From Planctomycetaceae bacterium (lineage in GTDB: Bacteria; Planctomycetota; Planctomycetia; Planctomycetales; Planctomycetaceae): a stretch of DNA of 64,000 nt. Position numbers and translations under genes: made by a program. The notes under the pieces were generated by a model that did not search any database, was not told where the DNA came from, and saw only the letters and a program-made list of their open reading frames with translations. Each line of letters opens with the position of its first letter. Within the stretch, counting starts at the first letter, position 1. The stretch spans positions 1-64,000 of the forward strand of contig JAHBXV010000003.1 in the NCBI GenBank assembly GCA_019636285.1. The letters run 5' to 3'. Positions 1-64,000 of this stretch are shown here, piece after piece.

Positions 1-188
1 AAACGTTGGCCGATTTTTGGGGGAACGTTATGTTGCTATTCGTTCGGAGCCCGGCGGATCAGTCGATGAAGTCGGGTTGGGGAGAGCCACGCGGAGGGAG
101 CAGGAGAAGGGTCACGTTCCCGGACAATACTCACCTCCGCGATTGCGGGATGGTGGGTGGCGCTCCGGCCGCGCCAGGAACTCTGGGC

Positions 189-1865
189 TCACCCGCACAA
201 AAGCACGGCCAGGGCTTGCGCGGTCATGATGCGGAGGAGCATCGTCAGCGGGTAGACGGCGGCGTAAGAGACGGCTGGTGATTCGGAGTCGCAGAGATTG
301 CTCGCGAAGGCCAGGGCGGGTGGATCGGTCATGCTTCCCGCCAGTAAGCCCGAGATCGTTACGTAATTCATCTCTAGGATCTGTCGCGAGACGATTCCGA
401 CAATCAGCAACGGGACAACCGTGACACAGGCGCCGACCAGCAGCCAGATGAGACCCGATAGACTGAACGCGGCGGAAAAGAACGTCGGGCCTGCCAGTAA
501 ACCCACCGCCGCAAAGAAAAGTGCCAATCCCAGCTCGCGAATCGCCAGATTGGCATTCTGAGGCATATGCCAGACCAGTCGACCAATTCGTCCGAGTCTC
601 CCCACGAGAATCGCGACAATCAGCGGTCCTCCAGCTAAACCGATCTTGAGCGGTTGTGGGAGGCCGGGGCAAGGAATGGGGAATGTCCCGAGGAGAATGC
701 CGACCCCGATTCCGGCGAATAACGGAACAAAATGCGTCTCGTTCAGCGCCTCGACTTTATTCCCCAGTTCGGACGCCACGGCGTTGAGTCCCTGTTCCGG
801 ACCGACGACTTGCAAGACGTCGCCAAGACGCAGCTTTAGATCCGGCAAGGCGATCATCTCAACAGACCCACGTGTTACCGTCGTCACGACGACTCCGTGG
901 AGCGGCTCCAGTTGCAACTCGCGAATGGTCGTACCGGCGACATTCTTGCTGGTTGCCACGATTCTCTGGCGCTTGACGGGGCCGTCTTCGGAAAGGAGAT
1001 TCTCATCCGAGGACCGTCCAATCACTCTCTGAAAATGATCCAGCCCCCGCGCGGAACCGACCGTGTGCAGTTGATCTCCTACATGAAGTATGGCTTGGCC
1101 CGTGGCCGTGATGGTGTCTGTTTCTCCCGCGTGGCGAACTCTGGAAATCACGACACCCGATTCGACAAGTCCAGGGACTTCGCCAATCGGAAGGCCGTCG
1201 AGATTCCTGTTTTCCACGACCAAAGTCCGTCGCTCGACTTTGTCGAGCGATTCGGTCGCGGACGAATGGAAATCCCTCAACTCGGCTGCCACGTCAATGC
1301 GGTAGATCCGCCGCAAAACCAGCAGCGTCGAAATAATGCCGACGATCCCCACAGGGTAGGTAACTGCGTAGGCGAGCGCGGGCAGCGCGGCGCGATCCTG
1401 GCTGACAGCGGGGAATGACGACAACGCCTGCTGCGCGGCCCCGAGCGACGGCGTATTGGTCGTCGCGCCCGAGAAAATCCCCAGAACAGCCGCCTGGTCC
1501 AGCCCGAGCAGCCACCCCAGCCCCGTCGCGAGACCGGCTCCCAGCACGACAATCGCGAAGGCCAGCAGATTCAGCCGCAACCCGGACCGCCGGAGCGAAT
1601 CAAAGAATCCGGGGCCGAGCTGTAGGCCCAGGCAAAAGACGAACAGGATCAGCCCGAACTCCTTGATGAACTCCAGCGTGTGATGGTCGATCGGTTCGTA
1701 GAAATGACCCGCGAAAAGTCCGGCGAAGAGTACGCCCGACGTGCCCAGCTTGATTCCGCGATATCGGATCGCCCCCAGGCTCATGCCCAGAACGCACACC
1801 CCCGCGATGATCGCGATCGCCTGCGCGGTCGGGTTCGAGACGTGAAGTTGTAGAATCCAGTTCAT
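189..1865 (-). CDS. AspT/YidE/YbjL-family membrane transporter with two RCK_C domains
   Basis: A 558-residue integral membrane protein with the family layout: about five hydrophobic segments, a central soluble part (about residues 200-370), then five or more hydrophobic segments. The central part holds two TrkA-C/RCK_C-like repeats (one around VVISRVRHAGE, one around VVVTTVTRGSVE). The conserved membrane motif SGATTNTPSLGAA and its C-terminal counterpart SGLLAGSMTDPPALAFA mark the two homologous halves of this putative anion or amino-acid exchanger family. Substrate cannot be told. I start at the ATG giving MNWILQLHV, which matches the family N-terminus; a GTG 16 codons upstream is possible but has its purine-rich motif too close. 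It stands alone on the minus strand. Confidence 0.88.
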   Translation of the reverse strand: MNWILQLHVSNPTAQAIAIIAGVCVLGMSLGAIRYRGIKLGTSGVLFAGLFAGHFYEPIDHHTLEFIKEFGLILFVFCLGLQLGPGFFDSLRRSGLRLNLLAFAIVVLGAGLATGLGWLLGLDQAAVLGIFSGATTNTPSLGAAQQALSSFPAVSQDRAALPALAYAVTYPVGIVGIISTLLVLRRIYRIDVAAELRDFHSSATESLDKVERRTLVVENRNLDGLPIGEVPGLVESGVVISRVRHAGETDTITATGQAILHVGDQLHTVGSARGLDHFQRVIGRSSDENLLSEDGPVKRQRIVATSKNVAGTTIRELQLEPLHGVVVTTVTRGSVEMIALPDLKLRLGDVLQVVGPEQGLNAVASELGNKVEALNETHFVPLFAGIGVGILLGTFPIPCPGLPQPLKIGLAGGPLIVAILVGRLGRIGRLVWHMPQNANLAIRELGLALFFAAVGLLAGPTFFSAAFSLSGLIWLLVGACVTVVPLLIVGIVSRQILEMNYVTISGLLAGSMTDPPALAFASNLCDSESPAVSYAAVYPLTMLLRIMTAQALAVLLCG

Positions 1866-1939
1866 AACCTGCCGTGTGCTGGCTTCCTTCGCTCGCGATT
1901 CAACGCCAGGCACCTCCCAGGTGCCATGACGGTCTTAGA

Positions 1940-3874
1940 TCAGTTCTTCCTGAAATCCAGTCCGGGTGATTTCTCGTCATCGCCCACCATTCTGAACCGG
2001 AACTCGGAAGGACTGGCGAACACCACTTCGGCGAGCATGGTCTCTCCGCCATCATCGCTTTCGAGAGCGAGGTTATTCTGGTCGACGGCGTAGACGCCTT
2101 TCACCGATTGCTTGCGCTTTCCATGAGTATAGGTCCACGTGTAGGCCCCATCAGCCGTGAAGTTCAACTCGAATGTCGCCCCCTGGGAGGTTGCCGTCCA
2201 GTTGCCCACGAACTGTTCGCTCTTGAGAATCTTATCCGCCGGGACTGCCGGAGGACTTGGAATCGGAGCGGCGGTCGATGTGGCGGCGCCGGCGGGTGCC
2301 GTCATCGCGACCAGTTGCTGCAACAGCTTGTCGTCCGGGAGTAGTGCGAGAGCGAGCTTGTACTGCTTCGCGGCATTCTCGGTATGACCCATCGTCTGGT
2401 AGTGATAGCCCAGCAGGAAACGTGCGTCGGCGGAGTTCGGATTCGCCTTCGCGAAAGCTTCCAGGGCACGAAGCTGTTCGGTGTAGGTGTCCGGGCTCTG
2501 GTAGAGGCCGATCATGGTCGTCCAGTCCCAGCCGGGACCGGCGGCAAGGACGGCATAAATGGCGGCTGCCGATTCCGGGTACTTCTTCAGGGCAAACAGC
2601 ACCAGACTGCGGAACTCATGCACGACTGTGTCGAGCGGCATGGTCTTCAAAGTGATGTCGAGCTTCGCGAGCGCGGTTGTATAGTCTCCCGCGCGAAAAG
2701 CGGCCCTCGCTTCGTCAAACGCCGCGAGTCCTTCGTCAGTCGGCTGGGGTTCCGATGATTGGGTGTCGGTCGTGGTGGCCGTCGCGCTTGAGTCGGCATA
2801 GACCATTAGTGGCTGCGAGTAGTCATAACCATATCCGCCCCCATCGACATAGTAAGGGTTGGAATACCCCCAGTAGCCCCAACCGTAGCCGATGCGGTTA
2901 ACCCCCCAGGCGGTTAAACCGATCGCGGCCGCGACAGGATAGTTGTCCCACATGTAGCTCCAGCCGGCACCGGGATACCAACTGTCGTGATACCAGTCGC
3001 CGTAATGGTCGAGTCTGTCGTCGGCCCAGTTCTGCCAATCCTCGCGATTGTTGTCCCGCCAGTCTTGACGGTCATCCAGTCGATCTTGGCGGTTATTCTG
3101 CCAGTCGTCACGATTCGCCATGCGATCGCTGAGGTTGTCGCGTCGATCCTGGACAGACGGAAGATCCCCCATGCGATCCTGAATGCGAGCTCCCTGATTC
3201 GGTAAACGCGAGCCAAGCCCGGCTTCCGTCAGACCAGGCAGACGAGCCGCTGGTTGCGAGGGGCGATTCCCAATCGCTTCGCGCGCTCCGCCGCGATTCT
3301 GAAGTCCCTGGCCGGCGCCGGGCAAGTTTGCTCCTGCCCCCCCGCGAGCCGGAAGGTTTGAAATTCCAGCGGCTCCACCTGGCCGACCGCCAATTCCCGC
3401 TCCTGAGCCAATTCCCGTCCCTGGGCGGGATGCCGGCAATTGCCCGGGGCGCGCCCCGATCGTGCCAGCTCCAGTGCCAATGTTAGGCCGACTTCCCGGC
3501 TGCAACGCAGGGCGATTCCCCGTACCGATTCCTCCTCCGCCAATGCTGGGTCGCGATCCCCCGCCAATACTCGGAGTCGACGGACGTACCGCTGGACGAC
3601 TGTAGGATGGAGAGCTGCCAATTGATGGGCGTGCCGGGGCACTGGGACGCGAGACACCGCCGCCACCGCCATAACTTGGTCGGGCACCACCACTAAAGCC
3701 GCCGCTCGGACGGGCTCCGCCGCTGAAGCCACCCCCTCCAACTCGTCCACCCCCGCCGCCGCCTCCTCGGAATCCACCTCCGCCACCAAGTCCTCCACGA
3801 CCGAGGACGTCGTCGGATGACAACGTCGAAAGCGCGATGATCGCCGCGACTGCCAGTTTCCAGTGCTTCTTCAT
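1940..3874 (-). CDS. Secreted Gly-rich protein with TPR domain
   Basis: 644 residues. The N-terminus MKKHWKLAVAAIIALS is a signal peptide. A low-complexity Gly/Arg/Ser/Pro region follows (repeats such as FSGGARPS and RPSIGGG, about residues 27-200). Next comes a charged Asp/Asn/Arg/Gln-rich stretch (NRQDRLDDRQDW type) and a Tyr/Gly/Trp-rich stretch around WGYWGYSNPYYVDGG. The C-terminal half has TPR-like helices (DEARAAFRAGDYTTALAKL, ARFLLGYHYQTMGHTENA) and a beta-rich tail starting at VGNWTATSQGATFEL. Long extensions of the frame upstream lie in the intergenic region and lack a signal peptide, so the internal ATG was chosen. It lies 50 nt downstream of the SnoaL-like gene and probably shares its transcript. 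Function unknown; an envelope role is inferred. Confidence 0.82.
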   Translation of the reverse strand: MKKHWKLAVAAIIALSTLSSDDVLGRGGLGGGGGFRGGGGGGGRVGGGGFSGGARPSGGFSGGARPSYGGGGGVSRPSAPARPSIGSSPSYSRPAVRPSTPSIGGGSRPSIGGGGIGTGNRPALQPGSRPNIGTGAGTIGARPGQLPASRPGTGIGSGAGIGGRPGGAAGISNLPARGGAGANLPGAGQGLQNRGGAREAIGNRPSQPAARLPGLTEAGLGSRLPNQGARIQDRMGDLPSVQDRRDNLSDRMANRDDWQNNRQDRLDDRQDWRDNNREDWQNWADDRLDHYGDWYHDSWYPGAGWSYMWDNYPVAAAIGLTAWGVNRIGYGWGYWGYSNPYYVDGGGYGYDYSQPLMVYADSSATATTTDTQSSEPQPTDEGLAAFDEARAAFRAGDYTTALAKLDITLKTMPLDTVVHEFRSLVLFALKKYPESAAAIYAVLAAGPGWDWTTMIGLYQSPDTYTEQLRALEAFAKANPNSADARFLLGYHYQTMGHTENAAKQYKLALALLPDDKLLQQLVAMTAPAGAATSTAAPIPSPPAVPADKILKSEQFVGNWTATSQGATFELNFTADGAYTWTYTHGKRKQSVKGVYAVDQNNLALESDDGGETMLAEVVFASPSEFRFRMVGDDEKSPGLDFRKN

Positions 3875-3924
3875 AATGGAAAATTCTTTGCTGAGTGTGT
3901 CGCCCGATAGGAAGTTTGTCGTGC

Positions 3925-4878
3925 TTACTCGGCTGGTGCGGGAGGCCGCCGGACGACGCGAACCGTCGTGGTGGGCATTTCCTCGCGGCCAACAATAAGG
4001 CTTGTCGAATCGATCTGGTAGGAGTCGTTGTCCAGTGGAGACACGTACCGCGTAACGGAAACCGCTCGACCATCCGGGGTCACTCCTTCGGCTTTCACGA
4101 TCCATGCGTCTTCCAGCGGTGTCCAGGTTGCTTCGGTGAACGCGCCGCTCTGGTCGAAGGCCCAGGAGCGAATCGTGCGTCGCAGAGGATCCCAGGCAAT
4201 GCGCTGCGAGCCCTTCATTGTCGCGCCGATACGCGACTTCACCTCATAGGTTTGCAGCAGGTAATTGCCATCCTCGGACCACTCGCATGTCGTTTCCACG
4301 CGTCCATCGGAGCCCTCGTCGACCCAATGCCCGACCAGCCAGCTCAATTCTTCCAACTGTTCATGGGCGGTAGCCTCGGTGGACTCGGCTGGAAACTCGC
4401 GGACACTGGCCATCACCCATTTGCCATCTCGCTTCACATGGACAACCGAGTATGGGCTGCGCGAGCCGGGTTCTTCCGGAACGAGAGTGGTCGTGCCCAG
4501 ACCATCTTCGACGGCCACCTCCGGACTGAGCAACCGGAGAGACGTGACGTCGATCGAAATGGCGGCCCTGGGATACTCTTTGAACAGCTCCTCGAACCTC
4601 GCAACGATTGCCGGGCGGCCCTCGTAAATGTCACCCGCATCATCGACGGCCTCGGCATTCTCGATGAACAAAGCTCCGATTGCCCGGGCATCTCCCGCAT
4701 TGAATGCCGCTTCAAACGCCTTCGCGGAGGCCCGCAAGAGTTCCAGCTCTGCCGAAGATTCAAGCTTCGCGGTCGGTTTGGCATCTTGAGAATGAACCGT
4801 CGTGATCGGCCAGCAGGCTGCCAGGGCGAGTCCGAAAGCGGCCCTCGCCAGTGTCGCGGACAGTCCGTGTTGTCGCAT
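3925..4878 (-). CDS. Secreted SgcJ/EcaC-type SnoaL-like protein
   Basis: 317 residues starting MRQHGLSATLARAAFG with a signal peptide ending near HSQ. The first domain (about residues 40-160) has the SnoaL/NTF2-like pattern of the SgcJ/EcaC family: AFNAGDARAIGALFIENAEAVDDAGDIYEGRPAI, here cut into its recognisable parts AFNAGDA, NAEAVDD and YEGRPAI. The second half is beta-rich (WLVGHWVDEG, CEWSEDGNYLL, RSWAFDQSGAF) and resembles a lipocalin-like DUF. The start is set by AGGAAA upstream and the signal peptide; 81 extra codons upstream look non-coding. It is first in a two-gene unit with the TPR protein. Ligand or enzymatic activity unknown. Confidence 0.82.
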   Translation of the reverse strand: MRQHGLSATLARAAFGLALAACWPITTVHSQDAKPTAKLESSAELELLRASAKAFEAAFNAGDARAIGALFIENAEAVDDAGDIYEGRPAIVARFEELFKEYPRAAISIDVTSLRLLSPEVAVEDGLGTTTLVPEEPGSRSPYSVVHVKRDGKWVMASVREFPAESTEATAHEQLEELSWLVGHWVDEGSDGRVETTCEWSEDGNYLLQTYEVKSRIGATMKGSQRIAWDPLRRTIRSWAFDQSGAFTEATWTPLEDAWIVKAEGVTPDGRAVSVTRYVSPLDNDSYQIDSTSLIVGREEMPTTTVRVVRRPPAPAE

Positions 4879-5281
4879 GGGGTGATTTCCTGGTGCAATG
4901 GGGGGGCGATGTTCAACAATTCGTTTGAGGGCTTCGCCAACAATCCCTGTGCAGCGAAACAGAAACTGAGTACCGCTCGCACACGTGGGGCTGACAATCG
5001 TTTTGACGGCGATCCAACAGGAATTGAAGTCGGATTCGATCTGCCATTCGCGAGAAGCCGCTCTCAACGGACGATTGTTCGAGAGAGATGTTTTTTTTGG
5101 GGGGGGCAGTCTTCCAGTCATGACACGCGATTGATTATTGCCGCGGACACGTGACTGTTCAATTCGGCATTTTTCGACCGAGTATCTGGCTTGACACCGT
5201 GCCGCTCAATTCGGCCTATGTTGACGATTCGGGATGTCCGCGACTGGCCGAATAGGCTTTTGGAAAACGAGTACGAAATCC
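4879..5281. other. Divergent intergenic region, no gene seen
   Basis: About 400 bases between two divergent genes, expected to hold both promoters. The only feature I can point to is a run of eight T followed by eight G (5091-5106). No clear -35/-10 pair, hairpin or coding signal was found. Confidence 0.6.
5091..5106 (+). repeat. T8G8 homopolymer tract
   Basis: Two adjacent perfect mononucleotide runs, TTTTTTTT then GGGGGGGG, lie in the divergent promoter region. They are about 175 bases before the glycerophosphodiesterase start and 213 bases before the SnoaL-like gene start. Such tracts are prone to slippage; an effect on promoter spacing is speculation. Confidence 0.9.
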
Positions 5282-7126
5282 ATGAACCAGCAGGAATCCG
5301 TAGCCTGGGTGCTGCGGCGGGGCAAACAGCGATTTCTCGCGGCACTGGCGTTTTCCGTGGGTTTCAAGCTACTGCAGGTCGCTCTCGTGACCCCGATTGT
5401 CGCGGCCGCGATGAGGCGGCTGCTGGAATCATGGGGGCGGGCGTCGGTCGGAAACTTCGAAATCGTCTCCTTTCTGCTCTCGCCATCGGGCATTCTGGCG
5501 CTGGTGGGAATCGGTGGAATCCTGCTCGCCTGCGTCTATCTGGAGCTTGCCGGGCTGATGCGCTTGTTACTGAACGAACGACTGAAGTCGTGGGAGGCGC
5601 TGCTGGGGCTGGGGCGACTGTTTCCCAGCCTGATTCGATTGGGGCTCAAGCAGCTTGCCGTTTATGTCTTGCTGGCAGTTCCGTTTCTGGCGGCGGTTGG
5701 CGGAATCTATTGGTGGCTATGGAGCGGGCGGGATATTTACGGCTTGATCGTCATGAGAACCACCGAGTTCTGGTGGGGCGTGGGACTGGCCGGGACCGTC
5801 GTGACCTTGTATCTGCTTGTGGCGGGGAACTGGTTCACGCGGTGGCTGCTCGCGGTCCCCATTCTGCTCTTTGAACGCGGAACTTCCGTCGCGGGGGCGC
5901 TATCGACCAGTGCCGCTCGAACACGCGGGCATCGTCTTAGCCTGATCGTGGCTCTTCTGGCGTGGCTCGTGGCAACTTTGCTGGTGAATGGACTTGTCGT
6001 TGCCGCGTTGACCGGAATGTCCTCGCTGATTCTTCGAAATGCTGGAGAGTCATTCGCCGTGGTGATTCCTGTCACGGCGGGGTTACTGATTCTTCACGGG
6101 CTTGTCGCCACATCACTTTCGGTCATCGCGAGCCTGACTTTCGCCGGGTTGGCCTTGTCGTGGTATCTGCAGAACCTGGGGCAGGAGCTTCCACTTTTGG
6201 GGACGGGCGAGATCGATTCTCCAGGCACCGACCCGCCGGGTCGGCGTGCTAGGTGGCGAGGCCGGGCATTGTTTGGCGTGTTGATCGCGCTGGAAGCGAC
6301 GTCGCTATTACTAAGCGGCTGGCTCCTGAAACCCGTTACTCTTCGTGATTCGCTCGAGATCACCGCGCATCGCGCTGGTTCGACTCATGCCCCCGAGAAC
6401 TCACTTGCGGCACTGCGTCGCGCGATCAGCGATCGCGCCGATTGGGCCGAAATCGACGTTCAGCTTTCGCGAGACTCGGTCCTGGTCGTGTTGCACGACA
6501 TCGATCTGGCTCGCATCGGCGGCGGCCCGCGCCGTGTCGACTCCGTGACGCTGAGCGAGATTCGGGAACTCGATATCGGCTCCCAGTTCGGCCCCGAATT
6601 CGCGGGAGAGCGAGTCCCCACGCTCGAAGAAATGCTGACCGTCGCCGGTGACGAAATTCGAATGAACATTGAGTTGAAGCCGCATGGAAGACACGACGAG
6701 CTAAACCTTGCCGAACGGGTTGTTGCTGCGATCCAGAAAGCCGGCATGGTCGACCGCTGTCGCATCTGCTCGCAATCGTATCGTGGTTTGCAGCACGCGC
6801 GCAGCATCGACCCGCGCCTGCAGATTGGCTTTATCGCCGGCGCCTCGATTGGCGATCTCGCGGGATTGAACGTCGACTTTCTGATGGTCCGGCAGGAGGC
6901 CGCGACGTCCGCGCTGGTCCAGCGAGCCAGTTTGAACGGCATGCCCGTGCATGCCTGGACGGTCAGCGATCCGGCCTGGGTAGCGCCACTCCTCGACCGA
7001 GGGGTCGCGAATATCATTACCGACGATCCGGCCATGATCCGCCGGCGCTGGGAGGAAGTGCGCGACCTCGATCCGATTGAGCGGCTGTTGCTACGGGCTC
7101 GCAACGAACTGGCCGGAGTCCGATGA
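5282..7126 (+). CDS. Membrane-anchored glycerophosphodiester phosphodiesterase
   Basis: 614 residues. Residues 1-350 form a polytopic membrane domain (about eight hydrophobic stretches, e.g. VLLAVPFLAAVGGIYWWL) of the type found in front of GDPD domains. Residues 360-605 are the GDPD TIM barrel: catalytic HRAG with APENS, the metal-binding EIDVQLSRD with VLHD, and NIELKPHG. The C-terminal part contains HAWTVSDP and ITDDP, as in the family. It should hydrolyse glycerophosphodiesters to glycerol-3-phosphate and an alcohol at the membrane. Start chosen at MNQQESVAW; the upstream extension of the frame is not family-like. It is transcribed alone. Confidence 0.93.
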   Translation: MNQQESVAWVLRRGKQRFLAALAFSVGFKLLQVALVTPIVAAAMRRLLESWGRASVGNFEIVSFLLSPSGILALVGIGGILLACVYLELAGLMRLLLNERLKSWEALLGLGRLFPSLIRLGLKQLAVYVLLAVPFLAAVGGIYWWLWSGRDIYGLIVMRTTEFWWGVGLAGTVVTLYLLVAGNWFTRWLLAVPILLFERGTSVAGALSTSAARTRGHRLSLIVALLAWLVATLLVNGLVVAALTGMSSLILRNAGESFAVVIPVTAGLLILHGLVATSLSVIASLTFAGLALSWYLQNLGQELPLLGTGEIDSPGTDPPGRRARWRGRALFGVLIALEATSLLLSGWLLKPVTLRDSLEITAHRAGSTHAPENSLAALRRAISDRADWAEIDVQLSRDSVLVVLHDIDLARIGGGPRRVDSVTLSEIRELDIGSQFGPEFAGERVPTLEEMLTVAGDEIRMNIELKPHGRHDELNLAERVVAAIQKAGMVDRCRICSQSYRGLQHARSIDPRLQIGFIAGASIGDLAGLNVDFLMVRQEAATSALVQRASLNGMPVHAWTVSDPAWVAPLLDRGVANIITDDPAMIRRRWEEVRDLDPIERLLLRARNELAGVR

Positions 7127-7285
7127 GTTCTCACTTGGACAGAGCAGACTGCCCCGGGGTCTTGCGGCAGGTACCGCGAGCGATGTGAACGCAGCACGGC
7201 CGTCGACGAAGGCTCTTCGCCCATTGAGGACGTTCGTTCTCCCGTACGGAGCCGCGAGAGTGCTGCTCACTCTGGGGCACTGCCT

Positions 7286-8341
7286 CTATTGAATCGGCAA
7301 ATGATAACCTTCCCGGTTCAGGCGAATGCGGTAGAGCGAGCTACCGGCGGTGATGTAGAGAAGGTTGCTGTCCGATCCCCGGCCGAAACCAACGTTGGTG
7401 GGGACTTCGGTCGGAATGTAGGCGTGTTCTTCTCCTTCAGGTGAATAGACACAGATTCCCGGCCGATTTTCGGCGCGAACGGCCACGTAGAGGTTGCCGT
7501 CCTTGTCGCACACGAGGCCGTCGGGGCCGTCGTAGGGGCTGTAGTCGACCAGTTTCTTGCGGAACTTCGCGGTTCCATCGCCGGACAGGTCATAGGCCAG
7601 GAGTGCCATCAGGCCCTTGTGGAGCGGCGTCTCGACTTTGTCGGCTTGTGTGGCGGCCCCCTTGCTCAGGCGGTCGATGCTGGTCGCGCCGTTGTCATTG
7701 CTGACCACGTAGAGCGTCTTCTGATCGGGCGAGATACAGACGCCGTTCGGCTTTCCGGCATCAGTGATGATGCGATGCAGCGAACCATCCGTGTCGAGTC
7801 GGTAGACAGCGGGCAACGGCTGGTCGATTGGCTCATAGCCCAGATAACGCGGGTCGCTGAAGTAGATGCGGCTCTTGAGGTCGATCGTGATGTCATTCGG
7901 CGAGTTCAGCGGACGTCCTTCGAACATGGCTGCGATGATGTGAGTCTTACCTGTTTTCATGTCGGTGCGGGTGACGCGGCGACCTCCAAAGTCGGCCCCT
8001 TCCGCGACCACCATTCGCCCTTGGGCATCGAACTTGATGCCGTTCGACATGCCGCTGGGCGATCGAAAAATTGTCGTCTTGCTGGTCGAAGGGTCGAACT
8101 TCCAGATGTGTCCGGCTTCGATCGCTCCGTGCTCATCGACCGCGACATGGGAGAAAGTAATCTCGCTGAAGTAGACCATCCCGTCCGGGGCGACTGACAC
8201 GCCTTCCGTCAGTACCCGCGAGGTAAAGAGCTTTTCGAGTTTTGCTCCTTCCGAAACGATTGGCTCGGCAGCCAGAAGTTTCGATGAACCGAGTCCCAGA
8301 CACAGCGCCGCTGTCAGGAATTGGCACACTCTCCAGCACAT
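7286..8341 (-). CDS. SMP-30/gluconolactonase-like secreted protein
   Basis: 351 residues. Signal peptide MCWRVCQFLTAALCLG, then a six-bladed beta-propeller of the SMP-30/gluconolactonase/LRE family. Blades are visible as GVSVAPDGMVYFSE, GRMVVAEGADFGG, PLNSPNDITIDL (the metal-ligand Asn region), GKPNGVCISPDQKTLYVV and DGPDGLVCDKDGNLYVAV. It probably hydrolyses a sugar or aldonic-acid lactone in the periplasm; substrate unknown. Two ATGs are two codons apart. AAAGGA is too close to the first (8347) and well placed for the second, so 8341 was chosen. It is the last gene of the minus-strand catabolic cluster, 69 nt after the dehydrogenase gene. Confidence 0.88.
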   Translation of the reverse strand: MCWRVCQFLTAALCLGLGSSKLLAAEPIVSEGAKLEKLFTSRVLTEGVSVAPDGMVYFSEITFSHVAVDEHGAIEAGHIWKFDPSTSKTTIFRSPSGMSNGIKFDAQGRMVVAEGADFGGRRVTRTDMKTGKTHIIAAMFEGRPLNSPNDITIDLKSRIYFSDPRYLGYEPIDQPLPAVYRLDTDGSLHRIITDAGKPNGVCISPDQKTLYVVSNDNGATSIDRLSKGAATQADKVETPLHKGLMALLAYDLSGDGTAKFRKKLVDYSPYDGPDGLVCDKDGNLYVAVRAENRPGICVYSPEGEEHAYIPTEVPTNVGFGRGSDSNLLYITAGSSLYRIRLNREGYHLPIQ

Positions 8342-8410
8342 GAGCATTTCCTTTATTCACAGAGGGTCAAGCAAAGCTGAGTCGTCAGATTCATTGACTT
8401 CACTGGCCAG

Positions 8411-9454
8411 TCAGGCCCGACGCAGGCGGCACCATTTGTCCTGAAAGCCGGGGCGTTCTAGAACCTCGGGGTTAACCAGACCGTGCGGCCGACAGCCGCG
8501 AGCAATGTCCGCGAGGCTTTGGCAGGCCGTCCGGCCGATTTCCCGAAAGAGCTCGTCGGTCCAGGCGATCGCGTGGGGGGCCAGCAAGACGTTGTCGAGT
8601 TGGGAGAAGAGCGGAGGAGTTGGCGGCGGCTCGACGGCGAAGCAATCGAGCGCTGCTCCGGCGATGCGTCGTTCCGACAGGGCGTCATAAAGCGCTGACT
8701 CGTTGATGATTCCTCCGCGTGCGGTATTCAGCAGATAAGCGGTCGGCTGCATGAGCGCGAGTTCTCTTGCACCGATTAGGTTGCGCGTCTGGTCGTTGAG
8801 CGGGCAATGGAGCGAGACAAAATCGGATCCTGATAAGAGCTCGTCGAGCGAGACCGAACGTCCTCCTGCAGCTTCGATGACATTGCTTGGGACAAACGGG
8901 TCGAAGACCAGAGGTGGTTGCATGTCGAAACCGGACAGGAGTCGAACAACGGCCCGGCCGATGCCCCCGAACCCCACCAGGCCGAGTGTCCGTCCGCGCA
9001 ATTCCATCCCCATATAGCGGCTGCGTTCGTTCCAGCGGGACTCGCGGACCAACTGATCTTTGGCGCGAACATGGTGCGTCAGGGCCAGCATCCAGCCGAC
9101 AGTGGCTTCAGCGACGGAATGATCCACCGCTCCCGCCGTGATGCAAACCGCCACATCCGCGGCAGTACAGGCTGCGATGTCGACGCTGTCGTAGCCGACT
9201 CCGAACCTCGCGATCGCCAGCAGGTCGGCCGCGGATGACAGACTGCGGGCGGTGACACAGGGCGTGAGAACCAGGACGCCGTGAACAGCAGAAAGTTGTT
9301 CCGGGTCGATTTCGGGGCGATGCTCCGGGAATCGACTGACATCGATGCCAGGAACTGCGTCAAGACGATCGAGACCGACGTCAGCGTATTTCAGACGCCC
9401 TTCTTCATCGTAGAAATCGGCGGTCAGCGCGACTCGGAAGCGGGACGTTGTCAT
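8411..9454 (-). CDS. D-isomer-specific 2-hydroxyacid dehydrogenase
   Basis: 347 residues with the two-domain family fold. The NAD-binding motif is GFGGIGRAVV. The catalytic residues are present: Arg in NTARGG, Glu in CFAVEPPP, and His in LAPHAIAW. It reduces a 2-oxoacid or oxidises a D-2-hydroxyacid with NAD(P)H; the family (SerA-like, glyoxylate or hydroxypyruvate reductases) does not allow a precise substrate call. The ATG at 9454 overlaps the stop of the upstream aldolase-bicupin gene in a 4-nt ATGA, implying translational coupling. The longer frame upstream (26 codons) is the tail of that gene read in another frame. Confidence 0.92.
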   Translation of the reverse strand: MTTSRFRVALTADFYDEEGRLKYADVGLDRLDAVPGIDVSRFPEHRPEIDPEQLSAVHGVLVLTPCVTARSLSSAADLLAIARFGVGYDSVDIAACTAADVAVCITAGAVDHSVAEATVGWMLALTHHVRAKDQLVRESRWNERSRYMGMELRGRTLGLVGFGGIGRAVVRLLSGFDMQPPLVFDPFVPSNVIEAAGGRSVSLDELLSGSDFVSLHCPLNDQTRNLIGARELALMQPTAYLLNTARGGIINESALYDALSERRIAGAALDCFAVEPPPTPPLFSQLDNVLLAPHAIAWTDELFREIGRTACQSLADIARGCRPHGLVNPEVLERPGFQDKWCRLRRA

Positions 9455-11100
9455 CGCCAGGGGTTTCCTTCTTCCGTCGCACAGCGTTCGTCGACGATGA
9501 TTCGTTCCGGGACGGGACCAGCGTAGACCCACAGCATTTCCATGGTGGTGTCGGTCTCATTGATGAAGTAGTGGACGCGTCCGCGTGGTTGAAGAGCCGT
9601 GGCGCCGTCTCGCATCGCGTAGCGTCGGCCTTCGACGACGCATGTCGCATCGCCCGAGATGATGCAGATCGATTCGTCAAAGTCGTGAACATGGGCCGGC
9701 AGGCGGCCGCCCGGCGTGAACAAGCCATAACCGCCACTCATCTCGATCCCGGGAATCAGTTTCTCGTTGAAGAAGTCAATGAACTGAGTGTTCGGGCCGG
9801 CGGCGAAGCGAGGGGCGGTGGCGAAGCGATTGACTCGCTCGGCACCCGGGACGCCGGTCGAGTCGGCAGGCATCGCGCGCCGGGGAAAGAATTGAGTGAC
9901 GAGAGTCCGTACGGGGTTGTCGGAGGCCAGCGAGACTTGGAAGACGGCCGGTTCGCGCGACGAAAGATTGCGAGCCGTATGGGCCAGCCCCTTCGGGATT
10001 ACAATATTGTCCATACGGCCGAGAATGTACTTACGGCCTTCGACTTCGACGCTTGCCGAGCCACCCAACAGCGTGATCGATTCCGTGAAGGGATGCGTGT
10101 GGTAGGGAAGGGTGGCATCGGGGTCGAAACTCACCCAGCCGGTTGTGAGATCCTTCGCCTGATTGTGCTTGCCCACCAGGCACTCGAAGGTGACGCCGGG
10201 AGTCAATTCCACGCGCTGTCCTGATCCGACGGCGTTCATCACTTCCGGGCGGTCGGGACGCATTGATTCCGGAGGTCGCTCGAGCGGCGGGGGAGGGGAG
10301 GTGACAGGTTGCATCGCGGCTGTCATGCGCGGGCTTCGCTGTACCGCTTCCAGCGAGGACCGCAAAGAGCGGATCAATAACCCGGCGTCGATTCCCAGGC
10401 CGATCATCCGAAAGCCCTGTTGATTTCGGGCGCCGAGATCGGCTTCGCTCGATGCAATCAGGCCGCAATGTTTGCCAGCTTTACGGATGGCATCCTTCAT
10501 GCTCAGGATCTGGTCGGCGACGCCCGGCCCTTCCCATTGACCCCGGAATCCGGCCGTGGCTGAAAAGTCGGCGGGACCAAAGAAGAAGACTTCGACGCCA
10601 TCGACCTGGGTCATCAAGGGAACTTGCGGGACGGTGCGGATCGTCTCAATGATCGGAACGACGAGCACGTTTTCGTTGGCTTCGGCGGTGTGTTCAACGA
10701 AGCATTGGCCCCAGCAGGTCGCTCGCTCGGCTCCGATCCCGCGAATGCCTTCCGGGGAATAGCGGGCGTACGACACGGCCTGCCGAAGCTGCTGTGCCGA
10801 CTCAACCCACGGGATGACCACGCCATCGGCACCGATATCGAGGGCGCGTTTGATGAGACTCGCATCAAGCTGAGCAACTCGAACCAGCGCGACCGTGTCA
10901 CTGCGCACCGTCGCGCGCAGATGTTCGACGATTTCTTTCCAGTCGAGATGCCCGTGTTCGGCGTCGATCACCACCCAATCAACGCCCAGCGCAACAGCCA
11001 TCTCCGTGATACTGGGAGACTCCAGCGTCACCCACAGTCCGTACACCGGGGTGTTTGCCGCGAGCTTACGTCGAAAGGCCCGTAACGCAGAGGTCTTCAT
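9451..11100 (-). CDS. HpcH/HpaI aldolase fused to a bicupin
   Basis: 549 residues. Residues 1-270 are an HpcH/HpaI-family class II aldolase: YGLWVTLESPS, VIDAEHGHLDW, ALVRVAQLD (catalytic Arg), PIIETIRTV and FFGPADFSA (metal-ligand Glu and Asp). A Pro-rich linker (PPPPLERPPE) leads to two cupin domains, each with a full metal set: HTHPFTES with GLAHTA, and HVHDFDES with GRVHYF. The aldolase part should cleave or form a 4-hydroxy-2-oxoacid or 2-keto-3-deoxy sugar acid. The bicupin could act as an isomerase, dioxygenase or lactone/ketoacid handler; this is not resolvable. The fusion is unusual: these aldolases are normally stand-alone at about 255 residues. It is central in the five-gene cluster. 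Confidence 0.9.
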   Translation of the reverse strand: MKTSALRAFRRKLAANTPVYGLWVTLESPSITEMAVALGVDWVVIDAEHGHLDWKEIVEHLRATVRSDTVALVRVAQLDASLIKRALDIGADGVVIPWVESAQQLRQAVSYARYSPEGIRGIGAERATCWGQCFVEHTAEANENVLVVPIIETIRTVPQVPLMTQVDGVEVFFFGPADFSATAGFRGQWEGPGVADQILSMKDAIRKAGKHCGLIASSEADLGARNQQGFRMIGLGIDAGLLIRSLRSSLEAVQRSPRMTAAMQPVTSPPPPLERPPESMRPDRPEVMNAVGSGQRVELTPGVTFECLVGKHNQAKDLTTGWVSFDPDATLPYHTHPFTESITLLGGSASVEVEGRKYILGRMDNIVIPKGLAHTARNLSSREPAVFQVSLASDNPVRTLVTQFFPRRAMPADSTGVPGAERVNRFATAPRFAAGPNTQFIDFFNEKLIPGIEMSGGYGLFTPGGRLPAHVHDFDESICIISGDATCVVEGRRYAMRDGATALQPRGRVHYFINETDTTMEMLWVYAGPVPERIIVDERCATEEGNPWR

Positions 11101-11192
11101 GAACGTCCTTGACTGTGTGGCTTAGCAGCAACGGGCAAACGCTCGTCGAGCCATTCTTTTGAGTTCTGGTATTCGCCGGCGTATCCGCACGG

Positions 11193-12284
11193 CTATGCGT
11201 GGAACATCACCTGGGCCGGGTTGATGGCCTTGTGGACGCCCTTGTTCGCGGTGATTTCAAACGATTGGGGGACAGACTCGAGCCCCTGCAGAATATGCGT
11301 GATTGTCGGCTTCAAGCGCACCCGCCCGGACGCGACGAGTCGGACGGTATGCTCCAGATGGGCCTGCGTGCTGATGTCCGGGAACAGATATCGCAGACTT
11401 CGTTCGCGGAGCAAGTCGACATCCAGTTCCAGCGGCCCTCCGAACCAGGAGACGCCGATCAGTTTGCCGCCCGACCGGGCCGCGTCCATGGCCTGGCGCA
11501 ACGTCGCCGTCCCTGCGAGACCCTGCTTGGGGCTGCCGCCGGCACATTCAAAGACGACGTCGGCACCATTCCCGCCGGTGAGTTCACGGATGGTGGCGAC
11601 CGGATCGCAGGTCCGGGCATTCAGGGCGTAGTCAGCCCCCAGTTCCTTCGAGATTCGGCATGATTCTTCGCGAACATCGACCGTGATAATGAGACCGGCT
11701 CCTGAGATTCTCGCAATTTGCAGGCACTCAAGCCCCATGCTTCCCTGGCCAAAAATGACCACGCTATCGCCGATTTGTATTCCGGCTGTCTCGACGGAGG
11801 CCACGCTGTCGCTCAGCGACTGGAGGCAGGCCGCTTCACTGTCCGAGATTCGATCGTCGACTCGGACAAGTGCGATCTCAGGCAGAATTGCTAGTTCGCT
11901 GAAGCAACCGGGCTGATCGAAGCCGATGACGGGTCCACGTCGACAGAGATTACTCCGTTCGGAACGACAGAGTGGGCAGTCGCCACAGGGGAGCTTCGCG
12001 CGAGCGGCAACACGATCGCCGACGCGATAGCGGGTGACTCCCGCGCCGGTCTCGACAATCCTGGCGCAGAACTCGTGGCCGAACAATTGAATCGGCGCTT
12101 CGGATTCAAGCCGGCGCTTGACCCGGTCGTAGGCCAATGTCGGAATCCCGAGGGCGAGCTGGGCCTCGGTGACGCTGGGCTGCACACAGAGTGGCTCGAC
12201 AAGCACCCATCCCGGCGGAACCTCGGGAACCGGGATGTCATCCAGTCGCATATCGCCAAACCCATAGAACCGCCAGGCTTTCAT
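11193..12284 (-). CDS. Zinc-dependent medium-chain alcohol dehydrogenase
   Basis: 363 residues of the MDR superfamily (threonine/sorbitol dehydrogenase-like). Visible are GHEFCARIVETGAG (catalytic-zinc His-Glu), the structural-zinc cysteines CGDCPLCRSERSNLC, and the Rossmann GQGSMGLECLQIA. The usual first zinc-ligand segment C-G-I-C-G-S/T-D-x-H is replaced by LCVQPSVTEAQ, so the catalytic Cys is retained in a divergent context. It oxidises or reduces an alcohol or polyol with NAD(P). It lies 29 nt after the NHL gene and 92 nt before the aldolase-bicupin, apparently in one transcript. Confidence 0.9.
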   Translation of the reverse strand: MKAWRFYGFGDMRLDDIPVPEVPPGWVLVEPLCVQPSVTEAQLALGIPTLAYDRVKRRLESEAPIQLFGHEFCARIVETGAGVTRYRVGDRVAARAKLPCGDCPLCRSERSNLCRRGPVIGFDQPGCFSELAILPEIALVRVDDRISDSEAACLQSLSDSVASVETAGIQIGDSVVIFGQGSMGLECLQIARISGAGLIITVDVREESCRISKELGADYALNARTCDPVATIRELTGGNGADVVFECAGGSPKQGLAGTATLRQAMDAARSGGKLIGVSWFGGPLELDVDLLRERSLRYLFPDISTQAHLEHTVRLVASGRVRLKPTITHILQGLESVPQSFEITANKGVHKAINPAQVMFHA

Positions 12285-12313
12285 GGATGCTCGTCCTTAG
12301 TGGGTATCCGTTT

Positions 12314-13330
12314 TTAGTTGCGCCGAACGAACTTCTGCAATGTGTGGCAGCTTGGCGGAACCAGCCCCCGATTGCCACCCGCCGACATCGCCACTTCGGC
12401 GAGATAAATATCGCCTCGCGAATCGAGGCAAATGTCGTGCGGAGCGAAGAAGTCGCCGGCTGCCGTCGGATTCTCGCCGCCGCCCCAGCGGGACAACAAC
12501 CGTCCGTGTGCATCGAAGATCGACACGCGACCGCCGGTCGCATCCGGAGTCGGAGCCACCGTCCCGGGCCACATTCCCGCCCGGTATCCCAGTTCCGCCA
12601 CGAACAGATTTCCCTCGGGATCGAACGCAACCTGGCAGGGCCGGGCAATGTCCAGCCATTGATCGACGAAATCACCGTTCGGCGTGAAGCACTGGATGCG
12701 GCTGTTTTCGCGATCGGCGACCCAGACTTTGCCGTGTCGATCGACCGCGATCCCGTGGGGAACGTGGAACTGTCCGGGGTGATTGCCGGGTTCGCCCCAA
12801 GAGAGGATGAGTTCACCGTCCGACGAGAACTTGTGAATCCTTGCGTTGCCGTAGCCATCCGATACGTACCATTCACCATCCGGGCCAAACGCGACATTGG
12901 TGGGAAAGTGGAACGGCGGGCCGGCATGGCGGATCGTACGGTAATCGATGCTGGTCGCCCCGGTGTCCGAAGGTTGTCCGCTTGTGCCGAGCACCTGCAG
13001 GAGTTCTCCGCGTGGCGAAAACTTCTTAACGGTGTGGTCGAGATCGTCGGTGCAATAAACCGCGCCATCGGGACCGATTGTGATCCCGTGCGGACGAGCA
13101 AAGGCCCCGGCTCCCCACGAGTGGAGAAAACGGCCGTCGCGGGCGAAGACCATGACCGGCTGCTCGCCGCGATTGAAAACGTAAACCCGATCCTCCGCAT
13201 CGACTGCCACGGCCGTGGCTTCGGGCCAGGAGTATCCTTCAGGGCGCTGTTCCCAGTCGGCACGTGCCTCGTAAGTCCACTCACCACCGCCAACGAGTAC
13301 CGCGCTGCCGGCTGTTGAAGAGTTACTCAT
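12314..13330 (-). CDS. NHL-repeat beta-propeller, peptidyl-alpha-hydroxyglycine lyase-like
   Basis: 338 residues made almost entirely of NHL repeats: WPEATAVAVDAEDRVYVFN, FARPHGITIGPDGAVYCTDD, FHFPTNVAFGPDGEWYVSDG, FHVPHGIAVDRHGKVWVAD and FAPHDICLDSRGDIYLAE. This blade pattern is typical of bacterial proteins annotated as PAL-like or NHL-repeat. No signal peptide is visible from MSNSSTAGSAV; a longer frame upstream adds 26 unconvincing residues. Probably a cytoplasmic lactonase- or lyase-like propeller acting with the other cluster enzymes, but the reaction is unknown. It is the promoter-proximal gene of the cluster. Confidence 0.83.
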   Translation of the reverse strand: MSNSSTAGSAVLVGGGEWTYEARADWEQRPEGYSWPEATAVAVDAEDRVYVFNRGEQPVMVFARDGRFLHSWGAGAFARPHGITIGPDGAVYCTDDLDHTVKKFSPRGELLQVLGTSGQPSDTGATSIDYRTIRHAGPPFHFPTNVAFGPDGEWYVSDGYGNARIHKFSSDGELILSWGEPGNHPGQFHVPHGIAVDRHGKVWVADRENSRIQCFTPNGDFVDQWLDIARPCQVAFDPEGNLFVAELGYRAGMWPGTVAPTPDATGGRVSIFDAHGRLLSRWGGGENPTAAGDFFAPHDICLDSRGDIYLAEVAMSAGGNRGLVPPSCHTLQKFVRRN

Positions 13331-14087
13331 GAATGGTCGTTCCGATTCCAGTAGGGCAGCAATTCCTGTACGACTTGACCATGCACGCAATTCGTGAACG
13401 TATTCCACCCGAACTCACCGGATGAACGTAGTCCTTCTGTTCGCCACTGGCAGCCATGTCCCAATTTCCTGTCCAGCCGATCGAGGGGCAGGTGCGTGTC
13501 GCGTAAGGCTGTTAGCGAGGAACAGAATTCTCGTAACTGGCAGGTTTGCGACCTTCGGCCCTTCGGGCGGCTCATCGGCCGCTTGGACCAGAGTCACCGC
13601 GACGCGGCGAGGCAGGACCATCTTCCCTGCGAATTTCAACGTGAGGTTTCCCATGAAAGACGGCCAAGAGAGTTTTCGATCTCTTTCTTGTACCAACCTT
13701 TGGACACCAAAGCGCGAGTCTGGCTGAGGAGTCGATAAACCGGATCTCGACGTTGCCATGTGACCTATTGACCGGTCCTCATGCCGAATCCGATTTGTGG
13801 GCAATAGACGCGCGGCAGCTCGAAAATGGAAACGGTATCAATCCCAGATCGCGAATGGGAGCCGATCCGCTCATCCCGACGCCGCCGGAAAACGGCGTCG
13901 AACCGGCAGACCGAGAGTCTTTCCTTCGGAGTGGCTCCCAGGCGACGACTGTCGCGGCTGTTCTCTCGAAACCGCTGCCGTCGTTCTTTACACATCGAAC
14001 GGTTCGTGGAACCATGTCATCCATGGGTTTGGATGAGTCGACCGCCCGCCAGTGACAGTCGCGCGGGCCGGACAAAGGATGACGACC
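13331..14087. other. Gene-free divergent intergenic region
   Basis: About 750 bases between the divergent catabolic cluster and the eutBC gene. Several 70-130-codon open frames occur on both strands but none has a family motif or convincing ribosome-binding site. I looked for a cobalamin riboswitch, since the downstream enzyme is B12-dependent. There is a GCCACTG (about 13440) but no associated conserved core, so none is called. Confidence 0.55.
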
Positions 14088-16379
14088 ATGGACCTCCGCC
14101 GTCGGCAGTTTCTTCAAAGTCTGTCGGCACTGACTCTCGTCGCGGCAACGCGGCACGGACGCCGGACATTCGCTGACGACGTTGCCGAAACCGCGGCGCG
14201 CGGGAAATCCAATGACGGACTCGCTGCTTATCTGAAGCGGGAGCATGGCGACTGGAACGAAGACGCCTACAAGGCTTTGCTGGGCGCGGCAAACGAGTTC
14301 AAGGAGGGAGACGCGCTGATCGGTATCGCCGCCCGAGACGAGGCCCATCGACAAATGGCGCGGCGGATTCTGTCGCGCACGACCCTTCACGAAATCGACG
14401 CGCATACTCTGCAGGACGATGAACTCGATCGGGCGCTCCGGGCCGGGATCGATCAATCAATTCAGAAACGAATTGCCAACTGGACGCTGGAGGAGCTGGC
14501 GGACTTTTTGCTCGAACAGCCGGAGTCCGTGATCCAGCCACTGTTGCCGGGATTGTCGAGCGATGTCATCGGCTGCGTCGTGAAACTGCTCGACAATCGG
14601 CAACTGACCGTCCTGGGAGCCAAGCTCTTTCACCCGCTTCCCGGCTCGCGGATTGGTGCCAAGGGATACCTGGGGGCGCGCATTCAGCCGAATTCGCCCA
14701 CTGACAATGTCGACGACATTCGCTGGCAGGTGTTCAACGGTTGGGCTTACGCCGTGGGCGATGTCGTTCTGGGGAATAACCCGGTTTCAAATGAACCGAA
14801 ATCGGTTCTGGCCATCGAGCGCTGCTTGAAAGAGGCGCTGGAGACGTTTGGCATTGCCGACGTGCTGCCGCATTGCGTGCTCGCGCACATCGATGTTCAA
14901 GCCGAAGTCGAAGCACTCGAACCGGGTTCGACCGCCTTGTGGTTTCAGAGTATCGCCGGTAGCGACGCGGCGAACGCGACCTTCGACGTCTCGCTCGCGA
15001 AGCTTCTCGATTATGCCGGTCGGCGATCCGGTCCGTTCGGCCTCTACTTTGAAACGGGCCAGGGGGCCGATTTCACCAATGGGCATGGGGCCGGATACGA
15101 TATGGTTCTGCACGAGTCGCGGAAGTATGGCCTCGCCCGGCTGTTGTCGCGAAAGGTGGCGGAAGCCATTGGCCCCGACCGTCGTCCGTGGGTTCACGTG
15201 AACGATGTCGCCGGCTTTATCGGCCCCGAGGTCTTCCGTACGCGGGAGCAACTCGTTCGCTGCTGCCTGGAAGACATTGCGATGGGAAAACTGCACGGGC
15301 TGTGCATCGGTCTGGACGTCTGCACGACGCTGCACATGGATGTGTCGCTGGACGACCTTGACTGGTGCCTCGACCAGTTGATACCGGCCTGCCCTGCCTA
15401 TCTGATGGCCTTGCCGACGAAGATCGACCCCATGCTGGGTTATCTGACGACCGGATTCCAGGACCACGTTCGGCTGCGCGAGAAATTTGGCTGCCGCGTC
15501 AATGATGCCATGTGGTCCTTTTTCCAGCGGTTGGGGGTGATCAACGAAGACGGATCTCCGACCCAGCACTTCGGCGATCCGTCCTGGATTTACCTGCACT
15601 ATCGTCGTCGAAAAGGAGACCAGCGCGACGAGGACGTGATTCTGGCCGAAGGTCGCGCTGAGATGGCTGCGGTCCGGCAACGAGGCGTCTTCCTGGCGGA
15701 GGGCCATGGGGAACGATCCCATGACGTCGAGCCGGCGTTGGCCTCCGAGATGCGCCGCGTCTACGTCGATGCCAAGCAAAGCCTGTGGTCGGAGCTGGAC
15801 GCCCCATTCTTTGACCACTATCCCGGAGCCACGCTGGTCGCCACGCGGTCGATCAATCGCGAAGATTACATCCTTCACCCCACGTCGGGCGAGCACCTCA
15901 ATGACGAGTCAGTGGCGGCAATCGCGCGGCTACGGGAGCGGCAGCGCGGCCTGGCTGACGTGCAGATCGTGCTGTCCGATGGGCTGAACGCCCTCGCCAT
16001 TCGCGACCGGGAGCAACTCGACCCGTTTCTGGCGGAGTTGAAGGATCTCTTGGCATCAAATGGATTCCACGCCAGCGATGAGTTAATCCTCATGCGGTCG
16101 GGGCGCGTTCGCGCGGGCTACGAGATTGGACGCAGATTATTCTCGGAGCTTCCCGGGAAGCGCGCGATGCTGCATGTCGTGGGAGAACGTCCGGGAACTG
16201 GCCATCGCACGTTCTCCGTCTACCAGACATGCGTCACGGGAAGTCTCTGGGGGCAACAGGGCGCGATCGATCATCATGTGACGAAGGTCGTGGCCGGTAT
16301 CGCCAACACGGCTCTGCGTCCGCGAACGGCTGCCGAAGCTGTCGCGCGCCTGCTTAACCAGCAGCGCGCCCAAGGGTAA
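14088..16379 (+). CDS. eutBC: Fused ethanolamine ammonia-lyase (EutB-EutC) with Tat-like leader
   Basis: 763 residues; EutB is normally about 455 and EutC about 295, in separate chains. MDLRRRQFLQSLSALTLVAA is a twin-arginine-type leader. Residues 35-505 are EutB: RIQPNSPTD (substrate-binding Arg and Gln), GNNPV (Asn), LYFETGQG (catalytic Glu) and KIDPML (Asp). Residues 555-763 are EutC: ATRSINREDYILHP, VQIVLSDGLNALAI, and the B12-pocket segment VVGERPGTG. The enzyme splits ethanolamine to acetaldehyde and ammonia using adenosylcobalamin. AAAGGA lies 8 nt before the chosen ATG; an in-frame ATG (14079) and GTG (14052) upstream are poorer. Sensor-kinase genes follow after 26 nt. Export of a B12 enzyme would be odd; the leader might be a membrane or vestigial signal. 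Confidence 0.9.
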   Translation: MDLRRRQFLQSLSALTLVAATRHGRRTFADDVAETAARGKSNDGLAAYLKREHGDWNEDAYKALLGAANEFKEGDALIGIAARDEAHRQMARRILSRTTLHEIDAHTLQDDELDRALRAGIDQSIQKRIANWTLEELADFLLEQPESVIQPLLPGLSSDVIGCVVKLLDNRQLTVLGAKLFHPLPGSRIGAKGYLGARIQPNSPTDNVDDIRWQVFNGWAYAVGDVVLGNNPVSNEPKSVLAIERCLKEALETFGIADVLPHCVLAHIDVQAEVEALEPGSTALWFQSIAGSDAANATFDVSLAKLLDYAGRRSGPFGLYFETGQGADFTNGHGAGYDMVLHESRKYGLARLLSRKVAEAIGPDRRPWVHVNDVAGFIGPEVFRTREQLVRCCLEDIAMGKLHGLCIGLDVCTTLHMDVSLDDLDWCLDQLIPACPAYLMALPTKIDPMLGYLTTGFQDHVRLREKFGCRVNDAMWSFFQRLGVINEDGSPTQHFGDPSWIYLHYRRRKGDQRDEDVILAEGRAEMAAVRQRGVFLAEGHGERSHDVEPALASEMRRVYVDAKQSLWSELDAPFFDHYPGATLVATRSINREDYILHPTSGEHLNDESVAAIARLRERQRGLADVQIVLSDGLNALAIRDREQLDPFLAELKDLLASNGFHASDELILMRSGRVRAGYEIGRRLFSELPGKRAMLHVVGERPGTGHRTFSVYQTCVTGSLWGQQGAIDHHVTKVVAGIANTALRPRTAAEAVARLLNQQRAQG

Positions 16380-16405
16380 TCCCATTTCCGCCGTTGTCAT
16401 CGACC

Positions 16406-18448
16406 ATGAATCCTCGAATCCTGCTGCCTCGCATCGAATCCCTTCGCGCCTACATTGGCTGGACGTCATCCGACGACGCGAGAATCGACCTATTGCGCGA
16501 GCGGCTGCTACCGAGCGTGGCGGACTTCGTTGCCGACTTTTACCACACCTTGCAGCGACATCCCGAGGCGGCGCGCGTGATTACCGGAGGCGTGGGCCAG
16601 CTCAACCGGCTTGGGGCCAGCCTCGAGAACTGGTTGCGCCAACTGCTATCTGGACGATACGACGAGCACTACTGGTCGCAGCGGTTGCAGGTGGGTTGGC
16701 GGCACGTCGAGATCGGCCTCGACCAGACGCTGACCAGCGCGGCCATGAGTCGTCTGCGGATGGGGATGCTCGCGGCGCTCGACACCCAGAGCGATCTGAC
16801 CGCGGACGAGCGGGCGGGACTGGCCGCCACTCTCAATCGCCTGCTGGACCTCGACCTGACGTTAATACAGGCGGCGTATTCGCTCGAATTTCAGGATCGG
16901 CTGCGTCCGCTGAACGAGGCTCGACTGACCCAGCAGCGAGGGCTGACGAGACTTGGGGAACGCGCTCTGGCCGGTCTCGACTGGGTCGCCTTGTGCGATT
17001 CGGCGGTCACGGTTGTCGATCAGGGCTTAAGTCCCGACCTGGTCGTGGTGCTCGAAGAATGCGAAACCACGCACTGCTGGACTGTCGTCAGCGCGACCGG
17101 CTGGTCCGGCCATAGACAATTGCCCGTCGAAGCCGGCAATGACTTGCTTCCAGCAGGCGCCGACGCCGCGGTGACCTTCATCGACCTGAGACGCACGACA
17201 CCAGCCTGGCTGCCGTTCTCGACGAACACAGCCAACTTCTCGGTGGCCTGGATTCACGGCCTGACGCCGATTGACGGCCGCCATCGTTTGCTTGTCATCG
17301 CTCGGAGGACTCCCGCGATGCTGGATCCTCTTGACGAGGCATTCCTGGCATCGGTCGGGCAGCTTCTTTCCAGCGCGCTCAAGAGACAGTTTCAGGAGCA
17401 GGCGCTGCGCGATCAGGCCGATCGGCTCCGGCGATTTCTCGACCAGCTCCCCGCCGCCGCGATTCTCGTGACCGACGGGGCTTTGATGATGAATCGCGCG
17501 ACCGAGCAGCTCCTGGATTGCCGTCGGGACGACCTGACTTCACTTACGGAGTGGCGTGCGCGCGGCGAACGCGTGGACGAGCAGAGCACGGTCGACTCGG
17601 CGTCCGGAGTTGTCCATTGGCGTGAACAATTCACGACGGCAGGCCACCAGATTCGACTCCTGGAAATCGCTGCCTTCGAAACCGATCACGATGCGGTCTG
17701 GTTGTTGACGGACCTGACCGAGAGCGAAGCCCGGCAACAACGCACTTTGCAGGCCGAAAGACTGGCGGCCATCGGACAGATGATTACGGGGTTGGCCCAC
17801 GAAAGTCGAAACGCGCTGCAGCGGATGCGGGCCTCGATGGATCGCCTGGAATTCGAAGTGAGCGAACACCCGGCCGCGCGGGAGCCGCTCATCCGTCTTG
17901 AGAAAGCACAGGACGATCTGGAAACATTGTTCGACGAGGTCCGGAATTACGCGGCCCCCTTGCTGCTGGAATGTATTCCGCTCAATTTGCAGGCTCTCTG
18001 GGAAGAGGCGTGGGAGAGCCTGGCCGAGTTGCACGCGCATCGCGATGCCACTCTGCATGTTTCCTGTGAATCGGGCTGTTGCCAAATCCAGGCCGACCGT
18101 TTTCGCCTGGTACAGGTGTTTCGGAATTTTCTCGAGAACTCTCTGGCGGCGTGTCGGGATCCCCTGACAGTGAGCGTGCGAGTCGTTCCCGGCAGTGAAT
18201 CATCCGTCCGGATGCACGTGGCCGATAATGGTCCTGGTCTGACCGAGACTGCACGACGGCGAATCTTTGAACCGTTCTTTACCACCAAAACGAAAGGCAC
18301 TGGCCTCGGCATGGCAATTGCTCATCGAATTGTGCTTGCCCATGGTGGAGAGATCGCGCTGGAACCCGGCGATGGTTCCGGCGCGCGGTTTGTCATAACC
18401 CTGCCACGAGACGGAAACGATGCATCCACTGCGGATCGCGCTCGCTGA
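16406..18448 (+). CDS. Globin-coupled sensor histidine kinase
   Basis: 680 residues. Residues 5-165 are a protoglobin-type sensor globin, with the heme proximal His at position 100 in GWRHVEIGLDQ. Then come a GAF-like region (about 190-330), a PAS-like region (about 345-450) and HisKA with phospho-acceptor His465 in LAHESRNAL. The ATPase domain shows FLENSLAA (N box), DNGPGL, FEPFFTTK and GTGLGMAI. It should bind heme and report O2, NO or CO by autophosphorylation. No transmembrane segment is visible, so it is cytoplasmic. A TTG four codons upstream was rejected for the ATG. It follows eutBC by 26 nt and overlaps the next receiver gene by 29 nt. Confidence 0.9.
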   Translation: MNPRILLPRIESLRAYIGWTSSDDARIDLLRERLLPSVADFVADFYHTLQRHPEAARVITGGVGQLNRLGASLENWLRQLLSGRYDEHYWSQRLQVGWRHVEIGLDQTLTSAAMSRLRMGMLAALDTQSDLTADERAGLAATLNRLLDLDLTLIQAAYSLEFQDRLRPLNEARLTQQRGLTRLGERALAGLDWVALCDSAVTVVDQGLSPDLVVVLEECETTHCWTVVSATGWSGHRQLPVEAGNDLLPAGADAAVTFIDLRRTTPAWLPFSTNTANFSVAWIHGLTPIDGRHRLLVIARRTPAMLDPLDEAFLASVGQLLSSALKRQFQEQALRDQADRLRRFLDQLPAAAILVTDGALMMNRATEQLLDCRRDDLTSLTEWRARGERVDEQSTVDSASGVVHWREQFTTAGHQIRLLEIAAFETDHDAVWLLTDLTESEARQQRTLQAERLAAIGQMITGLAHESRNALQRMRASMDRLEFEVSEHPAAREPLIRLEKAQDDLETLFDEVRNYAAPLLLECIPLNLQALWEEAWESLAELHAHRDATLHVSCESGCCQIQADRFRLVQVFRNFLENSLAACRDPLTVSVRVVPGSESSVRMHVADNGPGLTETARRRIFEPFFTTKTKGTGLGMAIAHRIVLAHGGEIALEPGDGSGARFVITLPRDGNDASTADRAR

Positions 18449-18791
18449 AGACGAACCGGAAATCCGCGACTATTTCCGCGAGATCCTCGAACGCTTGGGT
18501 CATTCGGTCGTGGTCAATGTGGATAACGGCCTGTCACTGGTTGAGGAATGCCGCCGCACGCCGCACGACCTGATTATTACGGACGTCCGGATGCCGCTCC
18601 TGGATGGCGATGCTGCCGTGCAGCAACTGTGGGAGACGTCGACGGTTCCGGCAATTCTCATTTCCGCCTATTCCAGCCCCGTCCTTTCCACGAACGGTCC
18701 AACGTGTTACAGCTATCTGAACAAACCGGTGCGCCGCGCGGACCTTGAGGCGGCGATCGAGCGTCTCGTTTCAACCTCCGACTCTGACTAG
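18420..18791 (+). CDS. Stand-alone response regulator receiver
   Basis: 123 residues, a receiver domain only: acidic pair AEDEPE, phospho-acceptor Asp55 in TDVRMP, and Lys in YLNKPVRR. There is no output domain, so it may be a phosphorelay shuttle or phosphate sink between the globin kinase and the NtrC-type regulator. It begins inside the kinase gene (29-nt overlap) and ends 4 nt before the regulator ATG, which implies strong translational coupling of all three. The switch Thr/Ser region reads ILISAYSS, a normal arrangement. Confidence 0.9.
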   Translation: MHPLRIALAEDEPEIRDYFREILERLGHSVVVNVDNGLSLVEECRRTPHDLIITDVRMPLLDGDAAVQQLWETSTVPAILISAYSSPVLSTNGPTCYSYLNKPVRRADLEAAIERLVSTSDSD

Positions 18792-18795
18792 CCTT

Positions 18796-20187
18796 ATGGA
18801 CAATCCGTCACCGACGGTGCCACGGTTGCTCCTCGTGGACGACGACCCGCTGCTGTCGGACGAGATGGCGCGGAACCTCGAACGTGTTGGCTATGGGGTG
18901 ACAGTCGCGCCGACCGCCGCCGAGGCTCGGGAGCAATTTCGCCGCCGCCAGTGGGATCTGGCTGTCATCGACCTCGTCCTGCAGGAGGAGTCGGGAATCG
19001 ACCTCTTGCAGCATGTTCGCGACGTCGCGCCGGAATGTGCCGTCGTGATGCTCTCCGGCCGGGGAAGCATTCCCGTCGCCGTGGATGCCATGAAGCGCGG
19101 GGCGGCCGACTTTTTGACCAAGCCGGTCCGCCTGGCGGAACTGAACGTGGTTTTGCAGCGGGCGTTACGTCACGCCCAGGTCGAACGCGAGAATCAACAC
19201 CTGAAGCAGCTTCTGCAGCGAGAGCGCTGGTCGGCTCGCCTCCTGGGCAGCAGCCGTCCCATGCAGGAATTGCGACGTTTGATTTCGCGTGTGGCGACGA
19301 GCCCGCAGCCCGTGCTGATTCTTGGAGAAAGCGGCACAGGTAAGGAATTGGTGGCTCGCGCGATTCACGATGCCAGCGACCGAGCTGATGCGCCATTCGT
19401 CCCCATCAATTGCGCCGCGCTTCCGGAAACTCTGCTGGAAAGCGAACTGTTTGGGTTCGAAAAAGGAGCCTTTACCGGCGCGACGGCCGCGAAGCCCGGC
19501 TTGTTTGAGGCCGCGGAAGGGGGAACGCTGTTTGTCGACGAATTGGGAGAACTGGCCTTGCCGCTGCAGGCCAAACTCCTGCGCGTGCTGGAAGATGGAT
19601 CGTTTCGCAGAGTTGGATCGATCAAGGAGCGCCGGGCAAAGGTCCGGGTCGTGGCAGCCACCAATCGTTCGCTCGCGGAAGAAGTGAAAGCCGGGCGCTT
19701 TCGCGACGACTTGTATTACCGCATCAATGTGCTTCCTTTGGCGTTGCCGCCGCTGCGCGAGCGGCTCGATGACCTCGAGGAATTGATTTCGTTTTTCCTC
19801 GGGCCCGATTGGACGCTCGCGGAAAATGTGTTGCCAGCGATTCAGAAATATCGCTGGCCTGGAAATATTCGCCAACTGCGTAATTCCCTCGAACGCGCTC
19901 GCGTGCTCGCGGACGACCATTTGATTGAACTGAAGAACTTTCCTCCCGAAGTCTTAGCGGGGGGAGATGTGCACGAGACCGCGGCAACTCTCGGGATCGA
20001 TCGAACTGGTGACTCCCCAATCGCGGATCTTGAAGGGCTCACTCGTCAACATGTCGAGCGGGTCTTTGAAGAGTGTCAGCGAAACAAGGCCCACGCTGCG
20101 AAACGGCTGGGGATCAGTCGCCGATCGCTTTACAGGCTGCTCGAAAAGTACGATATCCCGGGGCAGACGGCGACCACCGAGTCGTAG
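18796..20187 (+). CDS. NtrC-type sigma-54 response regulator
   Basis: 463 residues. Receiver domain with Asp59 in AVIDLVLQEE; then the AAA+ sigma-54 interaction domain with Walker A GESGTGKE from residue 177, the sigma-54 loop GAFTGA at 224-229, Walker B-like TLFVDELGE and the R-finger region YRINVLPLALPPLRER. A C-terminal Fis-type HTH ends AAKRLGISRRSLYRLLEKY. It activates sigma-54 promoters when phosphorylated, most likely by the globin-coupled kinase next to it. Targets are unknown; the downstream cbb3 operon or eutBC are candidates, but I could not find a -24/-12 element I trust. Confidence 0.94.
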   Translation: MDNPSPTVPRLLLVDDDPLLSDEMARNLERVGYGVTVAPTAAEAREQFRRRQWDLAVIDLVLQEESGIDLLQHVRDVAPECAVVMLSGRGSIPVAVDAMKRGAADFLTKPVRLAELNVVLQRALRHAQVERENQHLKQLLQRERWSARLLGSSRPMQELRRLISRVATSPQPVLILGESGTGKELVARAIHDASDRADAPFVPINCAALPETLLESELFGFEKGAFTGATAAKPGLFEAAEGGTLFVDELGELALPLQAKLLRVLEDGSFRRVGSIKERRAKVRVVAATNRSLAEEVKAGRFRDDLYYRINVLPLALPPLRERLDDLEELISFFLGPDWTLAENVLPAIQKYRWPGNIRQLRNSLERARVLADDHLIELKNFPPEVLAGGDVHETAATLGIDRTGDSPIADLEGLTRQHVERVFEECQRNKAHAAKRLGISRRSLYRLLEKYDIPGQTATTES

Positions 20188-20563
20188 TCGCTCATTTCTT
20201 GTTTCCGCCGCGAGAGTTCATTTCGCCACACGCACGCCATCGTGTGCGTGTTCGCCCACGATGGCGTGCGGTTCCGCACACCGCGCGCTTCGCACATGTC
20301 GGCGTGGTCTCCCCGGTCCTAAGTGGGAGTTCGCCAATTCGGGTTGCCCGATTCCACTTCCGGCAATTCGGTTCAGGAATTCTCAAATCCCGCGTGGATG
20401 AATTCTGGCAACGCCCCGCCAATTCCCACGGGTGAGGAAGTTTTTGCAACGTCGTCCGCCCACACGTGCTGCCAAGTCAATCCGGTACAGCGTTTGCCTC
20501 CCGATCGTCGTGGGAGGCGGATGACCTCGAATTTCAGACGTCGCCGCGTCCTCTTCTAATTTG
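20188..20563. other. Intergenic region before the cbb3 operon
   Basis: About 375 bases containing a strong hairpin-forming inverted repeat (annotated separately), followed by unremarkable sequence up to ccoNO. No FNR-type TTGAT-N4-ATCAA box was found. The short palindrome TTTGATGTCAAA overlaps the start codon of ccoNO (20560-20571) but is not an FNR consensus. Confidence 0.55.
20231..20270 (+). terminator. 14-bp perfect inverted repeat with 12-nt loop
   Basis: The arms CGCACGCCATCGTG (20231-20244) and CACGATGGCGTGCG (20257-20270) are exact reverse complements. They lie 44 nt after the NtrC-type regulator stop. A second, mutually exclusive pairing exists: CACGCAC (20229-20235) with GTGCGTG (20244-20250). 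No T-run follows, so it is not a classical intrinsic terminator. It may act as a terminator or attenuator between the regulator operon and ccoNO, or as a transcript-stabilising stem. Confidence 0.6.
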
Positions 20564-22876
20564 ATGTCAAAGGCCATCTGGATGAGCGTAGCCGTCGCGA
20601 CCGATGATCGTTCCCCTCTGACCGAAGGCCGCTCCACTTCGCACGGCTTCGAGGAATTTCGTTATGACGACGCGATCGTTCGTGCCTTTGCGACCGTGAC
20701 TCTGGTCTGGGGCCTGGTCGCCATGCTGGTGGGTCTGATTGTCGCCCATCAGTTGACGGTCCCCGCGCTGAATTTCGGACTCGACTTCACCGCGTTCGGG
20801 CGGTTGCGTCCGTTGCACACCAACGCGGCGATTTTCGCATTCGCCGGTAACGCCGTCTTCGCGGCGGTCTACTATTCGACGCAGCGGCTGTGCAAGGCAC
20901 GAATGTGGAGCGATGCCCTGAGTTGGCTTCATTTCTGGGGCTGGCAGTTGATTATCGTCCTAGCGGCCGTGACCCTGCCGCTAGGGATCACGCAGAGCAA
21001 GGAATACGCCGAACTGGAATGGCCCATCGATCTGTTGATCGCGGTGGTCTGGGTCGGTTTTTTCGGCGTCAACTTTTTCATGACGCTCGCAACCCGCCGC
21101 GAACGTCATCTGTACGTGGCGCTCTGGTTCTACATCGCGACGATCGTCACGGTCGCGCTGCTGCACGTGTTTAATAATCTGGTCGTGCCGGTCGGCCTGT
21201 TGAAGAGTTATCCCATCTATGCGGGAGTGCAGGATGCCTTCATGCAGTGGTGGTATGGCCACAACGCCGTGGCCTTTTTCCTGACCACTCCCTTTCTGGG
21301 ACTGATGTATTACTTCCTGCCGAAGGCCGCGAATCGGCCTGTGTATTCCTACCGTCTCAGCATCATCCACTTCTGGTCGATTGTCTTCATTTACATCTGG
21401 GCCGGTCCCCACCACCTGCACTACACCGCCATACCCGAATGGTGTTCCACGCTGGGAATGCTGTTTTCCGTGATGCTGTGGATGCCATCCTGGGGCGGCA
21501 TGATTAACGGCCTGTTGACGTTGCGGGGCGCCTGGCGGTCGGTCACCGCCGATCCGGTCCTCAAGTTCTTCGTCGTGGGGATCACGTTTTACGGGATGGC
21601 CACGTTCGAGGGGCCGTTACTTTCCGTGAAGTCGGTCAACGCCCTGTCGCACTATACGGACTGGACGATCGCCCACGTTCACAGCGGCGCGCTCGGCTGG
21701 AACGGGATGATGACCTTTGGGATGCTGTACTGGCTGTTGCCGAGGATTTACCAGACGAAGCTGTGGAGTCAGCGGCTCGCGGAATGGCATTTCTGGGTCG
21801 GCACCATCGGCATTCTGTTGTATATCGTCCCGATTTATGTGGCCGGGTTGACGCAGGGACTCATGTGGCGGGCCATCGATGCCCGCGGCCAGTTGATGTA
21901 TCCCGACTTCGTCGAAACGGTGCGCGTGCTCGCCCCGCTGTACTGGCTGCGGATTGGCGGCGGACTGCTGTTCTTCGTCGGCACCGGCATGCTGGGCGTC
22001 AACTTCCTGATGACCTGGCTGTCACGTCCGAAGACTTATGAAGACCCGGTCTATTCCGCTCCCGTGCTGAGTCGAGATTTCGTCGACCCGCCCATGCCGC
22101 AATCGAAGCTCGATGGCGTCCTGGACGTGGCGAAGAAGCTGGACGTCTGGGAAACCTTCCACTGGCATCGCCGTTGGGAACGACTGCCGATTCGATTTAC
22201 CGTCTGGGTGGCGATCGCCGTCGTGGTGGCGTCGCTGTTCGAGATGATTCCGACGTTCCTGATCCGCTCGAACGTCCCGACGATTGCTTCCGTGAAACCC
22301 TATACGCCACTTGAGTTGGCGGGGCGCGATCTTTATATCGCCAACGGCTGCTATAACTGCCATTCGCAAATGATTCGCCCCATCCTGGCGGAAACGAAGC
22401 GTTACGGCGAATTCTCCAAGCCGGGGGAATTCGTCTACGATCACCCATTCCAATGGGGATCGCGGCGGATTGGTCCCGACCTGGCCCGCGAAGGGGGGCG
22501 GCAATCGAGCCTGTGGCATGTTGTCCATTTCCGGAATCCGACGCAGTTGATTCCCGGATCGATCATGCCGGCGTATCCATCGTTTGAGCAGACGGAACTC
22601 AATTTCAAGTCGATTCAGGATCGCGTCAACGCGGCTGCATTCCTCGGTGCTCCTTACGGTGAAGAATTGACTCGAGCCGAGGAAATGGCGAAGGAACAAG
22701 CCGCCGAGATCGCCGCCGAGATCGAAAAGCAACAGGGGCCCTCCGGGCTAGGCGATAAGCAGGTGGTCGCTTTGGTTGCTTACCTCCAGCGCCTGGGAGT
22801 GGATTTGATGACTCCGGCGACACCGCCCGCGTCAGAGCAATCCGCGGTTACGCAGCCCCTGGCGATGGACCGCTGA
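20564..22876 (+). CDS. ccoNO: Cytochrome cbb3 oxidase, fused subunits I and II
   Basis: 770 residues. Residues 1-495 are CcoN, a 12-helix heme-copper oxidase subunit with heme- and copper-ligand segments PLHTNAAIF, YGHNAVAFF, GPHHLHYTA and AHVHSGALGWNG. After a linker (about 496-560) comes a transmembrane anchor, then CcoO with one c-type heme site CYNCH starting at Cys596, followed by QMIRP and FQWGSRRIGPDLAREGG. The complex reduces O2 with high affinity and pumps protons. The N-O fusion is a known variant and saves one gene. The start codon is uncertain: ATG at 20564 was used, another lies six codons later. It heads the cco operon. Confidence 0.94.
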   Translation: MSKAIWMSVAVATDDRSPLTEGRSTSHGFEEFRYDDAIVRAFATVTLVWGLVAMLVGLIVAHQLTVPALNFGLDFTAFGRLRPLHTNAAIFAFAGNAVFAAVYYSTQRLCKARMWSDALSWLHFWGWQLIIVLAAVTLPLGITQSKEYAELEWPIDLLIAVVWVGFFGVNFFMTLATRRERHLYVALWFYIATIVTVALLHVFNNLVVPVGLLKSYPIYAGVQDAFMQWWYGHNAVAFFLTTPFLGLMYYFLPKAANRPVYSYRLSIIHFWSIVFIYIWAGPHHLHYTAIPEWCSTLGMLFSVMLWMPSWGGMINGLLTLRGAWRSVTADPVLKFFVVGITFYGMATFEGPLLSVKSVNALSHYTDWTIAHVHSGALGWNGMMTFGMLYWLLPRIYQTKLWSQRLAEWHFWVGTIGILLYIVPIYVAGLTQGLMWRAIDARGQLMYPDFVETVRVLAPLYWLRIGGGLLFFVGTGMLGVNFLMTWLSRPKTYEDPVYSAPVLSRDFVDPPMPQSKLDGVLDVAKKLDVWETFHWHRRWERLPIRFTVWVAIAVVVASLFEMIPTFLIRSNVPTIASVKPYTPLELAGRDLYIANGCYNCHSQMIRPILAETKRYGEFSKPGEFVYDHPFQWGSRRIGPDLAREGGRQSSLWHVVHFRNPTQLIPGSIMPAYPSFEQTELNFKSIQDRVNAAAFLGAPYGEELTRAEEMAKEQAAEIAAEIEKQQGPSGLGDKQVVALVAYLQRLGVDLMTPATPPASEQSAVTQPLAMDR

Positions 22877-22997
22877 CTGTCTGGGTTTCTGCAAAGACTC
22901 TACGGGTGTCCGCTCTGAACGGGAAACTCCATGGGATGGTCGATAACCGGGTTTCAACGAAGCTTCTCGACAATTCGCGAGGCGGGAGATTCTGGCG

Positions 22998-23165
22998 ATG
23001 TTGCAGGACATGCTTCTTCAGTTCGACCCGGCTCGCTGCGCGGAAATCGCTCTCGTGGTGTTCATCGCCGCGTTCGCGATGATCGTCTGGCGGGCCGCGG
23101 GTGAACGTCGCTCGACGATCGATGAACAGGCATCTCTTCCCCTGAATGACGGACAGAAAGAATGA
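22998..23165 (+). CDS. ccoQ: CcoQ-like small cbb3 subunit
   Basis: A 55-residue ORF starting MLQDMLLQFDPARCAE, with one hydrophobic helix (ALVVFIAAFAMIVW) and a polar tail (RAAGERRSTIDEQ). Size, topology and position between ccoNO and ccoP are those of CcoQ/FixQ, which helps stabilise the oxidase. GGGAG lies about 10 nt upstream of the ATG. Its stop overlaps the ccoP start in a 4-nt ATGA. Sequence of CcoQ is poorly conserved, so the call rests on context. Confidence 0.8.
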   Translation: MLQDMLLQFDPARCAEIALVVFIAAFAMIVWRAAGERRSTIDEQASLPLNDGQKE

Positions 23166-23734
23166 GCGCCGAGGGCGAAGGTCATACCGTCCATACTTAC
23201 GACGGCATTCAAGAGTACGACAACCCGCTGCCGGGCTGGTGGACGGCCCTGTTCTGGGGCACCATCGTCTTCAGTCTGCTGTACTGGCTCTATTTCCACT
23301 TTGGCGTGCCTGGACGGTCGACGCTGGATGGATACCAGGCCGCGGTCGCGGAGAACTTGCGGCTGCAATTCGCGGAGCTCGGCGAATTGCAGCCGACCCG
23401 CGAAACCCTGCTGAAGTACAAGGACGACCCGAAATGGCTGCCGGTCGGAGAGTCGGTCTACAAGACCAATTGTGTCAGTTGTCATGGCACGGCGGGCGAG
23501 GGGAAAGTCGGCCCGAATCTGTGCGATGACAACTGGAAAAACGTCAAAGTGATCGAGGATATCGCCAAGGTCATCGGTCAGGGAGCTGGCGGCCGCGCCA
23601 TGCCAGCGTGGGCGAATCGTCTGCATCCCAATGAACTGGTGCTGGTGTCGGCATACGTCGCCTCGCTGCGGGGAACCAACCCGCCGCCGCCGGTCCGACC
23701 CGCGGAAGGTCCGGCGATTTTCCCTTGGGAATAA
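23162..23734 (+). CDS. ccoP: Cytochrome cbb3 oxidase subunit III, mono-heme form
   Basis: 190 residues. The N-terminus HTYDGIQEYDNPLPGWW is diagnostic of CcoP and is followed by a transmembrane helix (ALFWGTIVFSLLYWLYF). Then comes a single cytochrome c domain with CVSCH at residues 104-108 and a distal Met region in GRAMPAWANRL. Standard CcoP is about 300 residues with two c-hemes; here one heme domain is missing, not interrupted, because the C-terminus ends naturally after SAYVASLRG and a short Pro-rich tail. It passes electrons from soluble cytochromes to CcoO/CcoN. Confidence 0.92.
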   Translation: MSAEGEGHTVHTYDGIQEYDNPLPGWWTALFWGTIVFSLLYWLYFHFGVPGRSTLDGYQAAVAENLRLQFAELGELQPTRETLLKYKDDPKWLPVGESVYKTNCVSCHGTAGEGKVGPNLCDDNWKNVKVIEDIAKVIGQGAGGRAMPAWANRLHPNELVLVSAYVASLRGTNPPPPVRPAEGPAIFPWE

Positions 23735-23770
23735 GTCGACGGTCCGATATCCCGATCCTGGAGAATTTCA

Positions 23771-25216
23771 TTGTCTGGTCCGACGCCCCTGCATGAGCGA
23801 CAGGGTCCGAGCGCGTTCGACTGGGAGCTTCTGGCTCCCGAGGAGCGCGTGTTGTCGACGCTGGAGCGCGATGGCAGTCGGCGGTGGCTGTATCCGCGAC
23901 TGTCAGCGGGGCGATTCTGGCAGCGCCGTCGTGTTTGCGCGTACTCGCTCATCGCGGTCTTCGTGGCTTTGCCCCACATCCGAGTTGGCGGACACCCGGC
24001 TCTGCTCATCGATGTCATAGACCGCCGACTGTATCTGTTCGGTCTAACGTTTCTGCCGACGGACACACTGTCGCTCGCCTTTCTGATGCTCAGCGCTTTT
24101 CTGAGCATCATCCTGGCAACAGCGATCTTTGGGCGAGTCTGGTGCGGTTGGGCCTGTCCGCAAACGGTCTATCTCGAATATGTCTATCGGCCAATCGAAC
24201 GGCTGTGCGAAGGAACGCGGGGGCGGGGCGGCCCACCCGGACGCAAAGTTGCGTTCGTTCGCCGGTTCGCAAAGTACCTGCTGTTCGTCGTCGCTTCGTT
24301 CGGGTTGGCACATACCTTTCTGGCCTACTTCGTCGGGGCGGAGCGGCTCGCGCTGTGGGTGACTCAGTCGCCGTTTCACCACCCGATTCCGTTCGTGGTC
24401 ATGGCCGCGACAACGATATTGATGCTCTTTGACTTCACGTTCTTCCGCGAGCAGTTATGCCTGATTGCCTGTCCCTATGGACGATTTCAGTCGGTTCTGC
24501 TCGATCGCGGATCGCTGATTGTCGGCTACGACACGCGGCGCGGGGAACCGCGGGGCAAGCTGCGAAAAGGTGAGAAGGGGCTGCCGATCATTCCGGCTGG
24601 CCAGGGTGACTGCATCGATTGCGGGGCGTGCGTGCGGACTTGCCCGACAGGAATCGACATCCGCGACGGCCTGCAAATGGAGTGCGTCCATTGCACGCAA
24701 TGCATCGATGCCTGCGACGAAATCATGGACCGGATCGATCGTCCACGCGGCTTGATTCGATATGCGTCGCAACGGAGGCTCGACGGAGAATCGAAGCGGC
24801 GCTTGCGGTTGCGATTGGCGCTGTACCCGCTGCTGCTGGGTTTGGCACTGTCTGCTTTCGCGACAACGATCTATCGTCAGTCCCCGATGAATGTCACGCT
24901 ACTCCGGGCCACGGGTGCCAGTCCCTTCTTCGTGACCGAAGAGGGGCTCGTGCAGAATGCCATCCGTCTGAAACTGGTCAACCGCGCCAAGCCGGCCGGA
25001 CCACTGATAGTCTCGCTCGGAGATGCTCCCGATGGGACACAGCTCGATCTTGCGTTTGAACAGCCGTTCGCGCTGGAGCCGTTTGAATCGCAGACCAAAT
25101 CGTTATTGATCGCCGCGCCGCGAACGGCGTTTCGCGCGGGCGTGCTCGATGTGACGCTGCTTCTGGCAAACGACAACAAAACACAGGTGATCCCATGCCG
25201 ACTTCTGGGGCCATGA
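23771..25216 (+). CDS. ccoG: CcoG/FixG iron-sulfur cbb3 maturation protein
   Basis: 481 residues. Several N-terminal membrane helices with the motif WCGWACPQTVYLE, then two 4Fe-4S ferredoxin clusters (CIDCGACVRTCPTGIDI and CVHCTQCIDACDE), a further helix and a periplasmic Ig-like C-terminal domain (FVTEEGLVQNAIRLKL). It is a Cu(II) reductase needed for copper delivery to cbb3 oxidase. The start is a TTG at 23771 with GGAG about 8 nt upstream; no in-frame ATG lies near the N-terminus, so the TTG is well supported. The 3' end overlaps the next gene. Confidence 0.92.
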   Translation: MSGPTPLHERQGPSAFDWELLAPEERVLSTLERDGSRRWLYPRLSAGRFWQRRRVCAYSLIAVFVALPHIRVGGHPALLIDVIDRRLYLFGLTFLPTDTLSLAFLMLSAFLSIILATAIFGRVWCGWACPQTVYLEYVYRPIERLCEGTRGRGGPPGRKVAFVRRFAKYLLFVVASFGLAHTFLAYFVGAERLALWVTQSPFHHPIPFVVMAATTILMLFDFTFFREQLCLIACPYGRFQSVLLDRGSLIVGYDTRRGEPRGKLRKGEKGLPIIPAGQGDCIDCGACVRTCPTGIDIRDGLQMECVHCTQCIDACDEIMDRIDRPRGLIRYASQRRLDGESKRRLRLRLALYPLLLGLALSAFATTIYRQSPMNVTLLRATGASPFFVTEEGLVQNAIRLKLVNRAKPAGPLIVSLGDAPDGTQLDLAFEQPFALEPFESQTKSLLIAAPRTAFRAGVLDVTLLLANDNKTQVIPCRLLGP

Positions 25217-25725
25217 GGGCCGACGACGACCTGGCCGAACGCCGTGCGGGCTGGAAGTGGGCTGGATTGATTGTCGGACTGCTGGCGTCGCAAATCCTGA
25301 TTGGCTTCGTCGCGGTCTGGCTGGCGGTTGGCGATCCGGCCTGGGCGGTCGTTCCTCATTACCGTGAGAAAGCGCTCCACTGGAATGAATGGGAGCAACT
25401 GCAAGAGGCCAGTCGCCACCTGGGCTGGGAGGCGGATTTCGTGATACACGCACCGGCTAACGCACTCGGAGAACGGCAGGTGGAAGTTGCTCTGCGCGAC
25501 CATGAAGGCCGGCCGATTCCGGGAGCAACCGTGCAACTTGAGTTGTATCACCACGCGCGCGGAGCCGACGTCCTGGTCAGTCGGCCGGTCGAGTCTCCTT
25601 CGTCACCAGGCCTGTATGTGGCAACCGTCCCGGCTCGTCGCCCCGGACTTTGGGAGTGGCGGCTGGACGTTCATCAAGGCAAGAGGCGTTTCGTGATGGA
25701 CGGCCGAGACAACTTCAACTGGTGA
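25195..25725 (+). CDS. ccoH: FixH/CcoH-like cbb3 assembly protein
   Basis: 176 residues. One N-terminal transmembrane helix (WAGLIVGLLASQILIGFVAV), then the family segment HYREKALHWNEW and a periplasmic beta-sandwich (VEVALRDHEGRPIPGATVQL, PGLYVATVPARRPGLWEWRL). The FixH family is needed for oxidase assembly and copper handling. AGGTGA precedes the ATG at 25195, which overlaps ccoG by 22 nt. An alternative ATG at 25213 would give the 4-nt ATGA overlap seen elsewhere in this operon, so the exact start is uncertain by six codons. Confidence 0.85.
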   Translation: MPTSGAMRADDDLAERRAGWKWAGLIVGLLASQILIGFVAVWLAVGDPAWAVVPHYREKALHWNEWEQLQEASRHLGWEADFVIHAPANALGERQVEVALRDHEGRPIPGATVQLELYHHARGADVLVSRPVESPSSPGLYVATVPARRPGLWEWRLDVHQGKRRFVMDGRDNFNW

Positions 25726-25754
25726 GATCAAGTCTTCGGCCAAGGCATCGTTTC

Positions 25755-26522
25755 ATGTGGTGGCTCATCACAATCACCGGCGCGAGCCTGATGGGTAGCC
25801 TGCATTGCGCCGGCATGTGCGGGCCGTTCGTTCTGCTGGCGACTGGCGGACACGCCTCGCGAGCGAACCTCCTGGGTTATCACCTGGGACGCGGGTTGTC
25901 TTATGGACTTCTGGGAGGATTGGCGGGATTCCTGGGAGCCGGGTTGGATGCCGGCGCCCTGTCGCTGGCGGGCTGGCAGCGCGCCGCGGGACTTCTCGCC
26001 GGGATTGGCATGCTCATCGCTGGGCTGCTGGCCATCGGGCAGTGGATGGGGTGGTTCAACCGATTCGCGACTGTGCCAGTGGGAGTGACGAAATGGCTTG
26101 GCCCCGTCTACAAACGGCTGGTTGGCCTGCCTCCACTGCTCCGCGCCTTCTCGATTGGTTCGGTCGCGGCCTGCCTCCCCTGCGGCTGGCTATATGCCTT
26201 CGTGCTCACCGCGGCTGGACTGGGCAGTCCCCTCGCAGGAGCCGTAACCATGCTCGCGTTCTGGGTGGGAACCGTTCCCATTCTGACGGGTGTCAGCGGC
26301 GGCTGGAACTGGTTACCGGCACGATGGAGACTGGCATATCCGGCCATCGCCGCCGTGTTAATGTGCTTACTTGGTATCGGCAACTGCGTGCGTGCCTCGG
26401 GCTATGACGTCGCGGATCTGACGGACGCCATTCGCGGATCGGAGTCTCCCGCCGAGGCCGTCCACACTCTTCAAACCACGAACCTTCCGTGCTGTCATGA
26501 TCGCTGTGTTCTCGGGGACTGA
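25755..26522 (+). CDS. TauE/SafE-like membrane protein of the cbb3 operon
   Basis: 255 residues with about six membrane helices, starting MWWLITITGASLMGSLHCAGMCGPF. The motif LHCAGMCGP and the second-half motif ACLPCGWLYAF define the sulfite-exporter TauE/SafE-like (UreH/DsbD-type) proteins that often sit between fixH and fixI. A role in metal or thiol handling for oxidase assembly is inferred from position. The frame extends 35 codons upstream into the preceding gene without similarity. It overlaps ccoI by 26 nt. Confidence 0.88.
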   Translation: MWWLITITGASLMGSLHCAGMCGPFVLLATGGHASRANLLGYHLGRGLSYGLLGGLAGFLGAGLDAGALSLAGWQRAAGLLAGIGMLIAGLLAIGQWMGWFNRFATVPVGVTKWLGPVYKRLVGLPPLLRAFSIGSVAACLPCGWLYAFVLTAAGLGSPLAGAVTMLAFWVGTVPILTGVSGGWNWLPARWRLAYPAIAAVLMCLLGIGNCVRASGYDVADLTDAIRGSESPAEAVHTLQTTNLPCCHDRCVLGD

Positions 26523-28998
26523 AACGCCTCCGCGCCATTCGACCGCGCCAGCGGCACCGGTGCAGTGCGCTCATTGTCGGCTACCGGTCCCCGCGGGACT
26601 CGTCGAACTGGATGCCGCACGCCAATTCTGCTGCGGCGGCTGTCGCGTCGCCTATGAAGTGATTCATGGGGCCGGCCTGGAGTCATTTTATGATTATTGC
26701 GAACGCCTCGATCAGCCACCGCCGAAGAACGAGGCGCGCGCCGCCGCCGACTTCACGGAACTCGATCATCCGGCATTTCAATCGCGACATGTCTCGGTGG
26801 ATGAGAGCGGGAAGTCCCGCGTCGCCCTTTCTGTCAGCGGATTGTCTTGCCTGGCCTGTGCCTGGCTGATCGAGCAACTCCCGCGAACCGAAGACGGCTG
26901 GAACGAAGCCCGCGTCGATTGGGCACGTCGCACCGTTCGCTTGACCTACGACACGCGGCGGACTTCTCTTTCCGTGATTGCTGGCCGCCTGGCTCGACTG
27001 GGCTACGTCGTGAGCCCCTGGGAACCGGGACAAGACGAAAGCCGCCTGTGCCGCGAAGGGCGTCAGCGCTTACAAATGATTGCAATTGCGGCCGCCAGTG
27101 CCGGTAACGTCATGTTGATCTCCATTGCCTTGTACGCCGGGTGGTCGACAGGAATTGAAACGGCTCACGAACAGTTGTTTCGCGTTGTCAGCGGCCTTCT
27201 GGCAATTATCGCCGTCGCGGTACCCGGTCGCGAATTCTTTCGCAATGCGTATCACGCCCTGCGAAATCGCACTCCCCACATGGACGTGACGTTGGCCCTC
27301 GGGTTGTCGGCCGGACTGGCGATGGGAGTCATCAATGTGGTTCGCGACAGCGGCGAGATCTATTTCGACTCGCTGTGCATGCTGGTTTTCGTGTTGCTCG
27401 TCGGCCGCTTCATTCAGTTCCGCCAGCAACGCCAGGCCGCCGAACGCGTGTCGCTGCTGCGTGGATTGATTCCCCGCTGGACGTTCCGCCGACGGGATGA
27501 CGGCACGACGGAGCGCATTCCCATCGAGGCGGTTCAAGCGGGAGATCGCCTGTTGATTCGCCCGGGCGAGCCGATACCGGCGGACGGCGAGATTGTCACG
27601 GGCTCGTCGCATCTCGACCAGTCGCTGCTGACAGGCGAATCACGGCGTATCTCGGTTAGCGATGGTGATTGCGTTCCGGCTGGCGCGCAAAACTTGACCG
27701 GGCCGCTGGAACTGCGCGTCACCGCGACAGGCGAGCAGACACGCATCGGACGCGTGATGCGACTCGTGGAGATGGCCTCGCACGAGCGTGCCCCCATTGT
27801 CGAATTGGCCCATCGTGTCGCCGGTCGCTTGCTGGTCGTCGTCATCCTTCTGGCGGCGATCACCCTATTCGCGTGGTGGCATACGAGTGTCGAAACGGCG
27901 ATCGATCACATGATCGCTCTATTAATCGTCGCTTGCCCGTGCGCCTTGGGGCTGGCAACACCGCTCACGATTGCGGTGGCCCAGGGCCGGGCGGCATCTC
28001 GGGGAATTCTGATTCGCTCGGGTGAAGCCCTCGAACGTTTGAATCGCCCTGGTCGATTGTGGCTCGATAAAACGGGCACCGTGACGTTCGGCCAATTGGA
28101 AGTCCGAGCCATCCAGGGTGATGAAAGCGTGTGGAACGCGGTGGCCGCCATCGAGTCGCAAGTGCCTCACCCCGTCGCGGAAGCGTTGGAGTCGTACGCG
28201 ATTGCGAGAATCGGAGCTGACGAAACAGCCGATCGGCCTGAAACGGCGACTTCCATCCGAGTGGAAGCGGGCCGCGGCGTGTCTGGGCGAGTAGGAGACG
28301 ACGACTTCTGGTTGGGGTCGCTGGAAGGGTGTCGATTGCGGAAGATCCACCTACCTGATGAACATCTTCGGCTCGCACTCGGTTGGATCGAGCAGGGATG
28401 GTCCCCCGTTGTCATCGCCCGGAACGGGGTCGGCGTCACGCTCGCGGCAATTGGCGACGCGCTTCGTCCCGACGCGGTCGACGCGATCGACCGGTTGCGC
28501 CGCGCGGGCTGGGAAGTTGGCCTGTTGTCCGGCGATCACCCCGAAATTGTCGCACGCTACGGGAAGTTGCTCGGCCTGCCGCGGGAGCTGGTCAAGGGTG
28601 GGATGAGTCCCGAAGACAAGGTGCGGGAAATCCGGACAGTTCCTGGAACGAAAACCGTCGTGATGGTGGGAGATGGCGTGAACGACGCGGCAGCCCTGGC
28701 GGCAGCCAACGTAGGCATCGCCGTCCATGGGGGGGCACAAGCCAGCTTGCAGGCAGCGGACGTCTATCTCGGCCATGCGGGCTTGGAGCCACTCGTGGAA
28801 CTGATGGCGGGCAGCCGCGAAACATTGACCGTCATTCGACGGAATCTTGCATTGTCGCTGTTCTATAACGCCACGGCCATGACGCTGGCAGTTTGCGGAC
28901 TGGTGACGCCTCTGCTCGCCGCCATCCTGATGCCAGTCAGCTCGTTAACCGTCGTGGGAGCGGCGACGTTGCAGCAGAGTTTTGGGAGACGACCATGA
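26497..28998 (+). CDS. ccoI: Copper-exporting P1B ATPase CcoI/FixI
   Basis: 833 residues. An N-terminal metal-binding cysteine domain (CAHCRLPV, CCGGCRVAYE) is followed by an HMA-like domain with GLSCLACAW. P-type ATPase motifs: LLTGES, membrane CPC in IVACPCALGLATP (around residue 480), the phosphorylated Asp in DKTGT (around 525), and GDGVNDAAALAAA. The CcoI subtype is expected to export copper to the periplasm for the CcoN active site. Start at 26497 lies inside the preceding gene (26-nt overlap). The stop overlaps the ccoS start in ATGA. Confidence 0.95.
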   Translation: MIAVFSGTETPPRHSTAPAAPVQCAHCRLPVPAGLVELDAARQFCCGGCRVAYEVIHGAGLESFYDYCERLDQPPPKNEARAAADFTELDHPAFQSRHVSVDESGKSRVALSVSGLSCLACAWLIEQLPRTEDGWNEARVDWARRTVRLTYDTRRTSLSVIAGRLARLGYVVSPWEPGQDESRLCREGRQRLQMIAIAAASAGNVMLISIALYAGWSTGIETAHEQLFRVVSGLLAIIAVAVPGREFFRNAYHALRNRTPHMDVTLALGLSAGLAMGVINVVRDSGEIYFDSLCMLVFVLLVGRFIQFRQQRQAAERVSLLRGLIPRWTFRRRDDGTTERIPIEAVQAGDRLLIRPGEPIPADGEIVTGSSHLDQSLLTGESRRISVSDGDCVPAGAQNLTGPLELRVTATGEQTRIGRVMRLVEMASHERAPIVELAHRVAGRLLVVVILLAAITLFAWWHTSVETAIDHMIALLIVACPCALGLATPLTIAVAQGRAASRGILIRSGEALERLNRPGRLWLDKTGTVTFGQLEVRAIQGDESVWNAVAAIESQVPHPVAEALESYAIARIGADETADRPETATSIRVEAGRGVSGRVGDDDFWLGSLEGCRLRKIHLPDEHLRLALGWIEQGWSPVVIARNGVGVTLAAIGDALRPDAVDAIDRLRRAGWEVGLLSGDHPEIVARYGKLLGLPRELVKGGMSPEDKVREIRTVPGTKTVVMVGDGVNDAAALAAANVGIAVHGGAQASLQAADVYLGHAGLEPLVELMAGSRETLTVIRRNLALSLFYNATAMTLAVCGLVTPLLAAILMPVSSLTVVGAATLQQSFGRRP

Positions 28999-29159
28999 GT
29001 GTTCTCTTTGTCGCAGTCCCCGTTGCGATCGGTCTGGGAGGGCTGGCGGTCGCCGCCTTCCTCTGGGCGCTGCATCAGGGGCAATGGGATGACTTGGATT
29101 CACCGCAGCAAAAGATGCTTCAAGACGATATTCGCGTGCGGCGACACGCACGGAAGTGA
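28995..29159 (+). CDS. ccoS: CcoS cbb3 maturation protein
   Basis: 54 residues: one N-terminal helix (LFVAVPVAIGLGGLAVAAFLW) and the family tail GQWDDLDSPQQKML. It matches CcoS/FixS, which is needed to insert heme b and copper into CcoN. ATG overlaps the ccoI stop by 4 nt. It closes the cco operon; only about 150 nt follow before the convergent receiver gene. Confidence 0.93.
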   Translation: MSVLFVAVPVAIGLGGLAVAAFLWALHQGQWDDLDSPQQKMLQDDIRVRRHARK

Positions 29160-29311
29160 CGGATTCTAGGCCAGGTGTCAGTCAAAAGAGATGACTTGTT
29201 GAATGGTTTCCGGGGAGTTTCCCGCCGGATCGTTTCGAGCAAGGGTTGTTGGTTCGGTTATCGTCGTCGCAGCGGGCAAATGCGGATGCGGCCCTCGGTG
29301 GGATCGGGGCG

Positions 29312-29698
29312 TCAGGTGCCAGGGGTGTCGTCCCAGAATTCGCCGCCGGAGTACACCGCGCGGACGGCTGGCACCAGTTTGTGTTCCTGGCCTTTGACGA
29401 CGAAGCCCGCCGCTCCCAGGGCACGGCTGCGACGGACGTGCCCGTCATTCATGGAGTGCATGACCACTGGCACTGTCACTCCAGCCGCGCGGACGAGTTC
29501 GAGAAACAGGAAACCGTCTCCGCCCGGCATGCTGATATCAACCAGCGCGACGTCAATGCAATGGCGGCCAAGTTGTTCAAAAGCCTCCCGCCCATTCGTG
29601 GCTTCCGCCACGATGGAAACCTCCGTGCCGTCAAATGTCAGGCGCAATCCATCGCGGATGAGCTCATGGTCGTCAGCGATCAGTAATTGGATGGCCAA
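29312..29698 (-). CDS. NarL-like receiver-only response regulator
   Basis: 128 residues: acidic ADDHE, phospho-acceptor Asp in ALVDISMPG, and Lys in GFVVKGQEHKL. The N-terminal half looks like NarL/FixJ receivers (ELIRDGLRLTFDGTEV), but the protein ends directly after the receiver (GGEFWDDTPGT) without a LuxR HTH. It is convergent to the cco operon and divergent from the FixL-like kinase. It is a clear paralogue of the receiver at 32427-32885 (shared GLRL-F-GT, IDVALVD, VRRSR-LGA). Possible role: phosphate sink or protein-interaction output. Confidence 0.88.
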   Translation of the reverse strand: MAIQLLIADDHELIRDGLRLTFDGTEVSIVAEATNGREAFEQLGRHCIDVALVDISMPGGDGFLFLELVRAAGVTVPVVMHSMNDGHVRRSRALGAAGFVVKGQEHKLVPAVRAVYSGGEFWDDTPGT

Positions 29699-29993
29699 GG
29701 GACCGATTTCTACGACTGGGACTTCTAGATCTCAATGAGGGAAGGAACCAAGCCAGCCTAGTCCTGGGACGATGGCGTGGGAACCCCTGATGCTGCCATT
29801 CCTGCATGGCGAATTCCGCCAGAGCGAGGCAGTGATTTTTCCCGAATCCCCGGTGTAGAATTTGGGTCGAGTTTCTGCCGACATGTTTGGGTCTGGCGAA
29901 CGACTTCCCCCCTCCGGTCTGAATCCGAGTGCTTCCCTTCGAATCAGGAGGGATCGCCGTCCGCTGTCTCCGGTATCCTCGAGCTGGTGTCTG

Positions 29994-31421
29994 ATGTCCG
30001 CGAGTTCCATCAACTTTGAGCAACATCTCCAATTGTTCTCGGAATGCGTGATGGATCATGCGTTCTACACCTTGAACACCGAGGGGCGAGTCACGACCTG
30101 GAATCGCGGAGCCCAGCGTCTTTTCGGCTACACAGGGGCCGAGGCAAACGCTCTGACTTTTGCGAGTTTCTACGTGCTGGAAGCACGGGAGCGTCAGGAG
30201 CCGGAACGCGATCTTCAGGCTGCCGCGGCATGCGGCCAGGTGGAGTTTGAAGGCCGGCAGATTCGCAATGATGGCGCGGTGATCGATGCGTACGTGGTGC
30301 TGACGGCCCTGCGCGACAACCAGCAACAGCTAACCGGCTTCGCCGTGGTCTGCCGCGATTTGACGCAACATCAGAGGGCACTGTTGCAGTTGCAGGACCA
30401 GCAACGGCGACTCCGTTCGGTTCTGGAAACCGCGGTCGATGCGATCGTGATTATCGACGAGCGTGGTGTCATTCAGAGTTTCAATCGGGCTGGGGAGCGG
30501 ATGTTCGGCTACCGGGCTGAAGAAATCATCGGCCTGAACGTCAATATCCTGATGCCTCAACCGTTTGCCGCGGAGCATACCGGCTATATCCAGAGATACT
30601 TGCGCTCTGGCGAAGCCAGAATTATCGGCGTCGGACGCGAAGTCCAGGCCCGACGTCGGGATGGATCCGTGTTTGCCGCCGACCTGGCGGTCAGCCAGTT
30701 TTACGACGGCAAACCGATGTTTACCGGCATTCTTCGTGACATTTCCGATCGCAAACGAATGGAAGCCGAAGTCCTCCAGATCGCGGAGGCGGAGCAACGG
30801 CGGATTGGCCAGGAATTGCATGACGATGCCCAGCAGCAACTGGCCGGATTGACCATGATCGCCCGTCACGCGGCAGACTCGTTGACGCCCTATGTCGAAG
30901 GACAACCCGACCTGGGGACTGTGCGGACCCGCTTTGAACGAGTCGTGCAGGGACTCAAGGACGCCAATCGGTCGTTGCGCACCCTGGCACGTGGTCTGGT
31001 CCCGATACAGATTGATGCCCACGGCCTGATCGACGCGCTGACGCAACTGGCCGCTCAGATCAGTGACCAGCATGGCGTTGCCTGTCGCTTTGTCGCTGAC
31101 GAGGGCATTGACGTCCACGACAACGGAGCCGCCACGCACCTGTATCGAATGACCCAGGAAGCGGTGAACAACGCTCTCAAGCATGCCGCGCCGAGCACGA
31201 TTGTCATTCGCATTCAGCGAAACGATGGCATGGTCTGCCTGGAGATCGAAGACGACGGTCGCGGAATTGACGCGGCGCGACCTGTCGCGGGGCGCGGACT
31301 GCAGATCATGGCGTACCGCGCCGGGCTGATCGGCGGGATCCTGACGGTCCGTCGTGGCACACCAGGCGGAACTCTCGTCAGTTGCGCGCTGTCGCGGCTC
31401 AATTTGACGGAATCGACCTGA
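29994..31421 (+). CDS. FixL-like heme-PAS sensor kinase with HisKA_3 domain
   Basis: 475 residues, no membrane helix. PAS 1 covers about residues 8-125 (GRVTTWNRGAQRLFGY). PAS 2 (about 135-255) resembles the FixL heme domain closely: NVNILMPQPFAAEHTGYI, RYLRSGEARIIGVGRE and RRRDGSVF. His195, Arg201, Ile210 and Arg215 line up with FixL heme residues His200, Arg206, Ile215 and Arg220 (numbering of the Bradyrhizobium protein, from memory). The kinase core is NarL-family: HisKA_3 with His276 in ELHDDAQQQL, and ATPase motifs EAVNNALKHA and EDDGRGID. It should respond to O2. The stop overlaps the next regulator ATG (TGATG). The frame is open 44 codons upstream, without similarity. Confidence 0.88.
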   Translation: MSASSINFEQHLQLFSECVMDHAFYTLNTEGRVTTWNRGAQRLFGYTGAEANALTFASFYVLEARERQEPERDLQAAAACGQVEFEGRQIRNDGAVIDAYVVLTALRDNQQQLTGFAVVCRDLTQHQRALLQLQDQQRRLRSVLETAVDAIVIIDERGVIQSFNRAGERMFGYRAEEIIGLNVNILMPQPFAAEHTGYIQRYLRSGEARIIGVGREVQARRRDGSVFAADLAVSQFYDGKPMFTGILRDISDRKRMEAEVLQIAEAEQRRIGQELHDDAQQQLAGLTMIARHAADSLTPYVEGQPDLGTVRTRFERVVQGLKDANRSLRTLARGLVPIQIDAHGLIDALTQLAAQISDQHGVACRFVADEGIDVHDNGAATHLYRMTQEAVNNALKHAAPSTIVIRIQRNDGMVCLEIEDDGRGIDAARPVAGRGLQIMAYRAGLIGGILTVRRGTPGGTLVSCALSRLNLTEST

Positions 31422-32092
31422 TGGGATCGGTCATGGCGAATGCAAAGACTCGAATTTTCGTGGTCGACGATCACCCGATCATGCGCGATGGCATGACCCT
31501 GCTCATCGGGGCCGAGAAGGATCTGCAAATCTGCGGCTCGGCGGGGAGCATGCAGGACGCATTGAAGCAAATGTCGACGGCAAAACCCGACCTGCTGATT
31601 GTTGATCTTTCTTTGAAAGATGGCCTCGGGTTGGAGCTGATCAAGACCGTCAAGGAGCGGTATCCAACAATCCGCATGCTGGTCGTCTCGGCCTACGATG
31701 AGAATCTCTATGCCGAGCGGGCACTGCGCAACGGCGCGTCGGGCTACGTCAACAAGCAGGAATGCGAGGAAACTCTGCTGCTGGCGATACGCACGGTTTT
31801 GGCCGGACGCCGGTTTGTCAGCGATCAGATTTTGCAAAAGCTCGTCAATCTGGCAATTGGGGGCGTCGAAACCGAGACTGGCGATCCCGTGGAAAGACTG
31901 TCCGACCGCGAACTGGAGATTTTTCGGTTGATCGGACAAGGCACGACACCGGCTGCCATTGCCAGGCAACTCCACATCAGCCCGCATACAGTCGATTCCC
32001 ATCGGGAAAAGATCCGTCACAAGCTGAACCTGGAGAACGGTCGCGAACTGATGCAGCGTGCCATGCGCTGGGTTCTCGACAACCAGCAGTAG
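31421..32092 (+). CDS. NarL/FixJ-type response regulator with LuxR HTH
   Basis: 223 residues. Receiver with FVVDDHPIMRDG, Asp in LIVDLSLKDG, and Lys in GYVNKQE; then a LuxR-type HTH (LSDRELEIFRLIGQG, AIARQLHISPHTVDSHREKI). It is the expected partner of the FixL-like kinase, whose stop codon overlaps this start by one base. An in-frame ATG four codons on (31433, MANAKTRIF) is equally plausible. It likely binds DNA and controls oxygen-responsive genes nearby; no binding site could be defined. Confidence 0.92.
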   Translation: MGSVMANAKTRIFVVDDHPIMRDGMTLLIGAEKDLQICGSAGSMQDALKQMSTAKPDLLIVDLSLKDGLGLELIKTVKERYPTIRMLVVSAYDENLYAERALRNGASGYVNKQECEETLLLAIRTVLAGRRFVSDQILQKLVNLAIGGVETETGDPVERLSDRELEIFRLIGQGTTPAAIARQLHISPHTVDSHREKIRHKLNLENGRELMQRAMRWVLDNQQ

Positions 32093-32426
32093 CCCGAAAA
32101 AGCCATCGCCGACTGCTGATTCTCTGTTAGTCTGGTTCAGACGGCAGGGTCAATTCTTCTTCGGATCGTTCAGATTCTCGCCCGGCACGGTCAGCATCGG
32201 CCGGCGGGAATTGTTGGTTTCGGGATGGAGGTTAAAAGGCTGTCGACTTTCCTGCGGCAGTCTTTCTTTCAAACGGCAGCCCTCGTGGCGGCATGGTGGC
32301 TTTCACCAGCGCGAGGCTGAAATCCACCACCGCGGAACAGCGAGTCATTCGATCCCGCCTGGCCGGACATTGCGACACAATTCGTCTCGACGAAAGCACA
32401 TTCCATTCGAGACACAGCCAGAAATC
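32093..32426. other. Intergenic region, no gene seen
   Basis: About 330 bases between the LuxR-type regulator and the receiver-only gene. An open frame runs through it into the receiver gene, but it carries no recognised motif. I see no promoter or hairpin that I would defend. Confidence 0.5.
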
Positions 32427-32885
32427 ATGCCGATTCGCCTGCTGATCGTGGATGACCATGTGCTGGTTCGCGAGGGATTGAGGCTGTCCTTCGCAGGAAC
32501 CGACGTTCAAGTGGTCGCCGAAGCGGTGAACGGAGAGGCGGCCTTCGCGGAGTTAATGCGGCACGCCATCGATGTCGCACTGGTCGATGTGCGGATGCCT
32601 GGCAGCGATGGATTTCGGCTTCTCGAGCTTGTTCGTCAGGCCGGACTCAAACTGCCCGTCGCCTTGATGCACACGGTGAATGACGGATCGGAAAATGTGC
32701 GCCGCAGCCGGTCGCTGGGCGCGGTTGGGTTACTTCCGAAAGGACTGGGACGCGATGAGTTGATTGGTGCCATCCGCCAGGTGCATGCGGGCGAGTCACT
32801 CTGGGAGATGTGGGAATCTGAACCTTCTTCGATGAGTCGCGTCGAGACGATCTGTCAGTCGGGGTGTCTTCCAAATGGAGCCTGA
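32427..32885 (+). CDS. NarL-like receiver-only response regulator (paralogue)
   Basis: 152 residues starting MPIRLLIVDDHVLVREG. Phospho-acceptor Asp in ALVDVRMPG, Lys in LLPKGLGRDE; it ends about 30 residues after the receiver without an HTH. It is closely related to the receiver at 29312-29698. Both carry an Asn-Asp-Gly insertion in the loop after beta-4 (HTVNDG here, HSMNDG there) and the shared VRRSR. The reading frame is open far upstream, but similarity starts at this ATG. The stop sits 4 nt before the possible tiny ORF and the gene runs in the direction of the BON and csrA genes. Confidence 0.88.
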   Translation: MPIRLLIVDDHVLVREGLRLSFAGTDVQVVAEAVNGEAAFAELMRHAIDVALVDVRMPGSDGFRLLELVRQAGLKLPVALMHTVNDGSENVRRSRSLGAVGLLPKGLGRDELIGAIRQVHAGESLWEMWESEPSSMSRVETICQSGCLPNGA

Positions 32886-32889
32886 ATGC

Positions 32890-32997
32890 ATGTCCGTGCA
32901 GGAAGGAGAGCAGCTCCAGTTCCACGAGATCATCGAAGATGGCCGAGTCGGCGCGATTTCGTGCCGTCAGCTGGCCGTATCGGGGGTTTGCGAATGA
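32890..32997 (+). CDS. Possible 35-residue small protein
   Basis: ATG with GGAG 9 nt upstream, 4 nt after the receiver stop; it ends in an ATGA overlap with the BON gene. The product MSVQEGEQLQFHEIIEDG continues to a Cys-containing tail (ISCRQLAVSGVCE). I recognise no family. The case rests on spacing and on translational coupling on both sides; it could equally be a leader that couples the BON gene to the receiver gene. Confidence 0.4.
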   Translation: MSVQEGEQLQFHEIIEDGRVGAISCRQLAVSGVCE

Positions 32998-33245
32998 CGA
33001 CGTCCCTGCAAGATTCACGGGAACTGGAAGTCAATGCGGCACTGCAAGACGGCTTATGGCCAGAACTGCGCGCTGTACCCCGCGATGTGTCCGAGCAGCA
33101 TATTGTTTTGCGGGGGAGGGTTCCCAGCTTCTTTCTGAAGCAGGTCGCCCAAAGCCTGATTCTCGAACGGGTGCGTCACCCATTGAAGCTGGAAAACCGA
33201 TTGGAAGTGTCCCCACCCACGGAGGCGGTTTCACCGCGGTCTTGA
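32994..33245 (+). CDS. BON-domain small protein
   Basis: 83 residues: MTTSLQDSRELEVNAAL, then the beta-alpha-beta pattern of a BON domain (LRAVPRDVSEQHIVLRGRVPSFFLKQVAQSLI shown here in parts: QHIVLRGRVPS and QVAQSLIL). It has no signal peptide, so a cytoplasmic version of a domain usually associated with membranes. It overlaps the preceding small frame by 4 nt and lies 60 nt before csrA. The function is unknown; a role in stress or as an accessory to the receiver is only inferred from position. Confidence 0.72.
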   Translation: MTTSLQDSRELEVNAALQDGLWPELRAVPRDVSEQHIVLRGRVPSFFLKQVAQSLILERVRHPLKLENRLEVSPPTEAVSPRS

Positions 33246-33305
33246 TGGCACTCGGCGGCTTTCCTGCCGGCGTCATCAAATTCCATTCAAGGAGGAACGG
33301 AAATC

Positions 33306-33515
33306 ATGTTGATCCTGACTCGCAAGTATGATGAACGTATTCGGATTGGCGATGGTATCGAACTGGTTGTGCTGTCCGTCGAGGGAAACCGGGTACGCCT
33401 GGGAATCCAGGCCCAGGCGGATGTCTCAATCGCACGCTCGTCCGGTTCTTCAACTCTTATGCCGGTGGAGATGGCCGCGGAATCCCATGGGCACGACGTC
33501 TGTCCGGCCGCGTAA
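33306..33515 (+). CDS. csrA: CsrA-family translational regulator
   Basis: 69 residues, MLILTRKYDERIRIGDGI then VRLGIQAQADVSI, typical of CsrA. AAGGAGGA lies upstream of the ATG. CsrA binds GGA motifs in mRNA leaders and represses or stabilises transcripts. The RNA-binding edge is altered: the usual AP-x-x-V-x-V-H-R-x-E-I reads AQADVSIARSSGS, keeping the Arg but losing Pro, His and Glu. The tail is Ser/His-rich. It sits between the receiver block and the hydrogenase genes, which makes post-transcriptional control of the island plausible. Confidence 0.9.
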   Translation: MLILTRKYDERIRIGDGIELVVLSVEGNRVRLGIQAQADVSIARSSGSSTLMPVEMAAESHGHDVCPAA

Positions 33516-33578
33516 CGGCAGACTATGAGCGAACCCCGTAAGTCCGGCAACTTCTTCGGTGAGTCAGGAGCCACCCGC

Positions 33579-34067
33579 ATGTCCAGCGCCACATCGATTG
33601 TTCACTCGCCGTTCCTGGATGCCTTGCCGGATCATGTGCGACAGTTGCTGATTCCATTAGCCGTCTCGAAGGCTTTTTCTCCCGGCGATGAGCTGTTTCG
33701 TGAGAGCCATGCGCACGATGACATCTATCAGCTGACGCAGGGGCATGTTCGGCTGGAAATGTTCGTTCGCGATCGCGGACATCTCCCGCTGATGACGGCT
33801 GGTCCCGGGGATCTGGTCGGCTGGTCGCCACTGTTTTCCAACCATCACATGACCGCCACCGCGATGGCAATGGATCATGTCCATACGCTGGCTTTTAGCG
33901 GGGCTCGTCTGAAGGAGTTATGCGAGTCGAATCATGAAGTGGGTTATCATGTGATGCGGCAAATCGTGCTCGTATTGTCCGACCGTCTGGTGGCCACGCG
34001 TCTGCAATTGCTCGATCTGTTTCAGGATGCCTCGCCGCGCCGACAACCCGTCGACGCGGAATGTTAA
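33579..34067 (+). CDS. Cyclic-nucleotide-binding domain protein without HTH
   Basis: 162 residues: a cNMP-binding beta-roll (LAVSKAFSPGDELFRE, GHVRLEM, GPGDLVGWSPLF) and the C-helix (GYHVMRQIVLVLSDRLVATRL). The usual Crp/Fnr C-terminal helix-turn-helix is absent; the protein stops after about 15 further residues. It therefore cannot be a FixK/FNR-like DNA-binding regulator and probably acts on a partner protein. AGGAG lies 8 nt before the chosen ATG; an ATG at 33525 would add 18 residues with poor upstream sequence. It sits directly upstream of the hydrogenase genes. Confidence 0.87.
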   Translation: MSSATSIVHSPFLDALPDHVRQLLIPLAVSKAFSPGDELFRESHAHDDIYQLTQGHVRLEMFVRDRGHLPLMTAGPGDLVGWSPLFSNHHMTATAMAMDHVHTLAFSGARLKELCESNHEVGYHVMRQIVLVLSDRLVATRLQLLDLFQDASPRRQPVDAEC

Positions 34068-34139
34068 TCGTTGTTGGGTCGGTTGTTCGATTGCCACTTT
34101 CTGTCTTTACTCCTCCTCCGCAGTTCAGTCATCCGGCTC

Positions 34140-35285
34140 ATGTCAGTTTCGTCGCCACAACCATCGACGATGGTCGCACCACTCTGGTTGGCGCCCAAGG
34201 AGCGTTTGCAGGATTTGATCGACGCGCTGCGCCAGCGGCAATACACGGTGGTGGCGCCCGTTGTGGATCAGGCCGCGATTGTTTACGACGAAATCGATCA
34301 CATCGATCGGCTGCCGCGTGGCTGGATCGATTCCCAGGCGGCGGGGCATTATCGATTGCAGCCGACGAGCCGCGACCGCTGGTTCGACTTCGTCGTGGGG
34401 CCGGACTCGTGGAAGAAATATCTGTTTCCGGCCCGCTGCGTGCTGTCGACGGCGAAGCCGTTACCGGATGGCTGGCAATTCGAGTCCGCAGCGGACGATT
34501 CGCCAGCGTATGCATTCCTGGGAGCGCGGGCCTGCGAACTGGCGGCGATTCAGGTTCAGGATCGTGTGTTTCTGGAGGGGCCGTGGATCGACCAGATCTA
34601 CCAGCATCGAAGGTCGCGGGCGTTCATTGTCGCCGTGAACTGCACGCGCTCGGGAGAGAACTGCTTCTGCGTTTCGATGCGGACCGGTCCGGCATGTCAC
34701 TCGGGATATGACCTGGCACTCACGGAAACCGATGAGGGGTTTGTTGTCGATATCGGGTCGGAGCGAGGTGGGGATCTGATAGCCAGCCTGCGGTTGCCGG
34801 AAGCTCCTTTGGAAAAATGCACGGCTGCGCGCCTATCGCAAGAGCGGGCGGCCATGCAGCAGTCCAAGCAAATGGCGACGGGGGATCTTCCAAATCTGCT
34901 GATGACAAATCTCGAGCATCCGCGCTGGAAAGACGTTGGTGACCGCTGCCTCTCATGCACCAATTGCACGATGGTTTGCCCGACCTGTTTCTGTTGCTCC
35001 GTCGACGACGTGACCGATCTGAACACGGGAGCGGTCGAACGCCAGCGGCAATGGGATTCCTGCTTTCACGAAGAGTTTTCCAATCTGAATGGTCGCCCGG
35101 TGCGAAACGAGACCCGGTCGCGCTATCGTCAATGGTTGACTCATAAACTGGCCACCTGGCACGATCAGTTCGACACCTCGGGATGTGTCGGTTGCGGACG
35201 CTGTATTGCGTGGTGTCCAGTGGGCATCGACATCACGGCGGAAGTCGCCGCGTTGCGGGAGGCACCGGTCCGATGCCCTGCATGA
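34140..35285 (+). CDS. hydB: Group 3b [NiFe]-hydrogenase, iron-sulfur subunit (HydB)
   Basis: 381 residues, the 4Fe-4S electron-transfer subunit of sulfhydrogenase-type group 3b enzymes. The N-terminal 270 residues match the family (AYAFLGARACELAAIQVQD, FCVSMRTGPACHSGYD). Two ferredoxin-type clusters follow, CLSCTNCTMVCPTCFCC and CVGCGRCIAWCPVGID. It shuttles electrons between the small subunit and the FAD/NAD(P) subunit. The start is uncertain; ATG at 34140 was used, others at 34071 and 34170 are in frame. The stop overlaps the next start by 4 nt (ATGA). Confidence 0.92.
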   Translation: MSVSSPQPSTMVAPLWLAPKERLQDLIDALRQRQYTVVAPVVDQAAIVYDEIDHIDRLPRGWIDSQAAGHYRLQPTSRDRWFDFVVGPDSWKKYLFPARCVLSTAKPLPDGWQFESAADDSPAYAFLGARACELAAIQVQDRVFLEGPWIDQIYQHRRSRAFIVAVNCTRSGENCFCVSMRTGPACHSGYDLALTETDEGFVVDIGSERGGDLIASLRLPEAPLEKCTAARLSQERAAMQQSKQMATGDLPNLLMTNLEHPRWKDVGDRCLSCTNCTMVCPTCFCCSVDDVTDLNTGAVERQRQWDSCFHEEFSNLNGRPVRNETRSRYRQWLTHKLATWHDQFDTSGCVGCGRCIAWCPVGIDITAEVAALREAPVRCPA

Positions 35286-36121
35286 CGATGTCCAGCTTCT
35301 GGCAACCAGTGTCGATGCGAATCGAAGGGATTCAGACGGAAATCGACGGCGTCTTCACCTACGACCTGAGGTTCACGAAGTCGGCCGATCGAACCTCGTA
35401 CCACTTCGAGCCCGGTCAATTCAACATGCTGTATCTGCCGGGCGTGGGGGAAGCGGCCATCTCCCTGAGTGGCGACCGCATGGCCGAGAGCGTCTGGCGA
35501 CATACGGTACGAGTCGCCGGGCGCGTGACACATACTCTTTCACGGTGCCGCGTCGGTGACACGCTGGGAGTTCGCGGCCCTTTCGGACAGGGATGGCCCA
35601 TCGACGCCTGGGTGGGCGACGATATCGTGCTGGTGGCCGGCGGGATCGGACTGGCACCAATGCGGCCGGTGATTTACGAGTTCCTGCGTCGCCGCGCCGA
35701 GTTCGGCCAGATCACGCTCATCCATGGTGCCCGCACGCCGGAGACACTGCTTTATTCCACCGAGCATGCCGGCTGGGAGCGGGGTGGTATCGTGGTCCAG
35801 GCGACCGTGGATCGAGCATCTTCTACCTGGCGCGGCCATCAGGGCGTCGTCACGCTCCTCTTGGATCGCCTGTCGATAGCGCGTCCGCAACGCACTCACG
35901 TCGCCATGTGCGGGCCGGAGATCATGATGCGGTACGCCGCGATCAGTGCCGCCAGGCGTGGGATCTCCGACGAGCGAATGTGGGTGTCGCTCGAGCGAAA
36001 CATGCAGTGCGCGGCCGGTCTCTGCGGTCATTGTCAATTGGGGCCGATGTTCGTATGCAAGGATGGACCCGTTTTCCGCGCGGATCGGGTCCATTCCCTG
36101 CTCGCGGTGGAGGCGCTCTGA
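35282..36121 (+). CDS. hydG: Group 3b hydrogenase FAD/NAD(P)-binding subunit (HydG)
   Basis: 279 residues. Ferredoxin-reductase-like FAD domain (FEPGQFNMLYLPGVGE) and NAD(P) domain (VAGGIGLAPMRPVIYE, THVAMCGPEIMM). A C-terminal 2Fe-2S site has C-x4-C-x2-C spacing (CAAGLCGHCQLG, FVCKDG). It exchanges electrons with NAD(P)H. The ATG at 35282 gives the ATGA overlap with hydB; a longer frame upstream is a shadow of hydB. Its stop forms TGATG with the next gene. Confidence 0.93.
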   Translation: MTMSSFWQPVSMRIEGIQTEIDGVFTYDLRFTKSADRTSYHFEPGQFNMLYLPGVGEAAISLSGDRMAESVWRHTVRVAGRVTHTLSRCRVGDTLGVRGPFGQGWPIDAWVGDDIVLVAGGIGLAPMRPVIYEFLRRRAEFGQITLIHGARTPETLLYSTEHAGWERGGIVVQATVDRASSTWRGHQGVVTLLLDRLSIARPQRTHVAMCGPEIMMRYAAISAARRGISDERMWVSLERNMQCAAGLCGHCQLGPMFVCKDGPVFRADRVHSLLAVEAL

Positions 36122-36912
36122 TGGCCCGGAAACCGCGAGTCGCCGTCATGAAATTCGCATCCTGCGACGGTTGTCAGTTGTCGCTGCTGGATGCGGAAGA
36201 TGAATTGCTGGCCGTTTGCGATCGACTGGATTTCGTTTATTTCGCCGAAGCCAGCAGCGTGCTGCAACCTGGACCATATGACATTGCCGTCGTGGAAGGT
36301 TCAATTACCACGGTCGAGGATGAGCAACGTATCCGGGAATTGCGAGCTTGTTCAACAAGGCTCGTCACTATTGGGGCTTGTGCCACCGCCGGCGGTATTC
36401 AGGCCCTGCGCGCCTGGGGCGATTCCCAGGAGTGGATTCGCACGATTTATCCCCGGCCCGAATATATTCACGCCTTGGCCACATCCACGCCGATCGCCGC
36501 GCATGTCCTCGTTGATTATGAACTGCATGGCTGCCCCATTAACGCTCATCAATTGATTGAGGTTCTCATCGCGTTCGCGTCCGGACGATCGCCGAATATC
36601 CCTGCTCATTCCGTCTGTCTGGACTGCAAGCGTCGCGGCACGGTGTGCGTGATGGTAGCCCGTGGCCAGGCCTGCCTGGGGCCGATCACGCGAACAGGTT
36701 GTGGTGCCCTCTGTCCGACTTACAATCGCGGTTGCTACGGCTGTTTCGGACCAGTCGATGGTGGGAATGCCCCACCGCTATTGGCGGAATTCCGCCGCCA
36801 AGGCCATGCGGCGGAACAATTGGTCCCCCTGCTGCGCAATTTCAACGCGACGGCGCCGCTGTTCCGTGAAGCCGGTGAAAGTCTTCTCGACAATCCGACG
36901 GATGACCGATGA
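36121..36912 (+). CDS. hydD: Group 3b [NiFe]-hydrogenase small subunit (HydD)
   Basis: 263 residues, 20-kDa NuoB-like small subunit. The proximal cluster motif is ASCDGCQLSLLD with GACATAGG and LHGCPI; further cysteines (CLDCKRRGTVC, TGCGALCPTYNRGCYGCFGP) supply medial and distal clusters. It transfers electrons from the Ni-Fe site to HydB. The ORF is open far upstream through hydG, but the start at 36121 overlaps the hydG stop (TGATG) and begins with the conserved MARKPRVAVMKF. The end overlaps the large-subunit ATG by 4 nt. Confidence 0.95.
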   Translation: MARKPRVAVMKFASCDGCQLSLLDAEDELLAVCDRLDFVYFAEASSVLQPGPYDIAVVEGSITTVEDEQRIRELRACSTRLVTIGACATAGGIQALRAWGDSQEWIRTIYPRPEYIHALATSTPIAAHVLVDYELHGCPINAHQLIEVLIAFASGRSPNIPAHSVCLDCKRRGTVCVMVARGQACLGPITRTGCGALCPTYNRGCYGCFGPVDGGNAPPLLAEFRRQGHAAEQLVPLLRNFNATAPLFREAGESLLDNPTDDR

Positions 36913-38210
36913 CCGACGGTGAGACGATCAATGTGCCAATCCTGACTCGCGTCGAAGGCGAAGGGGCGCTGACGATCCGTCTCAAGGATGGGCAGTTGGA
37001 TGACGTCCAGTTGCGGATCTACGAACCGCCACGAATGTTTGAAACGCTGTTGCGGGGGCGCCCCCTCGAAGACGCGCCCGATATCACAGCCCGTATCTGC
37101 GGCATCTGCCCGGTGGCCTATCAGATGTCTTCGGTCCATGCCCTTGAACAGGCGCTGGGCGTTGCGATCACGCCGCAAATTCGCCGGTTGAGGCGTCTGC
37201 TTTATTGTGGCGAGTGGATTGAGAGTCACGCCCTGCATGTGCATCTGCTGCACACTCCGGACTTTTTTGGAGAATCCAGCGGCATCGAACTCGCTCGGCG
37301 CTTTCCCGACGAAGTTCGCCGCGGCCTGCGGCTCAAGAAACACGGCAACGACCTGGTGGCGGCCATCGGTGGCCGCGCGATTCATCCGGTCAATGTCGCA
37401 GTCGGCGGCTTTCACCGTTGGCCGCCGCGCGAGGAGTTGCGGAAGCTGATCCACGATTTCGAATGGGGACTGCAAGCAGCCATGGAAGCCGCGCGCTGGA
37501 CGGCGTCGTTTCCTTATCCCCAACTGGAAAATGACTACGAGTTCGTAGCCGTGTCTCATCCCGATGAATATGCGATGAACGAAGGCGATATCGCTTCGAG
37601 CAAGCTGTCGACCATCCCTGTCGACCAGTACCCGATGGTCTTTGTCGAACATCAGGTTCCGCATTCGACGGCACTCCAGGCCGTGCGATTGCCGGCACGT
37701 TCGAACTACCTCCTGGGTCCGCTGTCGAGAGTGAATCTCAATCGAAATCGACTTCGGCCAGAGGCGCGACAACTGGCGGACGAAATCGGCTTTCCGGCGA
37801 TGTGTTCAAACCCATACCGTGGCATTCAGGCTCGCTGCCTGGAAGTCGTGCATGCGTATGGGGAAGCGCTGGAGATTCTACGGGAACTGGATTTTTCCGG
37901 ACCACACCGGTTGCCTTATCAGGCGCGGGCTGCTGTCGGCCGTGCGGCGACGGAAGCTCCACGCGGATTACTGTTTCACGAATATGAAATCGACGCCGCC
38001 GGGAAAATCGTCCAGGCGCGGATCGTGCCGCCAACTTCACAGAATCAGGGCCAGATCGAATGCGACTTGAGAAAGCAGTTGACATGGCAGCTCACGACCG
38101 CGACGACGCGCGAAGCGCTGGCACGGCAAGCGGAACAACTGGTCCGCAGTTACGATCCCTGCATCAGTTGCGCGACCCACTTCCTCAAAATCCAGTGGAA
38201 AAACTCGTGA
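36909..38210 (+). CDS. hydA: Group 3b [NiFe]-hydrogenase large subunit (HydA)
   Basis: 433 residues with both Ni-Fe ligand motifs: RICGICPV (Cys64, Cys67) and DPCISCATH (Cys418, Cys421). N-terminal ILTRVEGEG is family-typical. Nine residues after His424 (FLKIQWKNS) form the expected C-terminal peptide removed by the maturation protease. Group 3b enzymes are cytoplasmic, reversible, NAD(P)-linked, relatively O2-tolerant hydrogenases; some also reduce sulfur. Gene order B-G-D-A matches the sulfhydrogenase operon. The stop overlaps the GTG of the protease gene by 4 nt. Confidence 0.96.
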   Translation: MTDGETINVPILTRVEGEGALTIRLKDGQLDDVQLRIYEPPRMFETLLRGRPLEDAPDITARICGICPVAYQMSSVHALEQALGVAITPQIRRLRRLLYCGEWIESHALHVHLLHTPDFFGESSGIELARRFPDEVRRGLRLKKHGNDLVAAIGGRAIHPVNVAVGGFHRWPPREELRKLIHDFEWGLQAAMEAARWTASFPYPQLENDYEFVAVSHPDEYAMNEGDIASSKLSTIPVDQYPMVFVEHQVPHSTALQAVRLPARSNYLLGPLSRVNLNRNRLRPEARQLADEIGFPAMCSNPYRGIQARCLEVVHAYGEALEILRELDFSGPHRLPYQARAAVGRAATEAPRGLLFHEYEIDAAGKIVQARIVPPTSQNQGQIECDLRKQLTWQLTTATTREALARQAEQLVRSYDPCISCATHFLKIQWKNS

Positions 38211-38653
38211 CGAACCGCCCGATGTTCCTGGGTTTGGGCAGTCATCACGGCGATGATCAGGCCGGGTGGCTGGTCATCGATCGTTTGCATCAATGCGGTG
38301 TTCCCGCGGCAAATGCCGTGGCAGTCTCGTCACCGGACGAAATCTGGCACCGGCGTATTCACGATCGGAAATTGATTCTCTGCGACGCCACGGTCGATCC
38401 TGGTAAAGTTGGGACAATCCGACAGTGGTCCTGGCCCGGAGTTCAGCTTCCCGAACTCCACCACGGGACTCATGACTTTCCGCTGGGGGCGGTACTGACA
38501 CTCGGTCAGACGCTCGAACTCTGCCCGGCTAAAGTCGTGATCTGGACCATCGCTGGCAGTCGGTTCTCGGCGGGTGATGAGATATCGCCGTCTGTTCGGC
38601 AGGCGGCAATATCGCTGGCGAATACCCTGTACGAGGACTTCAGCCATGCATGA
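38207..38653 (+). CDS. [NiFe]-hydrogenase maturation protease
   Basis: 148 residues of the HyaD/HycI endopeptidase family. N-terminal FLGLGSHHGDDQAGW is a variant of the GxGNxxxxDDGxG motif carrying the Asp nickel ligand; LILCDATVD holds the second Asp, and the C-terminal region SLANTLYEDF is present. It cleaves the large-subunit tail after nickel insertion. GTG at 38207 overlaps the hydA stop by 4 nt; an ATG five codons later (38222) also fits. The final codons overlap hypA by 8 nt. Confidence 0.88.
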   Translation: MTNRPMFLGLGSHHGDDQAGWLVIDRLHQCGVPAANAVAVSSPDEIWHRRIHDRKLILCDATVDPGKVGTIRQWSWPGVQLPELHHGTHDFPLGAVLTLGQTLELCPAKVVIWTIAGSRFSAGDEISPSVRQAAISLANTLYEDFSHA

Positions 38654-38993
38654 GTATTCCCTCGCGCGATCGATTCTGGAGACAATCGTTGCCGAGCGAA
38701 ATCAGCGGCAACTAGGGCCGATTGCACGAGTAGAGATCGAATTGGGTGAATTCAGCGGCATCGAACCTCTGCAACTGGAGTCGGCCTATGCCGAGTTGAG
38801 CGTGGAAATCCTGGGAGATCGCTCGGAATTGCGTATTCAGACCGTTCCGCTTCGGGGACAATGCCAGCATTGTCGGCATGAATTTCTCATCGAGGATTTC
38901 CGATTCCAGTGCCCGTCCTGTTCCGGGAGTGATGTGCAGCTTGTTAGCGGAGAAGAGCTGAGGATTCTTTCGGTCCGCGCGCGACAGAATTAA
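38646..38993 (+). CDS. hypA: HypA nickel-insertion protein
   Basis: 115 residues beginning with the obligatory MHEYSL (nickel-binding N-terminal His2). A zinc site of two Cys pairs is present (CQHC and CPSC). It delivers nickel, with HypB, to the hydrogenase large subunit. It overlaps the protease gene by 8 nt, in +1 frame. A 98-nt gap with a palindrome separates it from hypB. Confidence 0.96.
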   Translation: MHEYSLARSILETIVAERNQRQLGPIARVEIELGEFSGIEPLQLESAYAELSVEILGDRSELRIQTVPLRGQCQHCRHEFLIEDFRFQCPSCSGSDVQLVSGEELRILSVRARQN

Positions 38994-39002
38994 AATCCCT
39001 AA

Positions 39003-39016
39003 CACAACCGGTTGTG
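39003..39016. promoter_or_regulatory. Perfect 14-bp palindrome with a third half-site
   Basis: CACAACCGGTTGTG is a perfect palindrome in the only sizeable gap (98 nt) of the hyd-hyp run. Its left part AACACAAC (39001-39008) is repeated as the reverse complement GTTGTGTT at 39064-39071, 20 nt before the hypB ATG. This could be an operator for an internal hypB promoter, or the two distant arms could pair in the mRNA. It is not a known consensus to me. Confidence 0.5.
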
Positions 39017-39091
39017 CCTGTCAGAAACCGTGGAACACCCGTCAAACACCACGTTGCATGGATGTTGTGTTAAAATCTTCCAGAGTACGCC

Positions 39092-39808
39092 ATGTCTTCC
39101 GTCGTGACGGTGAATCGCGATCTCCAGGCAGAAAAGCGGGCAGCCGCGACCGCCTTCCGCGCGGAATTGACGCGCCGGGGCATCTTTTGCGTCAACTTGA
39201 TTTCATCTCCAGGCGCTGGAAAGACCACGCTGCTGCAAGCGACAGCCCGCTTCTGGCCGAAACCCGAGAAACTGGCGGTCCTCGTGGGCGACATCGCGAC
39301 CGATCGGGACGCGGAGCGTCTGGCCCCTTATCTGACCGTGCGACAACTGACCACCGGTGGCGCCTGTCATCTGGACCTGAAACTGGTCGAACGCGGATTC
39401 GACGAACTGAATCTCGATGGCGTCGAGTATCTGTTCGTGGAAAACATCGGCAACCTGGTGTGCCCCGCGTCGCACGATCTGGGCGAACATCTGCGCGTGG
39501 TGGTGTTGAGCGTGACGGAAGGCGACGACAAGCCCGCCAAGTACCCCAAGGCGTTTCGGACGAGCCAGGCTTGCGTCGTCAGCAAGGTTGACCTGATGCC
39601 CTACGTGCCGTTCGACCTCCAGGCAGCCACTCAAGACGCCCGCTCGATCCAGCCCGACATGCCGATCTTGCCCGTATGCGCGACAACAGGCAGCGGCCTC
39701 GCCGAATGGTGCGAGTTTCTGCGCGACCGAAGAACAAAAGCGCTGGCGGAACATGTTCGGGATGACCTTTCACATCGGCTTGATGAACAACGGATGCCGC
39801 ATCCCTGA
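39092..39808 (+). CDS. hypB: HypB hydrogenase nickel-incorporation GTPase
   Basis: 238 residues, G3E-family GTPase: P-loop SSPGAGKTTLL, VGDIATDRDAERL, metal-site GGACHLD and NIGNLVCPASHDLG, and base recognition VSKVDL. It has neither an N-terminal His-rich nickel-store nor the CxxCGC motif of some HypB, so it acts only as the GTP-driven partner of HypA. The stop overlaps hypF in TGATG. Confidence 0.95.
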   Translation: MSSVVTVNRDLQAEKRAAATAFRAELTRRGIFCVNLISSPGAGKTTLLQATARFWPKPEKLAVLVGDIATDRDAERLAPYLTVRQLTTGGACHLDLKLVERGFDELNLDGVEYLFVENIGNLVCPASHDLGEHLRVVVLSVTEGDDKPAKYPKAFRTSQACVVSKVDLMPYVPFDLQAATQDARSIQPDMPILPVCATTGSGLAEWCEFLRDRRTKALAEHVRDDLSHRLDEQRMPHP

Positions 39809-42099
39809 TGCCAGCCAGCTATCAATTGCTGATTCAAGGAGCCGTGCAGGGGCAGGGGATAAGGCCCGCGCTGGCACGATTCGCGGAGGCGCGGAACCTG
39901 GCGGGTCGGGTTTGCAATACTTCGCAAGGGGTCTTGTTGACGTTGCACGGCGTTCGGATTCCGGCTGTTCAACTGGAACGGCAGATTCGAACGGCTCATC
40001 CAGCTCTGGCCGAGGCAGCAATCCATATTGATGAGCATGCTGCCTCCGCGGAAACTGACTTTCGGATAGAAGACTCCACCACTGACGCAACAACTTCGGT
40101 TCCGGTGCCGCGTGATGTGGCGATTTGTCCGGAGTGTCTTTCCGAGTTTCATTCCACGAGTGATCGACGTTTTCAATATGGTCTAATCAGTTGTACGCGG
40201 TGCGGCCCGCGCTACAGCATCATCCAGGGAATGCCCTACGACCGGCCGCGAACGACGCTGGCCGAGTTTCCGCTCTGTTCCGCCTGCCGGAAGGATTACG
40301 AATCCCCGGATCGGCGACGGCGACATGCCCAGTCCATCGGTTGCTCCAGTTGCGGACCCCGGATTTGGGTGACGGATCGTCTAGGCCATCAACTCGCGGC
40401 GGACGATACAGCCTGCCAGATCGCCGCCTTGGCCTTGCGAGAAGGACAGATCGTCGCGCTCCGTGGAGTGGGTGGCTATCAACTTCTGGTCGATGCGACG
40501 AATGAGCCCGCCGTGGCGCGACTCCGGCAACGCAAACGACGCGTCTCGAAACCATTCGCGATTCTGTGCCGAACCGTGGTCATCTCCGAACAACTTGGCG
40601 TTCTGGACGACATGGCCCGGCAGTCGCTTGTCGATCCCTCGAATCCGATTGTGATCGTGCCCAGGCGCTGGAGTCGGTCGCTGGCTGCCGGCATTCATCC
40701 GGGGTTGAATGACATTGGCATCATGTTGCCGACGACGGCGGTGCATGATCGACTGCTGGAATTGGCTGACAGACCGCTGGTCTGTACCAGCGGCAACCTG
40801 GAAGGGAGTCCGCTGGTTGTCGATGTGCGCGAGGCGTTGTCGGAACTGAGCGGAATCGCCGATCTTCAGGTGCATCATGATCGGCCGATCCGCCACTCGC
40901 TGGATGACAGCGTGGTCCGATCGATGGCTGGTCGCTCCGTGACGATTCGCTGTGGCCGAGGAATGGCCCCTCTGCCGTTAAATCTGACGATTTCGGTACC
41001 CATCGTGGCTTTTGGGGCTTTTCAGAAAGCGGCCATCGCCTGCGGGAACGGCTTTCAGGCGGTGCTAGGCCCCTATGTGGGTGATCTGACCGATCTGTCG
41101 ACCCGCGATCGCTGGCAACACTCCTTGCGAGATCTGCTCGAACTCTATCAGGCCGAGCCTGCCGTCTACGCGGCCGACGGTCATCCCGATGACATCACGA
41201 GGCGCCTGCTGCCGAAGGGCCTTCCGATCGTCGACGTCTGGCATCATCACGCGCATATAGTCGCCGGGATGCTGGAGGAAAACTGGCTGGATGAAGCGGT
41301 GATCGGCATCGCCGCCGATGGTCAGGGGTTTGGCCCTGACGGCCATCTGTGGGGTTGTGAAGTTATGGAGGCCACGGCGACCGGATTCCAGAGGCTGGCA
41401 ACTCTGCGCCCGTATGCCCTGCCTGGGGGAGAGGCCGCGGTTCTCGATCCCGGACGAGTGGCGGTCTCGCTGCTGAGCCAGTTATCGGGTGTTTCCACTC
41501 AGGAAATCGCCGAGTTCACCGGTCTGAATTCACGGCGACTGGAAGCACTGACCGCATCCGTTGGGATCAGAACCACGCCGTGGACGTCGAGCCTGGGACG
41601 GCTGTTTGATGCGGTCGCGTGGTTGATCGTTGGCAATCGACCGCCAGGTTATGTCGGCGAGCCGGCGGCATTGCTGGAAGCGGTGTGCGACCGCGCGGCA
41701 ACGGGATGTTACGAATGGGAATTGCGAACCAACCAGCAGCCGTGGCAACTCGACTGGCGGCCCATGTTGGTCGAATTGTTGCGAGATCGACGCCGGGAAG
41801 TTTTGCCCGGCGTCATGGCCGAGCGATTTCATCGCGGCGTCGCTAACGTGATGCGGAATGTCTATCACCACTGTCCGCCACGACCTCTGGTCCTGGGAGG
41901 AGGGGTGTTCCAGAATCGACGCTTGTGCGAATTGCTGGCGATGGACTGGCCTGCCAATGGGCCGAGGCTAGGACTCCCCGGCAATATCCCCCCGAACGAC
42001 AGCGGGCTGGCTGCGGGACAACTCGCGATTGTCAGCGCGCTGCGGCGGCAGTACGGTAGTTCCACGGTGTCGGGGAGGAAGGAAAACGCATGTGTTTAG
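39808..42099 (+). CDS. hypF: HypF carbamoyltransferase
   Basis: 763 residues. An N-terminal acylphosphatase domain (AVQGQGIRPALARF; usual VQGVGFRP altered), two zinc fingers (CPECLSEF, CTRCGPRYS, CSACRKDYES, CSSCGPR), a YrdC domain (VALRGVGGYQLLVDA, KRRVSKPFA) and a Kae1-like domain with HHHAHIVAGM and ADGQGFGPDGHLWG. It carbamoylates the HypE C-terminal Cys as the first step of cyanide ligand synthesis. The last 10 nt overlap hypC. Confidence 0.95.
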   Translation: MPASYQLLIQGAVQGQGIRPALARFAEARNLAGRVCNTSQGVLLTLHGVRIPAVQLERQIRTAHPALAEAAIHIDEHAASAETDFRIEDSTTDATTSVPVPRDVAICPECLSEFHSTSDRRFQYGLISCTRCGPRYSIIQGMPYDRPRTTLAEFPLCSACRKDYESPDRRRRHAQSIGCSSCGPRIWVTDRLGHQLAADDTACQIAALALREGQIVALRGVGGYQLLVDATNEPAVARLRQRKRRVSKPFAILCRTVVISEQLGVLDDMARQSLVDPSNPIVIVPRRWSRSLAAGIHPGLNDIGIMLPTTAVHDRLLELADRPLVCTSGNLEGSPLVVDVREALSELSGIADLQVHHDRPIRHSLDDSVVRSMAGRSVTIRCGRGMAPLPLNLTISVPIVAFGAFQKAAIACGNGFQAVLGPYVGDLTDLSTRDRWQHSLRDLLELYQAEPAVYAADGHPDDITRRLLPKGLPIVDVWHHHAHIVAGMLEENWLDEAVIGIAADGQGFGPDGHLWGCEVMEATATGFQRLATLRPYALPGGEAAVLDPGRVAVSLLSQLSGVSTQEIAEFTGLNSRRLEALTASVGIRTTPWTSSLGRLFDAVAWLIVGNRPPGYVGEPAALLEAVCDRAATGCYEWELRTNQQPWQLDWRPMLVELLRDRRREVLPGVMAERFHRGVANVMRNVYHHCPPRPLVLGGGVFQNRRLCELLAMDWPANGPRLGLPGNIPPNDSGLAAGQLAIVSALRRQYGSSTVSGRKENACV

Positions 42100-42323
42100 G
42101 CGTGCCCGGACGGGTTCACCGCTGGCTCGATCGGTCGGAACTGACGGCCGAAGCCGAGATCGATTTCGGCGGCGTTCGCAAACGCTGCCACATGGCGTGC
42201 GTTTCCCAGGCGGTGGAAGGCGACTTTGTCCTCGTGCATGCGGGGGTGGCCCTCGCGATCCTGGACCCTTCAAACTGTCGTGTCGATCTTCCGATGAGTT
42301 CCGACGATGAACCTGATCGATGA
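42090..42323 (+). CDS. hypC: HypC/HupF chaperone
   Basis: 77 residues starting with the catalytic MCLGVPG (Cys2), followed by an OB-like fold (AEIDFGGVRKRCHMACV, GDFVLVHAGVALAIL). It carries the Fe(CN)2CO unit together with HypD. Overlaps hypF by 10 nt and hypD by 17 nt. Confidence 0.95.
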   Translation: MCLGVPGRVHRWLDRSELTAEAEIDFGGVRKRCHMACVSQAVEGDFVLVHAGVALAILDPSNCRVDLPMSSDDEPDR

Positions 42324-43413
42324 CTACCGGAATCCGCATCGTTTGCAGGAGCGTCTGGAGGTCGCGCGGCGGCTGGCCACTCGCCGCTGGACAATCATGG
42401 ACGTCTGCGGTGGCCAGACTCATTCGCTGCTGCGGTATGGAATTGAAACGGCACTGGCTGATTGCATGAATTTCATTCACGGGCCGGGGTGTCCCGTCTG
42501 TGTCACGCCGGCCGAAGTCATTGACGCCGCCATTGACCTGTCGCAACGTCCCAAAGTCCTGCTCACAACTTTCGGCGACATGTTGCGAGTCCCCGGCAAG
42601 ACCGGGAGCCTGATGCAGGCCCGTGCCGCCGGGGGGCAAATCCGGATGGTCTACAGTCCTTGCGATGCCGTGCAACTGGCAGAGCGGCATCCGGATCTGA
42701 CCGTGATTTTTCTGGCGGTGGGCTTCGAGACAACCGCGCCAGCGACAGCCCTGGCCACCCTGCAGGCGCAAGCACGGGATCTAAAGAACTTTGCCGTCCT
42801 CGCGCATCATGTGCGGGTAGAACCGGCGATGCGAGGGGTGGCGGCAGCACCATCCGCTCCGCTTTCGGCTTTCCTGGCAGCCGGCCATGTCTGTACGGTC
42901 ACCGGCTATGAATCCCTCCGGTCATTGGCGGCGGACTTCCGGTTGCCGGTCGTTGTCACGGGGTTTGAACCGCTGGATCTGGTGGAGGGGATCATCGGAT
43001 GCCTGGAGCAACTGGAGTCCGGGCGGGCGGAAGTCGAAAACCGCTATGCGCGCTGCGTCCGTCCTGATGGCAATCCGGATGCGCTGCGGCTGATTGATCG
43101 TGTCTTTGCCGTCAGCCATCTTTCGTGGCGCGGATTCGGAATCCTGCCGGACGGTGGTTTCACCTTCCGCGAGGAATACTCTCTCTTTGACGCCCGACGG
43201 CGATTTGGACTTGCTCCCCTCTCAACACTGCCTGCCGACCGTGAGTCCTCCTGCACGGCGGTGCTGATGGGCATAATCCGTCCGCCGGAATGCCCGTTGT
43301 TTGGTGTCACATGCACGCCAGACGCTCCCCAAGGCGCTCCGATGGTATCCAGCGAAGGCGCGTGTGCAGCCTATTATCGCTACGCGCCACCTGGAGCTAC
43401 AACCGATGTCTGA
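42307..43413 (+). CDS. hypD: HypD Fe-ligand assembly protein
   Basis: 368 residues with all HypD signatures: MDVCGGQTHSLLRYG, GPGCPVCVTP, GDMLRVPG, VGFETTAP, HHVRVEPAM, GYESLR, VVTGFEP, and C-terminal ECPLFG with CTPDAPQGAPMVSSEGAC. It holds a 4Fe-4S cluster and assembles the Fe(CN)2CO group with HypC and HypE. The stop overlaps the hypE gene by 8 nt. Confidence 0.96.
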   Translation: MNLIDDYRNPHRLQERLEVARRLATRRWTIMDVCGGQTHSLLRYGIETALADCMNFIHGPGCPVCVTPAEVIDAAIDLSQRPKVLLTTFGDMLRVPGKTGSLMQARAAGGQIRMVYSPCDAVQLAERHPDLTVIFLAVGFETTAPATALATLQAQARDLKNFAVLAHHVRVEPAMRGVAAAPSAPLSAFLAAGHVCTVTGYESLRSLAADFRLPVVVTGFEPLDLVEGIIGCLEQLESGRAEVENRYARCVRPDGNPDALRLIDRVFAVSHLSWRGFGILPDGGFTFREEYSLFDARRRFGLAPLSTLPADRESSCTAVLMGIIRPPECPLFGVTCTPDAPQGAPMVSSEGACAAYYRYAPPGATTDV

Positions 43414-44476
43414 CACGGACGATCCGATGGCGATCAATGTCGACGTGACCTGTCCTTTGCCTCGGAGCCACGATGCCGAGCGGATCACGCTCGCTTATGG
43501 AGATGGCGGTCGTTTGTCCCGCAACTTCGTGCGGGAATGGATCCTGTCCCGGTTTCGGAACCCGGCTTTGGAGGCTCTTGGAGATGCCGCGGTCCTCAAA
43601 TCCTCTGGACGACTGGCGTTCACCACGGATAGCTATACCGTCACGCCGCTGTTTTTTCCTGGAGGCGACATCGGCACGCTGGCGGTGTGCGGAACGGTCA
43701 ACGATCTGGCGGTCAGCGGCGCCCGGCCGCGCTGGCTGAGTCTGGCGCTCATCATCGAGGAAGGGTTGCGGTGGGAGACTTTGGGCCGTGTGCTGGACAG
43801 TATTCAGCGGACCGCCAATGCGGCCGGCGTGTCCGTGGTAACGGGGGATACAAAGGTCGTGCCGCGCGGCTGCGTGGACCAGTTGATGATGACCACCTCG
43901 GGGCTGGGCGAACTCTTTGGAGAAGCACCGCTGGAAGCGTCACGACTTCAGGTGGGCGATGCGATCATCGTCAGCGGGCCAATCGGACAGCATGGAGCCG
44001 CGATCCTGTGCGCGCGTGATGAACTCGGTTTTGAGCCGGCTCCCGTGTCCGACTGTGCGTGTCTGCACGTTCCTCTCATGGCGCTGCAACAAGCGGGGTT
44101 ACAACCGAGGGCGACGCGGGATGCCACGCGCGGCGGCGTTGCCGCCGTGCTGCATGAGTGGTGTCAGGCGAACGGAGTGGCGATCGATCTGGAAGATGAC
44201 GAGCTGCCGGCGTCACCGGAAGTACGAGCTGTCTGCGAGCTACTGGGCCTCGACCCGCTGTTTCTCGCCTGCGAAGGGACATTCGTGGCCGCGGTTCCCC
44301 CAGCGCTGATCGATTCCGTCCTCCGGGTTCTGCGACAGCACCACGTCAGTCGCGCTGCGACGGTCATCGGTCGGGTGGTGGCGAGCAGATCGACTCCGGT
44401 CTGCGTGCGCCGAGCGGCGGGCCGCCAGGTGCCCCTGGACGAACCCGCCGGCAGTCCGTTGCCTCGCATCTGCTGA
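43406..44476 (+). CDS. hypE: HypE carbamoyl dehydratase
   Basis: 356 residues of the AIR-synthase-like family: AYGDGGRLS, TTDSYTVTPLFFPGGDIG, TGDTKVVPRG, IIVSGPIGQHG and RDATRGGVAAVLHE. The C-terminus PRIC carries the Cys that receives the carbamoyl group and is dehydrated to thiocyanate. The ATG at 43406 was chosen: the extra 35 codons upstream overlap hypD without similarity. Last gene of the hyd-hyp run; the next gene is convergent, 30 nt away. Confidence 0.96.
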   Translation: MSDTDDPMAINVDVTCPLPRSHDAERITLAYGDGGRLSRNFVREWILSRFRNPALEALGDAAVLKSSGRLAFTTDSYTVTPLFFPGGDIGTLAVCGTVNDLAVSGARPRWLSLALIIEEGLRWETLGRVLDSIQRTANAAGVSVVTGDTKVVPRGCVDQLMMTTSGLGELFGEAPLEASRLQVGDAIIVSGPIGQHGAAILCARDELGFEPAPVSDCACLHVPLMALQQAGLQPRATRDATRGGVAAVLHEWCQANGVAIDLEDDELPASPEVRAVCELLGLDPLFLACEGTFVAAVPPALIDSVLRVLRQHHVSRAATVIGRVVASRSTPVCVRRAAGRQVPLDEPAGSPLPRIC

Positions 44477-44506
44477 CGCCCTGCAACTTCACTCGTGTAT
44501 CCGCTG

Positions 44507-44938
44507 TTACTGCTTCTTCAGAACCGGTCGCTGGCTGCGGACGTATTTATGACACTCCACGCAGGCTTTCACGCTATCCATCCATTGCAGCGTGGCGTTG
44601 TCGAAATTCTTATCCCCGACAGCCTCCTTGAGTTTGCGGACCGATGACCGGAATTCACGATTGAATTCCCGGTAGTCTTCGTCTGTCAGGACATTCCAGA
44701 TTTCCGTCCGGCTCATTTCCAGTAGGACATCCGCTCCTTCGCTGACCAGTTTGGGGTCTTCGATCGTGATTCCCTCCAGGATGAGCGAGGACGCATCGAG
44801 CTTCTTGCGCATGAACGTGCTGAGCGTCTGCGGATCATCCTTTCCGTGGACCCTCGCGACAGAAATGCTGGAGACCACCAACGCCGCAACGGCCAGCGAC
44901 AACAGACACGCGCGGAACGCTGGATGGGTCGGATTCAT
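44507..44938 (-). CDS. Periplasmic cytochrome c'-like protein
   Basis: 143 residues. Signal peptide (FRACLLSLAVAALVV), then a helical protein of about 110 residues whose single heme site CVECHKY lies at the C-terminus. This C-terminal CxxCH position and helical content match class II cytochromes (c'-type four-helix bundle). A role in electron transfer or NO binding is possible. It is on the strand opposite to the hydrogenase operon and faces it tail to tail. Confidence 0.8.
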   Translation of the reverse strand: MNPTHPAFRACLLSLAVAALVVSSISVARVHGKDDPQTLSTFMRKKLDASSLILEGITIEDPKLVSEGADVLLEMSRTEIWNVLTDEDYREFNREFRSSVRKLKEAVGDKNFDNATLQWMDSVKACVECHKYVRSQRPVLKKQ

Positions 44939-45032
44939 TTCGGAACCTTTCTGGCAAGGGGGAGAGAGTCGAGAGTAAACGGCTTCCCGCCTTTAGGATT
45001 TAGTATTTCTAATTTTGTATTTAGATCTTAAC

Positions 45033-47438
45033 TCACTTCTGTTCCGCTTCAGCGATTTGTGGGATCGTGCGGACCAGAGAATCGGGATTGAGCGAGATGC
45101 TGTCGATACCTTGCGCGACTAGAAACTGGGCAAACTCGGGGTAATCGCTGGGAGCCTGACCGCAGATGCCGATCTTGCGGCCCTTCGCTCGGGCCATGTG
45201 GATGACACTGGCGATCATCTGCTTGACGGCCGAGTTCCGCTCGTCGAACACATGGGCCACGATCTCCGAGTCGCGGTCGACGCCCAGCACCAGTTGCGTC
45301 AGATCGTTGGAGCCAATGGAAAAGCCGTCGAACAGGTCGGCGAATTCATCGGCGAGGATCACATTGCTGGGGATTTCGCACATCACGTAGACTTCCAGCC
45401 CGTCCTGCCCCTGGACCAGACCATGTCGGGCCATCTCGGCCAGCACCTTGCGTCCTTCGTCAATGGTCCGGCAAAACGGCACCATCACTTTCAGATTGGC
45501 CAGCCCCATTTCCTGCCGGACCTTGAGCAAGGCGCGGCACTCCAGCCCAAAGGCTTCCCGATACCGCGGATCGTAATAACGCGACGCTCCCCGGAAGCCG
45601 AGCATCGGGTTCTCCTCGTGCGGCTCGTAGGGACGTCCACCGATCAGGTTGGCGTACTCATTCGTCTTGAAGTCGCTGAGCCGAACGATGACATCCTTGG
45701 GATAAAACGCCGCGGCAATCGTGGCGACGCCCTCGGCCAGTTTGTCCACGAAGAAGGTCGCTTTATCTGTAAAGCCGGAAGTCAATTCGTCGATTTCTGA
45801 CTTCACCTCGCCATCGGCAAGCTGGTGGTAGTCCAGCAGGGCCTGCGGATGAATGCGGATTGAATTGGAGATAATGAACTCTTCCCGCGCCAATCCCACG
45901 CCGTCGTTGGGCAGAAACGAGAGTCGAAAAGCCTCTTCCGGGCTGGCCACGTTCATCATGATTTTCGTGCGTGGTCGGGGAAGCGAACGCAGATCGATGC
46001 GGCTGGTCTCAAATTTCAGCAGGCCGGCGTACACTCGCCCCTCGTCCCCTTCCGCGCAGGAGACGGTGACCGGCTGACCATCCTGCAATCGTTCTGTCGC
46101 ATTTCCAGTGCCCACGACGGCCGGCAGCCCTAGTTCCCGGCTGACGATGGCCGCGTGACAGGTCCGACCGCCGCGGTTGGTGATGATGGCCGCGGCCTTT
46201 TTCATGGCCGGTTCCCAGTCGGGGTCGGTTTTGTCGGCCACCAGGACTTCACCGGGCTGAAAGTCGGAGAGGTGCCGGGCGTCGGCTATCAGCCGAACTT
46301 TTCCCTGACCGATCCTTTCCCCGACGCTTCGCCCCCGTGCCAGAACTTCGCCGCGTTCCGCCAGGGCGAACTGCTCGTGAATTTGCAGATCCTTGCGAGA
46401 CTGCACCGTTTCCGGGCGTGCCTGAACGATCCATAACTCGCCGGTCCGGCCATCTTTGGCCCATTCGATGTCCATCGGTGAATCGACGCCGCGTTTGCGA
46501 CTGTAGTGATCCTCGATCGTGCCGGCCCATTGGGCCAGCAACAGAATCTCGTCATCGTCGAGGGCAAAGCGGGCGCGTTCTTCCGGCGGGGTCGGCAGGT
46601 TGCGGGTCATGCGACCGCCGCCGATGTCGTAGATCATTTTCCATTCCTTGGTCCCCAGCCTCTTCTGCAGAATGGGACGAAATCCCGACTTCAGAGTGGG
46701 TTTGAACACCACGAACTCGTCGGGATTCACCGCGCCCTGCACGACGTTTTCGCCCAGACCATACGCGGCGTTGATCAGCACGGCGTCGCGAAAGCCAGTT
46801 TCGGTATCCAGAGAGAACATGACTCCCGAACAGGCCAGATCCGAACGGACCATCCGCTGCACGCCGATCGAGAGCGCGATTTGAAACTGATCGAACCCCT
46901 TGTGATTCCGGTAGGAAATCGCGCGGTCCGTGAAGAGCGAGGCGAAGCAGCGGCGGCAGGTATCCAGCAACGGCCGCACGCCCTGCACGTTGAGATAGGT
47001 TTCCTGCTGCCCGGCGAAACTCGCGTCCGGCAAGTCTTCCGCGGTGGCGCTGCTGCGGACAGCGACGTCCAGTTGCAATCCGGTCTCGGAACCGGCTTCC
47101 GCACAGAGGCGTTCGTAGGCGGAACTGATTTCCGTTCGCAGGTCGCCCGGAAGTTCCGTGGAAAGAATCGCCTGCCGGACAGCATGGCCAGTGCGCTGGA
47201 GACTACTGACGTCATCTGGTTTCAGTTCCGCGAGCATGCCTTGAATCTGTCGGTCGAGTCCGGTCGATTCGAGGAAATGCCGATACGCGGCCGCCGTGGT
47301 GGCGAAGCCGTTCGGAATACGAACCCCTTCCGCGGCAAGCTCGCGATACATTTCACCCAGAGAAGCATTCTTGCCGCCGACGATTGGGACATCGTCGATC
47401 GACGTTTCCGAGAACCAGCGAATCCATGACGCAGCCAT
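45033..47438 (-). CDS. ppsA: Phosphoenolpyruvate synthase
   Basis: 801 residues (family about 790). ATP-grasp N-terminus (VGGKNASLGEMYREL, VAVRSSATAEDLPDASFAGQQ), the swivelling phospho-His domain (GGRTCHAAIVSREL), and the TIM-barrel PEP domain (MLGFRGASRYYD, FSIGSNDLTQLVLGVDRDS, ICGQAPSDYPE). It converts pyruvate and ATP to PEP, AMP and phosphate, a gluconeogenic entry. It lies 26 nt after a CoA-transferase gene in the same direction, suggesting a shared role in using C2-C4 acids. Confidence 0.96.
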   Translation of the reverse strand: MAASWIRWFSETSIDDVPIVGGKNASLGEMYRELAAEGVRIPNGFATTAAAYRHFLESTGLDRQIQGMLAELKPDDVSSLQRTGHAVRQAILSTELPGDLRTEISSAYERLCAEAGSETGLQLDVAVRSSATAEDLPDASFAGQQETYLNVQGVRPLLDTCRRCFASLFTDRAISYRNHKGFDQFQIALSIGVQRMVRSDLACSGVMFSLDTETGFRDAVLINAAYGLGENVVQGAVNPDEFVVFKPTLKSGFRPILQKRLGTKEWKMIYDIGGGRMTRNLPTPPEERARFALDDDEILLLAQWAGTIEDHYSRKRGVDSPMDIEWAKDGRTGELWIVQARPETVQSRKDLQIHEQFALAERGEVLARGRSVGERIGQGKVRLIADARHLSDFQPGEVLVADKTDPDWEPAMKKAAAIITNRGGRTCHAAIVSRELGLPAVVGTGNATERLQDGQPVTVSCAEGDEGRVYAGLLKFETSRIDLRSLPRPRTKIMMNVASPEEAFRLSFLPNDGVGLAREEFIISNSIRIHPQALLDYHQLADGEVKSEIDELTSGFTDKATFFVDKLAEGVATIAAAFYPKDVIVRLSDFKTNEYANLIGGRPYEPHEENPMLGFRGASRYYDPRYREAFGLECRALLKVRQEMGLANLKVMVPFCRTIDEGRKVLAEMARHGLVQGQDGLEVYVMCEIPSNVILADEFADLFDGFSIGSNDLTQLVLGVDRDSEIVAHVFDERNSAVKQMIASVIHMARAKGRKIGICGQAPSDYPEFAQFLVAQGIDSISLNPDSLVRTIPQIAEAEQK

Positions 47439-47464
47439 GAGAGAACCTTCTCAATCAGCAAGAA

Positions 47465-48751
47465 TCACACAAAGCGTTTCAATCCGCGCAGTCGGTGGGT
47501 CAGTTCCGCGCGGAAGTCGGGATGAGCAAGTGAAATCAAGGCGGCTCCGCGTTCCCGCAGCGTCTTGCCGTGCAGATTGACAGCTCCGAACTCGGTCACC
47601 ACCCAATGCACGTGGCCGCGTGTTGTCACGACGCCCGCCCCAGGATTCAGTTCGAGGACGATTCGCGAGATGGCGCCGTCTTTTGCCGTCGACGGCAGCG
47701 CGATGATCGGTCGACCGCCGCGTGAAATGGCGGCTCCCCGAATGAAATCCATCTGGCCGCCGATTCCCGAGTAAATTCTGTGACCGATGGAATCCGCGCA
47801 AATCTGACCCGTCAGATCGATTTGCAAGGCGGAGTTGATGGCGACGAGTCGGTCAATCTTCCGCAAGGCACTCGTATCATTCGTGCGATCACAGGAATGG
47901 AATTCCACCAGGGGATTGTCATCCACGAAGTCGAAGAGTTCGCGCGTGCCTGAAATGAAACTGGTGACGGTTCGTCCCGTATGGATGGTCTTGTACCGGT
48001 TGGTGACCACGCCGGCCTGACACAACGCCATCACGCCATCGGAGAACATTTCCGTATGAACGCTCAAATCCTGCTTGTGACATAGACGCCGGGCGACAGC
48101 ATCTGGGATTCCGCCAATGCCGAGTTGCAGACAGGCTCGGTCTTCCACCAGATCGGCCACCAGTTCGCCGATTCGCCCTTCCACGGCGGTTTCTGCCGCG
48201 GGAGCCTGTTCCGGCAAGGGACGATCCGTACAAACGAATGCCTTCAGCCGACTGATGTGAAGCGACGTGTTCCCGTGCGTTCGCGGCATGCGGGAATTGA
48301 TTTCCGCGATGACGACCGGTGCCGAATCGACGGCCGCCCGCGCCGAATCGACGGAAGTTCCAAGGGAACAATAACCGTGTCGATCCGGCGGCGAGAGTTG
48401 CACCAGCGCCGCATCCAAGGGGATCGAGCGTTTCAAGAACAGGTCGGGAATGTCCGACAGGAACACCGGAATCACATCGGCATACCCTTCCGCGATCGGC
48501 TCCCGTAGTGCCGAACCCGTGAACAGCGAGACGGAGCGAAACCGCTCGCGTGCCTGGGGTGATAGAAACGGCAACGGGCCTTCCAGATGCATGTGATAAA
48601 GTTGCATCCCGGACAGGTCGGCACGGTGGGCCATCGCTTGCAGGAGCGAGGTGGGGGTCGCCGCGGCACCATGCACGAAGACCTTCATGCCACTCCGCAG
48701 CAGCCCCACGGCGTCTGCGGCGCTACTGCCGGAAAGGGACCATTCGCTCAT
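47465..48751 (-). CDS. Acetyl-CoA hydrolase / 4-hydroxybutyrate CoA-transferase family
   Basis: 428 residues, two-domain class I CoA-transferase of the acetyl-CoA hydrolase/transferase type: KVFVHGAAATPTSLL, DRHGYCSLG, LGIGGIPDAVARRL, and the Glu region LSVHTEMFSDG, then the C-terminal GIGGQMDFIRGA, VTTRGHVHWVVTEFG. It moves CoA between acetate and a short hydroxy/fatty acid. AAGG lies 9 nt before the ATG at 48751; an ATG two codons upstream is too close to it. It heads a two-gene unit with ppsA. Confidence 0.92.
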   Translation of the reverse strand: MSEWSLSGSSAADAVGLLRSGMKVFVHGAAATPTSLLQAMAHRADLSGMQLYHMHLEGPLPFLSPQARERFRSVSLFTGSALREPIAEGYADVIPVFLSDIPDLFLKRSIPLDAALVQLSPPDRHGYCSLGTSVDSARAAVDSAPVVIAEINSRMPRTHGNTSLHISRLKAFVCTDRPLPEQAPAAETAVEGRIGELVADLVEDRACLQLGIGGIPDAVARRLCHKQDLSVHTEMFSDGVMALCQAGVVTNRYKTIHTGRTVTSFISGTRELFDFVDDNPLVEFHSCDRTNDTSALRKIDRLVAINSALQIDLTGQICADSIGHRIYSGIGGQMDFIRGAAISRGGRPIIALPSTAKDGAISRIVLELNPGAGVVTTRGHVHWVVTEFGAVNLHGKTLRERGAALISLAHPDFRAELTHRLRGLKRFV

Positions 48752-48757
48752 GGCCAT

Positions 48758-49700
48758 TGACCTTGCTAAGCCGCCATTCGCATCCTCCGCGCGAACAGGA
48801 CGACTCGCTCCAGACTGTTATCGTCGGCGACCTTCGCTAGTTCAGTTGCTTTCCGGGCTGGACGCCGATGCCCGGCATTCAGAAGCGGTGGAAAGACTCG
48901 CATTTTCCTCATTCCGCGTTGGTCCGAGTATCGCCTTCTCCACGGTTCCCAACTGGCGAAATCCACCATGCGAGGAATCGGTTGCTCAAAAATGCGGTAT
49001 CCCTGGCGGCGCTCTTCTTTTCCCTCCGAACAAGGCTAACTGCTTCCAGGGCCAGTTCACGCATGTTCCCAACCGAACGCCCAGGTGGTACTCACAATCA
49101 ACGGAATCGATTTGCCTCTTTCGTGAATGCCACGTCGGGCGGATGGCCCACATCCGGGGAACAAGAATTGCTGCCAGTCTCTCGCCATCGCTGGTAGGTG
49201 AGGCGCCGACGAAGAAATGAATGGCAATCAAGCAGACTGTGCGGCAGCCGATCAGTTCTCCTGCAGCTTGCAGGATCCGGAATTGCTGATTTCTGAACGG
49301 ATCGAAGAGGGCCTCGCAAGAGCTGCTGCCATCGAGATTCGCATTCCGAAACATCCAATGACGTCTTCACGAGGACGGCGGAACAGGCGGAAGTAGAGGG
49401 CAGGGGCCAGGTTGTCCTCTCTGCTGAAGTTCAGGCGGCATTTCTTCGTTCCCGAGCGCTGGATGACTTGCCGGACAAGCCACCGGTCTGGTCGCGACTC
49501 ATTCACGCAACGACTCTCCCTGGGCGTTGGCGGTGCCTCGTCGTGGTCAACATTTGCCGGGAAGTTCGATGGCATTGAACTTGCTTCTCTCATCGGCTCA
49601 ATAGCAGGAGAGAAATGGTCCAGCCCTGCTGAAGAGGCGGCACGCCGCGAACCTGGCGAAAAAAACCGCTGGGTTTCCAATTTGCGGAAGGAGTCGGGAG
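48758..49700. other. About 940 bases without a convincing gene
   Basis: This is the longest gene-free stretch of the window, between a divergent pair. Several 100-190-codon frames exist on both strands, all without recognised motifs and with uneven composition. It must hold the promoters of the CoA-transferase and SDR genes. It may contain a decayed gene: a frame at 48986-49354 on the minus strand is the longest plausible piece. Confidence 0.5.
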
Positions 49701-50711
49701 ATGAAGTCCTCTGTCTCTCGGGTGTTAGCGCTCGGCACGCTCATCGGCCTGGGTCTTTATGCCCTGAGATCTCGCAGCCGGCGTTTCAGCTTCGAGGGGC
49801 GGGTCATCGTCATTACCGGGGGGAGCCGCGGACTGGGACTGGAAATGGCACGGTTATGGTGCGGCGAAGGGGCGCGGGTGGCGATCTGCTCGCGGACATC
49901 TCGTGACATCGATCGGGCGGTTGAAGAACTGGGACGGTATGGGGAGGCGATGGGCGTGGTGTGCGATGTAACCCAGGCGAACCAGGTCGCCGAGTTTGTC
50001 GCGGCGGTCCAGGATCGGTGGGGAACGATCGATATTCTCGTCAACAATGCGGGCATCATTCAGGTGGGGCCATTCGACAGTCTTCAACACGAAGACTACG
50101 AGCAATCCCTGGCCACGCACTTTTGGGGGCCGCTCTTGATGACCGAAGCCGTCTTGCCTCTGATGCGCCGCCAGGGGGTGGGTCGCATTGTCAATATCTC
50201 ATCCATCGGCGGTCGTGTGAGCGTGCCGCACCTGCTGCCTTACTGTGCCAGCAAGTTCGCGCTCGTCGGTTGGTCGGAAGGTCTGACGGCCGCTCTCCGT
50301 CCCGACAATATTCAAGTCACCACGGTCACACCTGGTCTGATGCGCACGGGCAGCCCAAGAAACGCAACCTTCAAAGGCCGCCATCGCGAGGAATACGCCT
50401 GGTTTAGCCTGGGCGCTTCCTTACCACTGCTGGCTACCCCCTCGGACCTCGCGGCGGAACGGATTATTGAAGGCTGTCGGCGTGGCAGTGCCACGGTCAT
50501 GGTGTCCGGTTTCAGTTCGCTGGCATCCCGCGGCCACGGACTTTGTCCCGGTCTGGTGACCCGATTGATGGGGCTCGTCAACAACTGTCTTCCCGGACCA
50601 GGCCCCCACGCGAAACGAGCGTTTAAGGGCCATGAAAGCGAATCCATTTACTCACCGTCATGGCTGACCACGCTGAACGAACAGGCCGCCCTGCGAAATC
50701 ATGAAGTGTGA
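49701..50711 (+). CDS. Membrane-anchored short-chain dehydrogenase/reductase
   Basis: 336 residues. A short N-terminal hydrophobic anchor (RVLALGTLIGLGLYAL), then a classical SDR: cofactor motif TGGSRGLG, NNAG, active-site Ser and YCASK, PG motif TPGLMRTG. AAGGAG upstream and 7 nt spacer fix the ATG. A C-terminal extension of about 90 residues follows the core. It overlaps the GTG of a possible longer version of the next SDR by 4 nt. Substrate unknown. Confidence 0.9.
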   Translation: MKSSVSRVLALGTLIGLGLYALRSRSRRFSFEGRVIVITGGSRGLGLEMARLWCGEGARVAICSRTSRDIDRAVEELGRYGEAMGVVCDVTQANQVAEFVAAVQDRWGTIDILVNNAGIIQVGPFDSLQHEDYEQSLATHFWGPLLMTEAVLPLMRRQGVGRIVNISSIGGRVSVPHLLPYCASKFALVGWSEGLTAALRPDNIQVTTVTPGLMRTGSPRNATFKGRHREEYAWFSLGASLPLLATPSDLAAERIIEGCRRGSATVMVSGFSSLASRGHGLCPGLVTRLMGLVNNCLPGPGPHAKRAFKGHESESIYSPSWLTTLNEQAALRNHEV

Positions 50712-50779
50712 GTCTTGTCGCGTCCATCCTTCAAACCTCCGATCGCCGAGGCGTTGATCGTTCGTGGAAAGGAACTGCA

Positions 50780-51802
50780 ATGTTCGCCGCTCTCAAAAAT
50801 CTGAACGAGCAAGTCATGGTGATTACGGGCGCCTCTTCCGGGATCGGGCTGGTGACGGCCCGCATGGCGGCTAAGCGCGGGGCGAAAGTGGTCCTGGTGG
50901 CTCGGAACCAGTCCGCGCTGCGCGACTTGACCGATGAGCTCAACCAAAGATCTCCCAATACCGCCATCTCCGTGGTGGCGGATGTGGGTGAAGAGGCCGA
51001 GCACGAGAAGATCGTTCAGCAGGCCGTGGAGAAATTTGGCCGTATCGATACCTGGGTCAACAATGCGGGTGTCGGTCTTTACGGCCAAATCCTCGACACT
51101 CTGACCGGCGACAATCGCAAGCTGTTCGAGACAAACTTCTGGGGCGTCGTGTACGGATCGATCGCGGCGGCAAAACACATGCGTTCCCGCGAGGACGGCT
51201 CGCGCGGCGCGATCATCAATATCGGCTCCGAGGTCTCGGATCGCGCGGTTGTGCTCATCGGCATGTACAGCGCTTCCAAGCATGCCGTGAAAGGTTTCAC
51301 GGATGCCCTGCGAATGGAACTGGAGGCTGCCGACGCTCCCATCTCCGTGACCCTGGTGAAGCCCAGTGCCACCAATACTCCCTTTCCAAATCATGCGCAA
51401 AATCTGCTGGATCGTGAACCAGCGCTTCCCGACCCGGTTTACGATCCCGTTCTGGTCGCTGAAGCCATTTTGTACGCCGCGCGGAACGAAGTGCGAGACA
51501 TCTATCCGACGGGAGCAGGCCTGAAAACTGCCATTCAAGGGGCGTTGATGCCCCGGCTGACAGATTGGTTCATGGAACGAAACTTCATTGACAAACAACA
51601 TTCATCGCTACCGCCCCAGCGACACGACGACGCGCTCTATCAGCCCACGACAGGACTCAACGAACGAGGCCGCACCCGCAGGAAGGTTCGTCGAGTCAGC
51701 GCTTATGGGCTGGCGCGGCGACACCCCTACCTGTCGTCCGCGATCGTGGTGGGCGTGACGTTGCTTGCAGCCGATTGGGCGCTCGGTGGCACGCGCCGTT
51801 GA
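50780..51802 (+). CDS. Short-chain dehydrogenase with C-terminal membrane helix
   Basis: 340 residues: TGASSGIG, NNAG, active-site YSASK, then an unusual C-terminal part with KTAIQGALMPRLTDWFMERN and a final hydrophobic segment (YLSSAIVVGVTLLAADWAL). AAAGGAA 6 nt before the ATG supports 50780; a GTG at 50708 overlapping the previous stop would add 24 residues. The paired SDRs, one with an N-terminal anchor and one with a C-terminal anchor, may work on a lipid-soluble substrate. Confidence 0.9.
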   Translation: MFAALKNLNEQVMVITGASSGIGLVTARMAAKRGAKVVLVARNQSALRDLTDELNQRSPNTAISVVADVGEEAEHEKIVQQAVEKFGRIDTWVNNAGVGLYGQILDTLTGDNRKLFETNFWGVVYGSIAAAKHMRSREDGSRGAIINIGSEVSDRAVVLIGMYSASKHAVKGFTDALRMELEAADAPISVTLVKPSATNTPFPNHAQNLLDREPALPDPVYDPVLVAEAILYAARNEVRDIYPTGAGLKTAIQGALMPRLTDWFMERNFIDKQHSSLPPQRHDDALYQPTTGLNERGRTRRKVRRVSAYGLARRHPYLSSAIVVGVTLLAADWALGGTRR

Positions 51803-51871
51803 TCGGAATTCGTCAGGCCGCGAAAGCGTCTTGGGCGGGTAAAAATTTGAAAAGTATCTGAGGAAATGCAC

Positions 51872-52747
51872 ATGTCAGCGCGTCAAAACGAGCCAAAATC
51901 CCCGTTCCCGCCGCAGAGCCAGCCAAAGCCGGGTCTGGACTCAGCCATGACGCCGCGGCCGAGATTTGAAGCTCCGCTGTACCGGGGTTCCGGTAAGCTC
52001 CAGGGAAAGGTCGCCCTTATCACTGGTGGCGATTCAGGAATCGGTCGATCGGTCGCCGTTCTTTATGCTCGCGAGGGGGCCGACGTTGCCATCGTATATT
52101 TACCGGCAGAGCAATCCGACGCGAAGGAAACGCAGCAGGCCATCTTGAACGAGGGACGGCAGGTTCTTCTCCTGCCCGGCGACGTCACCGAGCGGAAGTT
52201 CTGCGACGAGGCCGTTGCACGAACGGTTCAGCACTTCGGCCGCCTTGACATTCTCGTTAACAACGCCGCCTACCAGGAGACACGCGAAAAACTGGAAGAC
52301 ATTTCGGACGAAGATTGGGATCTCACGTTCCGTACCAACATCCATGGATATTTCTACATGGCCCGGGCCGCGGTTCCTCATCTGGAGAATGGCGGTGTCA
52401 TTATCAATTGCGGATCAATTACCGGACTGGAGGGAAACAAGACACTCATCGACTACGCGAGCACGAAAGGGGCGATTCACGCGTTTACCAAGTCGCTCGC
52501 GCAGAACCTCGCGGAGCGGAAGATTCGCGTCAATTGCGTGGCGCCTGGTCCGATCTGGACGCCGCTTCAACCTGCTTCCAAGCCGCCAGAGGAAGTGGCC
52601 GAGCATGGAGCCGACACTCCCATGAGGCGACCCGGCCAACCGGAAGAAGTGGCTCCGGCATTCGTGTTCTTCGCGGCCGAATCGGATTCCAGCTATATCA
52701 GTGGCGAAGTATTAACACTTCTGGGCGGCGAGACGCGTGCCGGATAA
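51872..52747 (+). CDS. SDR oxidoreductase, YghA/glucose-dehydrogenase-like
   Basis: 291 residues with a Pro/Gln-rich leader (KSPFPPQSQPKPG), then an SDR core: TGGDSGIGRS, NNAA, Ser in NCGSITG, YASTKGA, and PGPIWTPLQP. The pattern matches YghA/YhdF-like dehydrogenases that often accompany stress operons. AGGAA sits 6 nt before the second of two close ATGs, so 51872 was chosen. It lies 69 nt after the previous SDR gene. Confidence 0.9.
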   Translation: MSARQNEPKSPFPPQSQPKPGLDSAMTPRPRFEAPLYRGSGKLQGKVALITGGDSGIGRSVAVLYAREGADVAIVYLPAEQSDAKETQQAILNEGRQVLLLPGDVTERKFCDEAVARTVQHFGRLDILVNNAAYQETREKLEDISDEDWDLTFRTNIHGYFYMARAAVPHLENGGVIINCGSITGLEGNKTLIDYASTKGAIHAFTKSLAQNLAERKIRVNCVAPGPIWTPLQPASKPPEEVAEHGADTPMRRPGQPEEVAPAFVFFAAESDSSYISGEVLTLLGGETRAG

Positions 52748-52785
52748 GGCCATGATCCCCTCCCGTTCGTACTCCTTCGACTTCG

Positions 52786-53838
52786 ATGAATGCCACGCCG
52801 CCAGTCCCACCAGATGTCACGAATCGCCGCCAGGCGCGCGGCGCGGGACTCGTCTATGTGCGGCCACAACAGGGAGGCTATCTTCGCAAGCGACGCGGAC
52901 GCGGGTTTTATTACATCACGGCGACTGGGCGTCGCGTTCGTAAAGCGACCCTGCTCGAACGAATCGCGGCCTTGGCTATTCCTCCCGCATGGGAAGCCGT
53001 CTGGATTTGTGCCAACCCCAGGGGACACATCCAGGCCACGGGAATTGATGCTCGGGGACGCAGGCAATACCGATACCATGCGAAATGGCGGACTGTTCGC
53101 GACGCCACAAAATTTGATCGATTACGACTGGTCGCCGCGGCTCTCCCGAAGCTGCGGCGACGAACGCGCCGCGAGCTCAAACGGTTCGGTTACCCTCGGG
53201 AGAAAGTCCTTGCAGCCGTTGTTCGTCTACTGGATCGCGGCGGTTTGCGCATTGGCAATTCCGAATACGCCGAAGCGAATGGATCCTTCGGTCTCACCAC
53301 GCTTCGGAAGCGGCATGTTCATGTTCGCGGTTCGCTGCTGAAGCTTCGATTTCGCGGGAAGTCCGGTATTTATCAGGAGTGCGAGGTCGACGACGAACGA
53401 CTCGCCCGCATCGTGCGGCACTGCTCGGAACTGCCCGGACAGCAACTGTTCGAGTATCGCGACGAAGCAGGCAACACGCGGGGCATCGATTCCGGCGACG
53501 TGAACGCCACGATTCAGGAATGGACCGGGACGTCATTGACCGCCAAGGACTTCCGAACGTGGCGCGGCACGGTCACGTTTCTAGAAGCTCTGATGACCGC
53601 TTCAGAAGCCGATCAACCCACTTTGAAGAGGCTTCTCGAGACGGTAGCCGCCGCGCTCGGCAATACGCCGGCCATCTGTCGCAAGCACTATGTCCACCCG
53701 TGGCTTATCGAACAATACCTGGCCGGCGACCTGATGGACACCCTGACGAAACAACGTGACTTGTCCGGACACCGCGAGCTGACTCGAGACGAAAAACTTC
53801 TGTTGTCGCTACTTCCCGGGATTCGTAAAGGCACGTGA
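52786..53838 (+). CDS. DNA topoisomerase IB
   Basis: 350 residues, a poxvirus-like bacterial type IB topoisomerase: N-terminal domain (GFYYITATGRRV, IPPAWEAVWIC), catalytic Arg/Lys regions (LRIGNSEYAEANGSFGLTTL, LRFRGKSG) and the nucleophile Tyr302 in CRKHYVHP. It relaxes both positive and negative supercoils by single-strand breaks. Starts 38 nt after the SDR gene, likely the same transcript; bacterial TopIB genes are often in such stress clusters. Confidence 0.94.
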   Translation: MNATPPVPPDVTNRRQARGAGLVYVRPQQGGYLRKRRGRGFYYITATGRRVRKATLLERIAALAIPPAWEAVWICANPRGHIQATGIDARGRRQYRYHAKWRTVRDATKFDRLRLVAAALPKLRRRTRRELKRFGYPREKVLAAVVRLLDRGGLRIGNSEYAEANGSFGLTTLRKRHVHVRGSLLKLRFRGKSGIYQECEVDDERLARIVRHCSELPGQQLFEYRDEAGNTRGIDSGDVNATIQEWTGTSLTAKDFRTWRGTVTFLEALMTASEADQPTLKRLLETVAAALGNTPAICRKHYVHPWLIEQYLAGDLMDTLTKQRDLSGHRELTRDEKLLLSLLPGIRKGT

Positions 53839-53948
53839 CCACGTATGGACGGGCCGATCGCACCCGGAATGCATTCGCTGATGTAACTCGGCAAGCCGTA
53901 TGGCACATTGACCGTGAACCTGTTGCCTCACTTGCAAAGGAACCTCCC

Positions 53949-54473
53949 ATGGCTGATTTGACCCCACTCATTGCAGGCAGCGTGGCTGGATGCCTAGCGA
54001 CTCTGCCCATGACTTTGGCCATGGAAGCCATGCATCGCCAACTGCCGCCCGAAGAGCAGTACCCCTTACCGCCACGGGAAATCACCGACGAGCTGGCTCG
54101 CGATGTCGGTGTCGATTCCGCTTTGGATGAGCAATCTCGATCGCGGGCCGCTCTGATCGCCCACTTCGCGTTTGGGGCGGCCATGGGAGCACTGTATGGG
54201 GGGCTGGGAAGTCGCCTGCCAGTGCCAGAACCGGCGCGAGGAGCTCTCCTCGGCGTTGGCGTCTGGGCTGGCAATTATCTCGGGCTGTTGCCGTCCGTCG
54301 GCCTCCTGACTCCCGCGACGCAACATCCCGTGCAACGAAGCGCGCTCATGATTTCCGCACATGTGGTTTGGGGCGTGGCCACCGGTCTGCTGCTGCGAGC
54401 CGCGAAGAGCGGTGTCCATTCCCTCGAGGGACGAGGCCCAGATCACATTCACGAGCGATTCGGCCGTACTTAA
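53949..54473 (+). CDS. Small membrane protein, family uncertain
   Basis: 174 residues with about four hydrophobic segments (LIAGSVAGCLATLPMTLAM, HFAFGAAMGALYGGLG, ALLGVGVWAGNYLGLLPSVG, ISAHVVWGVATGLLL). A loop after helix 1 is acidic and Pro-rich (PLPPREITDELARDVG). It recalls DUF1440-like inner-membrane proteins but I am not sure. AAAGGAA precedes the ATG. It lies 110 nt downstream of topoisomerase IB and closes this unit; the IS relic begins 20 nt later. Confidence 0.75.
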   Translation: MADLTPLIAGSVAGCLATLPMTLAMEAMHRQLPPEEQYPLPPREITDELARDVGVDSALDEQSRSRAALIAHFAFGAAMGALYGGLGSRLPVPEPARGALLGVGVWAGNYLGLLPSVGLLTPATQHPVQRSALMISAHVVWGVATGLLLRAAKSGVHSLEGRGPDHIHERFGRT

Positions 54474-54492
54474 AACGCGTCCAAAAAGCCTG

Positions 54493-55145
54493 CTAACGTG
54501 TTAATCGTTTGACCATCAAGTGAAGCATCGCGACGTAGATTAAAGCGGCATCGCTTTCTGGCGTGCGCTCGTAAGACTTCGACAGTCTCCGCGAACGATT
54601 GATCCAGCTGAAGGTTCGTTCGACGATCCACCGTTTCGGCTGGATTTCGAAGCGGCAGCGCGGTCGGCGAACGATTTGGACCACCCACAGCCAGCGGACC
54701 AGCGCCCACGAGACCAGGGCTGCGTAGGCCCCGTCGACCCAAATGACTTTGGGAAAGCGAACGTGACGCCGCCGCAGTTCCAGCACCAATCGGCCGCCGT
54801 CGCGGTCCTGGACGTCCGCGGGCGTGATGACCAGCGCCCAGATGAGTCCCAGCGTGTCAGTCGCGATGTGTCGTTTGCGGCCGGTGATTTTTTTCCCCGC
54901 GTCGCAACCGCGAGGTGCGCCTTGTTCGGTTGATTTCACGCTTCGGCTGTCGACGAACGCGGCCGAGGGCTTGGGGGGGCCGCCTGCTGACGGACTTTCG
55001 TCCGCAGGGTCGCGTGAATCCGCTCCCATGTTCGATCGCGCTGCCAGATTCGAAAGTCATAAAACACAATGCGATAGGGCGGGAGATCGTGCGGCATCGC
55101 CCGCCACCCGCCGCCGTTGCGGGTCACGTAGAAAATGGCCTCCTC
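54493..55145 (-). pseudogene. 5'-truncated IS5-type transposase with frameshift
   Basis: Reading on the minus strand: a fragment from about 55145 carrying AIFYVTRNGGGWRAMPHDLPP and YDFRIWQRDRTWERIH, which is the middle of an OrfA. Then the OrfB frame to 54493 has VDSRSVKSTEQGAPRG, DAGKKITGRKRHIATDTLG and the DDE-type end KRWIVERTFSWINRSRRLSKSYER. OrfB is in the -1 frame relative to OrfA, and both frames pass through a run of seven C (54973-54979 as G on the plus strand), a typical slippage site. A TGA lies directly before AIFYV, so the first about 45 codons and the left end are missing: the element is a relic. Confidence 0.85.
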
Positions 55146-55600
55146 TCAATTTCGTGATCGTGAAGAACCGCATGGTGCCGTGGATAACCGAGGAGGTTGC
55201 CGAGATCGGCTGGAAAAATTGATGAAATCAGCTCTGCCGAGCTTAGACGGCATTCGTGCGGGAACCCGAAAAGCGTCTGGCTGTTGCCACCTGATATCAT
55301 CCGGATGTACTCGGGGGCCGGGCGTCGTGGGGCTGCGGTGGCGACGCCGTCGAAGTTGCCCGGTGAACCGTGGCGGTCGCGAGCGGAACAAGGTGGGCTG
55401 AATATCGGTTTGTCAAGTCACCGCAATCATCAAAGTTCTCCTATTTGACCCCGTTCACTTGTCCGGACGAGTCCGACATCCGTACGGTCTTTGCGGGTTG
55501 GCGGGCCAGTCGGCTTGCCCGGATGTGGCTGTCCAGTCGCCGCGAGCCGCGGACCGTGACTGCCAGCATCTGAAAAAGGAGTCCTGGTAAGGAGAACGGA
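55146..55600. other. Gene-free stretch next to the IS relic
   Basis: About 450 bases between the IS relic and the CAP-domain gene, with only short unrelated frames. No inverted repeat matching the right end of the relic was found. It probably includes the promoter of the next gene. Confidence 0.5.
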
Positions 55601-56038
55601 ATGCTCAGATCGGCCGTGATGATTGTCTTGCTGTCAGCGACGGCGACCTCAACCTGGGCCGCAACGGAAGTGGCCCCCGACGCGGCGGTGAAGCCATCAG
55701 ACCACGACTGGCTGCTCAAACACCCGACGATTGAACGCTTGGTCGCGCTCACGAACGAACACCGGGCTCGCATGGGACGCCCCCCGGTGCGGATTAATGC
55801 CGACATGTGCCTGGCGGCGCAGCGTCACGCGGTCTGGATGGCCAACACCGGCTGGTTCCAGCACAGCGGATTGCCGTTCGGCGAGATCATTTTCGCCGGT
55901 CCCCAGTCGGCCGAGCACGCGATCCAGGGCTGGATCTACTCTCCCGCGCACCATGGCATCATGCTCAGCGGGAGCGAAGTTGGCTTTGGGTTCATGATTC
56001 GGAACGGCGCTCCCTACTGGGTGGGCGTTTTCCGTTAA
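55601..56038 (+). CDS. Secreted CAP (SCP/PR1)-domain protein
   Basis: 145 residues: a signal peptide (MLRSAVMIVLLSATATSTW) and a compact CAP domain with RLVALTNEHRARMG, LAAQRHAVWMANTG, EIIFAGPQSAEHAIQGWIYSPAHHGIML and WVGVF (shown in parts). The His and Glu positions of the CAP cavity are present. AAGGAGAACGGA precedes the ATG. Extracellular; role unknown, often binding or protease-like. Confidence 0.88.
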   Translation: MLRSAVMIVLLSATATSTWAATEVAPDAAVKPSDHDWLLKHPTIERLVALTNEHRARMGRPPVRINADMCLAAQRHAVWMANTGWFQHSGLPFGEIIFAGPQSAEHAIQGWIYSPAHHGIMLSGSEVGFGFMIRNGAPYWVGVFR

Positions 56039-56272
56039 ACGGTGACTGACGCACTTGCCGATTCTCGCGGGAATGGCGAGTCGCGACATGATTGACGCCG
56101 GGTCGCGCGGACGGGGAGGAGCCCGCCGCGCGGCCCGGTTGCTTTTACGGCCTCTTTCGGGGGCGTCGCCGAGTCGGGATTTTGCTTCCCCGGTGGCGGA
56201 CGCTCGCCGACCGGTCGGCATTGTGCGATGATGTCGGAAACTCGCCGACCGGACAGATGCGAGGGCTCGACC

Positions 56273-57202
56273 GTGACCGACATCCTGATCGTTGACGATT
56301 CCGCGACCGACCGCGCGCTGGCCGGAGGGCTTTTGCGGCAGGAGGGCCATTTCGAGGTCCGGTATGCCAGCGGGGCTCATGAGGCGCTGCGCGAGATCGA
56401 CCAGCGCTGCCCCGATGTCGTGCTGACCGATCTGAACATGCCCGATCTTGACGGGTTGGAGCTTCTGAAGGCGATTCACAAACGCCACCCCGATCTTCCC
56501 GTCATACTGATGACCGGCCGCGGCAGCGAATGGACCGCGGTGCAGGCCCTGAGAACTGGGGCCGCCAGCTATGTCCCGAAAGATTCTCTGGCCCAGTTGC
56601 TGGTGGAAACGGTCGTGCGGGTGCAGGTTCTGGCGCGTCAGAATCAGGCACAGGTCCGTCTGATGAGCTGCGTGAGACGGAAGGAAGTCCGTTTCGAATT
56701 GCCGAATGATCCGGAAGTGTTGGCGTCGCTTGTCCAGTACCTGCAATCGGCGGTCAGCGGCCTGAGCGCGTGCGGACAGAGCGACCGGGTTCGGTTGGGG
56801 GTCGCCTTGCAGGAAGCGCTGACGAACGCCTGTTTTCACGGAAATCTCGAGGTCAGTTCGTCGCTCAAGGATGGCGACATGCATCGTTATTACGACCTGG
56901 CTCGCGAGCGATCCCGTCAGCCCCCATACATGCACCGAAAAATCGAGGTTCTGGCGAAACTCAATGAAGACGAAATCTACATTCGCATTCGCGATGAAGG
57001 CCCTGGTTTCGATCCACGAGTCATTCCCGACCCGACCGATCTGGAAAATCTGGAGCGTCCCAGTGGTCGCGGGCTGCTCCTCATGCAGACCTTCATGGAC
57101 GAAGTCCATTACAACGACGTCGGGAACGAAGTCGTGATGATCAAGCGTTGCGGCGCGGCTCCGTCAGCGGAAGACCCAGTGCCGGATCGCTCGAACGGTT
57201 GA
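56273..57202 (+). CDS. Receiver plus RsbW-like ATPase regulator
   Basis: 309 residues. Receiver with LIVDDSATDRALAGG, phospho-acceptor Asp in VLTDLNMPD, and Lys in YVPKDSL. The C-terminal half is a GHKL/anti-sigma-type ATPase (ALQEALTNACFHGNLEV, IRDEGPGFDP, PSGRGLLLMQTFMDEV). Such proteins act as phosphorylation-switched serine kinases or anti-sigma factors. GTG at 56273 has GAGGG at good spacing and begins right at the receiver; ATGs at 56228 and 56231 would add about 15 residues. Its last 62 nt overlap the convergent haemoglobin gene. Confidence 0.88.
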   Translation: MTDILIVDDSATDRALAGGLLRQEGHFEVRYASGAHEALREIDQRCPDVVLTDLNMPDLDGLELLKAIHKRHPDLPVILMTGRGSEWTAVQALRTGAASYVPKDSLAQLLVETVVRVQVLARQNQAQVRLMSCVRRKEVRFELPNDPEVLASLVQYLQSAVSGLSACGQSDRVRLGVALQEALTNACFHGNLEVSSSLKDGDMHRYYDLARERSRQPPYMHRKIEVLAKLNEDEIYIRIRDEGPGFDPRVIPDPTDLENLERPSGRGLLLMQTFMDEVHYNDVGNEVVMIKRCGAAPSAEDPVPDRSNG

Positions 57203-57578
57203 TGAGAAACGTCGCGACCGACTCGAGAAATGGCCGCAACACGGCCTCGGCCTCACTCGACCAGCCGGCCGCGGGAAACGCTCCCCGCATCAACTCGACC
57301 CACCGATCGCGAGCGGCGACGTCGATCGCAAACGGCGAATGCCGGCCGCGAAGCATCGGATGTCCGCGGGTTTCGATGTAGCGCGGGGGACCGCCGCAAC
57401 GAAAAATGAGAAAGTCGGCCAATCGTCGCCGGGCACCCTCCAGATCGTTCGGATCATACATCGGACCGAGGATGGGATCGTTCGGGATACTCGCATAGAA
57501 GGCGTCGACGAGCGCGACGAACGGACCGTCGCCGAGATGCTGGTGCAGCGTTTCCACGGTGAGAGGCTTGGCATCCAT
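57141..57578 (-). CDS. Truncated haemoglobin, group II-like
   Basis: 145 residues with the 2/2 globin pattern: VDAFYASIPNDPILGPMY, LADFLIFRCGGPPRYIETRG, and the proximal His in RGHPMLRGRH with FAIDVAARDRWVELM. It binds O2 or NO and probably protects respiration or detoxifies. It overlaps the convergent regulator by 62 nt and lies 20 nt downstream of the EamA gene, in the same direction, so the pair is likely co-transcribed. Confidence 0.9.
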   Translation of the reverse strand: MDAKPLTVETLHQHLGDGPFVALVDAFYASIPNDPILGPMYDPNDLEGARRRLADFLIFRCGGPPRYIETRGHPMLRGRHSPFAIDVAARDRWVELMRGAFPAAGWSSEAEAVLRPFLESVATFLINRSSDPALGLPLTEPRRNA

Positions 57579-57598
57579 GGTTCATCTCTCCGCGGCGA

Positions 57599-58501
57599 TC
57601 AGGGGTCGGTGGCGGCGGCGAGCGACCGCGCGGTTGGCGCGACAATCGGAGCGCGGTTGAACTGCACCAGCGACACCATGGCGATCAGGCCGAACAAGGC
57701 GACAATCTGCAAGGTGGTGACCGTTTCGCCGTCGGCCCAACCCCACATCAGCGCCCCGATGGGAACGACGTTGGTCACCATTCCCGCGAAGAGAGGACCG
57801 TGCGATTGAACCAGCCGGGTGAAAAGATAGGTCGACAACCCGGTCCCCAACAGGCCAAGAGTCGCGGCCGCGGTGACGGCTCCCTGGTACGTGGAGGGTT
57901 CGACCACGGGCCGGGGAGACATCCAGGCGAGCGGTGTCAGAATCACTCCGCCAAGCAGTAGACAGGCCAGGGTCAATTCCATGGACGGAATGGCCCCCAG
58001 CGATCTGCGAATCCAGCTATTCGCGATGGCATAGGCAAATGGAACCGAGATGGTGAGCGCGAAACCGGCCGGCGAAATATGGCGCTGGAGTCCCTCGCCA
58101 GCCAATGCCGCGAGGCACGCCAGCGCGCCCAGCACGCCGACAACCTGTCGCGAAGTCGGCCAGACTCCCAGAATGGGAATCGAAACGAGAATGGTCAGCA
58201 GCGGAGTGAAACCGACCATCATGCCGACAAAGGCGCTCCCCTGGTGTGGAATCATCGCGGGCTGAAGCGAATACGGCCAGACGAACCCCAAGAGCACGAT
58301 GCCCAGCAGCGGCAACCAATGTTCCCGCCGTAGCGTGGGTTGCCGCCGGGCGAGCAGATAGATCAATCCGAGCGCCAGCCCTCCGGTGACCAGTCGCCAC
58401 CAGGCAACGGAAGTCGGAGACATTCCCACGACGGCACGCTTCATCAGGATGAAGCTGCTCCCCCAAATCACGCAGATGATGGCAAAAGAGAGGTGTGCCA
58501 T
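57599..58501 (-). CDS. EamA/DMT-family transporter
   Basis: 300 residues, ten hydrophobic segments in two EamA repeats: IICVIWGSSFILMK, WWRLVTGGLALGLIYLL in the first, SYLFTRL-like TYLFTRLVQSHGPLFAG and LMWGWADGETVTTLQIV in the second. Drug/metabolite exporter type; substrate unknown. 20 nt upstream of the haemoglobin gene. Confidence 0.9.
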   Translation of the reverse strand: MAHLSFAIICVIWGSSFILMKRAVVGMSPTSVAWWRLVTGGLALGLIYLLARRQPTLRREHWLPLLGIVLLGFVWPYSLQPAMIPHQGSAFVGMMVGFTPLLTILVSIPILGVWPTSRQVVGVLGALACLAALAGEGLQRHISPAGFALTISVPFAYAIANSWIRRSLGAIPSMELTLACLLLGGVILTPLAWMSPRPVVEPSTYQGAVTAAATLGLLGTGLSTYLFTRLVQSHGPLFAGMVTNVVPIGALMWGWADGETVTTLQIVALFGLIAMVSLVQFNRAPIVAPTARSLAAATDP

Positions 58502-58700
58502 GGGGTCAAGAATTCAATCGGAAGCGATGTCTGAATCGGGCGGGACCGCAGGAGCGGCAGGTTCGCGGCCGTTGGTGATGACTCTGGTGAGGAGGACAAA
58601 TTCTGGCGGTGGGTTCGCGCTGGGGCGAGTCAATTTGGCAAGTCGGCTACTCGAATCAACCAAATGCAGTTTGATCGGGACCGAGACGATTTCCCGAACG

Positions 58701-59642
58701 TCAAGCCGGGGCGGCAGTGCGCAGGAGGCCCGAACGATAGGCTTCGGCCATGGCCCGGGGGATCTCGGCTTCGGCCAGGACAAGCTTCGCCTGGTTCTCG
58801 ACGGTCAACGCCTTGTTTTCCTGCTCTTCCGCGACGGCACGAGCTCGACGCTCCTCGGCGCGAGCCCGAAAAACACGCACTTCGGCTTCCGCCTGGTCGG
58901 CCTGCAAGCGAGCTCCAACGTTGTCGCCGACATCAATATCGGCGATGTCGATCGAGACGATTTCGTACGCCGTCTGTGCATCGAGCCCTTTGGCGAGCAC
59001 GGCCTTGGCAATGCGCGCCGGATCGGCAAGAACCTCTTTGTGCGACTTCGACGAGCCGATCGCGGAGACAATTCCTTCGCCGACGCGAGCGATGACGGTT
59101 TCCTCGGTCGCTCCGCCGATGAGCTGGGCCAGATTGGTCCGGACGGTGACACGCGCGCGGGCTTTGAGCTGAATCCCGTCCTTGGCGACGCCATCGAGCG
59201 TGTTGCGGCCCTGCTTGGGGTCCGGGCAATCGATCACGCGGGGATCGACGCTGGTGCGAACGGCTTCGAAGACATCACGGCCGGCCAGATCGATCGCCGC
59301 GGCCGTGTTCCAGTCGAGATCAATCCGTGCCCGGTGTGCGGCAATCATCGCGCGGACAACGCGGGAAATATTTCCGCCGGCCAGGAGGTGGGCTTCCAGC
59401 CGCTGAGATGTGACCTCCCGCAGGCCGGCCTGCACCGCCATGACCTTCGCGTCGACGATCGCCGTGGGATTGACCTTTCGCAGCGACATGAACACGAGCG
59501 TGAACGGGCTGACGTGAGCCTTGCTGAAGAACGCCCGCAGCCACAGCTTAAAGTACGCGGCGAAGATCGCGATCATGATGATCGCGATGAGTCCGGCGAA
59601 ACCAATTCCCACGAAAAAGAGCACCTGCAACAGGTCGGACAT
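58701..59642 (-). CDS. floA: Flotillin-like FloA protein
   Basis: 313 residues: one N-terminal hydrophobic hairpin ([28 protein letters not shown], shown as parts [11 protein letters not shown] and [11 protein letters not shown]), an SPFH-like domain ([53 protein letters not shown]) and an Ala/Glu-rich coiled coil ([19 protein letters not shown]). It is a membrane-microdomain scaffold. The ATG at 59642 gives the family N-terminus [11 protein letters not shown]; 32 upstream codons are non-family. Confidence 0.93.
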
Positions 59643-59789
59643 GGTCTTCACTTTCACGGACTTGGACGACGTGTTGAACGTCGATATTGTAGCGCCGTTC
59701 ACCGGCTCTCGCCATCGACTTCCAAAAGGCGAGTCCATTCATTCCCTGGGGATGCCGGCCGCGGTCGGCGTGCCACCTGGAGCCTCTCG

Positions 59790-60260
59790 ATGAGTAGTCC
59801 TGAGACGCGTCTGAAAGCGCTTGACCTTGTTTTGCCGACAGCACCCAAGCCGGGAGGCGTTTATACGCCAGTCGTCGTGGTTGACCGGATCGCGTGGGTT
59901 TCCGGCCATGGCCCCCTCCAGCCAGACGGTTCGATGATTCGCGGCAAAGTGGGCGAGACGCTCACCGAAGAAGAGGCCCATGCCGCCGCGAGAGTCACGG
60001 GGCTGGCCATTCTGGCGACTCTGCGGGACCAGTTGGGCTCGCTCGACCGCGTTGCCCGCGTCGTCAAAGTCCTGGGGATGGTGAATGCCGTCCCGACGTT
60101 TGACGCCCATCCCCGCGTCATCAACGGGTTCAGCAATCTGATGGTCGAGATTTTTGGTGAAGAGTTGGGGCGAGGGGCGCGCAGCGCGGTCGGCATGGGA
60201 TCCCTTCCTGGCAACATCGCGGTGGAAGTTGAAGCGGCCTTCCTGTTGCACGAGGAATAG
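59790..60260 (+). CDS. RidA/YjgF-like protein
   Basis: 156 residues of the YjgF/RidA family, subgroup with the motif VVVVDRIAWVSGHGPLQPDG, then ARVTGLAILATLRDQLG, VVKVLGMVNAVPTF and VGMGSLPGNIAVEVEAAF. The catalytic Arg equivalent in RidA (R105-type, AR/VG) is replaced by ARSAVGMGSLP with a retained Arg. GGAG 7 nt before the ATG sets the start. The frame continues upstream through the floA and EamA genes as antisense shadow. Divergent from floA. Confidence 0.88.
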   Translation: MSSPETRLKALDLVLPTAPKPGGVYTPVVVVDRIAWVSGHGPLQPDGSMIRGKVGETLTEEEAHAAARVTGLAILATLRDQLGSLDRVARVVKVLGMVNAVPTFDAHPRVINGFSNLMVEIFGEELGRGARSAVGMGSLPGNIAVEVEAAFLLHEE

Positions 60261-60623
60261 CGGACGCCCCCAAAATCACGAAAAGTCAATCATGGTTTTC
60301 TGTCGGCCTCCGGTTGCAACTCATTTCTGCAAAAAGGTTTGCAGGTTTTGGCGTGTTGCATTCGTTTGATTCGCAGAGATCGACAGAATCGCTACCAAAA
60401 CAAGGAGTCCGCGAGAAAGCGGTCCTAAGAGTGTATCGGCGAACATCTGAAGCCGGTCGATTGACGATTTCGTGCTAAGAATGAGGTGTCTCGCCGAAGC
60501 GTGGTGCTCGGAGCGAGCGGCAACTTGCTCTTTCCGCTAAGCGGACAAGCGTCCCGCTGCCGTGAACCGGCCCAGGTTCGGCTCGAATCGTCTTTTCCGA
60601 CGGACCAGCGACAGAACCACCCG
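60261..60623. other. Intergenic region with a weak hairpin
   Basis: About 360 bases between two same-strand genes. Its only structure is CTGCAAA (60327-60333) paired with TTTGCAG (60338-60344) across a 4-nt loop, followed by GTTTT; this could be a weak intrinsic terminator of the RidA-like gene. The rest holds nothing that I recognise. Confidence 0.45.
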
Positions 60624-61631
60624 ATGCCTTCCGCCGTCCTTGCTAAACGAAGTGTTCTCGCGGAAGCGCTCTACCGTTCGTCCGCTGACTGGCTCATTGG
60701 TTCGACATGTCGTTGGTCGGGACTCTTGGTCCTCAATTATCACCGAATCGGGACTCCGAACGCTGAATGCGATCCTGATTTGTACAGCGCGAGTCAAGAA
60801 GAGTTTGATCGCCAGATTGACCATTTGAAGCGACATTTCGAGGTGATCGGCGGCGACGAGGTCGCATCGGCCCTTTCGACACGCGGACGCCGGATTCTCG
60901 TCACTTTCGATGATGGCTATCGGGACAACTACCTCGCCGCCTTTCCGGTCCTGAAGCGACACGGTGTCCCGGCGACGTTCTTTCTGGCGACCGGTTATCT
61001 GGATCGTCCCATGGTTCCGTGGTGGGACGAGATCCACATGTTGGTGGCTCGCTCGTCGGGCGGTCTGATTCCCGATTTGGACGGTGGAGATTACGAGTTT
61101 CGCCCGAAAATTGATGACCGCCTCGAGGTCGCGCGTCGCGTGGTTCGCCGTTACAAGCTGATTCCCACCACGGCCACCGGCGAGTACCTCGACAACCTGG
61201 CCCGTGGATTGGGAGTTTCCAGAGTCGCGCCGAGTGAAGCGAGCGACTTATGGATGACGTGGGACATGGTTCGCGAGATGAAAGCTGCCGGCATGAGTTT
61301 CGGCGGCCATAGCGCCAGCCATCCCATCCTGGCCATGTGCACGTTCGAGCGGCAGAAGTGGGAAATTGAGCAGTGTCGCGATCGAATCGCGAGCGAACTG
61401 GGAGAGGCCCCCACGCTCTTTAGCTATCCGGTGGGAGGTCCGAATCGCTTCACGGCGGAAACGACTGAACTGGTCGGGGCGGCCGGATTCCAGTTTGCCT
61501 TCACATTTTCGCGGGGCTGGGTGAACAACCATCTCACCAGCCCCTTGCGACTGTCTCGCGCGGCGGTCGAATCCGAAATCGGTTTCAGCCTGTTCTCGGC
61601 GATGACTTATCTGCCAAACATTTTCTGCTGA
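60624..61631 (+). CDS. Polysaccharide deacetylase (NodB-like)
   Basis: 335 residues: VLNYHRIG, the NodB catalytic motif TFDDGYRDN (from about residue 94), then ATFFLATGYLDRPMVPWW, and the second metal motif GGHSASHPILA. A C-terminal motif LFSYPVGGPNRF completes the family pattern. It deacetylates a surface or exopolysaccharide. No signal peptide is clear from MPSAVLAKRSVLAEALY. The frame is open for 46 codons upstream without family similarity. Confidence 0.92.
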   Translation: MPSAVLAKRSVLAEALYRSSADWLIGSTCRWSGLLVLNYHRIGTPNAECDPDLYSASQEEFDRQIDHLKRHFEVIGGDEVASALSTRGRRILVTFDDGYRDNYLAAFPVLKRHGVPATFFLATGYLDRPMVPWWDEIHMLVARSSGGLIPDLDGGDYEFRPKIDDRLEVARRVVRRYKLIPTTATGEYLDNLARGLGVSRVAPSEASDLWMTWDMVREMKAAGMSFGGHSASHPILAMCTFERQKWEIEQCRDRIASELGEAPTLFSYPVGGPNRFTAETTELVGAAGFQFAFTFSRGWVNNHLTSPLRLSRAAVESEIGFSLFSAMTYLPNIFC

Positions 61632-61856
61632 GTGCTCGCCAGCGTTTTCCCGCGTGGTTGCGAGTCGAGGGGGGCTCTCGGCGGCCACGAAGCGTTGCCT
61701 CGCGCTGCGGCATGGTTGACGAATGCCAGGCGACGACTGCACTTTGGATTGGCGGCGTTTGAACTCCCGGCACGACGGCAGCCATCAACCGGAGTTTGAA
61801 GACGTCATCACGCGGTGCGTTCCCCCACTTTGAGCAAGAACGGAGACTTGCGGGCC

Positions 61857-63389
61857 ATGGCTGACAAACTCAATGCCGGCGCGGAATTAATGGAGTTGTT
61901 GCGCGCGGGAGAACTTCTAGCCTCGTGCGGAAATGTTCTCTCGTGGGATGAACAGACGGTGATGCCGCCCGGCGGCGCGGCGCACCGGTCCGAGCAACTG
62001 GCGCTGCTGGCTGGGCTGGCTCACGACCGGCGGGTCGATCCGCGAATTGGCGAACTGCTGTCGCTTTTGCAGAATGACGCGGGAATCGAACCGCTATCCG
62101 ACTTGGGCGTCACGGTTCGCGAGTCTCGGCGTCTGTATGATCGTCACGTCCGGTTACCGCGGCGGCTAGTCTCGGAACTCAGTCGCGTGACCTCGCTGGC
62201 CCAGCAGGCGTGGGTCGAGGCGCGTCGGGAAAACCGCTTTGAAGGTTTCCGGCCCTGGCTCGAACAGGTTGTCCGACTGAAGCGGGAGGAAGCCGAAGCC
62301 CTCGTCCGGCCGGGAGAAGAATTATACGACGCGTTGCTGGAAGACTACGAACCTCGCATGACGAGTCGGGAAGTGGCGGAGATTTTCGCGCCGTTGCGGC
62401 GCGAATTAACATTGCTCGTCTCGGCCATCGATTCGTCTGGCCACAAGCTGCCTGTCGATCTTGTTCACAGGTCATACCCGGTTGCCTCGCAGCGAGTCTT
62501 CGTGAAACATGCGGCCGCCGCGATTGGCTTCGACTTTCAGCGCGGCTATCTCGCCGAATCGGCCCATCCGTTTTGCAGCGGGATCGGTCCGGGAGACTGT
62601 CGTCTGACCACCCGCTACGATGAAAGGGCTCTGAACACGGCATTATTCGGCGTCCTTCACGAGGCGGGTCACGGAATCTACGAACAGGGCCTGCGGGAAG
62701 AATGCTTCGGACTTCCACCTGGACAGGCGGTCTCCCTAGGGGTTCATGAGTCTCAATCGCGGTTGTGGGAAAACCTGGTCGGGCGCGGGAGGCCGTTCTG
62801 GCGGCATTTCTTCCCGCTGCTCAAGCAGACTTTCCCCGGCACGCTCGACGGCGTGGCGGAAGACGACTTTCATGCGGCGCTCAATCACGTCGCGCCAACA
62901 TTCATTCGCGTGGAAGCCGACGAAGTGACGTATAATCTGCACATCATGTTGCGTTTTGAACTGGAGCGAGCGCTGCTCGGAGGCAACCTCGCGGTTTCCG
63001 ACGTCCCCGAGGCATGGCGTCAGCTTTTCCAAAATTACTTTGGCCGCACCCCGGCGACCGATCGAGACGGTTGTTTGCAGGACATCCACTGGTCGGCGGG
63101 ACTGTTTGGTTATTTTCCAACGTACACGCTTGGAAACTTGTATGCAGCGGAACTGATGGCGGCGGCCCGCGGACAAATTTCCGACCTCGACTCGCAATTC
63201 GCGCGGGGCGAGTTTGGCGAACTGAGAGCCTGGCTGCGGGAGTCGATTCATCGGCAGGGGCGACGATACGCCCCGCGCGAACTCATCGAGCGGGCCATAG
63301 AGCGACCGGTGACAGCCGAACCGCTCCTCGCCCATCTTTGGGGCAAGTTCGGTGAACTCTACGGAATCTCGCGACCAGCCGTCGCTTAG
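61857..63389 (+). CDS. M32 metallocarboxypeptidase (Taq-type)
   Basis: 510 residues with the M32 features: CGNVLSWDEQTVMPPGG, zinc motif LHEAGHGIYEQ (around residue 268), GVHESQSRLWENLVGR with the third zinc ligand, and IRVEADEVTYNLHIMLRFE. Near the end, FPTYTLGNLYAAELM and GEFGELRAWLRE match the family. It removes C-terminal residues from peptides in the cytoplasm. The ATG at 61857 was chosen; a GTG 14 codons upstream exists. Confidence 0.95.
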   Translation: MADKLNAGAELMELLRAGELLASCGNVLSWDEQTVMPPGGAAHRSEQLALLAGLAHDRRVDPRIGELLSLLQNDAGIEPLSDLGVTVRESRRLYDRHVRLPRRLVSELSRVTSLAQQAWVEARRENRFEGFRPWLEQVVRLKREEAEALVRPGEELYDALLEDYEPRMTSREVAEIFAPLRRELTLLVSAIDSSGHKLPVDLVHRSYPVASQRVFVKHAAAAIGFDFQRGYLAESAHPFCSGIGPGDCRLTTRYDERALNTALFGVLHEAGHGIYEQGLREECFGLPPGQAVSLGVHESQSRLWENLVGRGRPFWRHFFPLLKQTFPGTLDGVAEDDFHAALNHVAPTFIRVEADEVTYNLHIMLRFELERALLGGNLAVSDVPEAWRQLFQNYFGRTPATDRDGCLQDIHWSAGLFGYFPTYTLGNLYAAELMAAARGQISDLDSQFARGEFGELRAWLRESIHRQGRRYAPRELIERAIERPVTAEPLLAHLWGKFGELYGISRPAVA

Positions 63390-63445
63390 CTTCCGTAGAC
63401 TCTCCAGTTGGCGACTGGAAGCAAAGGCAGAAGGAAATGCCAGGC

Positions 63446-64000
63446 ATGAGCGAATCCCCGGTTCCCGCGCGATCGTCGTCGCGAAGTGTTCTCAAAGTCC
63501 TGGTTCTGACCCTGGCCAGTGTCTCGATCTTGACCTGGGCGCTCCGACAGGCAAATCGGTCCCAACAGAGCCCGCTGGTGGGGCAACCCTGTCCCCCCAT
63601 TCAAGCCGCCGGCTGGTTGAATGCCGATGAAACGCCCGAAGCAACGAGCAAAGGCCAGGTCACCGTTGTTGGTGCCTTCGCCTGGTGGTGCGGCCCTTGC
63701 CTGAAGCACTCCCCGAAAGATGTCGCGCTGTTCGAGAAGTTTAACGACCGCGGCGTTCGCTTCGTATCGTTGACCGCCGAAGGAGAAGCGACGCTCGACA
63801 AGACGAAGGTGTTTCTCAACGCCGCCCGCTATTCATGGCCGGTTGGCTACGGTGCGAAAAGATCGTTGCTGGCGTTGGCCGCGGGATACATCCCGCAGGC
63901 GTGGGTGGTCGACTCCACGAACACCATTATTTGGGCGACGGGAAGCCCCGGCTCGATCGACGCCGCGATCGAACGCGCGCTGAGCGACACGAAACCCCGT
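63446..64000 (+). CDS. Thioredoxin-like (TlpA/ResA) protein, cut by window end
   Basis: At least 185 residues. An N-terminal anchor (SVLKVLVLTLASVSILTWAL), then a thioredoxin fold with AWWCGPCLKHSP (WCGPC near residue 82) and GYIPQAWVVDS (cis-Pro region). Periplasmic thiol-disulfide exchange or cytochrome c maturation is likely. AAGGA is 10 nt before ATG 63446; a nearer ATG (63437) is too close. The gene continues beyond the window. Confidence 0.85.
   Translation, partial: MSESPVPARSSSRSVLKVLVLTLASVSILTWALRQANRSQQSPLVGQPCPPIQAAGWLNADETPEATSKGQVTVVGAFAWWCGPCLKHSPKDVALFEKFNDRGVRFVSLTAEGEATLDKTKVFLNAARYSWPVGYGAKRSLLALAAGYIPQAWVVDSTNTIIWATGSPGSIDAAIERALSDTKPR

Follow-up and report, generated by a model that had tools for sequence, protein, structure and literature searches.

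The window, by which we mean the whole analysed stretch of 64,000 nucleotides, holds an open reading frame (ORF) that joins EutB and EutC, the two parts of ethanolamine ammonia-lyase (EAL), in one chain behind a twin-arginine leader. It runs from ATG to stop at 14088-16379 on the forward strand and encodes 763 amino acids. The original prediction, made from the letters alone, had read this fusion correctly; the linker that it put at about 50 residues now measures roughly 50-65, from the end of EutB near residue 500 to the EutC core near residue 566. An alternative in-frame ATG at 14079 is possible, but it lacks a spaced ribosome-binding site. The features of the locus are:

14076..14079, + strand: probable ribosome-binding site AGGA, 8 nt 5' of ATG 14088, read from the sequence
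14088..16379, + strand: Tat-leader single-chain ethanolamine ammonia-lyase, EutB-EutC fusion, 763 aa (Pfam/NCBIfam, PDB matches 2qez/3abo, AlphaFold, Foldseek)
14088..14207, + strand: twin-arginine leader and start of the variable spacer, residues 1-40 (alignments A1 and A2; low pLDDT)
14265..15587, + strand: EutB large-subunit domain, residues about 60-500 (Pfam, PDB matches, alignment)
15588..15782, + strand: linker of about 50-65 residues (about 501-565), mostly helical in the AlphaFold model (alignment, model)
15783..16376, + strand: EutC small-subunit domain, GRVR and GERPG motifs invariant (Pfam, alignment, Foldseek)

Both domains exceed their Pfam cut-offs. With a query of 762 amino acids (the first Met was missing), EutB was matched at residues 59-492 (E=7.7e-129, 430.8 bits, cut-off 25) and EutC at residues 554-761 (E=9.6e-27, 94.3 bits, cut-off 25.8). 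At NCBIfam, the cut-off of the EutB subfamily was passed narrowly (557.2 vs 554), while EutC remained below that of its equivalog (71.7 vs 230 bits). The window genome (6.37 Mb, 113 contigs) has a single EutB and a single EutC domain, and both lie within this ORF.

The modelled fold of the window protein matches that of E. coli EAL. Searches with phmmer recovered Listeria EutB (2qez, 2e-67), E. coli EutB (3abo, 9.3e-63), and E. coli EutC (about 2e-5). The AlphaFold model has a mean pLDDT of 88.1 and a pTM of 0.88, and Foldseek placed it with 3abo_A (TM(target) 0.87) and EutC 3abo_D (0.75), followed by diol dehydratases. Judged by this model, the chain comprises the EutB TIM-barrel and the EutC fold; adenosylcobalamin (AdoCbl) binding, oligomer, and activity are inferred.

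The residues of the active site are largely retained. Window residues R198, Q200, N231, E322, and D410 correspond to E. coli EutB R160, Q162, N193, E287, and D362, which, from EAL structures, we take to be the substrate-holding and catalytic residues. All five are invariant (62/62 aligned members), as are the GERPG motif and V207 of EutC. At the position of E. coli EutB Glu257, however, all 62 have Thr. This residue is not universal, because Listeria EutB (2qez) has Ala there. The claim that all visible active-site and B12 motifs are kept is thus upheld for the five substrate and catalytic residues, but not for E257.

The window protein begins with a leader of the Tat type. Its first 21 residues are MDLRRRQFLQSLSALTLVAAT, a twin-arginine motif followed by an uncharged, mostly hydrophobic stretch up to T21. 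The start reads M-D-L-R-R-R-Q-F-L-Q before the uncharged run, and RHGRRTFADD comes next, beyond T21, with a possible cleavage site between TFA and DD near residue 32-35. Under a simplified rule, RRRQFLQSLSALTLVAAT satisfies the Tat criterion of a twin-arginine followed by a moderately hydrophobic uncharged region. The likeness of RRRQFLQ and its hydrophobic stretch to a Tat substrate, noted in the original prediction, is therefore confirmed, and the leader is conserved in relatives. After ATG 14088, the next in-frame starts are a TTG at codon 64 and an ATG at codon 90. Both are already inside the EutB domain, so the leader is necessarily translated in the intact enzyme. Lacking a lipobox, the window protein would be soluble or simply cleaved.

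Tat-leader EAL is a widespread subfamily and not a peculiarity of the window genome. We pooled relatives from the best 80 of at least 457 GTDB loci, from genome-search loci, and from rhizobial plasmids, which gave 98 distinct sequences, 97 of them with a complete N-terminus. An RR-x-hydrophobic motif lies in the right interval in 94 of these 97, compared with 17% when the same upstream residues are shuffled. Had relatives' fused proteins started after the leader, the prediction of an exported enzyme would have been refuted; the opposite was found. Under a stricter rule, which required at least 12 consecutive uncharged residues in addition to RR-x-hydrophobic, 98/106 family rows qualified, compared with 1/16 scorable EutB proteins of the canonical type or the second clade and 48/658 ORFs from the neighbourhoods. 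Rows in the leader counts overlap between sources, which makes the set of 98 distinct sequences the fairer basis. Because the 80 GTDB loci were those with the highest scores, they may favour full-length, leader-bearing members. In the less selected genome-search sample, members above 50% identity carry the leader, except for two (L045 and L049).

Alignment of fused EutBC, proposed earlier as a check on the leader, also speaks for its conservation. R5, R6, and F8 are invariant in 20/20 fused relatives (alignment A1), where residues 9-60 are poorly conserved, and R5 and R6 are each at least 90% conserved among 62 members (alignment A2). The twin arginines are near-invariant while the remaining leader drifts, as in true Tat signals.

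Leader-bearing relatives occur in Planctomycetota, Myxococcota (Myxococcus, Archangium), Rhizobiaceae (S. meliloti pSymA), and several metagenome-assembled genomes (MAGs). Isolates are represented among them by Myxococcus, Archangium, Sinorhizobium, and Tautonia; for some members, MAG labels such as Gammaproteobacteria and Bacteroidetes may be binning errors. The rhizobial plasmid members have leaders of the LTRRDLLLMAGATATLASYSHAAKSA type. In PLSDB, the S. meliloti pSymA copy (L138 9965-12313) is annotated as EutB only, which hides its EutC part and its Tat leader. Neither canonical EutB nor a second clade of EutBC fusions has the twin-arginine leader. A one-off or frameshifted gene can be rejected, as the architecture is conserved in about 100 genomes.

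The Tat-EAL family is phylogenetically distinct from canonical EAL. In an EutB-domain tree of 113 rows, it forms one clade of 98 rows, and the branch to canonical EAL measures 3.83 changes per column. This was a quick tree with many weak branches. The second EutBC fusion (L018, L041, L044, and L142) groups with canonical EAL and has no leader. The two fusions therefore probably arose independently. Three members of the Tat-EAL family are leaderless, and all are nested within the leader-bearing clade: L045 and L049 together, and L113 alone. Thus, the leader was likely lost in these members, although the weak tree does not prove it. Evidently, the catalytic unit can be kept without a leader.

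Some myxobacterial leaders end in a lipobox. The sequences SLLGC, SVLGC, ALASC, ALAAC, and LAAGC close the hydrophobic stretch in Myxococcus, Pyxidicoccus, Archangium, and one Anaeromyxobacter copy; in most of these, a Pro-rich spacer comes next, e.g., GKDSTVPRPPPGPPPEG. Lipobox sequences occupy three places in the EutB-domain tree. In planctomycetes, a few members also match the lipobox pattern, possibly by chance. Since a lipid anchor makes sense only after translocation, a lipobox with a Pro-rich tether implies that the enzyme leaves the cytoplasm.

The window EAL is not part of a eut operon. We found no eut genes among its neighbours, in agreement with the original prediction, and a genome search did not find EutA, the ATP-dependent reactivase, anywhere in the window genome. 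Among 57 relatives, EutA exceeded the cut-off in only three (G035, G008, and G023): a fused EAL without a leader is present in G035 and G023, while the EAL of G008 belongs to the second clade. EutA is absent from 12/13 other Tat-EAL genomes searched. The exception is G023, which also has the leaderless EAL; the assignment of this second copy rests solely on the extent and identity of its match. This distribution suggests that the exported form would travel without its reactivase, as expected where ATP is lacking.

The window genome encodes two TatC genes and one PduO-type adenosyltransferase. Its BMC shell genes are on other contigs (C46:24664-25355 and C1:62461-63027), and we saw no sign that they serve the Tat-leader EAL. 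In the alignment, the EutC N-terminus, including the microcompartment-targeting end, is replaced by the linker. We rejected the reading as a cytosolic EAL that belongs to a eut operon or a microcompartment, on two grounds: the absence of neighbouring eut genes and the location of BMC shell genes only on other contigs.

No conserved gene neighbour emerged from an all-against-all comparison of 885 ORFs around 82 loci and the window, and no neighbour in this comparison points to ethanolamine use. A B12 riboswitch was found neither in the window nor in 11 sampled related loci, a promoter/terminator scan gave no more than chance, and all EAL matches in a phage collection were of the canonical type and of low identity. 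In S. meliloti, the neighbouring genes (adhP, phosphoketolase, glycosyl transferase, and glucoamylase) look unrelated. About 25 nt 3' of the EAL stop in the window begins the gene of a histidine kinase whose N-terminal domain is a protoglobin (O2/heme sensor) (16403-18448, +), followed by a receiver protein (18420-18791) and an NtrC-type sigma-54 activator (18808-20187). Co-transcription of these genes with the EAL is possible, but related loci do not show a recurring partner of this kind. The window also contains a cbb3 oxidase with fused CcoN/FixN (COX1) and CcoO/FixO domains (20561-22876, +, 771 aa), and an HpcH/HpaI aldolase fused to two cupin domains (9454-11100, -, 549 aa).

Tat export of the window protein is strongly supported by its sequence, with its location inferred, and other readings of the leader have to be set against this. 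That translation begins downstream of the leader, which would make the leader a start-site or annotation artefact, deserves practically no credence. We found no point in its favour; no in-frame start lies between the leader and the EutB domain, the ribosome-binding site is correctly spaced for ATG 14088, and the leader is kept across phyla. We reject this artefact for the window gene, because a downstream start codon is absent before the EutB domain. The leader could also be translated without serving export, as a retained N-terminal extension or a membrane-association segment of an enzyme that stays in the cytoplasm or at the inner membrane face. Such a role would fit the three leaderless members that have kept the enzyme, and also the leaderless Acinetobacter EAL, which was seen mostly at the cell periphery and does not depend on EutA (PMC9426561). 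Yet within a segment that otherwise drifts, the twin arginines are conserved best, and the myxobacterial lipobox and Pro-rich tether are sensible only after translocation. Furthermore, the model leaves residues 1-40 outside the fold (pLDDT 43-48, mostly <50). We regard a leader without export function as quite improbable.

It is also possible, although unlikely, that the protein is exported by Tat but is not an EAL, being instead a cobalamin-binding or otherwise repurposed protein. The very long branch from canonical EAL, the EutC score far below the NCBIfam equivalog cut-off, the replacement of E. coli E257 by Thr in all members, and the absent eut context all leave room for such a change of function. 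Against it stands the invariance, in all 62 aligned members, of the five E. coli substrate and catalysis residues and of the core EutC GERPG motifs; a mere B12 binder would not need an ethanolamine pocket.

We consider it likely that the window protein is a Tat-exported, single-chain, reactivase-independent EAL that is loaded with B12 in the cytoplasm, with translocation, cofactor state, activity, and substrate all being inferred. Tat moves folded proteins. The single chain would fold and take up adenosylcobalamin in the cytoplasm, and the fusion of EutB to EutC would allow one leader to carry the whole catalytic unit through Tat. The leader would then be cleaved (planctomycetes, rhizobia) or lipidated (myxobacteria), as inferred from its sequence. 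A periplasmic or membrane-tethered enzyme would convert ethanolamine from phospholipids into acetaldehyde and ammonia. With ethanolamine released and cut outside the cytoplasm, presumably neither an ethanolamine transporter nor a Eut microcompartment would be needed.

We know of no adenosylcobalamin enzyme that has been shown to work in the periplasm. A point against a periplasmic EAL is that no ATP-dependent enzyme could exchange inactivated cofactor in that compartment. The three leaderless members, the lack of a gene neighbour pointing to ethanolamine use, and the missing B12 riboswitch in the window and the 11 sampled loci also count against the proposed reading. The exported EAL would have to act without EutA, as the Acinetobacter EAL does (PMC9426561). 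On balance, we lean towards the full sequence of events, in which AdoCbl is put into the single-chain EAL in the cytoplasm, the enzyme is exported by Tat, and ethanolamine is broken down in the periplasm or on a lipid tether without a reactivase. A whole branch of the EAL family thus probably works outside the cytoplasm, with both location and activity inferred.

In the textbook view, ethanolamine catabolism is cytosolic or takes place in a microcompartment, and EutA uses ATP to swap spent B12 for fresh cofactor. If the Tat-leader EAL is exported, it would be, to our knowledge, the first adenosylcobalamin radical enzyme known outside the cytoplasm. Coenzyme-B12 radical chemistry would then proceed without ATP or fresh adenosylcobalamin, and enzyme stability and cofactor supply become testable. 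Export would also give planctomycetes, predatory myxobacteria, and legume symbionts (S. meliloti pSymA) a means of using the head groups of phospholipids outside the cytoplasm. The fusion of EutB to EutC would find an explanation as well, in that a single leader carries a complete unit. With copies in S. meliloti and Myxococcus, the question of export comes within reach of genetically tractable laboratory organisms. We found no description of a Tat-leader EAL in the open PMC literature, judged mostly by titles and abstracts; subscription literature was not covered.

The EutBC of E. coli and Salmonella consists of two leaderless subunits, is encoded in a eut operon, is carried as cargo in the Eut microcompartment, and is reactivated by EutA. 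The window protein shares with it (3abo), and with Listeria EutB (2qez), the folds, the substrate and catalytic residues, and a predicted dependence on AdoCbl. In contrast to canonical EutBC, it is one chain, is predicted to be exported, has no eut genes, and is separated by a long branch. The second EutBC fusion clade likewise has EutB and EutC in one ORF; however, it is leaderless, has about 30% identity to the window protein, and in G035 (L018) has EutA 0.4 kb upstream. Myxobacterial members resemble Tat lipoproteins in having a twin-arginine leader that ends in a lipobox, which the window protein lacks. The EAL of Acinetobacter baumannii works in vivo without EutA and without a microcompartment, as proposed for the window protein, although it has two subunits, its EutC has no predicted N-terminal signal sequence, and it is not described as exported (PMC9426561). 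Reductive dehalogenases provide evidence that a folded cobalamin protein can pass Tat: RdhA (PceA) is a cobalamin enzyme exported folded via a twin-arginine leader, as we propose here (PMC6095959). This precedent would be a limited one, as reductive dehalogenases are not adenosylcobalamin radical enzymes; RdhA differs from the window protein in its unrelated fold, its Fe-S clusters, its non-adenosyl cobalamin, its reductive dehalogenation chemistry, and its membrane partner RdhB. Seen beside these systems, Tat-leader EAL is an enzyme already known, here in a new architecture and probably at a new location.
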